From Nitrospira sp. LK70 (GTDB lineage: Bacteria > Nitrospirota > Nitrospiria > Nitrospirales > Nitrospiraceae): 40,157 nucleotides of DNA. Shown here one piece after another: positions 1 to 40,157 of the stretch. How positions within the stretch are numbered: the stretch's first letter is position 1; every line of letters begins with the position of its first letter. The notes under the pieces are model-generated. The model saw only the letters and a program-made list of their open reading frames with translations. It did not search any database and was not told the DNA's origin. The stretch is from assembly GCA_011090425.1 (NCBI GenBank), contig PHGD01000033.1:1-40157 (forward strand). The letters are read 5' to 3'. A program made the position numbers and the translations under genes.

Positions 1-896
1 CCATCCACCTGCTTCGGAGGCCCTTCCCGTTGAAAAACTCGTTGTTCACGCCCATGCTCGATCCGATCGAGCAGGTTCACCAGGGCGGCGAAGAGCGCGA
101 ACGCCACGATTGGAGCCGATACCGTGAAGAGCACGCGAGCCGGAATCTGATCGAAGAGGTGCGTCCCGATTCCATACAGAATCCCCAACAGAATCAGTCC
201 TGCGAGGGGAACCAGGAGAAGCGTTCTTGTCGCGATCTCAGGCGGCAGTCCGCTTGAAGACGCCGATTTCCACCCGCTTCGGCCTGTCGCCTGACGTAAT
301 CTCTCAACGATGGTAGCCGGAGCTGCCGACTCAGTGGCATGAATCCGATCGAGATCCAGTTCCAACCACAGACGTAGTTCCTCTTCGCTCTGATCGTCGA
401 CCGTTAGGATCTGCTGAGTCGACCGCCCGGGATGTCCTCGATAAAAAGCCGCCTCCTGTCGTATATGCGTCGATAAGTAGACTTGCAGCGACTCACTCCC
501 AGGCGGAGGGTCGCAAAAGGAGTAGATCGTGCGCAGGGCCGGCTCGGCAACCAGGACCAGTTCATCCACGTGCTCTTCGAATGGGCCGTCATAGTCGGTC
601 GAGAAGACCAAGCTGGCCGCAATGGGTCCGCCCACCGCATCGCGTGTCGGCTCAAGGAGCACCCAACGAAGGAAATGCACCGTCGTCAGCCGGGCAAACT
701 CGATGAAATGTGGACCAGGTTGAATGGTGTGCGATGGAGGGAGATAGTCACGAACTTTTTCCAGTTTGACGCTGCCGGCTCCTGGCTCACCGGGATTGAT
801 AATGTTCTGGCCGACGGCATTCAACAGCGCTCGAAGCCCTTCAATCTTCTCATCCGGTACCGGCACGATCACCGTCAACGCGTGTTGTTCAACCAT
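1..896 (-). CDS. Membrane-anchored protein beside the P450, 3' end outside window
   Basis: An open frame of 298 codons begins at the ATG at 896 and is still open at base 1, so the C-terminus is missing. The N-terminal half (about 1-200) has no membrane segment. It shows a repeated strand/helix pattern (LTVIVPVPDEKIEGLRALL, FARLTTVHFLRWVLL, FSTDYDGPFEEHVDEL) that recalls the dimeric alpha/beta-barrel domains often linked to peroxidases and P450s. That resemblance is from memory. About residues 215-275 carry two hydrophobic helices (TLLLVPLAGLILLGILYGIG and LFTVSAPIVAFALFAALVNLL). GTG at 905 and TTG at 908 are alternative in-frame starts; GGTG lies six bases before the ATG. The gene follows the P450 on the same strand after a gap holding a repeat element, so joint transcription is plausible. 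The exact function is unknown. Confidence 0.75.
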   Translation of the reverse strand, partial: MVEQHALTVIVPVPDEKIEGLRALLNAVGQNIINPGEPGAGSVKLEKVRDYLPPSHTIQPGPHFIEFARLTTVHFLRWVLLEPTRDAVGGPIAASLVFSTDYDGPFEEHVDELVLVAEPALRTIYSFCDPPPGSESLQVYLSTHIRQEAAFYRGHPGRSTQQILTVDDQSEEELRLWLELDLDRIHATESAAPATIVERLRQATGRSGWKSASSSGLPPEIATRTLLLVPLAGLILLGILYGIGTHLFDQIPARVLFTVSAPIVAFALFAALVNLLDRIEHGREQRVFQREGPPKQVD

Positions 897-915
897 GTCA
901 TTCACCAATTTCCAG

Positions 916-1037
916 CAGGATGCGCAAAAAGGCCGTCCAGCAAGGCCGCAGCGAGCGAAGAGGCGAGGCGTACGCTTCGGTACGTTGAGCCTCTGAGCGA
1001 CGCGAGAACGCCGCTGGCGGGCTTTTTCCGCATCCTG
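916..1037. repeat. 122-bp inverted-repeat element (MITE/REP-like)
   Basis: Both ends read CAGGATGCG followed by an A-run and a GCC-rich stretch when each is read inward, giving imperfect terminal inverted repeats of about 25 bases. The centre has its own hairpin, CGTAC-GCTTCG-GTACG, extended by flanking GAGGC/GCCTC. It contains no ORF of its own and fills almost all of the space between the P450 stop and the next start. I recall similar elements as dispersed repeats in Nitrospira genomes; only one copy is visible here. Confidence 0.75.
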
Positions 1038-1047
1038 CCACGCTCGA

Positions 1048-2346
1048 TCAATTCGCCACCGTGAGAAGCAACCGATCCGGGAAAGGGCCATCCCAGGCGA
1101 TGCGTCCGTCCCATCCGCAGGCTCGGGATACCTTGCCGAGTCGCAGCACGGCAGCCGCCAGCAGTGGGATCTGCACGCCGTTGACGTAGCGGCCCTGGCA
1201 GGCATGGAGGCCCGAACTAAAGTGCAGGTACTCTGTCGAATTCCTGTCGGTCCGAAATTCCCCGGGTTCGTGAAACACCGCTCGGTCGAACATCCCGGAG
1301 AACGTGCCGAAGACGACGATCTTTCCCTTTGATAGTCGGCGCTCGCGCGGGCTGTCGCGCCCGACAGTGGCCCCTTCCTGGCTGTACCGGGTCACGAACG
1401 GATTATGCGGATTGAATCGCAACGCTTCAAACACATACCGCGACACAGTCGCCTCGTCCCCGGCTAAGGCTGCCTCACGAGCGGCGGCCCATGCGGCGGG
1501 ACGGCGCAACAGTTCGTCGATGGCTCGAACCGCGGACGCGCTGGTCGTGTCGAGCGCCCCGATAATCAGGCCGGAGATATTCCGGCGCACCGCGTCGTCG
1601 TCCAGCCATTCCATGCCTGGTTCGCGCTGTTGACGCAACATGCGGGTGAGCACGTCATCAGGCACATCCTGACGGCCGGAGGCGATCTCGTCTTTGCGCC
1701 GAGCGATCCACCCGAGGAGATAGGGCCGCAGTTGTTCGAACGATTCCTCAGCCTGGCGCGCGGTCTCTGGACAGTCGAGGGGATTCAGGAACAAATCGTT
1801 GAACAGGGTCCGCATCCAGCGCAGCATCACTGCATCATCCGGCCCGGGCACGCCAAAATACTCACCGAGCACGCGCAGCGGCACGATGCGGGTCAGTCCG
1901 CCGACCACGTCCAGCCACCCCTGTCGGCGCGCGCGTTCCATGCATTCCTCGGCCCTGGTCGAGACAATGGCGCGGATGCGATCGAGATCCGTGCGATACA
2001 TGACGTCGTTCAAGAGGTCCTTTTCACGGTCATGTTGTGGGGAACGGTCCATGCTCAAGACAAAGGGGCCGTTGTCGCGATTCGTGCGCTCCGCGTTGAT
2101 CTCGGCAATCGTGAACTCTGTGTCATGCGCCAGTCCGTCCACCACATCGGCGTGCCGACTGACAATCACCAGTTTGCCCAGCTCCAGCACCGGAGCCCAT
2201 CGTCTCAAGATCGCGTTGAACAGGCGAAACACCCAGGGCGCGGTCAGCCACGATCGAATGGTGTCACTGCGGGGGATGAGGCAGGAGCGCCACGTGGAGG
2301 GAAGCCGGGGCATCTGATTCGTACGGACAAGAGGAGTCTCTGTCAT
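1048..2346 (-). CDS. Cytochrome P450
   Basis: Heme-thiolate monooxygenase or peroxygenase of the bacterial class, 432 residues, cytosolic. The heme-binding loop is FSSGLHACQGR, with the thiolate Cys at about residue 383. The ExxR motif of helix K is EALR, and helix I contains GALDTTSA, matching the oxygen-activating (A/G)Gx(D/E)TT pattern except that Ala replaces the second Gly. An upstream GTG at 2433 would add 29 residues. I prefer the ATG at 2346 because GGAG lies eight bases before it and the protein then begins MTETPLVRTNQ, near the family's usual length. No ferredoxin or reductase gene is next to it. The following gene encodes a membrane-anchored protein that may be a partner. The substrate cannot be read from sequence. 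Confidence 0.93.
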   Translation of the reverse strand: MTETPLVRTNQMPRLPSTWRSCLIPRSDTIRSWLTAPWVFRLFNAILRRWAPVLELGKLVIVSRHADVVDGLAHDTEFTIAEINAERTNRDNGPFVLSMDRSPQHDREKDLLNDVMYRTDLDRIRAIVSTRAEECMERARRQGWLDVVGGLTRIVPLRVLGEYFGVPGPDDAVMLRWMRTLFNDLFLNPLDCPETARQAEESFEQLRPYLLGWIARRKDEIASGRQDVPDDVLTRMLRQQREPGMEWLDDDAVRRNISGLIIGALDTTSASAVRAIDELLRRPAAWAAAREAALAGDEATVSRYVFEALRFNPHNPFVTRYSQEGATVGRDSPRERRLSKGKIVVFGTFSGMFDRAVFHEPGEFRTDRNSTEYLHFSSGLHACQGRYVNGVQIPLLAAAVLRLGKVSRACGWDGRIAWDGPFPDRLLLTVAN

Positions 2347-3242
2347 GGCATTCACTCCGCAGGACTTCACGTCTCGATAGATCGACCTCAACAGACCATG
2401 GAACAAACTTACTGTCTTGGTCAATGCGAGCACTTACGTTCGACCTATGCAAGAATGCCACCGTTACGAGAGGAGGGACTGCACAAGTAGTCGGCGTTCC
2501 AATACCCTTGAAGAATGCGGACGATATGCATCAGTAGTCCTTCGTAGTGAGCCACTTGCACTCTTAGTCCTACACCCACTGGTACCGAAAGCGATACAGT
2601 CCCGTATCCATTGCGATACAGTGTCGCTCGCTTAAAGTTGCGAGAGCGGTAGAGCTGAAGGAGTCTTCTGGCAGGACGGGATTCGATCGGATTTTAGCCA
2701 CACCGCCACAGTTCACCTGCGTTCATATGGGTTGGTTCTTCGTTTTCGGATGGATTTGAATCTATTTGGATTCACCTCTTGAATCCATTTCGATACATCG
2801 CACGGAGCTCGTGCGAGAGGTGTCCTCTTTATGGAGATCGATCCGACATACGTAGATCGTGGCAATTGTTAATAATACGTATCATCTGATGGAATCGCCA
2901 TTTCGAGTCCATGTTGGCATCTCGTTTGCTGTTTAACGAATTGGTAGAGATGGGTGCATCAGGGGAAGGCTCCCACAAACGCGTCGGCCATCCGCTTGAT
3001 TCCTTCAATATCCGGATGAGGGAGAGAGCATCGGTCCGCACAGAACAAGTTATGGTCCCATTTCATCTCAGGGATCAGGGAGGAGCTCTGAACCCGATAT
3101 GCACGATACAAGATCTGACCCTACTTAGTGCACTGTGCTCCTTGAGGTCTCCACCTCGTTTTGGAGATTGGGCGGCTGTCTTTGAACCGGAAGGTTGGGC
3201 GACCGAGCTCGCATGGGAGGTTACCGATCCATCTAGTTCAAG
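2347..3242. other. About 0.9 kb without a supported gene
   Basis: Only short frames occur here, none with recognisable motifs; a 117-codon plus-strand frame from 2911 has no Shine-Dalgarno and no domain signature. Base composition is more AT-rich than in the flanking P450. It holds a paired direct repeat near 2600, a TGAATC/GATTCA inverted repeat near 2757-2774, and an AT-rich patch near 2865-2885. The promoter of the P450 should lie in the left part, but no clear -35/-10 pair was found. Confidence 0.5.
2591..2622. promoter_or_regulatory. Operator-like direct repeats, two helical turns apart
   Basis: GCGATACAGT occurs at 2591-2600 and again at 2613-2622, start to start 22 bases. Between them GTATC at 2604-2608 forms an inverted repeat with the GATAC of the second copy. 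Spacing of two DNA turns and mixed direct/inverted half-sites fit a dimeric repressor site of TetR type. It lies about 250 bases upstream of the P450 start. No regulator gene is adjacent, so the assignment is inference. Confidence 0.35.
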
Positions 3243-3274
3243 AGGGCTTCGTGTTGACTGTTGACAGAAGCCCT
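3243..3274 (+). promoter_or_regulatory. Perfect 8-bp stem just before the Tat-protein SD
   Basis: AGGGCTTC at 3243-3250 pairs perfectly with GAAGCCCT at 3267-3274 around a 16-base loop. The Shine-Dalgarno GGGAGGT of the next gene begins at 3281. The hairpin could shield the ribosome site, act in the 5' leader, or be the operator of an unknown regulator; no U-run follows, so it is not an intrinsic terminator. Confidence 0.35.
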
Positions 3275-3291
3275 ATTCATGGGAGGTGGCT

Positions 3292-3981
3292 ATGAACACG
3301 ATAACCCGACGAAGCTTCATGCAGTGCATAAGTTTGGGAGTTGCTGGTATAGGGTTTGGCTTTGTATGGCCACGCGCCACAGAAGCCGAAGTGCCTTGGG
3401 CAAAGATCATGTCTATAGTTTCCGATATAGGCACCACAGCACAAACAACAAAAGATGTTGTGGACGCGATTCAGGCCGTCAAAGGACTCTTGCCCCAAGC
3501 AGGGTCCGCTCCGCAAACGGCACCAGCGGGTGTGACCTCTCAGCATATGCAAATGTTTCATTCGCAGATGCCAGACGCATATGCTGGAGGTAATCAGTGG
3601 TTATCTGGGCTTCAGAGTGTAGCCGCGCAGTATGGGAATTCTTGGGTGCCATCTCGCACGCAGGGATTCCTCGATATCAATTTGACAGGTGTTTGGGGCC
3701 ACCCACAGAACTTAAACGATCAAACGTACATTAGACAGTTCGGGCCATATCTAAACGTGATTGCTGGAATTGGTGGTGTACCAACCTTTTTGGCTGAGGG
3801 CCTATTTGACCCAATGAACAACATTATGCATGTCCTTGGACTATGTAGAGGCGAATTTGATATTCCCTGTGAACTCCGTGCTCGGATTAATACCGATTGG
3901 ACTCTTCAAGGGTTGCTGACCGGACAGGGACCCTTTGGTCAGATTGTACAGATGCCAATTGCTATGATGAAAATCGCATAG
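3292..3981 (+). CDS. Tat-exported protein of unknown function
   Basis: A 229-residue protein with a twin-arginine signal: TRRSFM at about 6-11, a hydrophobic stretch (ISLGVAGIGFGFVW), then a likely cleavage region near ATEAE. Residues 35-70 are helical and Ala/Thr/Val-rich; the rest has many Trp, Gly and Asn residues and two late Cys residues in LCRGEFDIPCEL that could form a disulfide. I do not recognise the family. The ATG at 3292 is chosen over the GTG at 3286 because GGGAGGT lies at ideal spacing and the GTG overlaps it. GC content is lower than in the metabolic operons around, suggesting transfer. No partner gene is adjacent. Tat export implies folding, possibly with a cofactor, before transport to the periplasm. 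Confidence 0.8.
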   Translation: MNTITRRSFMQCISLGVAGIGFGFVWPRATEAEVPWAKIMSIVSDIGTTAQTTKDVVDAIQAVKGLLPQAGSAPQTAPAGVTSQHMQMFHSQMPDAYAGGNQWLSGLQSVAAQYGNSWVPSRTQGFLDINLTGVWGHPQNLNDQTYIRQFGPYLNVIAGIGGVPTFLAEGLFDPMNNIMHVLGLCRGEFDIPCELRARINTDWTLQGLLTGQGPFGQIVQMPIAMMKIA

Positions 3982-4402
3982 CGGAGTCAACACTAGACGA
4001 TCACATCTTGTTCTGCGCGTATTGAGGAGCTAGTCCGATCCCACGGCGCAATCGCTACGCATCAACCGAAGGAATTGTGGTCTCGCCTTGTTCTGTGCGT
4101 AGCGGTGAGCAGTGACCTGAGGAATCGAGCACGAGATGGCAGGTCTTGTAATGATATCGGAGTTCCATCCCCGCGGGCCTCAGCGGAACGACCTCTCAGC
4201 CTAAATTCGGCAGCACGTGCCAATTCTTGATTGGCAGTTGCATTTTCCCTGGAGGGTTAGGAGTGATCGAGAAGTCGACATGCGACATGGGCCTCAACAT
4301 ACAGTATCCCCGTCGAAACCGGTTGCCCATTTTCTGCAAGACCGTGAAGTATCGCTCATCATTCAGGAAACGTCAGTGACAATTGATTGACAATACCCTG
4401 CG
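3982..4402. other. 420 bp without a gene; short repeats
   Basis: No coding signal. CTTGTTCTGCGCGTA at 4007-4021 recurs with one mismatch at 4087-4101. A perfect 7-bp stem, TGCCAAT/ATTGGCA with a 5-base loop, lies at 4218-4236. Both flanking genes point into this gap, so it holds their 3' ends; the stem lacks a U-run in either direction and is at best a weak terminator. Confidence 0.4.
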
Positions 4403-4648
4403 TTATTTGGGGTGAGGAATGATGGACAACAATAGGTAGGTCTCGCCGACGATCTGGAAGTAGAACCGATAGTCATCATCCACGCGCGCCTGCCAGATGT
4501 CATTCGTTTCATCGAACTTCTTTGCCCGTAGCGAAGGATGACGCAAATTGGACAGGAGGAACGTCAACTGCTTGTCGAATTTGGCTTGGCGCTCCGAGGA
4601 CAACCGTCGGTATTGTTCGCGAAAACGTAGCGTGAAGGACGCCGTCAT
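4403..4648 (-). CDS. RelE/ParE-family toxin
   Basis: An 81-residue basic protein matching the RelE fold by length and motifs: an N-terminal strand with FREQYRRLSSE, a helix, then LRHPSLRAKKF, IWQARVDDDYRFYFQI and a final hydrophobic strand, LLSIIPHP. The family cleaves mRNA at the ribosome or inhibits gyrase; the R-x-D-D-Y-R-F-Y core fits the ribonuclease branch, but which target applies cannot be decided. Its start overlaps the stop of the upstream antitoxin by four bases, the usual toxin-antitoxin arrangement with translational coupling. Not truncated. Confidence 0.85.
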   Translation of the reverse strand: MTASFTLRFREQYRRLSSERQAKFDKQLTFLLSNLRHPSLRAKKFDETNDIWQARVDDDYRFYFQIVGETYLLLSIIPHPK

Positions 4649-4893
4649 GCAGTCCGACGACGGAGGGCACGGATGGTCGCATGCGCACTAGGAAATGGCC
4701 CCTTCACGCGACCTCGTTTGACATCGCTGAGGGCTAACTTCAGTTCCTGCTCGATCAACCTCTTTGGAATGAGGGTAATTGTTCGCCCTTCGACCTTGGC
4801 CTCAAAGAGATCTCCCACTGCCACGCCCGCCTTAGATCTAACCTGTGGTGGAAGTGTCACCTGGTAGCGAGATTTGACTTTGACAACGGCCAC
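4645..4893 (-). CDS. AbrB/MazE-type (SpoVT-AbrB) antitoxin
   Basis: An 82-residue protein with an N-terminal swapped-hairpin DNA-binding domain: VKSRYQVTLPPQVRSKAGVAVGDLFEAKVEGRTI has the classic pattern of a Q/K-V-T-L-P strand, a helix and a GD turn (residues about 6-40). The basic C-terminus (LIEQELKLALSDVKRGRVKG onward) should wrap the toxin. It is the first gene of the pair and would repress its own promoter, expected in the AT-richer 4894-4930 stretch. AbrB-type antitoxins are best known with PIN or MazF toxins; here the partner is RelE-like, a less common pairing. Confidence 0.85.
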   Translation of the reverse strand: MAVVKVKSRYQVTLPPQVRSKAGVAVGDLFEAKVEGRTITLIPKRLIEQELKLALSDVKRGRVKGPFPSAHATIRALRRRTA

Positions 4894-5596
4894 GGCAACC
4901 CCATAGAGGTTAGAACCCTTTTCACTATAGGTCTACAGGCCGCAGACTGTCAACGAAAGGTCGTGACGTACCCTAGAGAATTGGGGGCAAGACCTGCACT
5001 GTACATACCGCTGAGCATCGACAGGGTTTCTGCCTCGCCCGACTCGACCGCCGGCTCCCGGTGGCGTAACGCAAAATACAATGCACGCATCGGTCGTGCC
5101 ATCACATCTTGAGCGTGGCGCTGTTTAACTGGGGACTCACCGTCATACCGTGCACCGTGAGGACCACGATGCAGAATCGTGTGGCGATGTGCGGAGAATC
5201 GCAGCGGTTCATCCACACATACATAGATCAGTCATTTACTGTACGCCTCGGTGCAACGAGTGAGGCGAGTATCAATTCGATCCATGCCGTGCGAGCGGAT
5301 CTCTACCAGCGGTCGGGCGAACAAATAAAGTGTGCGAGCCCTCCAACAGACGTTGAGCGAGAACCAGCAAGGGCAGAAATACGTTCCCACCAATGATTCC
5401 CGACCCCGTTTTATCCACCAAAATCCCATCCTAGCCGTCATGCCCCAGCTGCACAACATTCTGATTGCACGTAGCCATCGCCATGTGTAGGATCGGACAG
5501 AGCGGCGTCGATTTTCTTGGAATCGGAAGTCTGGTTTTTCTCGAGGTAACAGAAGAAATTGAGCAGTCAGATCCTGAGAGTTGTACGGAGGGCTTC
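4894..5596. other. 0.7 kb without a convincing gene, possible relics
   Basis: Several frames of 75-95 codons overlap on both strands but none has a Shine-Dalgarno, signal or domain. On the minus strand the frame ending near 5216 (internal MARPMRALYFALRHRE) and another between about 5280 and 5430 (KTGSGIIGGNVFLPLLVLAQ) read like protein but are cut by stops, so decayed genes are possible. The right end, 5465-5596, is in frame with the following lipoprotein but lies before its well-supported start and is probably its leader. Confidence 0.4.
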
Positions 5597-6154
5597 ATGA
5601 GGACACTCACGATCGCTTGTGGCTTGATGCTGGTATTCATCGCGGGGTGCGTACCGGTGACCGACGGGTTTCGACACGATCTGCCGACTAAGGACACGCT
5701 CACAATTGTTTGGGGAGACGATGTGAGCGCCGTGGGTATGGCGACGACCTGGCTCCAGAAACGAGGACTGTCTGTTCTCGAGCGCAGCCTCTTGTATGCG
5801 AACCTGGAGACAGACAACCTCGAACTGACGCACACGCTCAAGGATGAAGCGGCTATCCTTCAGATCGCGAAGAAGATGGACGTACGGGAAGTGGTATTTG
5901 TCGATCGTGGAGGCGATGCTCGGGCTCCAATGATCAGTGTCCGGGGCGTAGATGTCGAGACCGGACGAATCTCCTGGAGCGGCAGCGCCCGGTATGCAAC
6001 CTTCGAGAACCGTCCCACGAAAGATGCCGTTGCTCTGCTGACCTGTGAAGCGCTCGCGACGGTGTGGGGGTTCCGTCCGGCGGGAACAAAGTGGTTCCTC
6101 TCTTCTGAAAAGATGTGCGCCGTTGAGGGAGCTCTCCCGGCGGTCTCGCGATGA
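5597..6154 (+). CDS. Small outer-membrane lipoprotein, possibly CsgG/LpoB-like
   Basis: A 185-residue protein beginning MRTLTIACGLMLVFIAGC. The lipobox FIAGC places the lipidated Cys at residue 18, followed by VPV, so outer-membrane sorting is expected. The mature part has an alternating strand/helix pattern with LTHTLKDEAAILQIAKKMD and VVFVDRGG, resembling the CsgG/LpoB group, in which one helix precedes a strand that reports a nucleotide-like fold. The resemblance is weak. The longer frame starts at 5465, but the ATG at 5597 has ACGGAGG five bases upstream and restores a proper signal. Its TGA overlaps a possible ATG of the next frame, so it probably forms an operon with the next lipoprotein. 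Confidence 0.75.
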   Translation: MRTLTIACGLMLVFIAGCVPVTDGFRHDLPTKDTLTIVWGDDVSAVGMATTWLQKRGLSVLERSLLYANLETDNLELTHTLKDEAAILQIAKKMDVREVVFVDRGGDARAPMISVRGVDVETGRISWSGSARYATFENRPTKDAVALLTCEALATVWGFRPAGTKWFLSSEKMCAVEGALPAVSR

Positions 6155-6240
6155 GTTGGCTCGGACGATTCATAAGAGGCAGGAACAAGAGAGGCGAATC
6201 GTCGATCAATCTTCCGATGAACCGAGTGAGAGGTCCTCGC

Positions 6241-6882
6241 ATGAACACGACTGATCGAAACATGAGGCGCGATGTCGCAGGGCGGCGGCTGCCGGCCGGG
6301 CCGCGGAGCTGGGTCCTACTCTGTTCAGCGAGCCTGCTGCTCGGAGTCGGGGGCTGTTCGGTCTCCTACGGCACAACCAACACACCCAGAACCACCACCG
6401 AACAATTGCTCTTGACCCAGGCGTTCAAAAGAAGTCTGATCGATGCGGTGGCTCCCGTTCGTTCAGGACAATCCGTCGCAGTTGAAACGATCGGCCTTAC
6501 CGCTGATCAAGGGTACGCGAACGCGTTAGTTGAGAAATGGCTGACTCGGGAAGGGTTCTACGTGCCGAAAGACAAAGACGGAAAAGAAGCGTTGGTGGTC
6601 AGAGTGACGTTGGATGCGTTCGGCACGGTTCATAATCAGACGTTTCTCGGTATGCCGGCGTTCACCAGCATGCTGATCCCATTTGCCTTGCCCCAATTGA
6701 CTCTCTACCAGGCAACCAGGCAGCGAGGGCATGCCCGTTTGTCGATGGATTTTCTGGACAAGAAAACCGGGCAACTTGTGGGGTCGACACCGACGTACGA
6801 GGGAGATGCCTCCTCCAACGAGTACATATTTCTGTTCGTCCTCTCGACGACATCGTCGGATCTGGTGCCGCCTGTCCCGTAG
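6241..6882 (+). CDS. Lipoprotein of unknown function
   Basis: A 213-residue protein. A long positively charged n-region (MNTTDRNMRRD...RRLPAGPRS) is followed by the hydrophobic LLCSASLLLGVGGC with a lipobox GVGGC, then a mature domain of about 170 residues. The mature part has a helix (TEQLLLTQAFKRSLIDAVAPV), a strand/helix region with GYANALVEKWLTREGFYVP, and a C-terminal half with short hydrophobic stretches (MLIPFALPQLTLYQ). ATGs at 6151 and 6217 are also in frame; 6241 is preferred for AGAGG eight bases before it. The 6151 start would overlap the previous stop by four bases and allow coupling. It likely shares a transcript with the preceding lipoprotein. I do not recognise the family. Confidence 0.72.
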   Translation: MNTTDRNMRRDVAGRRLPAGPRSWVLLCSASLLLGVGGCSVSYGTTNTPRTTTEQLLLTQAFKRSLIDAVAPVRSGQSVAVETIGLTADQGYANALVEKWLTREGFYVPKDKDGKEALVVRVTLDAFGTVHNQTFLGMPAFTSMLIPFALPQLTLYQATRQRGHARLSMDFLDKKTGQLVGSTPTYEGDASSNEYIFLFVLSTTSSDLVPPVP

Positions 6883-7064
6883 ACGCAATCAATCATAAGC
6901 CTTTTAGCCAATGGGATCACGCTTCGATCATGCCCCCGACGGACCATGCGCCGGCTATGCCTCACGGTCGTACTACAGGACCCAATCCCTCTGCCTGCTT
7001 CTACCTACCATCTTTCACTGCTCCGCGCAGAACAAGAACAGGGCGTCCATTCACCATTCAGTGT

Positions 7065-8996
7065 TCAAGACCATCCCTGACTCTTGAAAAACACCGCCGC
7101 CAGAGCGGGAACTGTCACGGTCAACGAATGAGACCGCGCGTGCAGCGGCACCGGTACGGCCTCGACGCCGCCCCCGTTGCCCCAGTCGCTTCCTCCATAC
7201 CAGGAAGAATCACTGTTGAGAATTTCCTGCCAGTATCCTCCGCGTGGAACCCCCACCCGATAATTCAGCCGCGGCACCGGCGTGAAATTGCACACCACCA
7301 AGATAATGTCTTGTGTCGTATGCCCCTTGCGGATCAGGCTGATGACACTCGACTCAGCGTCGTTGCAGTCGATCCACTCAAATCCATGGGGTGTTACATC
7401 GTCCTCGTGCAGGGCCCGTTCTGCCCGATAAACACGGTTGAGATCCGCGACCCATCGCTGAATACCCAAGTGGCGCTCATGCTGCAGTTGCTCCCATTCC
7501 AATTGGCCGTCATGCGCCCATTCCGACCGCTGGGCGATCTCCGCACCCATGAAGAGGAGCTTCTTGGCCGCCTGCGCGTACATGTAGCCGAACAAAACGC
7601 GGAGATTCGCGAACTTCTGCCAGTCATCCCCCGGCATCTTTTCGAGCAGCGAGCGCTTGCCGTACACCACTTCGTCATGAGACAGCGGCAAGACGAAATT
7701 CTCGTGAAACGCGTAAAGCATCCGAAACGTCAGATTCTGATGGTGATAATGTCGGTAGATCGGATCGGTCTGCATATATTTCAAGGTGTCATGCATCCAG
7801 CCCATATCCCACTTCAGGCCGAAGCCCAACCCTCCCACGTAGCCTGGGCGTGAGACAGCCGGCCAGGCCGTAGACTCCTCTGCCGAGGTCTGCACGTCCG
7901 GATGGCGCTTGTAGACTTCTTCGTTGAATCGGCGTAAGAAAGCGATCGCATCCAGGTTCTCCCGCCCGCCATATTGGTTTGGAATCCATTCGCCTTCCTT
8001 GCGCGAATAATCCAAATACAACATCGACGCGACCGCATCGACCCGCAGTCCATCGATGTGATACTTCTCGAGCCAGAACAACGCGCTGCTGATCAAGAAG
8101 CTGCGCACCTCATTACGGCCGTAGTTGAAGATGAAGGTATTCCATTCCGGATGAAAGCCTTGCTTCGGGTGCGCATGCTCATACAGGTGCGTCCCGTCGA
8201 AGTAGCCGAGCCCATGTTCGTCGGTGGGAAAATGCGACGGCACCCAGTCCAGAATGACCCCGATGCCGTGCTGGTGCAGGATGTCGATCAAATACATGAG
8301 GTCTTGAGGAGTGCCGTAGTTGCCGGAGGGCGCAAAATACCCGGTGGTTTGATAGCCCCATGAACCGAAGAAGGGATGATCCATCAGTGGAAGAAACTCC
8401 ACATGGGTGAAACCCAATTGCCTGAGATATTCCGCCAGCGGGACAGCCATCTCTCGATAACTGAGGGAGCGATGGCCTTCCGTTGCGACCCGTCTCCATG
8501 ACCCGACATGCATTTCGTAGATCGCCATCGGTGCCGTCAGCGCATTCCTGTCCCGCCGTTGCTTCATCCAATCCGCATCGTTCCACTCGTAGCTCAAGTC
8601 CCAGACGATCGAGGCCGTCTTCGGAGGAATCTCGTTGAAAAACGAGAGCGGGTCGGTCTTGTCTACGTGATACCCATGAAAGCGGGACTGGATGTGATAC
8701 TTGTACAGAATCCCGGTCCCGATGCCGGGCACGAATCCTTCCCAAATCCCGCTGTGCCCGCGTGGAGACAAAGGGTGCCTGTCCTGCTTCCAGTCATTGA
8801 ACGAGCCGATCACAGACACCCGTTCGGCATCCGGGGCCCAAACTGCGAAGAACGTTCCATCCTGCCCGTTCACGCGCCCCGGATGCGCCCCCAGTTTCTC
8901 ATAGAGATTGACCAATGACCCTTCATTGAACAGATAGAGATCGTCACGCGTCAGCCTCGTCGGTTCATCCACAGTCATAATTGCTCCCTGTGTCAT
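7065..8996 (-). CDS. glgB: 1,4-alpha-glucan branching enzyme (GH13)
   Basis: Introduces alpha-1,6 branches into linear alpha-1,4 glucan in the cytosol, the last step of glycogen synthesis and of the GlgE pathway. At 643 residues it is close to the family's usual size. An N-terminal CBM48 domain (about 40-130, FAVWAPDAERVSVIGSFNDW) precedes the TIM barrel. Catalytic residues are visible: nucleophile Asp at about 320 in GLRVDAVAS, acid/base Glu at about 373 in TSAEES, and Asp at about 441 in LSHDEVVYG. A second ATG at 8978 has GGGAG at good spacing and would remove six residues; 8996 also has GGAG seven bases upstream. It is the last gene of the minus-strand sugar operon, 84 bases after the maltokinase. 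Confidence 0.97.
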   Translation of the reverse strand: MTQGAIMTVDEPTRLTRDDLYLFNEGSLVNLYEKLGAHPGRVNGQDGTFFAVWAPDAERVSVIGSFNDWKQDRHPLSPRGHSGIWEGFVPGIGTGILYKYHIQSRFHGYHVDKTDPLSFFNEIPPKTASIVWDLSYEWNDADWMKQRRDRNALTAPMAIYEMHVGSWRRVATEGHRSLSYREMAVPLAEYLRQLGFTHVEFLPLMDHPFFGSWGYQTTGYFAPSGNYGTPQDLMYLIDILHQHGIGVILDWVPSHFPTDEHGLGYFDGTHLYEHAHPKQGFHPEWNTFIFNYGRNEVRSFLISSALFWLEKYHIDGLRVDAVASMLYLDYSRKEGEWIPNQYGGRENLDAIAFLRRFNEEVYKRHPDVQTSAEESTAWPAVSRPGYVGGLGFGLKWDMGWMHDTLKYMQTDPIYRHYHHQNLTFRMLYAFHENFVLPLSHDEVVYGKRSLLEKMPGDDWQKFANLRVLFGYMYAQAAKKLLFMGAEIAQRSEWAHDGQLEWEQLQHERHLGIQRWVADLNRVYRAERALHEDDVTPHGFEWIDCNDAESSVISLIRKGHTTQDIILVVCNFTPVPRLNYRVGVPRGGYWQEILNSDSSWYGGSDWGNGGGVEAVPVPLHARSHSLTVTVPALAAVFFKSQGWS

Positions 8997-9080
8997 CCGT
9001 TCGCTCCATAGTTCTGAATTCTGAAACCTGTATCATGATGAACATCTCCTACTACTCCGCATCAATCGACAATCCAGAAT

Positions 9081-10649
9081 TCAATGAGGGTGGGCGAGCT
9101 GAATGAGCCCGCTCAGCGGAATTCCGGCCCACGAAGGCCGGTTGTTCAACTCGTAACTCAATTCATAGCTGGCTTTTTCGATCGAATAGGCATCCAGAAG
9201 CATGTCGCGGTCATCGGCCTGCTCCGGAAGGAATGGAGCCTTGCCCGCTGTCTCGGTATAGCTTGACAAGAATGCCTCCGCCGCCGACCGATACCATCGC
9301 CGCATCCGCTGTTCCAGCTCCGATCGCCGTTCATCGGCATCCGGCCTCCTTCCCATCCGATCGAGCGCCGCAGAGGCGGCATAGTGGAATGATCGGATCA
9401 TCCCCGCCACATCGACGATCGGAACATGTTTCGCGCGTCGCTCCGTCAATGGCCTGGCCGGCTCGCCCTCAAAATCAATAATTACGAAATCTCGACCCGT
9501 ATACAAGACCTGACCCAAATGAAAATCACCATGGCATCGTATTCTCACCGCCTGAGGATTCCGCATGACAGGTGCCTCCACACGGGACAGTAGTACGGTT
9601 TTCGATTCGAGCACAAGGGTCGCCAGTCGCCGGTTCGGCTCATCAAGGGCCTGGAACCGGCCATCAAGCAATGCCAACGAGTCTTCGACAGAGCGTGTCA
9701 TTCGATCACGCAACGATTGCCAATAGCTCGAACTACAGGGCTCCGGCGCGAACGCCGGATCGGCGGTGTCCTGCGCCAAGACGAGGTGGAGTTCGGCCGT
9801 CCGGCGCCCAAGCAAGGCTGCAGCATCGGTATAGGTACCGCTTGCAGGCATGGTCGGGCCTGAGCTGTTCGCCAGTTCTGCTTCCAACTCGCTCAATGTG
9901 TATCGCCAAGCATCGCCTTGATTTTCGACGAAGGCCTGTACAATCGCAACAGTGCCGGGCTGTTGGTTGGATCCTGCATATTCCAATGAACCAAGCACTG
10001 CAGGACTGTGAGCATATCCCCGCGCCGTTAATACTCGGCCGAGCTCCAGATCAGGATTGATTCCCGCTTCGAAACGTCGATAGAGCTTCAGCATCGCGTA
10101 CCGACCGATCCTCACGGAGGTATTGCTTTGCTCTCCTTGCATGACGGACGATTCCGCCGATGTCGCTTCTAAAAGTGCCTGTGAGAAGGCTGGGGTGAAG
10201 GAGGCGTGGAGCGTTCCCTCCTCGCCTTGAAATCTCTCCTCCTGCCGAACCGCCTGCAGCAATGCCCTGGCAGAGTCATGATCCCATAGGGCGTCGTGTA
10301 ACAATCCGACCCGGTCCCCGTTTCGGCCGGCAATGGTCACCTCCGCCAATACAGCCTCCGGATGGGTTTGCCGCATCTGCGATGCTCGTTCGCCCACCGA
10401 AGCGGTGAGCAGCATCGTATAGATCTCATGGCCACTGTCTTCATAGAAGACGTCGATGAAGACCATGACCATTGAATTGGTGTTTGTCCGAAGCGGAATG
10501 GTCTCTTTGATGAGCGCCCCAGCAATCGTCCTTGCCTTGCCTCCGTACCATCGAGCGGACAAGAGCACGGACGGCAGCAGAGCCTCAAGCTCGCCGACGG
10601 TATCCTGATCGAACAGCCGTTCCCAATTGTGTTTGACGGTCAACATCAT
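9081..10649 (-). CDS. mak: Maltokinase (maltose to maltose-1-phosphate)
   Basis: Phosphorylates maltose with ATP, giving the donor used by GlgE. At 522 residues it is a stand-alone enzyme; in many bacteria the same domain is fused to the C-terminus of TreS, but here TreS is a separate gene. The N-terminal cap (about 1-130, with LLSARWYGGKAR) and the kinase C-lobe are both present: catalytic Asp at about 375 in CHGDFHLGQVL and metal-binding Asp at about 392 in IIDFEGEPARP. Both motifs are those of the aminoglycoside-phosphotransferase-like fold. Two adjacent ATGs (MM) start the gene. It lies 194 bases after glgE, a gap that carries a palindromic repeat, and 84 bases before glgB. Confidence 0.92.
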   Translation of the reverse strand: MMLTVKHNWERLFDQDTVGELEALLPSVLLSARWYGGKARTIAGALIKETIPLRTNTNSMVMVFIDVFYEDSGHEIYTMLLTASVGERASQMRQTHPEAVLAEVTIAGRNGDRVGLLHDALWDHDSARALLQAVRQEERFQGEEGTLHASFTPAFSQALLEATSAESSVMQGEQSNTSVRIGRYAMLKLYRRFEAGINPDLELGRVLTARGYAHSPAVLGSLEYAGSNQQPGTVAIVQAFVENQGDAWRYTLSELEAELANSSGPTMPASGTYTDAAALLGRRTAELHLVLAQDTADPAFAPEPCSSSYWQSLRDRMTRSVEDSLALLDGRFQALDEPNRRLATLVLESKTVLLSRVEAPVMRNPQAVRIRCHGDFHLGQVLYTGRDFVIIDFEGEPARPLTERRAKHVPIVDVAGMIRSFHYAASAALDRMGRRPDADERRSELEQRMRRWYRSAAEAFLSSYTETAGKAPFLPEQADDRDMLLDAYSIEKASYELSYELNNRPSWAGIPLSGLIQLAHPH

Positions 10650-10705
10650 GAAACGCCGATGGTTAATGGCCGAAAGCGAATGGCGCGAGCAACTTCAACC
10701 TCCCT

Positions 10706-10774
10706 CGTCACTCCCGCGAAGGCGGGAGTCCAGAACGTCGGATTCTCTGGATTCCCGTTTGCACGGGAATGACG
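10706..10774. repeat. 69-bp palindromic repeat between glgE and mak
   Basis: The left end reads CGTCACTCCCGCGAAGGCGG and the right end is close to its inverted complement, finishing CGGGAATGACG. Each half also folds on itself (CTCCCGC/GCGGGAG; ATTCCCG/CGGGAAT), with TCCAG/CTGGA further in. Such CGTCATTCCCG-type elements are widespread dispersed repeats in bacterial intergenic DNA. In the glg operon transcript it would form a stable double stem and could influence readthrough or mRNA stability between glgE and mak. Confidence 0.75.
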
Positions 10775-10843
10775 GAACAGGCTACGGGAATAGCAGAACA
10801 GACCACCGGCCATCAGCTATCTGCCATCACCTCCCCATTCAAC

Positions 10844-12961
10844 TTACACAAAATAATCGAAGTCATGCTCGGTTCGGAGATCGCGCCGGATGAGAAATAT
10901 ATGGGCCGGCATCGAGTGGGGATCGAGCTGCACATAATTCCGTGGTCCCTCCCAGGTGTAATAGGCCTTGGTGAGCAGATCCATAACCTGGAACGGCTTA
11001 TCTGCTCGCACTCCGAGCGCCTGGAGATCCAGATGCACCCATCCGGAATGGACATAGTGCGGACTGAGGTTTACCACCGTCAGTGTCACATTCTCGCCAT
11101 CGGCTGAACGCTTGCTGTACGCAATCAACTCCTCGTTGTCCACGTGATGAAACGTCAGACTCTGATCATTATGGAAGGCAACATTTTCTCGGCGAATGCG
11201 ATTGACCTGGCAGATCAATTCTTTCAAACTATCGCGTCGATCCAAATCCCATACACGGAGTTCATACTTTTCCGAATCGAGATATTCCTCGCTGCCCTGC
11301 TTTTGCGGGCGCTGTTCCATCAGCTCGAAGGCCGGCCCATAGATGCCGTAATTCGCTCCCAACGTAGCGGCCAAAATAAACCTGGCCATGAACGACGCTC
11401 GACCGCCGTGCTGCAATTGCTCCGTCAGGATATCAGGGGTATTGGGCCAGAGATTGGGCCGGAAGTATTCACGCACATCTGTCTTGGTCAATTCCGTGAA
11501 GTACTGGGTCAATTCCGACTTGGTCTGCCGCCACGCGAAATAGGTATAGGACTGCGTGAACCCCAACTTCGCCAGCCGGTACATAATTTTTGGTCTGGTG
11601 AAAGCTTCCGAGAGAAACAGCACGTCGGGGTGCTCGCGTTTCACCTCTGCGATCAGCCAATCCCAGAATAGAAACGGCTTGGTGTGAGGATTATCGACCC
11701 GGAAAATCCTGACTCCCTGATCGATCCAATGAACCACGATCCCTTTCAGTTCCCGCCATAAAGGAGCCCACTGGTCGCTTTCGAAATTCAGCGGATAGAT
11801 ATCCTGATACTTCTTCGGGGGATTTTCCGCATATTGAATGGTGCCGTCCGGACGCTGCACGAACCATTCGGGATGATGCTTGACATAGGGATGGTCGGGC
11901 GAACATTGAAAGGCCAAATCGAGCGCGACCTCCATGCCCTGCTCTTGCGCCTTACCAATGAGTCGTCTGAAATCCTCGGGTGTACCGAGATCTGAGTGAA
12001 TCGCTGTGTGGCCTCCCTCAGCAGCCCCGATGGCCCAAGGACTTCCCACCGAATCGGAGTTTCCGTTCGGATCGTTGTTCTTGCCCTTTCTAAATGTCCG
12101 CCCGATGGGATGGATCGGAGGAAGGTACAAGACGTCGAACCCCATCCCGGCAACGTAAGGAAGGCGAGCCTCGCAATCCTGAAACGTCCCATGGCGGCCA
12201 GGTTCCTTCGCACAGGACCTAGGAAAGACTTCGTACCAGGCGCCGAATCCCGCCCTGACTCGGTCGACGATGACCACCAATTCCTTGTCATAGGTGGTCG
12301 GCCAAGGATGGTCCGCATACCGTGCCATGAGATCAGTCAGGTTTTGTTCCAGAACGGTCTTCAGCGTCCCCGCACGCACTTTGCCCTGTTCCATCGCTGT
12401 TGCGATCTCGTTGAGCCGCTCCGCGTCCGCCCCATCTGCACGGATGGCAGCCCCTTTGATCAGATCCCGTCCGATCAAGAGTTCCACCGTCACCTCCTGG
12501 CCGACGGCGATTCGCTTTCGCATATCCCGCTGCCAGGACCGAAAGTGATCGATCCAGGCGGTTACAGTGTAATAGTAGAGGCCTTGCTCCCGGACCTCGA
12601 AGGAGGCGCGCCACCGATCGTTCTCCACGAACATCAGCGGCACCTCAGTCCAAGCATCCTCTCTCTCATGTCGGTACCGGATCACCCCTGCAATCTCGTC
12701 ATGGCCATCGGTGAAGACATCCGCCTCCACCACTACCGACTGCCCCACCACCCGCTTGATCGGAAACCGGCCACCGTCGATTTCCGGCCGAAGGCCTTCG
12801 ATCACGACACGACGACGCCCCTCAACATTCGGATCATCGTCGTCACCGGATGGCCGCACTTTGGTCAACGATTTCTCCGACGTAGCAGCCGCCGGAGAGT
12901 TAGACTTTTTCTCTGATTGTTTCATCACTTCAAATCCAAGAGCTGATGGCATATACGCCAT
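10844..12961 (-). CDS. glgE: Alpha-1,4-glucan:maltose-1-phosphate maltosyltransferase
   Basis: Transfers maltosyl units from alpha-maltose-1-phosphate to the non-reducing end of alpha-glucan (GH13_3), the defining step of the GlgE pathway. The 705 residues include a charged, low-complexity N-terminal tail (about 1-45), the N-domain (VEADVFTDGHDEIAG) and the catalytic barrel. Predicted nucleophile is Asp423 in FRVDNPHTKP and acid/base Glu452 in FLSEAFTRP. Their 29-residue separation equals that of the characterised Streptomyces enzyme (Asp394/Glu423). The start at 12961 has AAGGG close upstream; ATGs at 12952 and 12925 are alternatives that would only shorten the tail. It begins 13 bases after the MscS-type gene in the same operon. 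Confidence 0.96.
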   Translation of the reverse strand: MAYMPSALGFEVMKQSEKKSNSPAAATSEKSLTKVRPSGDDDDPNVEGRRRVVIEGLRPEIDGGRFPIKRVVGQSVVVEADVFTDGHDEIAGVIRYRHEREDAWTEVPLMFVENDRWRASFEVREQGLYYYTVTAWIDHFRSWQRDMRKRIAVGQEVTVELLIGRDLIKGAAIRADGADAERLNEIATAMEQGKVRAGTLKTVLEQNLTDLMARYADHPWPTTYDKELVVIVDRVRAGFGAWYEVFPRSCAKEPGRHGTFQDCEARLPYVAGMGFDVLYLPPIHPIGRTFRKGKNNDPNGNSDSVGSPWAIGAAEGGHTAIHSDLGTPEDFRRLIGKAQEQGMEVALDLAFQCSPDHPYVKHHPEWFVQRPDGTIQYAENPPKKYQDIYPLNFESDQWAPLWRELKGIVVHWIDQGVRIFRVDNPHTKPFLFWDWLIAEVKREHPDVLFLSEAFTRPKIMYRLAKLGFTQSYTYFAWRQTKSELTQYFTELTKTDVREYFRPNLWPNTPDILTEQLQHGGRASFMARFILAATLGANYGIYGPAFELMEQRPQKQGSEEYLDSEKYELRVWDLDRRDSLKELICQVNRIRRENVAFHNDQSLTFHHVDNEELIAYSKRSADGENVTLTVVNLSPHYVHSGWVHLDLQALGVRADKPFQVMDLLTKAYYTWEGPRNYVQLDPHSMPAHIFLIRRDLRTEHDFDYFV

Positions 12962-12974
12962 ACGCCCTTCATGT

Positions 12975-13679
12975 TCACAGATGCGACAGCTCGTCGATCT
13001 TTTCTTCTTTTCCCTTTCTCAGGCGCCGTTCGATAGCCTCACGCACCAGGTGCCGGATTCCGAGACCCACGCCAAGTGCAAGCGAGAAGACGACGCCGCC
13101 GAACGTGATAGAAAACGCCGAGATGACGATCTCTTTGGCGATGCCCAGCTGTGTCAACACCATGGCACATGTGAATAAGAGAATCCCCCACCGAACCAAG
13201 CTCGCCACGATGCGTGCCTCATGCAGTTGCGCATTCACCGCCGCGATCAGCGCCGCCTCCGCAAAGAAATTGGCGGACAGGACGCCGATCAGCAAGACCA
13301 ACCCGGCCGCAAGCACATTGGGCAGAAAGCCCACAATCTGGCTGATGAGATGGGCTGTGGCCGGAAGATTCACCGCATCCACGCCCATGAACGCAAAGAG
13401 CAGAAACACCGTCCAAAACAAGATGCGACTCAGGACGACCGACGCCGGATGTTTGATGCCCGCTTGGGTCAGCGGCTGATTGAGCCCGAACCGCTCGCAG
13501 AGACGATCGAACCGAAAGGCCGTGAGGACCCGCACTGCCAGCGCTCTGACAAGCCACGCCATGGTCAATCCGACCAAAAGGAACGTGACGAGCGCCAGAA
13601 GTCTCGGCAATACCAACAGGATCTGCATCACGGCGTCACGAAATCCTGCTATCATCGTGTCGCGCCAGAGGTCACTCAT
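12975..13679 (-). CDS. MscS-type TM-helix protein (CmpX-like)
   Basis: A 234-residue integral membrane protein with about five hydrophobic segments: LLVLPRLLALVTFLLVGLTM, ILFWTVFLLFAFMGVDAV, VLAAGLVLLIGVLSANFFAE, a segment around WGILLFTCAMVL, and VISAFSITFGGVVFSLALGV. The last, with Gly/Ala spacing and ALGVGLGIRHLV, resembles the pore-lining helix of MscS-type channels. The cytosolic beta and cage domains of MscS are absent; a charged tail ends the protein, as in the conserved-TM-helix (CmpX) group. The start overlaps the end of the glycosyltransferase gene by eight bases, with GGAGG seven bases before the ATG. Lying inside a trehalose/glucan operon suggests a role in turgor sensing or solute release, which is inference. 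Confidence 0.85.
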   Translation of the reverse strand: MSDLWRDTMIAGFRDAVMQILLVLPRLLALVTFLLVGLTMAWLVRALAVRVLTAFRFDRLCERFGLNQPLTQAGIKHPASVVLSRILFWTVFLLFAFMGVDAVNLPATAHLISQIVGFLPNVLAAGLVLLIGVLSANFFAEAALIAAVNAQLHEARIVASLVRWGILLFTCAMVLTQLGIAKEIVISAFSITFGGVVFSLALGVGLGIRHLVREAIERRLRKGKEEKIDELSHL

Positions 13680-14940
13680 CCCGCCACCTCCATCGATCCG
13701 TAAGATAAGGCTTCATCGCCTCGAACCGCCGGCAGAGTGACTCAACGGACGCCTCCACCTGCTCGGTGCCGCCGCGCTGCGTGTCAAGGACAAAGGAAGC
13801 GGTCTGCCCGAGATACAATGGGGTCAGCGATTTCAGCACATGTTCCCGGTGCAGCACTTGGTCATGATACGCCAGTGCAAACTCATAGACGACCTGCACC
13901 CAGAGGTTCTCGGGAAAATGAAATTCGTCGGAGTCCTGGATTCCGAGCGTGAGGATTTGGCCCAGTGTCTCCGGCGAGAGGATGACTTCCCACAGCGGCA
14001 ACAGATCGCGCACCCCCTGTTGCATGCCACTGACCATGCGGGCGATGTTGATCGGGCCGGTGAGCGGCGCATATTCGACCACCCCATACAGCGGCACCTC
14101 GGTCGACTCGTGGGTGCGTTCCCATCCCGACTCGTAATCCTCCATCGAATGAAAGATCGCCCCGACGGCAGCCGCCAACACATGGGCCAGGTCGGTGGAT
14201 CCCAATTTGGAATCCTGGTCCTTGACACCGAGAAACGCATGGCACACTTGATAGCCCTCGGCAAGCGCGACGGTCGTCATCCATCCGTCGAAACTGATGC
14301 GGACGGCATCCTGTGACCAAAACGGGTTCTTGATCAACTCCCGCGCGAGGCGGCCGGAAAGGCCGTAGCCGCCGCCGCTGGGATACCGTACCCGCTTTCC
14401 ATACAGCGCCCGCATCAACGGATAGAGTAGATTGTTCACCAATGTTCCTTCATACCGGTGCCGCCGGAACAGCGGAACGACGAAATCCATGCCGTCGTCA
14501 TGGACGGGGCGACCCAGCAGCTCAATCCACTGAGGAGACAACGAGCGCAGATTGCCCTCGATGATGAGACAGGCTTTTGCTTGGAGCGACTGCGCCGTCT
14601 CACACAGGCGGCGGACATCGTCGGCTCGTCCCGAGAGACCGGAATCCGTCCCAAAACTCGCATAATGTCCCGCCGCACCGGGAACAATGCGGGCCGCGAC
14701 CTGCCCTGCGGCAAGCCGTTCGACGATCTCCGGCGTGCCGTCTTGAGACCCGCCGTCATAGTTCACGATCATCGCCGAGGTGCCGCCGAAAAATCGCTGC
14801 AGCCCTTCGATGATGCTCTTCACCACCTGCTCGATCGTCCCGGCGTTGTTCAAGGTCAACAGGCCCACGACGATATCTGCAGTCACGGCCTGGTTGGAGA
14901 GGTCCTCGGCTGGTTCATTCATGACTGGCTGGTCGGTCAT
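13672..14940 (-). CDS. GT-A glycosyltransferase, possibly glucosylglycerate-synthase type
   Basis: A 422-residue cytosolic glycosyltransferase. The N-terminal nucleotide-binding motif is IVVGLLTLNNAGTIEQVV, followed by MIVNYDGGSQDGTPEIV, which is the DGGS-x-DGT signature of GT2/GT81 enzymes. Later segments (PLFRRHRYEGTLVNNLLYPL, YPSGGGYGLSGRLARELI) fit glucosyl- or mannosyl-glycerate synthases, which make compatible solutes from NDP-sugars. The C-terminal third is helical, as in that group. The exact acceptor is uncertain. No separate phosphoglycolipid phosphatase (GpgP-type) is present, so a direct one-step synthase is more likely than a two-step route. It sits between treT and the MscS-type gene. 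Confidence 0.75.
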   Translation of the reverse strand: MTDQPVMNEPAEDLSNQAVTADIVVGLLTLNNAGTIEQVVKSIIEGLQRFFGGTSAMIVNYDGGSQDGTPEIVERLAAGQVAARIVPGAAGHYASFGTDSGLSGRADDVRRLCETAQSLQAKACLIIEGNLRSLSPQWIELLGRPVHDDGMDFVVPLFRRHRYEGTLVNNLLYPLMRALYGKRVRYPSGGGYGLSGRLARELIKNPFWSQDAVRISFDGWMTTVALAEGYQVCHAFLGVKDQDSKLGSTDLAHVLAAAVGAIFHSMEDYESGWERTHESTEVPLYGVVEYAPLTGPINIARMVSGMQQGVRDLLPLWEVILSPETLGQILTLGIQDSDEFHFPENLWVQVVYEFALAYHDQVLHREHVLKSLTPLYLGQTASFVLDTQRGGTEQVEASVESLCRRFEAMKPYLTDRWRWRDE

Positions 14941-15035
14941 CGGTATAACCGTGAAGCCCGCATCGCCGACTCAGCGAGGCGAGCGTGACGCGCTGATTGG
15001 GCATCTTTGCGCCTCGGCACTCAGCACTTCCTTCG

Positions 15036-16292
15036 TCACTGCAGCGGCATGATCTTCAACAACGTAAGGAAATCGCCCAATTGCCTGGTGATGAAGAAAT
15101 TTCGACGCACGTGTTCCCGTCCCGCTGCTCCCATCCGAGCGATCAATCCAGGATTATTCAATAAATGCCGCAAGCGGAATCCCGCCCCTTCGGCGGAATG
15201 GACGACATATCCCGTCACCTCGTCGATGATTTGCGCCGCAATCCCTTCGGCGTTTCCTCCGACCACCGGCTTTCCCTTCCACATGGCCTCCGAAACGGTC
15301 ACTCCGAACCCTTCCTTAAGCGGCTTCTGCAGCACGACCGTCGCCGTTCGTTGCAATGCGTTGATCTCCAGATCCGCCTCGGGCGGTAGCTGCACCAGAT
15401 GAATATCAGGATCCCGTCCCGCCGCCTCACGCGCTTCGGCCAACACCGCTTCGCCCTCCGGGTCGTGCATGATTCCGGACCCAGCAAGGACCAATCGGCA
15501 ATCATGGTGCTTCTTCACGATGCGATATGCCTGAATAGCGCCGAGCGGATCCTTGAACCGCTCGAACTTTGCCACCTGCAGGATGATCGGTTTGGTTCGG
15601 GGAATACCCAGCCGATCCACGATCTGATTGATTTCGGATCTGCTCATCTCTCGATTCTTTGGGCTCAGCGGATCGATCGAGGGATACATGAGAAACTTCG
15701 GGATCGGGAGCCGTTGCGCAAAGCCGGACAATGAAAAAATAGCCGCATCGTACTTCACGGCATACCGCCGCAAAAACGTCCAGGCGCGCCGTTGCGGTTG
15801 GGACAGATCCAGGTGGCAGTGCCACAGCCAGGCCCCGCTCGCCCGATACTCGACCATGCCGGCCGGTTGATGGTCGTGGATCATGACCATGTCCGCTTCG
15901 AGGTTCAGCGCTTTCGCGTTTCGCTCGTTGATCTCCCGGAAGGTCTGATACATGTCCTCGGTGATCTTCTCGTCCCGTCCTTGCAAGGCGTCGGTGAGCC
16001 GTTTGACGACCGCAAAAAACTCCTGCGTCCCCGCAATGACTTCCCAACGCGCCTCCACGCCCAAGGCCGTCAGCATGGGTACCACGCGACGTAAGAGCTC
16101 CGCCGCCCCTCCACCATATCGGACTGCGCTCACATGCACGACGCTTCGCCCCTTGACTAAGTCACTCAGCCGGTAGAGGAAATCGACCGTTCCCTTCGGC
16201 GACACTTCCCGATAGTCATCGAGCGCGGTCGTCATAGCGCCGTCTTCCTTCTCCGGCTTATGCGGTTCCGCTGATGTCAAATCGCGCTCCAT
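15036..16292 (-). CDS. treT: Trehalose glycosyltransferring synthase (TreT-like, GT4)
   Basis: Makes trehalose from an NDP-glucose and glucose in one step. The 418 residues have the GT-B fold. The N-terminal domain carries the TreT signature [20 protein letters not shown] with [11 protein letters not shown] and the MIHDHQPAG loop. The C-terminal domain has the donor-site motifs [21 protein letters not shown] and [20 protein letters not shown], the last with the usual E-x7-E. The first ATG at 16292 lies inside the end of treS (16-base overlap); ATG 16235 would remove 19 charged residues. The overlap with treS implies coupled translation. With TreS in the same operon, trehalose can be formed by two routes. 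Confidence 0.9.
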
Positions 16293-17956
16293 TCGAGGTT
16301 ATAGGTGCTCTCCCAGGCCCGCACAGGTGGAAGGCTGAACCAATAGGAACCGTAGGGGCCGAGACTGAGCACATAGGGACGGTCCCCGATCTGCGGAAAT
16401 CGCGAATCTCCAAACAGTTCGATCGGAACGATACCCTTGAACCGCATCAGGTTCAGTTCCACGGCCTGCGCCGATTCCGCCAAATTATGGACAAGGAGCA
16501 CGGTCGCTCCTTCGTAGGTCCGCAGATAAGCCAGAATCTTCTCGTTCGACGGTGTCAAGAATTCCAACGTGCCCCGTCCGAAGACCTTGTGCCGTTTGCG
16601 GATCGCGATCATGTGGCGCATCCAATGGAGCAGTGAATGTGGCGTCTGTTTTTGCGTATCCACATTGATCGATTGATAGCCGTAGACGGGATCGGTGACG
16701 AGCGGGAGAAACAACTTCGCGGAATCCGCCTTTGAAAATCCCGCATTCCGATCCGCGGTCCAATGCATCGGTGTCCGTACGCCGTTGCGGTCTCCCAAAT
16801 GAATGTTGTCGCCCATGCCGATCTCATCGCCGTAGTAGATGATCGGTGTGCCCGGCAAGGTGAACACAATGCTATTGAGCAGCTCGATCTTACGCCGATC
16901 GTTCTCGAGCAACGGGGCGAGACGGCGCGCGATGCCGATGTTACGGCGCGCCTGGGGATCGCTGGCATAGGCATAATACATGTAGTCTCGCTCTTCGCCG
17001 GTGCACATTTCCAACGTCAACTCGTCGTGATTCCTGAGGAAGAGGCACCACTGGCAATTCGATGGAATCGGCGGCGTGTGTTTGAACATATCGAGGATAG
17101 GCCGGCGGTCCTCGCTGCGCAGTCCCATGAACAGGCGAGGCATGAGCGGAAAATGAAAGGCCATGTGAAATTCATCTCCGTTCCCGAAGTACGGGCGCAC
17201 GTCGCTCGGCCACTGATTGGCTTCCGCCAGGAGAATTCTGGTGCTGTACCGGTCGTCGATCCGTTTCCGAATCTCCTTCAGATACGCATGGGTCTCGGGC
17301 AAGTTCTCGCAGATCGTGCCTTCGCGCTCGAACAGGTAGGGCACTGCGTCGCAGCGAAATCCGTCGAGCCCCTGATCCAGCCAGAACTCCATGACTTCGA
17401 GCATGGCTTGCTTGACTGCGGGATTGTCATAGTTCAGGTCCGGTTGATGGCTGAAGAACCGGTGCCAATAGTACGCTTGCGCCTCGGGGTCCCAGGTCCA
17501 ATTGGATTTTTCCGTATCCACGAAGATAATGCGCGCCTTTGTATATTTCTGATCCGTTTCGCTCCAGACATAGTAATCCCGCCTCGGAGCCTGCGGCGAC
17601 CGACGGGCCTCCTGAAACCACGCATGCTGATCGGACGTGTGATTCAACACCAAATCGACGATGACGCGCATGCCGCGCTGATGGGCCGCATCCAGCAGCT
17701 TCCGAAACACCTCGGTGGAGCCGTACGAAGGCGCAATGGTGGTGAAGTCCGCCACATCATAGCCATCGTCCCGCAACGGCGACGGATAAAACGGCAGTAG
17801 CCAGAGACAGTCCACTCCCAGCCACTCGAGGTAATCGAGCTTCTCGATCAGACCGGCGAAATCCCCGATGCCGTCGTCATTACTGTCGTAGAAGGCCCGC
17901 ACGTGCAGCTCATAGAACACGGCGTCCTTGTACCAGAGGGGATCTTGGTTCAGCAT
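16277..17956 (-). CDS. treS: Trehalose synthase / maltose alpha-D-glucosyltransferase
   Basis: Interconverts maltose and trehalose (GH13_16). The 559-residue protein starts [15 protein letters not shown] as expected. Predicted catalytic residues are Asp203 in [11 protein letters not shown], Glu245 in LLAEANQ and Asp311 in [10 protein letters not shown], with spacing like characterised TreS enzymes. The C-terminal beta domain is present. Unlike the fused TreS-Mak proteins of many bacteria, it ends at the usual TreS end and the kinase is a separate gene downstream. It starts nine bases after the DUF5752 gene. In the GlgE pathway TreS supplies maltose from trehalose for Mak. Confidence 0.95.
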
Positions 17957-17965
17957 CTCACGCCC

Positions 17966-18643
17966 TCAGGCTCTCCCCAGAAACTCATCGCACGCCGTGA
18001 TGAGACTCGACCGTAGGCGCTCGAGGCTTCCCAAGTACGGGTTGATGGAGCGAATACGATCAGCCAATTCATGTAAGCCGAGGCCTGTTCGGATCCAGGC
18101 TGAGAAGTCGCTTTCTTCTCGCCCCAGCCTGAAGTGCGCTTCGAACATGTGGAAGTAGATCGCGCTGACATCGACGTCGGCCACCACCCGTCGAAAGTCC
18201 GCCAGGGACCTCGCTTCCAGGCCGATCGGCACTTCCAGAATCCGAGAGCGCTTGAAATGGAACGGCTCGCCGAACACCACGCGGGGAATAATGGACATTC
18301 GCGACAGATGATCGTCGATTATCGAAATAATCTCTTCCCGCAGATCCTCCAGGTTCGGATAGTCGAATGGATCGACCACGGCGAGCCGTTCGCCCAGCAC
18401 ATGATCTCCGATCTGCATCACGACCCATTGAGAAAAATCATTCGGATAGGCCCGTTCGATGAAACGATGTCTGAGAAAATAGCTATGGGTATGGAAATGG
18501 ATGGAATCGAGCGGGACCTCTTCGACGAGTTCGGCAAGTTCCTTCTCGTCATCCGCCTGTCGGCCAAGGATTTCCTGCACCTCACTGCATCCAATGAATG
18601 CAAACGTGGAATCGGCGATGTTATGCGCAGCCTGTGGACTCAT
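17966..18643 (-). CDS. DUF5752 family protein
   Basis: A 225-residue soluble protein that I recognise as DUF5752-like. Motifs seen are FAFIGCSEVQEIL near residues 14-26, IHFHTHSYFLRHRF, FSQWV, and later IYFHMFEAHFRLGREESDFSAW. The two histidine/aromatic segments are similar to each other (H-x-H-x-Y/F-F-L-R and F-H-M-F-E-A-H-F-R-L, each followed by a D/N-F-S-x-W), implying an internal duplication. No catalytic site is known to me. It is the first gene of the trehalose/GlgE operon, nine bases before treS, so a regulatory or structural role in that pathway is likely. Only a weak Shine-Dalgarno precedes the ATG. Confidence 0.78.
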   Translation of the reverse strand: MSPQAAHNIADSTFAFIGCSEVQEILGRQADDEKELAELVEEVPLDSIHFHTHSYFLRHRFIERAYPNDFSQWVVMQIGDHVLGERLAVVDPFDYPNLEDLREEIISIIDDHLSRMSIIPRVVFGEPFHFKRSRILEVPIGLEARSLADFRRVVADVDVSAIYFHMFEAHFRLGREESDFSAWIRTGLGLHELADRIRSINPYLGSLERLRSSLITACDEFLGRA

Positions 18644-19167
18644 ATGAGGTATACAGCGTTATCGATGCCGATTTGAAGGCACCCGTCCTTATGATTCATG
18701 AGCTGGTCGCGGTGACTCTAACCGGAACTCTGCGGTATGTGTCAACCCTAACCTGCATTGTCCATGAACACTTCTGCTGCAATACTCCCAGTATGTTGTC
18801 ACTCACTCACCAGAAAGCTGTCCAACCTTGGTTCCACAGCTTGCGTTATGAGGCGAAATTAGGCTGTGTTTCTTAGCTTGTTCCCACTCAATGTCCTGTA
18901 GTGCTCCCCGTTTGTCAAGCGGCCCGAAACTGGATGCTGCGGTTGCGGAAGCGCGGTCATTCCTGGATACAGCACAAGGACGATCTGCTTGGTGTCCGTC
19001 CTCAGTCCCGGGAGGGCTACCAGGTCAACTTACCTCTCCACCTCTATTGATATACCTCGGGAAAGCTCTACATGACACAGGGGAGAATAGAAGGTGACAT
19101 CTTTCGCCTCACGATTCCAGCTGGAGCGCTTCCTCCCGTGTGATTGGCTCCACAAAAAGCAACGGGG
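18644..19167. other. 520-bp gap upstream of the sugar operon
   Basis: No gene is supported. It should contain the operon promoter near the left end. A plus-strand frame around 18910-19040 (LRLRKRGHSWIQHKDDLLG) reads like protein but has no start signal and is soon stopped; it may be a relic of an unrecognised gene. Confidence 0.4.
18716..18745 (-). promoter_or_regulatory. Possible sigma-70 promoter of the sugar operon
   Basis: On the minus strand a perfect TTGACA (18745-18740) is followed 18 bases later by TTAGAG (18721-18716), a poor -10. It lies about 75 bases upstream of the DUF5752 start. The -35 match is exact but the -10 is weak, so the assignment is tentative. Confidence 0.3.
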
Positions 19168-19491
19168 TTATCCCGTTTTTCTCCGGTGAATCATCACAGG
19201 ATTCCCATCGGGATCTAAGACAACCGCCATGTGACAGACGGGAGTCTCGATCGGTTCAAGGGTAAAGGTGCAGCCGCGCTCTCGAAGACGGTTCATCGCT
19301 CCATTGAAATCGTCTACTTCGAGAGCCACAGACCCTCCGCCGCTTGAAGGCTTCCACTCCGGCGCTCCAATACCGATCGCCGGCGTCCCCGGCCCAATAT
19401 CGTATTCGACAAAGCCCTGCTTTTCGTTTCCGAAGAACCGAGATTCCTTAAGCCCCAAGGTCGTCTCATAGAATTGGCGTGCACGTTTCAA
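19168..19491 (-). CDS. VOC (glyoxalase-type) protein, 5'-truncated
   Basis: 107 residues from a TTG start at 19491 (LKRARQFYETTLGLK). The frame is open four codons further (HYTDLKRARQFYE) to the TAG that ends the oxidoreductase gene. VOC proteins of this type begin with a beta strand (about 15 residues, ending in VTD) before this helix; that strand is missing. The remaining domain is intact: GFVEYDIGPGTPAIGIG, VALEVDDFNGAMNRLRERGC and AVVLDPDGNPVMIHRR are normal VOC motifs. A deletion probably removed the start and any gap and joined it to the oxidoreductase stop. The product may be non-functional or made by translational coupling. Confidence 0.75.
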   Translation of the reverse strand: MKRARQFYETTLGLKESRFFGNEKQGFVEYDIGPGTPAIGIGAPEWKPSSGGGSVALEVDDFNGAMNRLRERGCTFTLEPIETPVCHMAVVLDPDGNPVMIHRRKTG

Positions 19492-19503
19492 GTCAGTATA
19501 GTG

Positions 19504-20718
19504 CTATTTCGCTCGCCGCTTGACGGCATATCCATAAGGGGTCGGCCATGACGGTTCCGAGCCGAGTTCTTGCTGCGCCTTGATCGCCCAGTAGGGCTCC
19601 CGAAGCAGTTCCCGAGCGATGAACACCAGATCGGCATCCCCACCGGTCACGATTTCATCGGCATGGTGCGGTTCGGTGATCATCCCAACCGCACCAGTCA
19701 TGATTGCAGCCTCATCCCGGATCTTCCGAGCGAACGGAACCTGATACCCCTTGGCTACCGGAATACGTGCTTTAGGAACCAACCCTCCGGAGGAAACATC
19801 AATGAGATCGATGCCAAGATCTTTCAAGTGCCTGGCGAGGACCACCGATTGCTCAACATCCCAGCCCCCCTCTACCCAATCAGTGGCCGAAATCCGTACG
19901 AAGAGAGGAAGTTCAGCCGGCAACTGTCTGCGCAGATGCTCGGCGATTCGAAGCAGAAACCTCATTCGGTTTTCCAGGCTTCCACCGTAACGATCTGTTC
20001 GACGATTACTCAAGGGTGACAGGAACTCGTGCAGCAGATAGCCGTGGGCCGCGTGGATCTCGATCACCCGAAATCCGGCCAGCAGCGCCCGACTGGCAGC
20101 TGCCTCGAACGCAGCGAGAATTTCATCGATACCAGCTTCATCAAGAGACATCGGCCTCGGGTCGCCGTCATTGAACGGGATCGGGCTAGGACCGAGAACG
20201 GTCCAACCGCCTGCTGTAGACGTCTTGAGGCTGGCTCCTCCCTTCCAAGGCGGCTCACAACTGGCTTTTCGCCCGGCATGGGCCAACTGAATGCCGGCAA
20301 CCGCCCCTTGGGAGTGAATAAACCGCGCAATGCGCGCGAGCGGCTCAATATGTTGATCCCCCCAGATCCCCATATCTCCCGGCGAAATCCTGCCGTCTGG
20401 GGTGATGGCCGTGGCCTCGACCATCACCAGCGCCGCTCCGCCGACGGCACGGCTGCCGAGGTGGACCAAATGCCAATCGCTTGCCAATCCCTCGGTCGCC
20501 ACATACTGGCACATGGGAGACATCACGATCCGGTTTCGAAACGTAACCCCTCGGATCGTCAGCGTGCTGAGCAGATCGATCTCTGGAACTTCTCGGTCAT
20601 GATCCGTACTGGCTGGACAGCCATGGGCCATCCCATGTGAAACGTGCTGATCGGGTTGTTCGGACATCGGCCTATTCATCCTCTGGTCTCCATGGAATGG
20701 TGCGGATAGATTCGGCAT
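19504..20718 (-). CDS. NADH:flavin oxidoreductase, old yellow enzyme (YqjM/NamA-like)
   Basis: An FMN-dependent ene-reductase (reduces activated C=C bonds with NADPH) of 404 residues. The TIM barrel begins with LTIRGVTFRNRIVMSPMCQY; the Cys/Tyr in MCQY are the YqjM-type active-site residues. The substrate-binding His pair is in IEIHAAHGYLLHEFLSP. FMN-site motifs AHAGRKA, DRYGGSLENR and DLVFIARELL are present. The N-terminus is about 45 residues longer than usual and has extra ATGs at 20679 and 20667; the first ATG has GGAGG ten bases upstream. It lies after ogt on the same strand and immediately before the truncated VOC gene. A role in detoxifying electrophiles would fit the alkylation-repair neighbours. 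Confidence 0.93.
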   Translation of the reverse strand: MPNLSAPFHGDQRMNRPMSEQPDQHVSHGMAHGCPASTDHDREVPEIDLLSTLTIRGVTFRNRIVMSPMCQYVATEGLASDWHLVHLGSRAVGGAALVMVEATAITPDGRISPGDMGIWGDQHIEPLARIARFIHSQGAVAGIQLAHAGRKASCEPPWKGGASLKTSTAGGWTVLGPSPIPFNDGDPRPMSLDEAGIDEILAAFEAAASRALLAGFRVIEIHAAHGYLLHEFLSPLSNRRTDRYGGSLENRMRFLLRIAEHLRRQLPAELPLFVRISATDWVEGGWDVEQSVVLARHLKDLGIDLIDVSSGGLVPKARIPVAKGYQVPFARKIRDEAAIMTGAVGMITEPHHADEIVTGGDADLVFIARELLREPYWAIKAQQELGSEPSWPTPYGYAVKRRAK

Positions 20719-20768
20719 TTCTCTTCAACCTCCTCAAAGTCATCGAACACGTTATAACCTGTGCGGTA

Positions 20769-21302
20769 TCAAGGATTTCTCGCCATTCTCGCGGTGTCAG
20801 ACCGATGTTCTCTGAAAGTCGGATATTCACACCCTTCCAACGCCAGGAGGGCGCGCTTTTTCGACAAGCCTCCGGCGTAGCCGGTGAGTGAACCGTTCGA
20901 GCCGACGATGCGATGGCAGGGCACGATGATGCTGATCGGGTTGCGGCCGGTGGCTGCACCGGCCGCTCGTGCGCTACCGGGATAACCTGCGCGCTCTGCC
21001 AGTTCGCCATACGCGATGGTTTGGCCGAACCGGACGCCTGCAATCGCCTTCCACACCGCGCGCTGAAACGGCGTGCCCTGCGGCGCGAGTTCGACTGTAA
21101 ACCTGGTCCGCTTGCCGTCGAAATATTCCGACAGCTCGTGCTTGGCCTGACGTATCGGCTCATGGTCCTCGGCTCGTTTCCACTTCTTGTCGATATGAGG
21201 GTGATATTTCTGTCCGGCAAAATAGAGGCCCGTCAACGCTTGATCATCGGCAACCAACAATATGCGCCCACGAGGACTTTGATAATAGTCGTAGTACAAC
21301 AT
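20769..21302 (-). CDS. ogt: Methylated-DNA--protein-cysteine methyltransferase
   Basis: Suicide repair enzyme that removes O6-methylguanine by transferring the methyl group to its own cysteine. It has 177 residues. The active-site motif is PCHRIVG with Cys at about 129, preceded by the DNA-binding helix (TPFQRAVWKAIAGVRFGQT) and the arginine-finger region (YPGSARAAGAA). The frame extends to 21356, but the ATG at 21302 has AAGGAG five bases before it and gives the normal start MLYYDYYQSP. That ATG lies two bases after the stop of the Ada/AlkA gene, so the two form an operon for alkylation repair. Confidence 0.96.
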   Translation of the reverse strand: MLYYDYYQSPRGRILLVADDQALTGLYFAGQKYHPHIDKKWKRAEDHEPIRQAKHELSEYFDGKRTRFTVELAPQGTPFQRAVWKAIAGVRFGQTIAYGELAERAGYPGSARAAGAATGRNPISIIVPCHRIVGSNGSLTGYAGGLSKKRALLALEGCEYPTFREHRSDTARMARNP

Positions 21303-21304
21303 GA

Positions 21305-22759
21305 TTACTCCTTGGTCAATGAATGCCAGAGCTGCATCACGGCATACGCACGCCACGGCCGCCAGGCTTCACCGGCTTCGAGCACGCGACGCGCGTCCTT
21401 CTCCTTCAGAGCCTTCATGACACCGAGATCGGTATGAGGAAATGCATCCGGCCATGCAAGCGCCCGCATGGCGATGTACTGCGCCGTCCACTCCCCTACG
21501 CCGGGCAACATACGTAGCCGCTCCAAGGTCGTATCGAGATCTGTGTGTGGCGTCAAGATCAGTTGACCGTCCGCTACCGCGCGCGCAAGGGCGATCACTG
21601 TGCGTGCACGCGCCGCCGGCATGCCCAGTCGCGCGATGAGACCGACCGTCACGTCGGCCACCCGTGCCGCAGAGGGAAATACCGTCGTCAGTGTCTCAAC
21701 CGGCGTCTGGATCGGATCCCCGAGCGCTGCGGCCAATCGCCCAACGATGGTCCGTGCCGCGGCAACAGTCACTTGTTGTCCAATAACCGCACGTACCGCA
21801 ACTTCGAATCCGTCGAAGGCGCCGGGGACCCGTATGCCGGGACGACGCTGCGCCAATTCACCCAACACTCCTGCGATTTCTGTTGGGTTGCAGGATAGAT
21901 CCATGAGCGCCTTGATACGCCCAAGCAGTGTTGGTAAAACCCGGGCCAGCGAAGAAGAGGCAACGACATGGATCCCCGTCTTTTTCGGCGACAATCCGAT
22001 CTCGACCCAACCCAAATGGTCCTTTCCTTGCGATATCACACGCACCGTGCGACGATAACAGAGGTCGTCAAGCATCTCGACACCGGCAATGGCCCGCGCA
22101 CCGAGAAACGCCCTCATCGCCGGCCAGTCGTAGGGCGGACGAAAACTGAGCTCGAAGCTCAGGACATCGGCGACCTGTATCGCCTTCCTATTCGCGCGCT
22201 GACGCAATTGTCCAGGCTGCAGACGATAACGCTGCCTGAAGAGCGCGTGGAAGCGCCGCAGGCTTGCAAAACCACTCGCGAATGCTACTTCGGTGACCGG
22301 CAAACTGGTGTCGGTGAGCAGGCGTTTAGCGAGAAGCAAGCGCTGCGTCTGAGCAAACTCAATGGGCGAGACGCCGAACTCGGCGCTGAACGTACGGCGC
22401 AAATGCCGGTCGGTGATGCCAAGGCTCGATGCGATGCCCTCCAATCCAGCTGAATCGAGGGCACGATCCTCGATCAGGCCAGCCGCTGCCTGAGCCACGC
22501 GCGTGGTCGCATCCACGCTTGAATTACCCGGCGCGAGCTCGGGACGGCAACGAAGACAAGGCCGGTAGCCGGCGACTTCGGCAGCAGCGGCGCTGGGATA
22601 GAAGCGGCAGTTCGCGAGCTTGGGCTGCCTCACTGTGCAGACCGGTCGGCAATAGATACGAGTCGACGACACCGCGACAAAAAATCGCCCGTCGAAACGC
22701 GCATCGCGCGCCCGCAGAGCGCGGTAGCAAGTGGCTGAATCGAGCATCATGGATGCCAT
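21305..22759 (-). CDS. alkA: Ada zinc/AraC regulator fused to AlkA DNA glycosylase
   Basis: A multidomain alkylation-repair protein. It carries an N-terminal Ada-type zinc domain (CYRALRARDARFDGRFF...YCRPVC...CLRCRPE, four Cys), an AraC helix-turn-helix region (about 85-180, SLPVTEVAFASGFASLRRFHALFRQRY) and the AlkA glycosylase domain with the HhH motif (LRMLPGVGEWTAQYIAMRAL, then the catalytic Asp of FPHTDLGV). The glycosylase excises 3-methyladenine; the Ada part senses methyl phosphotriesters and probably activates its own operon. ATGs at 22750 and 22747 and a TTG at 22807 are alternative starts; the family normally has only about six residues before CYRAL. The product precedes ogt by two bases. 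Confidence 0.94.
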   Translation of the reverse strand: MASMMLDSATCYRALRARDARFDGRFFVAVSSTRIYCRPVCTVRQPKLANCRFYPSAAAAEVAGYRPCLRCRPELAPGNSSVDATTRVAQAAAGLIEDRALDSAGLEGIASSLGITDRHLRRTFSAEFGVSPIEFAQTQRLLLAKRLLTDTSLPVTEVAFASGFASLRRFHALFRQRYRLQPGQLRQRANRKAIQVADVLSFELSFRPPYDWPAMRAFLGARAIAGVEMLDDLCYRRTVRVISQGKDHLGWVEIGLSPKKTGIHVVASSSLARVLPTLLGRIKALMDLSCNPTEIAGVLGELAQRRPGIRVPGAFDGFEVAVRAVIGQQVTVAAARTIVGRLAAALGDPIQTPVETLTTVFPSAARVADVTVGLIARLGMPAARARTVIALARAVADGQLILTPHTDLDTTLERLRMLPGVGEWTAQYIAMRALAWPDAFPHTDLGVMKALKEKDARRVLEAGEAWRPWRAYAVMQLWHSLTKE

Positions 22760-22822
22760 TATAGCTACAGCCGATGAACCTCTGCTCGCCATTTTCGGAC
22801 ATGACAATTCGAGTCGGAAAAC

Positions 22823-24004
22823 CTAGGGCGGCGTGTCTGTCACATCTGGTTTGCTCAAGAAGTTGAGCCACAAAAACCCGATGGCTCCGGCCGTCAAGGA
22901 AGCCAAAAGGATGGCTATTTTTGAGGCGCTGATGATCTCCGCATTTCCGGCGAAGGCAAGATTGGTAATGAAGATGGACATAGTGAATCCAATACCGCCA
23001 AGCATCCCGGCACCGACAATATGTCTCCACTGTAAGCCGAGCGGCAAGCGGCAGAGGCCGCTTGTCACAGCTACGACACACAGACACATCACACCCAAAG
23101 GTTTTCCCACAATCAAACCGGCAGCGATGCCAATGCTGTTAAGACTGGTCAAGCCTTGTATCCAATCCGTGCCGACAAACATGCCCGTATTGGCAAGGGC
23201 AAAAATCGGCAAAATGACGAATGCGACTGGTTTGTGCAATAAGTGTTCAAGTCTGTGCGAGGGCGAGTCTTCATCCTCGTCTTGTGCGGAGAATGGGACG
23301 GCAAAGGCCAGCAGCACCCCGGCCATTGTCCCGTGAACACCCGACTGCAACATGAAAAACCACATCAATCCCCCGCCGACCACATAGGGTGCGAGGGACA
23401 TAATTCGGAAGAAACGATTGAACACCAGGAGTAGAATCCACACGGCGACAGCACCTGCCAAAAACCAAACAGAAAGTTCCGCCGTATAGAACGCCGCGAT
23501 GATGATGATCGCTCCCAGATCGTCGATGACGGCGAAAGCCACGACAAATACCTTCAGCGATGGGGAAATGCGGTTACCGAGCATGGCCAACACACCGAGA
23601 GCGAACGCGATGTCGGTTGCCATCGGGATCCCGATACCGGCTTGCATCGGCGTTCCCCAGTTAAGGGAGAAATGAATCAGGGCTGGTGCGACCATTCCAC
23701 CAACAGCCGCAACGATCGGGAGAAGGGCGTTCTGAAAGTTCGACAGTTCACCGCTGTATAATTCGCGTTCGAGCTCCAATCCAATGAGCAAAAAGAAAAT
23801 CGCCATCAGCGCATCGTTGACCCAATGCTCAAGGCTCAGGCCTCCGAGATTCGTCTGCCACAGATTCATATAGCCTACGCCGATTGAGGAATTCGCCGCC
23901 AAAAGCGAAATCGTCGTGCAGATCAGCAGCAGAATTCCGCTCGATTTCTCCGAATCAAAAAACCGTTGGAAAGTATGTGATAAGTGTCGCTGGAGATCAA
24001 TCAA
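22823..24004 (-). CDS. nhaA: Na+/H+ antiporter NhaA
   Basis: Inner-membrane antiporter exchanging two protons for one sodium ion, protecting against sodium and alkaline pH. The 393 residues have about twelve hydrophobic segments. The ion-binding sites are visible: the Asp pair of AVIDDLGAIIIIA and the Asp of ATDIAFALG. Helix breaks such as GVHGTMAGVLLA are also present. The start is TTG at 24004, giving MIDLQRHL; no ATG exists in the first 45 codons and upstream the frame is closed by a TGA two codons earlier. The Shine-Dalgarno is weak. It shares the strand with the glyoxalase-like gene 55 bases upstream, and that gap contains TGACGTCA near 24044. Confidence 0.95.
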   Translation of the reverse strand: MIDLQRHLSHTFQRFFDSEKSSGILLLICTTISLLAANSSIGVGYMNLWQTNLGGLSLEHWVNDALMAIFFLLIGLELERELYSGELSNFQNALLPIVAAVGGMVAPALIHFSLNWGTPMQAGIGIPMATDIAFALGVLAMLGNRISPSLKVFVVAFAVIDDLGAIIIIAAFYTAELSVWFLAGAVAVWILLLVFNRFFRIMSLAPYVVGGGLMWFFMLQSGVHGTMAGVLLAFAVPFSAQDEDEDSPSHRLEHLLHKPVAFVILPIFALANTGMFVGTDWIQGLTSLNSIGIAAGLIVGKPLGVMCLCVVAVTSGLCRLPLGLQWRHIVGAGMLGGIGFTMSIFITNLAFAGNAEIISASKIAILLASLTAGAIGFLWLNFLSKPDVTDTPP

Positions 24005-24059
24005 GTGTCAGCCAAAGATTGTCGTCAGGAGTGATGAAGTTCTGTTGACGTCAGCATTG

Positions 24060-24437
24060 TCATAAGCGCCCCAGATTGGTTAAGAGTTGACAAAACGTCA
24101 ATCTGTTCCCGAAGGGATCAGTCACTGACATATCCCTGCCCCACTGCATCTCTTCTATTCTCGGTCTGGCGTACTTGTGGTTCTTTGCGAGGAGGTTTTG
24201 TTGAAATGCCTCCAGCTCGTTCGTTTCAATCCTGACCGCCGCGCCGGGGCAACAGTCTCCATGATGTTCCGATAAATGAAGGACGCAGTCGTCCTTTGAG
24301 ATTTGCAGGTAGAGCGGAAGGCCTTCTTCGAAACGATGCTCCCAGTCGACCTTGAAGCCCAAGAACTCGATATAGAACTCCTTCGCTTTGCTTTCGTCAA
24401 AGATTCGAAGGATCGGTGTCGTCTTACCAAAGCCCAT
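24060..24437 (-). CDS. Glyoxalase-superfamily (bleomycin-resistance-like) protein
   Basis: A 125-residue VOC protein. Motifs are ILRIFDESKAKEFYIEFLGF, then a strand region with LYLQISKDDCVLHLSEHHGD, the acidic-to-basic loop CCPGAAVRIETNELEAF and the final MSVTDPFGNRLTFCQL. The H-x-S-E-H and the later D-P-F-G-N-R patterns resemble the bleomycin-resistance group; metal-dependent catalysis is possible but its substrate is unknown. The ATG at 24437 has GGAGG eight bases upstream, so the five-residue longer form from 24452 is rejected. It is divergent from the YCII gene 90 bases away, so the two may share a regulatory region. Confidence 0.9.
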   Translation of the reverse strand: MGFGKTTPILRIFDESKAKEFYIEFLGFKVDWEHRFEEGLPLYLQISKDDCVLHLSEHHGDCCPGAAVRIETNELEAFQQNLLAKNHKYARPRIEEMQWGRDMSVTDPFGNRLTFCQLLTNLGRL

Positions 24438-24527
24438 AGTGATAGCCTCCACTGAGCAGGCTCAGCGATCCGGGGACTGTCGTTTCGGTTCCTTTGAACG
24501 CCTATCTTATGTCACGGGAGGTGAAGC

Positions 24528-24926
24528 ATGAAATATCTGTTGCTGGTCTACCACAACGAAGAAGCCTTCAACCAGATCCCCGAAGGCCACCGAAAGGACA
24601 TGCTCGCGGAATCAATTCAACTCTGCCACCAGCTGGATGGGAAAGGGCAATACGTCCATGCCTCGCCTCTGCAACCTGAGGCGACGGGAATCCTCGTTCG
24701 AGTGCGCAACGGAAAGGCAATGGTAACCGATGGGCCGTTCGCCGAGGCCAAGGAGCAGCTCGCCGGTTACTTTCTCATCGAAGCTAAAGATCGAGATGAC
24801 GCCGCTCGGATCGCCAAGCTGGTGCCCGGAGCTCGTATTGGGACAGTGGAGGTTCGGCCGTTAAGAGAAGTTACCGGCTTGCCGGGAGAAGAGAAGCAAC
24901 CATCCGCCGGCTTCCTTTCCCGATGA
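24528..24926 (+). CDS. YCII/DGPF-domain protein
   Basis: A 132-residue protein starting MKYLLLVYHNEEAF, with the family motif VTDGPFAEAKEQLAGYFLIEA at about residues 66-87. This is a dimeric ferredoxin-like fold; its members are often encoded beside ECF sigma factors, and some act as small enzymes or sensors. The C-terminus adds a short basic tail. A strong Shine-Dalgarno (GGGAGGTGAAGC) precedes the ATG. No ECF sigma gene lies next to it. A second, broken YCII gene lies near 32.1 kb. Confidence 0.92.
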   Translation: MKYLLLVYHNEEAFNQIPEGHRKDMLAESIQLCHQLDGKGQYVHASPLQPEATGILVRVRNGKAMVTDGPFAEAKEQLAGYFLIEAKDRDDAARIAKLVPGARIGTVEVRPLREVTGLPGEEKQPSAGFLSR

Positions 24927-25075
24927 GCCCCACGACGCCCGCCTCATCAGGCTCGGCTGGAGACCGGATGTTCGCTGAATTGCCGGCTGCTATTGCCGAT
25001 TACCGGCTATCGATACCGACGGGGAGGATGATCGCCGGCCCGGTTGAATTCAACGACAGCTCAGATTTCGCCTCC

Positions 25076-26239
25076 TCACTTCTCCCTCAGCACTTGGAGT
25101 GTCCGATCCACCACTTGCCGTTCATCCCAGCGGGTGCGCTCGAAGGAAACAGCGATCCTGCCTTCGGCGTCAAGGATGTACGCTTCGACGCGGTGCCGGT
25201 TCACCAGTGACTCCACGAAATTGACCCCGAGCTGGAAGTAGGCACGGAGGGCGTCGAGCCCGTCGGGCGTCCGCAACATGCGATGGCGGGCATCCAGGCG
25301 TACCCCACGGTTCTGTCCGTAGCCGCGCAGCCGGTGGGGGAGATCAAACGCGGGATCGTAGGTAATCGCCGCCGTATGGATGTGATCGGCGAGCCCTCGT
25401 TCCTCCAACAATTTCTGGACCCGCGCGAGTTTCGTGACCGTGAGTGAGCACTTCAGGGGGTTGTCGCAGCGTGTGTAGAAAAAGACGACGATGGAGGGGT
25501 GCCCCCGGAAGAAGTCCTTGAACGTGAGCGAACCGCCCGCATGATCTTCAAAGACGATGGACTCAACTGGTTCGCAGCCTCGACGGGAATCGAGCGCCCA
25601 CGACACCGCGTTGCCGAAGTCCTCCTGCCGCGTGCAACAGGTCTTGGGGCCGAGCTGCTCGACCTGTCCCTCGCCGCGGATCGCCTCCACGGCCTGGCCC
25701 ACCTCACTCCACAATTTGCTGGGGAGCCCGCCCTGTGGCGTGCGCAGCGCCTCCACCTCATGCAGCACGCTGCGCGCGTGCGAGCCGAGCCACACCAACG
25801 TCGCAAGCAATTCACGAACCGGACTCGTGCCAGTCGGTGAGACTGCGTACTCACCATACTGCTCGAAAGATACGGACTCGTCGTGATAACGAATGTTGGT
25901 GATCGCGCACAGGATGAAGGGGGCCAACGCCGCGGTTGGGCTGGGATAGGACCGCAGCGCGCGGGCGGCGGCAGCAACCAGGTAGGCGTCAGTCCCGTTG
26001 TCGAGTTCTTCGAGCACGAAGTGGAGCGCGGAATCCGACAGGCGGGTGCGCCCGAGGGCGAGCAGGATCCACCCTCGCATGCGGACGATGGTCGCCGTCT
26101 CGCGTTGGTCGTAGACCGGATGATCTTCGCGCAGCAGCTCCGTCAACTGCGCCTGTCGCTCTGGATCGGCGGCGAGCGCGTCGACATACGACGCAAACTG
26201 CGGTTCGGACAGCGTGCGCGTCATCGTGCCTTGCTGCAT
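25076..26239 (-). CDS. HEAT-like plus SCO1/SenC-family fusion
   Basis: A 387-residue protein without a signal peptide. The first 210 residues are alpha-helical with Leu/Ala-rich repeats of HEAT type (for example GWILLALGRTRLSDSAL, then AAARALRSYPSPTAALAPF). The C-terminal domain (about 225-380) is thioredoxin-like, SCO type: GGSLTFKDFFRGHPSIVVFF, then Cys258 and Cys264 in CDNPLKC, then TAAITYDPAF and a late His in NRHRVEAYILDAEG. SCO proteins deliver copper to cytochrome oxidase through C-x3-C plus His; here the Cys spacing is C-x5-C, so the metal site is altered. A separate Cys pair (KTCCTRQ) lies before the SCO domain. The ATG at 26239 has GGGGG six bases upstream. Its role is unknown. Confidence 0.82.
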   Translation of the reverse strand: MQQGTMTRTLSEPQFASYVDALAADPERQAQLTELLREDHPVYDQRETATIVRMRGWILLALGRTRLSDSALHFVLEELDNGTDAYLVAAAARALRSYPSPTAALAPFILCAITNIRYHDESVSFEQYGEYAVSPTGTSPVRELLATLVWLGSHARSVLHEVEALRTPQGGLPSKLWSEVGQAVEAIRGEGQVEQLGPKTCCTRQEDFGNAVSWALDSRRGCEPVESIVFEDHAGGSLTFKDFFRGHPSIVVFFYTRCDNPLKCSLTVTKLARVQKLLEERGLADHIHTAAITYDPAFDLPHRLRGYGQNRGVRLDARHRMLRTPDGLDALRAYFQLGVNFVESLVNRHRVEAYILDAEGRIAVSFERTRWDERQVVDRTLQVLREK

Positions 26240-26279
26240 CAAGTGCCCCCTTTGCCGACTTATGCTTTTACGGGGCCAG

Positions 26280-26420
26280 CTTATTTTTTTAAATACTCCC
26301 GATCGCCCGGGCCTGTCAATATATATTCCGTCGAAATACTTAATTAGGAAAAAATATGAATGATCGGCAATTTAAGTCGTTGTATATTAATGCATTTTCT
26401 AAGCTACGTTTTTACTGAGC
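26280..26420. other. AT-rich intergenic patch
   Basis: This stretch contains runs of A and T (for instance a T-run near 26284 and an A-run near 26350) in an otherwise GC-rich window and no gene. It sits upstream of the SCO-fusion gene and upstream of the transposase relic, so it may hold a promoter or a foreign DNA remnant; no clear -35/-10 was identified. Confidence 0.4.
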
Positions 26421-26579
26421 ATTACGAAATCCGAAGGCACGCTGTTGTACGAGAGGGTCCAGGACCTCTCACTTGCGTATCAGAGAGTCCGCAAATCAAA
26501 GACCGCCACCTCTTAACCTGAATCCCGGTCCCCGTCGGGCTGTCGAGCTGGCCGAGTTGAGTAATCGACCCACTCACCG

Positions 26580-26770
26580 GCTTCATCCCTATCGCTTTGT
26601 CGTGATCCACCATCCGCAGTCCGAAGAACCCACCGCCCAGTTGACACGCTTCAGGCGTGGCACGTATCACTATCACGTCCTGGTCACGAATCTGCCATTG
26701 CGTCCGCTCAGCCTCCGGCGCTTTTACAACGATCGTGCGGGCTCAGGATAATATCATGGAGCAGCGGGAC
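26580..26770 (+). pseudogene. Transposase C-terminal remnant (IS1380-like)
   Basis: The frame reads HPYRFVVIHHPQ, then TYHYHVLVTNLPLRP and LSLRRFYNDRAG, followed in a shifted frame by QDNIMEQ. These are the strand, the VTNLP segment and the conserved Y-N-x-R-A helix of IS1380-type transposases. Upstream catalytic Asp regions are missing and the frame is lost at about 26746, so this is decayed. It lies 50 bases before hpnM. The family assignment is from memory. Confidence 0.55.
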
Positions 26771-26819
26771 ATCCCGCCCTCTGACTGTATCGAGGCATGT
26801 CTCGCAAAGAGGTCTGTTC

Positions 26820-27446
26820 ATGTGTCTCAAGTCGCCTGGCATCACCGGCTTCTCACTTCTGGTGTTCTGCACGGTTATGGTCCTGCCTATGCACATCAGG
26901 GGTGAGACGCCAGGGCCGGCTCAAGTCATATCACGCTTCAACGCGGCACTGATCGAAGCCATGAGAGGCGGTAAGGAATTGGGGTTCAGCGGTCGCTACC
27001 GACTGCTTGAGCCGGTCGTGACAGAGACCTTCTTGCCTCCCTACATGGCGAGCGTCTCCGTAGGCAGACACTGGAAAACTCTCACGGAGGAGCAGCAGCG
27101 GCAGTTTGAAGGAATCTATGCCGAATGGTTGATTGCGAACTACGCGAAGAACTTTCACACATACGCAGGAGAACGCTTCGAGATCACGAAACAGTCCCAG
27201 ACGGCAGGCGGCGCTACAGTCCTGAGCAAACTTCTGAACTCTCAAGGCAAAGAAACCGAGTTCGACTACCGGCTGCGCCTGACGGAGGATGCCTGGCACA
27301 TTGTGGACATACGCATTTCTGGCATCAGTCAGCTTGCCAATACGCGCGCTCAATTTGTGAGCGTCCTTGATAAGAATGGTTTTGACGAGCTCGTTGCGTC
27401 GCTCAAGCGAAAGATTCGGGACTTCTCCCGGAGCGATGGCCGATGA
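26820..27446 (+). CDS. hpnM: Hopanoid-associated MlaC/HpnM-like periplasmic protein
   Basis: A 208-residue MlaC-type phospholipid-binding protein with an N-terminal signal (MCLKSPGITGFSLLVFCTVMVLPM). The mature domain shows the family pattern: PAQVISRFNAALIEAM, then YRLLEPVVTETFLPPYMASVSVG, LTEEQQRQFEGIYAEWLIANYAKNF, AWHIVDIRISGISQLANTRAQF. Members shuttle lipids across the periplasm; the HpnM subset occurs in hopanoid clusters beside HpnN, as here. The ATG has AGAGG seven bases upstream. It is 78 bases from the RND transporter and likely co-transcribed with it. No hopanoid biosynthetic gene is visible in this window. Confidence 0.87.
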   Translation: MCLKSPGITGFSLLVFCTVMVLPMHIRGETPGPAQVISRFNAALIEAMRGGKELGFSGRYRLLEPVVTETFLPPYMASVSVGRHWKTLTEEQQRQFEGIYAEWLIANYAKNFHTYAGERFEITKQSQTAGGATVLSKLLNSQGKETEFDYRLRLTEDAWHIVDIRISGISQLANTRAQFVSVLDKNGFDELVASLKRKIRDFSRSDGR

Positions 27447-27524
27447 GCCAAGGCTCAGACCACGGTTGAGCCGAATGACTGAGATAGTCTGAAGGGCCAA
27501 AGCCTACACCGACCCAAACCAAGC

Positions 27525-30164
27525 ATGTTCATCGAACCTACCCTTACCCGCACACAGCGCCTGCTGAGTGCATGGGTTCTCCTCGTTCAACGTCATGCCG
27601 TCGCCGTTCTCGTGGGCACTGTCCTGTTGACGTTTGGGACTCTCTATTACTCCGCCGTCAATTTCAAGATGAACGCCGACATCCATGCCATGATGTCCGA
27701 CAAGCTGTCCTACCGCGGATTGTACAAGGAGTTCTCGAAGGCCTTTCCACAACAGAGCGACACCGTCGTCGTTGTCATCGATGGCATCACCTCGGAACAA
27801 GCAGAGGCGGCACGGAAAGCTATCGCCGAGCAACTGAGAAAAGATCAGGCGCTTTTTTCCGACGTCTATGAACCAGGGGCCGGAGGGTTTTTTCAAAAGA
27901 ACGGCCTCCTGTACCTGAACACCGAAGAACTGGAGAGACTCGGAGACCGACTCTCGGCAGCCCAACCTTTTCTGGCGCTTCTCTCCAAGGACCTCAGCAT
28001 CCGCGGGCTTTTCGAGGTCGTTGAAAAGGCCTTGGAGCAAGGAGATCTCAGTGAGGCCCAAGACCGTGCGCTTACCCTCCTGCTCGATGGGATGAACAAC
28101 GCCTTCGCCAGCGCGGCCCACGGAACGGTCTACCCGATGTCGTGGGAGGGCCTGGCGTTCGACGCAGAGCAGACCGCGAAGCAATGCCGCCAGTTCATCA
28201 TACTGAAGCCGCGAGTCGCGGATGCATCCCTGTCTGCGGGAAGCGCTCACATCGAGACCATTCGCCGGGTTGCCGGGCAGTTCGGCTACAATCAGACCGG
28301 AACCGCGCGAGTGCGGATCACGGGAGATTTTGCACTTGCTTACGAGAACCTCCTGGAAGTCCGCAATAGCACAGGAATTGCCACTGTCGCGTCTCTCCTT
28401 CTTGTGGCGCTGGTCCTTTCTGTGGGTCTCTACTTCTCATGGCGCCTCATCTTTTCCAGCCTTGTCACATTGATCACGGGGCTCATCTGGTCCACCGCAT
28501 TCGCCCTTGCCACCGTGGGCAGTCTCAACATGATCTCCGTCACCTTCGCCGTGCTTTTCATCGGACTAGGCATCGACTACAGCATACAGTTCTGCCTCAG
28601 ATATCGGGAGCTGCTTCTGCAAAGCGGCCATCAGCAGAATAGCATCACTTCGACAGCCACCAGTGTCGGCAGAAGTCTCTTCTTCAGCGCTGCAACCACG
28701 GCACTCGGCTTCTACTCCTTCGTTCCCACTGCCTATGCAGGAGTGGCTGAACTGGGCTTCATCTCAGGGTCGAGTATGTTCATCAGCTTCTTCGGAAACA
28801 TAACCGTTTTGCCCGCTTTGCTGACCGTCCTCCCCGTGAAGGAGTGCCGGCGGTGGGAACCTTCCTGGCCGTGGCTTGTCGACCTGCCGTACAAGTACCC
28901 GCGCGGCATCGTCGCCGTCGGGGCATTGGGGGCGTTGGTCTCTCTCTTGGCCGTTCCACGAGTCTTCTTCGACTACAACACCCTCAACCTCCACGACCAG
29001 TCATCAGAGTCTGTGGCAACTATGAAGGAACTCTTCAATGACCCTAAGGGTCAGCCATGGACCATTTCGGTGCTTGTGGACGGTGAGGGCAAAGCCCTTC
29101 GTCTCGCCGAGCAGCTGAAGAGCCTTAAGGAAGTCAGAACGGCCGTAACGATCCATGATCTCATCCCGGGCAATCAACAGGACAAGATCCTTCTTATTTC
29201 CGACATCGCTCTTTTCATGTCACCAGAGATCGAGCGGCCTCACGTCACGGCCCCCACCTATGAGCAGAACATTCAAGCGCTGGCACGCCTAGAGCGGTCT
29301 ATCGAGAGCCATCTCAACGGACTTCGACATTCCACCAGAGAGTCGGCGCAGAAGCTTCACGACAGCATCAGAAGATTCAGAGTTCTTTCTGAAGACAGCC
29401 GGGGCGGCTTGTCCGCCCTTGCCCTGCTCGACGAGAGTTTGACGCCCGGGCTTTCCATGCTCCTCGAGAGACTTGGCTCATCGCTGCAACCAAGCCTGGT
29501 AGAGGGACCATCCTCCCTTCCTCAAGAATTGCGGAGTCAGTACGTATCAGCGGACGGCCGCTTCCGTGTTCAGGTGTTTCCACAGAACGACATCACAAAC
29601 CTGGCAAGCCTGGAAGGATTTGTCCGTGCGGTCCGGTCAGTGGCGCCGAACGCGACCGATACACCTGTGTCGGTGTACGAAGCAGGCATGGCCATAGCGG
29701 CCTCTTTCAGGGAGGCCTCGCTTTACGCGGTGATCATCATCTGCGCCTTTGTGCTCGTCGGTCTCAGAAGCAGGTCCAAGACCCTTCTGATACTCACCCC
29801 CATGGCGCTCGCCTTCCTTCTCACGGCCGCCGCATCGGTGTGGCTCGGCGTCCCGCTCAATTTCGCCAACGTCATCGTTGTGCCTCTGGTTCTCGGGATC
29901 GGGGTCCACAGCGGCGTCATATTCATCGTCCGCGACTGGAAAGACCCGAGACGTGAGGACAACCTTCTGAAATCCAGTATGGCCCGCGCCACGCTGTTCA
30001 GCAATCTGGCCACGATGATCAGTACTGCAAGCCTCGCCTTCTCTCCCCACCTAGGAATTGCGAGCATCGGCATCCTCCTGAGCATCTGTCTCGCGTTCCT
30101 CATTCTTTCGACGCTGCTCTTCCTCCCGTCATTGATCGTGCTTCTCAAAGTCCGGGTTGGATAA
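27525..30164 (+). CDS. hpnN: Hopanoid-associated RND transporter HpnN
   Basis: An 879-residue RND/MMPL-family inner-membrane transporter, the expected size for HpnN. There is an N-terminal TM helix (AVAVLVGTVLLTFGTLYYSA) and a first periplasmic loop of about 250 residues (SDKLSYRGLYKEFSKAFPQQ). A first TM cluster (about 285-430) contains the GLGIDYSIQF motif. A second periplasmic loop of about 270 residues follows, then a last TM cluster near 730-870 with GIGVHSGVIF. The two halves are a duplication, each with six TM helices. HpnN moves hopanoids between membranes. No Shine-Dalgarno is obvious. Paired with hpnM upstream. Confidence 0.92.
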   Translation: MFIEPTLTRTQRLLSAWVLLVQRHAVAVLVGTVLLTFGTLYYSAVNFKMNADIHAMMSDKLSYRGLYKEFSKAFPQQSDTVVVVIDGITSEQAEAARKAIAEQLRKDQALFSDVYEPGAGGFFQKNGLLYLNTEELERLGDRLSAAQPFLALLSKDLSIRGLFEVVEKALEQGDLSEAQDRALTLLLDGMNNAFASAAHGTVYPMSWEGLAFDAEQTAKQCRQFIILKPRVADASLSAGSAHIETIRRVAGQFGYNQTGTARVRITGDFALAYENLLEVRNSTGIATVASLLLVALVLSVGLYFSWRLIFSSLVTLITGLIWSTAFALATVGSLNMISVTFAVLFIGLGIDYSIQFCLRYRELLLQSGHQQNSITSTATSVGRSLFFSAATTALGFYSFVPTAYAGVAELGFISGSSMFISFFGNITVLPALLTVLPVKECRRWEPSWPWLVDLPYKYPRGIVAVGALGALVSLLAVPRVFFDYNTLNLHDQSSESVATMKELFNDPKGQPWTISVLVDGEGKALRLAEQLKSLKEVRTAVTIHDLIPGNQQDKILLISDIALFMSPEIERPHVTAPTYEQNIQALARLERSIESHLNGLRHSTRESAQKLHDSIRRFRVLSEDSRGGLSALALLDESLTPGLSMLLERLGSSLQPSLVEGPSSLPQELRSQYVSADGRFRVQVFPQNDITNLASLEGFVRAVRSVAPNATDTPVSVYEAGMAIAASFREASLYAVIIICAFVLVGLRSRSKTLLILTPMALAFLLTAAASVWLGVPLNFANVIVVPLVLGIGVHSGVIFIVRDWKDPRREDNLLKSSMARATLFSNLATMISTASLAFSPHLGIASIGILLSICLAFLILSTLLFLPSLIVLLKVRVG

Positions 30165-30273
30165 CGGGGTCTCGCACACCGCTGGATGGAGCTGTGTGTT
30201 CTGATTCACCGACCTGTCCGCTAGAGGAGAATGGCCCTAGTTAATTTACTAGGGAACGTGTTACAAAGAGACC

Positions 30274-30425
30274 GTGATCAATTGTTATGTGCTGGACGGT
30301 GACAACATACGCCACGGTCTGACCAGAGATCTCGGCTTCGGCACCCTACGAAAAACCTTCGCCCCTGATGTCCCTCTGGAAACAGACGTCAAGACGCTCG
30401 ATGAAGGCCTGTCCATCTCTCGTCG
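30274..30425 (+). pseudogene. Adenylylsulfate kinase (cysC) remnant
   Basis: The frame reads CYVLDGDNIRHGLTRDLGF, a typical APS-kinase segment in which D-G-D-N-x-R binds APS. It then jumps to PLETDVKTLDEGLSIS, which resembles the C-terminal end of that family. The ATP-binding P-loop, normally some 20-30 residues before the first motif, is absent, and about 90 residues between the two parts are missing. The fragment lies between hpnN and a sulfotransferase, where an intact kinase would provide PAPS. The C-terminal match is weaker than the N-terminal one. Confidence 0.6.
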
Positions 30426-30506
30426 AATGGGTATGTGGGCTCTTTTGTCCGCTGCGCCCCGGACAGGGGTATCCTTACGCTTCCGGTACGTCAACAGGTC
30501 TCATTA

Positions 30507-31823
30507 ATGGGTGAGACTCAGAGACAAGAAGTCGCCGCCCATCCTCTGAGACCCACCGTCTTCCCCCCTGCTGACGGCGGTTGGCCAGCACCCCCTCGAC
30601 AGCGCTGGACGGTGGAACGCTCCTTCCTCGTCCACACAATCAACGCGCTGAGCGGCGTTGTCGGTCAGGCAACATGGGCAAGCCTTGAGGAAGAGGAACT
30701 CATAAAGGCGGCAAGCCGCCGGGTCGGCCATGACGACTTTGGTGACGCATCCTTTCGAGAACCTCTCCGCCGCCTCGTTTCGTCTTTTCAGGCGGAAGCC
30801 CATCTTCACCCTCTGGGGCGACTGACCGTTCGTCGCCAACTGACCATGCTCCTGGTCAACCGCTTGCGGATGCAGGACACTCGCAGGCGGCATCCTGGTA
30901 TCGTTGAGCAGCAAATTCGACGACCGCTCATCATCACGGGCCTGCCCCGCACCGGGACGACGTTTCTCCATGGCCTGCTTGCCCTTGACCCAGCCAACCG
31001 GGTTCCACTCACCTGGGAAACCCTGTACCCCAGCCCGCCGCCGGAGGCGGAGACGTACCACGTTGACCGACGCATCGCCCTGGTTGATCGTCAGCTCCGC
31101 TGGTTCCATCGAATGGTGCAGGACGTCAACCGTGTGCATCCCATCGGTGCACGGCTTCCCGAGGAGTGTCTCGTGATCCTCGGCCATTCGTTCATGAGCC
31201 ACCTGTTCGTGGCGAGCCACCGCCTGCCGTCCTACCTTGACTGGCTTGAATCTCAGGACCTCCGCCCTTCATACGAAATACACCGTAGATTCTTGCAGCA
31301 CTTACAGTGGCGATGTCCAGGGGAGCGGTGGGCGTTGAAGACGCCTGCTCACATGTTCGATTTCGAGGCGATGTTCGAGACCTACCCTGACGCCTGTGTC
31401 GTGATGACACACCGCAACCCCATAGAAGTGATCGCCTCCAACGCCAGTCTGACGGCCACCCTCAAATCTGCCTTCAGTGACGAGGTTGATCCTGTTGAAG
31501 TGGGACGCGAGTGTACTCGCAGGTGGTCCGAAGCGCTCCGCAGGGCTCTGCGTTCGCGCGACCACGGCTCCATTCCCTCGGAGCGCTTCCTCGATCTCTA
31601 CTACACTGACCTGGTCGCTGACCCGGTGGCAGCGGTAGAAAAAGTCTATGGACATTTTGACCTGCCCTTGCCCAACGGCCTTCGGGACAAGGTTCGGGAA
31701 TTTGTGAACAGGAACCCGAAGAACCGTTTCGGAACCCACCGGTATCACCTCCATGACTTTGGGTTGGATTTTCAGGAGGAAGAGAAGAGGTATGCCGCCT
31801 ACCGAGAACGTTTTCGCTTGTGA
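30507..31823 (+). CDS. Sulfotransferase
   Basis: A 438-residue PAPS-dependent sulfotransferase of the Sulfotransfer_3 type. The PAPS 5'-phosphosulfate loop is GLPRTGTTFLHGLL at about residues 147-160. A second conserved stretch, WALKTPAHMFDFEAMFETYP, precedes the 3'-phosphate motif VVMTHRNPIEVIASNASL. Near the C-terminus, DLYYTDLVADP and a GTHRYHLHDFGL stretch are typical of this group. The frame opens at a GTG at 30435; ATG 30507 is preferred because the extra residues are not family-like. It lies 341 bases after hpnN and just after a cysC remnant. The acceptor is unknown; a lipid is plausible from the neighbours. Confidence 0.87.
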   Translation: MGETQRQEVAAHPLRPTVFPPADGGWPAPPRQRWTVERSFLVHTINALSGVVGQATWASLEEEELIKAASRRVGHDDFGDASFREPLRRLVSSFQAEAHLHPLGRLTVRRQLTMLLVNRLRMQDTRRRHPGIVEQQIRRPLIITGLPRTGTTFLHGLLALDPANRVPLTWETLYPSPPPEAETYHVDRRIALVDRQLRWFHRMVQDVNRVHPIGARLPEECLVILGHSFMSHLFVASHRLPSYLDWLESQDLRPSYEIHRRFLQHLQWRCPGERWALKTPAHMFDFEAMFETYPDACVVMTHRNPIEVIASNASLTATLKSAFSDEVDPVEVGRECTRRWSEALRRALRSRDHGSIPSERFLDLYYTDLVADPVAAVEKVYGHFDLPLPNGLRDKVREFVNRNPKNRFGTHRYHLHDFGLDFQEEEKRYAAYRERFRL

Positions 31824-31839
31824 TGTCGGCAACGATCCT

Positions 31840-31960
31840 TTCAGGCCCTCGTAGTCGCGTTCGATCCGCCGGCACAGTTTCGCCTGCCGCTGGTGGCTCA
31901 ATGCAGCAGACGAGCGAACCCACCAGAGCCGCATTCCGACGGACAGCCAGGCCCTCACTC
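31840..31960 (-). pseudogene. Possible transposase relic
   Basis: On the minus strand an open stretch reads MRLWWVRSSAALSHQRQA, then KLCRRIERDYEGLKGSL, resembling the strand and coiled helix that follow the catalytic core of some IS4/IS1634-type transposases. Upstream the frame is interrupted by stops and nearby frames hold further scraps. The call is weak and rests on pattern memory. Confidence 0.3.
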
Positions 31961-32104
31961 ATGACACCATCGAAAATGTGAAGCGACCCCGTTTCATGTA
32001 CCGCACGGCCTAACCGATGGGAACGACAGAGAGCAGCGGGACCATGATGCCGAGAACGGTCCACATATCGAGCCTTGAGTTCTAACTCCAAGTGCAACAC
32101 TGCA

Positions 32105-32275
32105 ATGCGATGCATGATCATTGTCAAGACCACGAAGAAGTCGGGAGCCGGGTGGTGCCGAATGAGCGGTTCTTGACAGAGATGGGCGAATACAACGCAA
32201 AATTGGTGAACGCGGGCGTGATGCTCGCCGGCGAATGGCTTCAACCGAGTTCGAAGGGCGCGCACGTGTGTACCT
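32105..32275 (+). pseudogene. YCII/DGPF gene, frameshifted and truncated
   Basis: One frame reads MRCMIIVKTTKKSGAG from 32105, the usual YCII start; in another frame it continues VVPNERFLTEMGEYNAKLV, then AGVMLAGEWLQPSSKGAHV. Together these give a normal first half of a family member, broken by a one-base shift near 32150. The DGPF motif and everything after are missing, replaced by unrelated sequence. It lies just before an intact PhnB-like gene. Confidence 0.75.
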
Positions 32276-32349
32276 CAGAAAACCGCTTGCGTCCCGAATC
32301 GATCTGACGGCGAAAGAGACGCATGCACAACGTGAGAAAGGAGCACATC

Positions 32350-32781
32350 ATGCACATTCAACCTTATCTGTTTTTCAACGGACGGGCGGAGGAGGCGCTC
32401 CATTTCTATACTCAGGCGGTCGGCGCCGAAGTCACCACGCTGATGCGCTTCAAGGATAGTCCTGAAGGCTCCTCCACCAACATGACTCCGAAAAGCTGGA
32501 GCGACAAAGTGATGCATGCCAATGTTCGCATCGGTGATACGCAGGTGATGGCTTCGGATGGTTGTAGCCAGGAGCCGTTGGGCTTTCACGGGTTTTCGCT
32601 CTCTTTATCCGTCGGCACGGTCGCGGAGGCCGAGAAATGCTTCAGCGCTTTGGCCGACGGAGGCAAAGTGGATATGCCGCTCAGCGAAACATTCTGGTCC
32701 CCTCGATTCGGTATGCTCACGGATCGTTTTGGCGTGGCCTGGATGATCGGCCTGTTCGACGACAAGACAAAGGCTGCATAA
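32350..32781 (+). CDS. PhnB-like VOC protein
   Basis: A 143-residue protein of the PhnB/DUF1338-like VOC group: MHIQPYLFFNGRAEEALHFY, then GAEVTTLMRFKDSPE, SDKVMHANVRIGDTQVMASD, and the end SPRFGMLTDRFGVAWMIGL. Function is not established; members are often encoded near ECF sigma factors or YCII proteins. Two closely similar VOC-type genes lie elsewhere in the window. ATG 32350 has AAAGGAG six bases upstream, so the longer frame from 32323 is rejected. It follows the broken YCII gene. Confidence 0.92.
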   Translation: MHIQPYLFFNGRAEEALHFYTQAVGAEVTTLMRFKDSPEGSSTNMTPKSWSDKVMHANVRIGDTQVMASDGCSQEPLGFHGFSLSLSVGTVAEAEKCFSALADGGKVDMPLSETFWSPRFGMLTDRFGVAWMIGLFDDKTKAA

Positions 32782-32958
32782 GTGTTTATCATCACAATCG
32801 ATAACTAAGATCAAATCAACGGAAGGCCACCACGCAGTTGAAACAATCGGCAGTCACCGCATGGACCAGACGCTCGCGGACGTCGGCATCGGCGCCCACG
32901 ACGAAGCGGCCGACGGCTGTCCGCCGAAAGCCGGTTATCGAAAGAAAGGAGCCAGGCA

Positions 32959-34143
32959 ATGAGCGCGGTTCGACTATTGGTCGGCACCCGCAAGGGTGCA
33001 TTCATTCTGATATCGGACGGTAAGCGGAATAATTGGACGGTCGATGGTCCGCACTTCGGTGGATGGGAACTGTACCACCTGAAAGCCTCGCCGGCCGATC
33101 CGGATCGCCTCTATGCCTCCCAAACCAGCAGTTGGTTCGGCCAGGTGATCCAGCGGTCGGACGACGGCGGCAAGACCTGGAACCCACCCGGCACCAAGCC
33201 CGAAGAGCTCATGGGAGCGGACGGCACGTCGAAGGGCGAGAGCAATATGTTTCTCTATGACAGCTCTCCAGAAACCGGTCAGTCGCTCACCACGCACCAA
33301 TGGTACGACGGCACGCAGCGTCCATGGGAATTCAAGCGAGTCTGGCACCTGGAACCGTCCATGACCGACCCCGATACAGTTTATGCCGGTGTGGAGGACG
33401 CGGCGCTCTTCAAGTCCACGGACGGCGGCAAGACCTGGGTGGAACTGGCCGGCCTGCGCAGCGCCAAGGGGCAGCTCTGGCAGCCGGGCGCCGGCGGCAT
33501 GTGCCTGCATACCATCTTACTCAATACTGGACAGCCGGACCGCATGTTTGTGGCGATCTCGGCGGCGGGCACGTTCCGCAGCGACGACGCGGGACAGACG
33601 TGGCGGCCCACCAACAAAGGATTGCGGTCGAAGTACGAGCTGCCCGATCCGGATGCGGAAGTCGGCCACTGTGTACACAGCATCGCCATCCATCCTGAGC
33701 GGCCACAGGTCCTGTTCATGCAGAAACATTGGGGGGTGCTGCGCAGCGACGACGCCGGCGAGTCGTGGCAGGAAATCAGCGGCGACCTGCCGAGCGATTT
33801 CGGGTTTCCCATCGCGGTGCATGCCCACGAGCCCGACAGGGTCTATGTCGTGCCGATCAAGAGCGATTCCGAACATTATCCGCCGGAGGGGAAGTTACGC
33901 GTGTACCGCAGTCGATCCGGCGGGAACGACTGGGAAGCGTTGACGAAGGGTCTGCCGCAAGAGAATTGCTACGTCAATGTCTTACGCGATGCAATGAACG
34001 TCGATGAGCTCGATCCCTGCGGCATCTATTTCGGGACGACCGGCGGCCAGGTCTATGGCTCGGCCGACGGCGGCGACAGCTGGACGCCGATTGTGCGCGA
34101 TTTGCCCGCGGTCTTATCAGTCGAAGTGCAGACGTTGTCGTGA
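32959..34143 (+). CDS. BNR/sortilin-type beta-propeller protein
   Basis: A 394-residue beta-propeller. Asp-box (BNR) repeats are visible: [65 protein letters not shown] and [13 protein letters not shown], at intervals of 40-75 residues. There is no signal peptide, so a cytosolic location is likely. It begins [14 protein letters not shown], typical of the group annotated as glycosyl hydrolase or exo-alpha-sialidase, but sialidase catalytic residues are not evident and a binding or scaffold role is as likely. ATG 32959 has AAGGAG eight bases upstream. It precedes a MoaD/ThiS-like gene, a recurring neighbour of this family. Confidence 0.9.
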
Positions 34144-34222
34144 CGTTACTCGTTAACCGTGATTCGTGAATCGCAAGAATCATGATTCGCTACATTTACG
34201 ATTCACGCATAACGAATAACGT
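34143..34222. repeat. 80-bp inverted repeat between BNR and MoaD-like genes
   Basis: The left arm ACGTTACTCGTTAACCGTGA is matched by an inverted right arm ending ACGAATAACGT; an inner pair, GTGAATCG/CGATTCAC, and a further GAATC/GATTC nest inside. It begins at the stop of the BNR gene. I recall ACGTTACTCGTTA-type repeats scattered in Nitrospira-like genomes. It would form a long hairpin in RNA and could end or attenuate transcription between the two genes. Confidence 0.7.
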
Positions 34223-34244
34223 GCTGAGCAAAGAGCCAGCGCAC

Positions 34245-34541
34245 ATGGTACGAGTGATATTGCCACAGCACTTGAGAACTCTCGCGCGTGTCAACGGCGA
34301 AGGGACCCTTGAGGTCAAAGGTCCGGTGACAGGAGATTCAGTGCCCGATGCCTTGGAGGCTCGTTATCCTGTCTTGCCAGGAACCATCCGCAACCACGTG
34401 ACAAAACAGCGGCGGCCATTCATCCGCTTTTTCGCATGTGAACAGGACCGATCACATGAACTCCCGGATACTCCCCTCCCCGAATCAGTCGTGGCGGGGG
34501 CGGAACCCTTGTTAATCGTCGGCGCGATGGAGGGCAGGTGA
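34245..34541 (+). CDS. MoaD/ThiS-like ubiquitin-fold protein
   Basis: A 98-residue protein with the ubiquitin-like fold of sulfur carriers: [51 protein letters not shown], and ending [12 protein letters not shown]. Canonical carriers end in Gly-Gly, which is activated by an E1-like enzyme; this protein ends EGR, so it lacks the terminal di-glycine. The frame extends upstream to 34182, but those residues come from the inverted repeat, so ATG 34245 is chosen; its Shine-Dalgarno is weak. It follows the BNR propeller gene, with which such proteins are often paired. No moeB/thiF-like gene is visible. Confidence 0.85.
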
Positions 34542-34600
34542 AGAGGGCCGTCGGACCGCCCCCTTGAGCCGTCCTAGTCGATACTTCATACTAGACGACC

Positions 34601-37213
34601 ATGGATGCATCATCTGTATCGCCGTGCGAAACGACGGAAGAACGGTATCGCACCTTGCTTGAGGTGGCGGAAGCGATCTCCGCGCATCGCGGCCTTAAAG
34701 AACTCTTTCGCGACCTGGCTCAACGACTCCCTCGCGTCGTGTCATTCGAATACATCGGACTCATTTTGCATGACCCGTTGCGTAATCTGATGAGAAGTCA
34801 CATTCTCGAAACGAACCAGCCTGAGCCGATCCAGGACGGCCTTGAGCTACCGGTGGAGGAATCCGCCGCAGCCTGGGTGCTCAGAAACCAGCAACATCTG
34901 GTGATGCCATCTCTAGAGGAAGAAACCCGTTTTCCAAAAGTCGTCGCGTTCCTGCGAGGACTGAACGTGCAATCCGGTTGTTTCCTGCCGCTTACAACGG
35001 CGGTACGCAGATTAGGAGCGATCGGATTCGGAAGTATGGCCCCGCACGCTTTCGGGGAGTCAGAACTTGAATTCTTGAACCAGGTGGCCAAACTGGTCGC
35101 GGTGGCAGTCGACAATGTCTTGAACTATCAAGAAGCACAGACGTCTCAGCAACAACTGGCCCATGAACGAGACCGGTTGCGGCTTCTCCTAGAGGTGACG
35201 AAATCCATTGCGTTGCATCGCGACCTGGGAGAACTCTTCCACGATCTCGCGCAGCGGCTCCCTCAGATCGTTCCGTTCGATTTTATCAACGCTGTCTTGC
35301 ACGAATCCGCGCACGATAGCATGCGCCTCTGGCTTCTGGTGACCTCGATACCGAGCACGATCAGCCCCGGGATCGAAACTCCTGTCGATGAATCTCCCGG
35401 CGGATTGGTGTGGAAAACTCAACAACCTTTGACGGTGGACGACATCACTCAAGAGCACCGTTTCTCGAAGTTAATGGCACTGTTTCGAGAGAACGGCATC
35501 CAGTCCTTTTGCGTGGTGCCGCTCACGACGGCACAGCGGCGTCTAGGCGCCATGGGATTTGGAAGCTTGCAGAAGAAAGCCTACCAAGAACCAGAGGTCA
35601 CCTTTATGCAGCAAGTGGCAAACCAGGTAGCCGTCGCCGTAGACAATGTGCTGCACGAGGAAAGTGCCCTGTCCTCTCAGCAACAGTTGGAGCATGAACG
35701 AGACCGGCAACGTCTGCTGTTGGAAGTGAACAATGCTGTGGTCGCGCATCTGGACCTCGACGCCCTCTTCGTGGCCGTCAGTACCTGCTTGAGAAAAGTG
35801 ATTCAGCACGACGGGTCCAGCCTGCTGCTTTGTGACGAGGAGACCGGCGAATGGCGTATTCATGTGTTGGATTTTCAGAAGAATGAAAGCTTCGTCGAGG
35901 AAGGAACAAGTGAGGAGAGTCCGGAATCCCCGTCCTGCCTCGCCATTAGCACGGGCAAAGCCGCGTTGTTTAGAGAACAGGACCTGAAAGAAATGGCGAC
36001 CTCTTCACCTTGCGCGCAAGACCTGCTTGATCGCGGGGTGAAATCGTTCTGCTCCCTGCCGCTCCTTGCGCATAAACGCACGCTCGGCGCATTGAACGTG
36101 GGTCGACGAAGGGATGACGGCTTTACATCGGAGGACGTCGAGTTGCTCAGCCAGGTCGCGCAGCAAGTCTCCATCGCGGTCGAGAACGCCTTGGCTTATA
36201 AACAAATCGCCCAGTTGAAGGACAAGTTGACGGAAGAAAAACTGTACCTTGAAGAAGAAATTCAGACGGACTACAACTTCGAAGAAATTGTCGGCGAGAG
36301 CCGTGCCCTCAAGCAGGTTCTCAAACAGGTCCAAACGGTCGCCTCCACGGATTCCACGGTCTTGATTTTGGGCGAAACAGGCTGCGGGAAAGAGCTCGTC
36401 GCCCGCGCGCTCCACAATCTGAGCACCAGGCGGGAACGCACGTTCGTGAAACTGAATTGCGCCGCGATCCCGACCGGCCTGCTCGAAAGCGAATTATTCG
36501 GGCACGACAAAGGGGCCTTTACCGGTGCGATTGCGACCAAGGTCGGCCGGTTTGAATTGGCTGACCGGGGAACGCTGTTCCTCGACGAGGTTGGAGAAAT
36601 TCCCCTAGAACTTCAGGTCAAGCTCCTCCGGGTGCTTCAAGAGCAGGAATTCGAACGGCTGGGCGGCACGCGCACCATTCGCACGAATGTGCGGGTCGTC
36701 GCGGCCACGAATCGCGATCTCGCGCAAATGGTAGAAGAACAGAAGTTTCGCAGCGATCTCTATTACCGACTCAAGGTCTTCCCGGTCATCGTCCCGCCGC
36801 TTCGGGAGCGTCGGGATGACATTCCGTTGTTGGTCCGGCACTTCGCGCAGAAATTCGCTCAGCGGATGAAAAAACACGTTGAGACGATTCCATCCGAGGC
36901 CATGAAGGCGCTGCAGAATTATTCCTGGCCGGGCAACGTACGTGAACTGGAAAATTTCGTCGAGCGCGCCGTCATCCTGACACATGGATCGGATCTCTAC
37001 ATATCGCTGGCTGAATTGAAACAGATGCCGAGCCACGCGGAAAACTCCGTGGCGATTACGCTCGAACAGGCCGAGCGCGAGCACATTCTCAGGACCCTAC
37101 GCGAGTCGAGCTGGATCATCGGTGGCACGACAGGCGCAGCCGCCAAACTCGGCATGAAACGGACCACCCTCCAATCCAAGATGCAGAAGCTCGGGATTGC
37201 TCGCCCTCGCTGA
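34601..37213 (+). CDS. Sigma-54-dependent activator with three GAF domains (FhlA-like)
   Basis: An 870-residue enhancer-binding protein that remodels sigma-54 RNA polymerase. The first two GAF domains (about 15-185 and 200-370) are clear duplicates: LFRDLAQRLPRVVSFEYI/LFHDLAQRLPQIVPFDFI and LTTAVRRLGAIGFGS/LTTAQRRLGAMGFGS. They are separated by helical linkers with QQLAHERDR. A third, more divergent GAF spans about 385-540. The AAA+ domain has Walker A GETGCGKE (591-598), the sigma-54 contact loop GAFTGA (638-643) and Walker B LFLDE (659-663). The C-terminal Fis-type HTH is GAAAKLGMKRTTLQSKMQKL. It is closest to FhlA (formate hydrogenlyase activator) in layout. An imperfect inverted repeat of CTAG-type bases precedes the ATG, a possible own operator. 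No Shine-Dalgarno. Confidence 0.95.
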   Translation: MDASSVSPCETTEERYRTLLEVAEAISAHRGLKELFRDLAQRLPRVVSFEYIGLILHDPLRNLMRSHILETNQPEPIQDGLELPVEESAAAWVLRNQQHLVMPSLEEETRFPKVVAFLRGLNVQSGCFLPLTTAVRRLGAIGFGSMAPHAFGESELEFLNQVAKLVAVAVDNVLNYQEAQTSQQQLAHERDRLRLLLEVTKSIALHRDLGELFHDLAQRLPQIVPFDFINAVLHESAHDSMRLWLLVTSIPSTISPGIETPVDESPGGLVWKTQQPLTVDDITQEHRFSKLMALFRENGIQSFCVVPLTTAQRRLGAMGFGSLQKKAYQEPEVTFMQQVANQVAVAVDNVLHEESALSSQQQLEHERDRQRLLLEVNNAVVAHLDLDALFVAVSTCLRKVIQHDGSSLLLCDEETGEWRIHVLDFQKNESFVEEGTSEESPESPSCLAISTGKAALFREQDLKEMATSSPCAQDLLDRGVKSFCSLPLLAHKRTLGALNVGRRRDDGFTSEDVELLSQVAQQVSIAVENALAYKQIAQLKDKLTEEKLYLEEEIQTDYNFEEIVGESRALKQVLKQVQTVASTDSTVLILGETGCGKELVARALHNLSTRRERTFVKLNCAAIPTGLLESELFGHDKGAFTGAIATKVGRFELADRGTLFLDEVGEIPLELQVKLLRVLQEQEFERLGGTRTIRTNVRVVAATNRDLAQMVEEQKFRSDLYYRLKVFPVIVPPLRERRDDIPLLVRHFAQKFAQRMKKHVETIPSEAMKALQNYSWPGNVRELENFVERAVILTHGSDLYISLAELKQMPSHAENSVAITLEQAEREHILRTLRESSWIIGGTTGAAAKLGMKRTTLQSKMQKLGIARPR

Positions 37214-37504
37214 TGCTGACCTTTCGGCAAACGCCGAGATATCGACAGATGTCTTTCGTCACAAGCAGCTCGCTCCTTCCAACTGCTTCCCTCTAATTGC
37301 TCCGAACTCGCATATTTGTTCTGCACTTAGAGGTGCACGACATCAATGCTTGTTCCTTGGAACGATCATTGCCGTGGCTTAAAGACATCGCAATTCACAA
37401 ACCAGACAGCGGGCACAACGGTGTCTTGATGGACGATAGTGACCGGTGCCGCTTGGATGGATATGCTCTGCCTTGAGATGTGTCGTAGATAAGGATTCAA
37501 TACC

Positions 37505-37837
37505 ATGAGGGTATTTCTCGCGGGCAGTACTGGAGCAATCGGTAGGTTCCTTGTTCCGAAACTGGTTGAGGATGGGCATGAGGTGGTTGCGCTTGTTCGT
37601 AACGACCGGAAGGCTCAAGCGCTCCTCGCCGTGGGAGCAAAGGTCGCCGTGGCCGACGCGCTCAACAGAGAAGAGTTAACAGCGACGGTCAGGAATGCCG
37701 AGCCGGAAGTGATCGTCCATCAGCTGACGGCTCTGACCCAGATCCGTGGCGGATCAAACGCCAAGGCGAAACGTGAGTTGGGACGGGAACCAACGTACCA
37801 GACCTGGCGGCAGGGGTTCGTCAAGGGGCTTGGCTAG
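37505..37837 (+). pseudogene. NAD-dependent epimerase with internal deletion
   Basis: The first 80 residues are the Rossmann start of an SDR epimerase (MRVFLAGSTGAIGRFLVPKL, then LVRNDRKAQALL and AEPEVIVHQLTALTQI). The remaining 30 residues (SNAKAKRELGREPTYQTWRQ and GFVKGLG) are the C-terminal end of the same family. About 190 residues that should hold the catalytic Tyr-x3-Lys and substrate loops are missing, in frame. A translated product would have no active site. The junction lies near 37745. Family members are about 300 residues. Confidence 0.85.
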
Positions 37838-37921
37838 TAGCTTTCATCATCGAAATAGGTACATTAAAAGCAGGGTTCACCGGCCGGAAGCCCGTCCAAT
37901 GGTCATAGACACGGTGATCTT

Positions 37922-38297
37922 ATGAACACCACGATTCAAGGAGACGGAAAGATACAGCATATCGGATGGCCTACCGGCACCGTCGGCGGGCTGCTCCTCA
38001 TCAGTCTCGGATTGGAGTTGCTTGCGCGTCAGGTGTTCGGGCGGATCGATGTAGTTGTTCTGGGCGCTCTATTTGGGCTTCTGGACATTTGTCCTGGGCA
38101 CGATCGGGTTCCTGCTTCTCGCAGTACGATGGTTAATCGAGTGGCGACACCTTCGGGCGAACCCAGTCGCCGTGAATCGATTAGCCCCTACTGAATCGAC
38201 GAGCAGCCGCTTCGTCAAGCCTGAGTCGGAGGCGCCGATTCCCATACTCCATCAAGGCGAGACAGGTCGGTCCTGGCTGGCCATCACGGGAGTGTGA
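37922..38297 (+). pseudogene. Two-helix membrane protein broken by a frameshift
   Basis: The first frame gives MNTTIQGDGKIQHIGWPTGT, then a helix GGLLLISLGLELLARQVFG and RIDVV. The natural continuation, LFWALYLGFWTFVLGTIGFL and LLAVRWLIEWRHLRANPVAV, is in the next frame from about 38055. A one-base loss near 38055 explains the shift. Repaired length would be about 125 residues with two helices and a basic tail. A sequencing error cannot be excluded. The family is not recognised. Confidence 0.65.
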
Positions 38298-38443
38298 GGA
38301 TCGGAACGAAGTCGATAGCCACATGAAAGTCGCGTGAGTGGATAGACAGCTCAGTGAGACAAACAGCGGTCACTTTGTCCATCACATGACAATTTCTGCA
38401 TCAGATTTCTGGACAGACCCCGATGAAAGGACGGAGGTGTACC

Positions 38444-38785
38444 ATGAAGACTGTGAACTTGCCGTTCTCCGTTTCGGTAGCTGCAGCTGTACTATTCGCT
38501 TCCGGCTGTTCCATGACCATGGAACAACGCTGGGAAGGGGAACAACGTTGGGAGGCGTTTGACCAGCGGATGCAGCAAGAGATCGGTGTGAAGACGGAAG
38601 ATTACTATGTGCGCGAATGGGGAAAACCGTTGCAGAAACGACAGACTCCCGATGGTGGAGAGATCGCGACATGGGAATTTCGTGACTACGACGACGTTCA
38701 GAGTTGGAATCAGGATCTCACGTTCGGCCCTGACGGGATCTTGACGGGATTTCAACGGGACCACTGGCCGAAAGAACAGGGATGA
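38444..38785 (+). CDS. Small lipoprotein
   Basis: A 113-residue protein starting MKTVNLPFSVSVAAAVLFAS and then GCSMTMEQ; the lipobox is FASGC with Cys at residue 22. The mature part is 90 residues with repeated EQRWE (MEQRWEGEQRWEAFDQRMQQ) and a later region WGKPLQKRQTPDGGEIATWE, resembling SmpA/BamE-like small lipoproteins in overall shape only. ATG 38444 has GGAGG six bases upstream, so the longer frame from 38423 is rejected. It is an isolated gene between decayed ones. Confidence 0.82.
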   Translation: MKTVNLPFSVSVAAAVLFASGCSMTMEQRWEGEQRWEAFDQRMQQEIGVKTEDYYVREWGKPLQKRQTPDGGEIATWEFRDYDDVQSWNQDLTFGPDGILTGFQRDHWPKEQG

Positions 38786-38951
38786 CCTGCTGTTAGTGTG
38801 AGGGAGGACTTTGAATGTGATGCACGAATTCCTGTCGCTCGCGGTTGCTCAACTTGTATATGGCTCGATAGATCATGCTGGACTGGGTCCGACAAACCAT
38901 ATGGTAACCCTAGTGAGCCAGCGGCCTTGTCTCTACCGCAGCAGCGGATGG

Positions 38952-39190
38952 CTAGAGAAAGACATTGATGACCTGTTCACACCGTTTGAACCCCGATCCG
39001 GCAACCGTCCGACCGTTCACGTCATCGAGTCTGCTTCCGACCAGCGAGACCCTCTGTTCGGTCAGATCAGCAACGGATGGGGCGAAGTCGAGCTGGCCGA
39101 TGAACCAAGGCTTGACCTCATACCGGTCAGAAGACGGGATGGCGAGCAGATGGCTGGCCATCAATCGCTGCGAACTCATTCTTGTGTCGG
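38952..39190 (-). pseudogene. Anti-sigma factor fragment
   Basis: On the minus strand the frame gives SQRLMASHLLAIPSSDRYEV, then KPWFIGQLDFAPSVADLTEQ, VSLVGSRLDDVNGRTVAG and KRCEQVINVF. That matches the periplasmic part of transmembrane anti-sigma factors, which read (V/I)KPWFxGKLDFxPPVxDL, then GFPLVGGRLDY and RRxHxINLF. The N-terminal zinc domain and TM helix lie upstream and are lost; several conserved residues are altered (GGRLDY is GSRLDD). The long plus-strand frame over the same bases is a shadow. Confidence 0.75.
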
Positions 39191-39285
39191 TGGGAAATCA
39201 GCTCACGTCTTTCTATCCCTTAGTAGCCATCTTCCCCTATTCGTAGCATAGCCTCCTTATCCCTATTCTTTCATACTCTAATTCC

Positions 39286-39945
39286 ATGCCTCCCAGACCT
39301 CGCACGCAGCGGTTGGTATCCCTCACTGCCGTCTTCGCGGTGATCAGTCTTTGGTCACAAACAGGATGTCGCCCTACGCCTGGTGCAGTTATCTATCAAC
39401 CTCCGATCGATACGGTCATGATGAGCGAACGGGTGCCGCAAGATGTCCGGCGCTTAGCCGTCTGGTATCCTCGCTCGTCCGAGCAAGAGGTGACGTACGG
39501 GTACAGTAGGCTCGAGCAAGCGACATTTCAGCTCAAGAAACAGCGGTCGTGGATCAAGATCGTCGAACGGCGCGACATCGACCGATTGACGAATGAGCAG
39601 CGATGGCAGCTCTCAGGACGCGTCGAAGATGACAGCGTGGTGCGAATCGGCAAGTGGCTTGGTGCAGATAGCCTGGTGCTCTTCCGCATCGAAGGACCCA
39701 CCATGAGGGAGCGGATGCTCGCGCGCTTTTATGGGAGGATGCCGCCGTTCGTGGTATCGAGTAAGATCATCTCAGTGGAAAGCGGCGAAGTGCTGTACCA
39801 CGACATCGTCTCTGCCATGGCGGTTCCCCAATCCGGCGAGTGGGGCGATTACGCCAGCGACTACGAATTGCAACCAGCGATGCGCACGGCTCTCGACCAT
39901 GCGTTGTCCGTCGCGATCGTGCATCTCAACCAATCATTTCGGTGA
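39286..39945 (+). CDS. CsgG-like lipoprotein
   Basis: A 219-residue lipoprotein: a positively charged start, a hydrophobic stretch (LVSLTAVFAVISLW) and the lipobox SQTGC with Cys at about 28. The mature part follows the CsgG pattern: VRRLAVWYPRSSEQEVTYGY (first strand), a helix, RSWIKIVERRDIDRLTNEQR and then IGKWLGADSLVLFRIEGP and SKIISVESGEVLYHDIVSAM. CsgG-type lipoproteins insert in the outer membrane, but the TM beta strands of the pore are not evident. It probably belongs to the smaller LpoB/CsgG-like accessory group. No Shine-Dalgarno. The gene at 5597 may be related. Confidence 0.8.
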   Translation: MPPRPRTQRLVSLTAVFAVISLWSQTGCRPTPGAVIYQPPIDTVMMSERVPQDVRRLAVWYPRSSEQEVTYGYSRLEQATFQLKKQRSWIKIVERRDIDRLTNEQRWQLSGRVEDDSVVRIGKWLGADSLVLFRIEGPTMRERMLARFYGRMPPFVVSSKIISVESGEVLYHDIVSAMAVPQSGEWGDYASDYELQPAMRTALDHALSVAIVHLNQSFR

Positions 39946-40013
39946 GAAACACCACGGTCCTCACTTCACCTCAGACCTTCTCACCGACGAATGACTCAAC
40001 GCCCACGTTTTTC

Positions 40014-40157
40014 GGCTCAACGCAGATTCGTGTGGGTGAATACTGCTCATTTCCGAGGCAAGAAGGCGGTGAGAATCTTGAGCCGCAGGTACTCCTCATC
40101 CCGATAGCCGTAGGCGCGCCGTTGAATCACGCGAATCTTGTTATTCAATCCTTCGAC
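40014..40157 (-). mobile_element. ISL3-type insertion sequence, one end
   Basis: GGCTCAACGCAGATTCGTGT (from 40014, plus strand, running on with GGGTGAA) fits the terminal inverted repeat of an ISL3-family element. It lies seven bases before the stop codon of a transposase frame that runs out of the window. Only this one end is seen, so element length and target duplication are unknown. Confidence 0.6.
40047..40157 (-). CDS. ISL3-family transposase, C-terminus only
   Basis: The last 36 residues of a transposase, starting outside the window: VEGLNNKIRVIQRRAYGYRD, then EEYLRLKILTAFLPRK and a TGA stop. The EGLNNKIRxIxRRAYGYRDxEY motif is the conserved C-terminal end of ISL3 transposases, which move by DDE chemistry. 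Intactness of the rest cannot be judged here. Confidence 0.9.
   Translation of the reverse strand, partial: VEGLNNKIRVIQRRAYGYRDEEYLRLKILTAFLPRK

Follow-up and report, generated by a model that had tools for sequence, protein, structure and literature searches.

A partly decayed hpnM-hpnN-sulfotransferase cassette in Nitrospira that may make and export a sulfated membrane lipid

Hopanoids are bacterial relatives of cholesterol and serve as biomarkers for ancient bacteria. In the export of mycobacterial sulfolipid, the PAPS sulfotransferase Stf0 is paired with an exporter of the MMPL family, MmpL8. For hopanoids, the accessible part of one account describes HpnN as the shuttle to the outer membrane and the function of hpnL as not established, and makes no mention of a link between hpnL and a sulfotransferase (PMC12583986). 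The genes shc and hpnH have been reported in marine Nitrospirales, and nitrifiers are named among hopanoid sources in the titles of references cited there; the main text of this source contains no words beginning with sulfotransfer or sulfolipid (PMC10579370). In the open literature (most subscription journals lie outside it) we found no mention of a sulfated or sulfonated hopanoid, a hopanoid sulfate or a hopanoid sulfotransferase, nor of hopanoids together with the term "sulfated lipid"; hopanoid and sulfotransferase both occur, unrelated to each other, in the available portion of one article (PMC8776678).

The locus described here lies in Nitrospira sp. LK70, on contig 77 of a 4.7-Mb genome (G000); the window is the whole stretch of 40,157 nucleotides that was analyzed. 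The gene hpnM (26820..27446, forward strand) encodes an MlaC-like periplasmic lipid carrier that scores 185.5 bits against TIGR03481 (cut-off 160.1) and matches PF05494 (MlaC) with an E-value of 1.2e-37. The gene hpnN (27525..30164, forward strand) encodes an RND/MMPL hopanoid transporter with 854.9 bits against TIGR03480 (cut-off 751.85); the solved HpnN structures 6wu0 and 5khn match it across its length with E-values of about 1e-111. Its score against the newer equivalog model NF052374, 644.5 bits, is below the cut-off of 1100; the same model also misses the HpnN of G257 (714.2), which is encoded in a hopanoid cluster. Pairwise dN/dS ratios are 0.10-0.47 for hpnM (21 pairs) and 0.22-0.58 for hpnN (10 pairs). 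Comparison of the block formed by hpnMN and the sulfotransferase gene (ST) with plasmids by megablast gave zero matches. At loci L067, L068, L070, L071, and L111, hpnM or ST is adjoined by a two-gene block, which in L070, the one scanned for its content, comprises an HpnA-like epimerase (315 bits, short of the 367.65 required) and a PanE/ApbA-like reductase; this block is absent beside the window hpnM. Radical-SAM genes are present near the duplicate cassette copies L067, L068, and L069; those of L068 and L069, when scanned, scored far below the cut-offs for both HpnJ and HpnR and were rejected as either.

Between hpnN and ST lies the N-terminal part of a gene for APS kinase, cysC (30190..30342, forward strand). 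This remnant is interrupted by three in-frame stops, one TGA and two TAG, and has no complete CysC reading frame. At 30193-30342 it covers positions 3-52 of the 152 positions of PF01583 with 26.8 bits (cut-off 21.1), and its E-value is 1.4e-5 in a search of the whole genome with the APS-kinase profile. The following region (30343..30481, forward strand) is probably the eroded rest of cysC, judging by blastn comparison with other hpnN/ST gaps. The comparison covered seven such gaps from five Nitrospira genomes. In L065, L066, and L068 the counterpart of window positions 30282-30481 is missing, the alignments breaking at 30281-30282 and 30482; L067 (G054 contig 4) still aligns across 30189-30416. 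In each of the seven gaps cysC is recognizable, if only as a short trace, with most retained by the window and G054 contig 4; none contains an intact gene. When the gaps were compared by blastx with seven intact CysC proteins, the CysC of G374 was the best match for six of them (47% identity over 53 columns, E-value 4e-11, for the window remnant; only a weak match, E-value 0.04, for G055 contig 2), and was tied, with an E-value of 0.10, in the seventh (G055 contig 1). These matches suggest that cysC arrived with the cassette and was then eroded in every copy seen. Chance similarity was rejected as an explanation, because the same sequence, likewise broken, occurs in other Nitrospira copies and the fragment passes the family cut-off genome-wide. 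The initial annotation, which had placed hpnM and hpnN beside a sulfotransferase and the remains of cysC, is thus confirmed by the family profiles, the match to G374 CysC, and the broken copies in relatives. Another APS-kinase match with one TGA and two TAG stops was observed in a genome of the genus that has no such cassette (G001:C1:1178134-1178502).

ST (30507..31823, forward strand) encodes a 438-aa protein of the PAPS-dependent Sulfotransfer_3 family (PF13469; E-value 6.7e-42, 144.6 bits, cut-off 27). Its start is most likely the ATG at 30507, which is conserved among relatives; the GTG at 30435, which falls inside the cysC remnant, is disfavored. In an alignment of 21 homologues that includes the window protein, the latter retains all 59 invariant columns. 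The segment PRTGTT (30945..30962, forward strand), with P147, R148, and G150 invariant, is the 5'-phosphosulfate loop, and the segment HRNP...S (31410..31439, forward strand), with H302, R303, P305, and S311 invariant, is the 3'-phosphate-binding segment. P147, R148, G150, K278, H282, H302, R303, and S311, the 5'- and 3'-phosphate-binding residues of the PAPS site, are kept in 21/21 sequences. The AlphaFold model of ST (pLDDT 83) superimposes on the mycobacterial sulfotransferases STF1 (Z 41.8 over 359 residues) and STF9 (Z 41.3), the next fold match being a human tyrosylprotein sulfotransferase with bound PAP (Z 15.4). By sequence and by this model the protein belongs to a PAPS-using family and fold, and use of PAPS is predicted for it; PAPS genes beside ST in relatives are indirect support for such use.

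ST is open across 438 codons in each of the six Nitrospira copies that are not cut short by the end of a contig. Its pairwise dN/dS ratio is 0.21-0.55 (21 pairs, G218 included), reaching 0.55 in some pairs, and is 0.24 against the nearest copy; judged from these ratios and the reading frames, the gene is intact and under purifying selection. Second copies of the cassette were observed at L067 9738-11165 (G054 contig 4) and L068 7564-11338 (G055 contig 2). In these duplicates hpnN is shattered or truncated and ST is open, so that ST can do without the neighboring hpnN. A more distant sulfotransferase is found in a group of the same order, g16 (L103, L104, L105, L106, and L107), fused behind a thioester-reductase domain in the loci scanned for families (L103 and L105) and adjoined by cysN-like genes in L103, L104, L106, and L107 and by cysC in L105.

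The initial annotation had also supposed that PAPS is now supplied from elsewhere, and intact cysC genes were indeed found. The window genome has six APS-kinase matches, of which those on C123, C81, and C145 extend over the full length; C123 and C81, the two taken into the NCBIfam scan, both pass adenylyl-sulfate kinase cut-offs. The C81 gene is 86% identical to a G218 cysC sited about 2.4 kb from hpnM. The intact cysC on C123 sits, as judged from sequence reading, among genes of sugar-nucleotide and glycosyl-transfer functions. About 28 kb from it on the same contig, a short APS-kinase fragment matching profile positions 90-128 was observed (G000:C123:54734-54847; L005, L126).

ST co-occurs with hpnN. 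Within Nitrospira, ST is present in 5/79 genomes, and strong hpnN matches occur in the same five; the hpnN search of the genus matched 31 genomes, the other 26 weakly, with a best E-value of 1.8e-8. Among 395 Nitrospirota genomes, ST is found in 19, hpnN in 35, and both in 18 (Fisher p 1.4e-20, phylogeny being ignored; 2.3e-16 once the 14 g16 genomes with hpnN are set aside, kinship again being ignored). The sole ST-bearing genome without hpnN, G334, has ST at a contig end; 17 of the 35 hpnN-bearing genomes are without ST. The two genes directly adjoin each other in G054, G055 contig 1, G066, G012, and G218, and on G055 contig 2 ST adjoins a truncated hpnN. The cassette hpnN is 41-53% identical to its counterparts in most genomes of other classes and 34-37% to those in most genomes of the same order. 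This closer similarity across classes suggests transfer: the cassette was probably acquired horizontally, most plausibly from another class of Nitrospirota, and has partly decayed since.

In relatives, ST is physically linked to HpnL and to genes of PAPS metabolism. In G406, mlaA, hpnM, HpnL, and ST form an uninterrupted run that adjoins the end of hpnN; G403 and G358 have ST with a class-III aminotransferase and HpnL, and G257 and G382 have HpnL beside ST. In G374, cysC, cysQ, and an aminotransferase gene are followed by a gene for a single 779-residue HpnL-sulfotransferase protein, with HpnL at residues 30-338 and the sulfotransferase at 481-731. In G218, a member of another genus of the same family, hpnM, hpnN, and ST are followed by a class-III aminotransferase gene (L111 11895-13270) split by a frame change, which is either decay or a sequencing error. 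A Geobacter MAG (L013) has cysD, cysNC, ST, and an HpnL-like gene (140.6 bits, below the HpnL cut-off of 195.65), Geomonas (L021) has cysD, ST, and an HpnL-like gene, and L015, L018, and L020 combine ST with an HpnL-like gene; an HpnN-like transporter is also present in L015 and L020, that of L020 scoring 511.7 bits (cut-off 751.85). In the survey of 21 loci, which supplied all the loci from outside Nitrospirota, HpnL or an HpnL-like gene is near ST in seven, including L008 and L009, which are the Nitrospirota G403 and G358; in others, HpnL is absent or the locus ends too soon, several being cut by contig ends. HpnL (TIGR03476) exceeds its cut-off in six of the 395 Nitrospirota genomes, and in all six the gene either adjoins ST, lies one gene from it, or is fused to it.

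Most Nitrospira genomes also carry an HpnL-like gene (G000 C171, 152.8 bits); being genus-wide and below the cut-off, it was not counted as HpnL. The window genome has neither a cassette-type HpnL nor the aminotransferase, and the cassette aminotransferase is missing from the genus, where the closest matches reach an identity of about 40% (for the window genome, 37%). Against NCBIfam, in a comparison without an HpnO model, this aminotransferase is closest to PigE, below the cut-off.

The neighborhoods thus bear out one part of the initial annotation, the coupling of ST to hopanoid-transport and PAPS genes, and go against another. Two findings together had been named there as fatal to its reading, an unrelated acceptor of the sulfotransferase and the lack of an intact cysC between hpnN and ST in relatives. 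The second of these is what we observe: no intact cysC lies in any of the seven Nitrospira gaps, nor in G218, whose gap of about 0.1 kb is too short for cysC. Where an intact cysC is linked to ST, in G374 and the Geobacter MAG, it sits beside ST and not between hpnN and ST.

Several observations tie the cassette to hopanoids. In the window genome both shc and hpnH exceed their cut-offs, so that hopanoid production is predicted for it; shc passes its cut-off in all 18 Nitrospira genomes tested, the five with the cassette and 13 picked others. In G257, hpnN is clustered with shc, hpnA, hpnH, and an HpnK-like gene, and in G358 the neighbors of hpnN include hpnJ. In 31 other ST-bearing genomes, the hopene cyclase gene shc is above the cut-off in 22 and gives some match in 27; no match was found in G334, L022, L023, and L025, and L014 has one of only 22 bits. 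Thus not every ST-bearing genome makes hopanoids by this measure, five having no convincing squalene-hopene cyclase; these five are drafts or MAGs, none with HpnL detected by ST. Wherever HpnL or an HpnL-like gene lies at ST, in 11 genomes, shc sequence is present as well (nine above the cut-off, two, G374 and L015, as fragments), which is consistent with a hopanoid link. HpnJ or cyclitol-ether chemistry as the source of the ST substrate in Nitrospira found no support, since among 18 genomes HpnJ exceeds its cut-off only in G257, G382, G334, and G358.

We give an even chance to the following explanation: the locus is a partly decayed, probably transferred cassette that makes and exports a sulfated lipid, most likely a sulfated bacteriohopanepolyol. 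ST would move sulfate from PAPS to a membrane lipid, at a hydroxyl (or amine) group, in the cytoplasm or at its membrane face. The acceptor would most likely be a bacteriohopanepolyol produced through the Shc and HpnH that the genome encodes; HpnL, where present, would handle the product, and HpnN and HpnM would carry it in sulfated form through the periplasm into the outer membrane. A cysC of its own would formerly have belonged to the cassette, the PAPS now coming from the other cysC genes. We infer which lipid is accepted, in what order the steps run, and that HpnN and HpnM export the sulfated form. As five ST-bearing genomes are without convincing shc, a sulfated hopanoid is best regarded as the putative product. 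The suggestion of the initial annotation that a sulfated membrane lipid was or is made here is partly supported: the linkage of ST to hopanoid-transport and PAPS genes in relatives speaks for it, and the five genomes and the gaps without an intact cysC speak against it. Counting against our own explanation are also the 17/35 hpnN genomes without ST, the open ST beside a shattered hpnN, the ST dN/dS of up to 0.55, the sub-cut-off score of the deltaproteobacterial HpnL-like protein, and the absence from the window genome of a cassette-type HpnL and of the aminotransferase. Since Nitrospira lacks these two, whatever product it may have could be simpler than that of G374.

The acceptor might instead be another exported membrane lipid, such as a glycolipid or a long-chain alcohol, with HpnL and HpnN serving that lipid or the neighborhood reflecting envelope functions only. 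The breadth of the PF13469 family would allow this, as would the 5/31 genomes without convincing shc, and in relatives that we guess to be Leptospirillum-type ST is fused to a thioester reductase, a partner of fatty-acyl type. However, hopene cyclase sequence accompanies HpnL or its like beside ST in 11/11 genomes, and the hpnN of G257, and that of G358 at least with hpnJ, are in hopanoid clusters; we consider a non-hopanoid lipid somewhat unlikely. An ordinary sulfotransferase with a soluble or polysaccharide acceptor, beside hpnMN by accident, is improbable. As hpnMN and ST probably moved as one block, to judge by the hpnN identities, shared ancestry alone could keep them together, and the surroundings of the intact cysC on C123 would suit a polysaccharide; but linkage of ST to HpnL, HpnM, and HpnN recurs in differing orders in G406, G374, G403, G218, and the Geobacter MAG, once as a fusion to HpnL, and a single block is insufficient to explain that.

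Decay raises the further question of whether the cassette is a dying relic, with cysC dead, HpnL and the aminotransferase lost, and ST on its way out. The broken cysC of all seven gaps, the shattered hpnN of the two duplicates, and the frameshifted aminotransferase of G218 would fit such a fate. ST itself does not: its frame is open in all six copies not cut by a contig end, its pairwise dN/dS ratios are 0.21-0.55, its invariant columns are kept, and other cysC genes are intact. We therefore regard a relic as very improbable.

Returning to the sulfated-hopanoid reading, an extension of it to the whole group of relatives seems to us slightly less than evenly likely. Here, a dedicated ST would work with HpnL, a class-III aminotransferase, and a PAPS-supplying and PAP-recycling system of its own in a hitherto undescribed branch of hopanoid modification. 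The products, exported by HpnMN, would be hopanoids bearing sulfate and perhaps also an amino group, both in Nitrospirota and in certain deltaproteobacteria; HpnL would act on the membrane side as a partner in such head-group modification or a similar one. With ST tied so often to hopanoid genes in relatives, a sulfated membrane lipid not described before is a real possibility. If true, a sulfated hopanoid would carry a type of anionic head group that is new and that the usual extraction or ionization modes can easily overlook, and the reading of hopanoid records would change. The link to ST is also a first testable clue to HpnL, all six above-cut-off Nitrospirota copies of which (TIGR03476) adjoin ST.

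Among described systems, the hpn transport genes of Rhodopseudomonas and Burkholderia resemble the window pair, whose products pass the TIGR cut-offs for HpnM and HpnN. Unlike them, the window pair adjoins a sulfotransferase and a dead cysC, and few Nitrospira have hpnMN although shc is general among those tested. The closest solved proteins to ST are the mycobacterial STF1 (2zq5) and STF9 (2z6v), with sequence E-values of 1.9e-62 and 3.1e-50, respectively, whereas the gene neighbors of the window ST are different. The Stf0/MmpL8 system acts on another core lipid but shares with this locus the combination of a PAPS sulfotransferase and a lipid exporter of the MMPL family.
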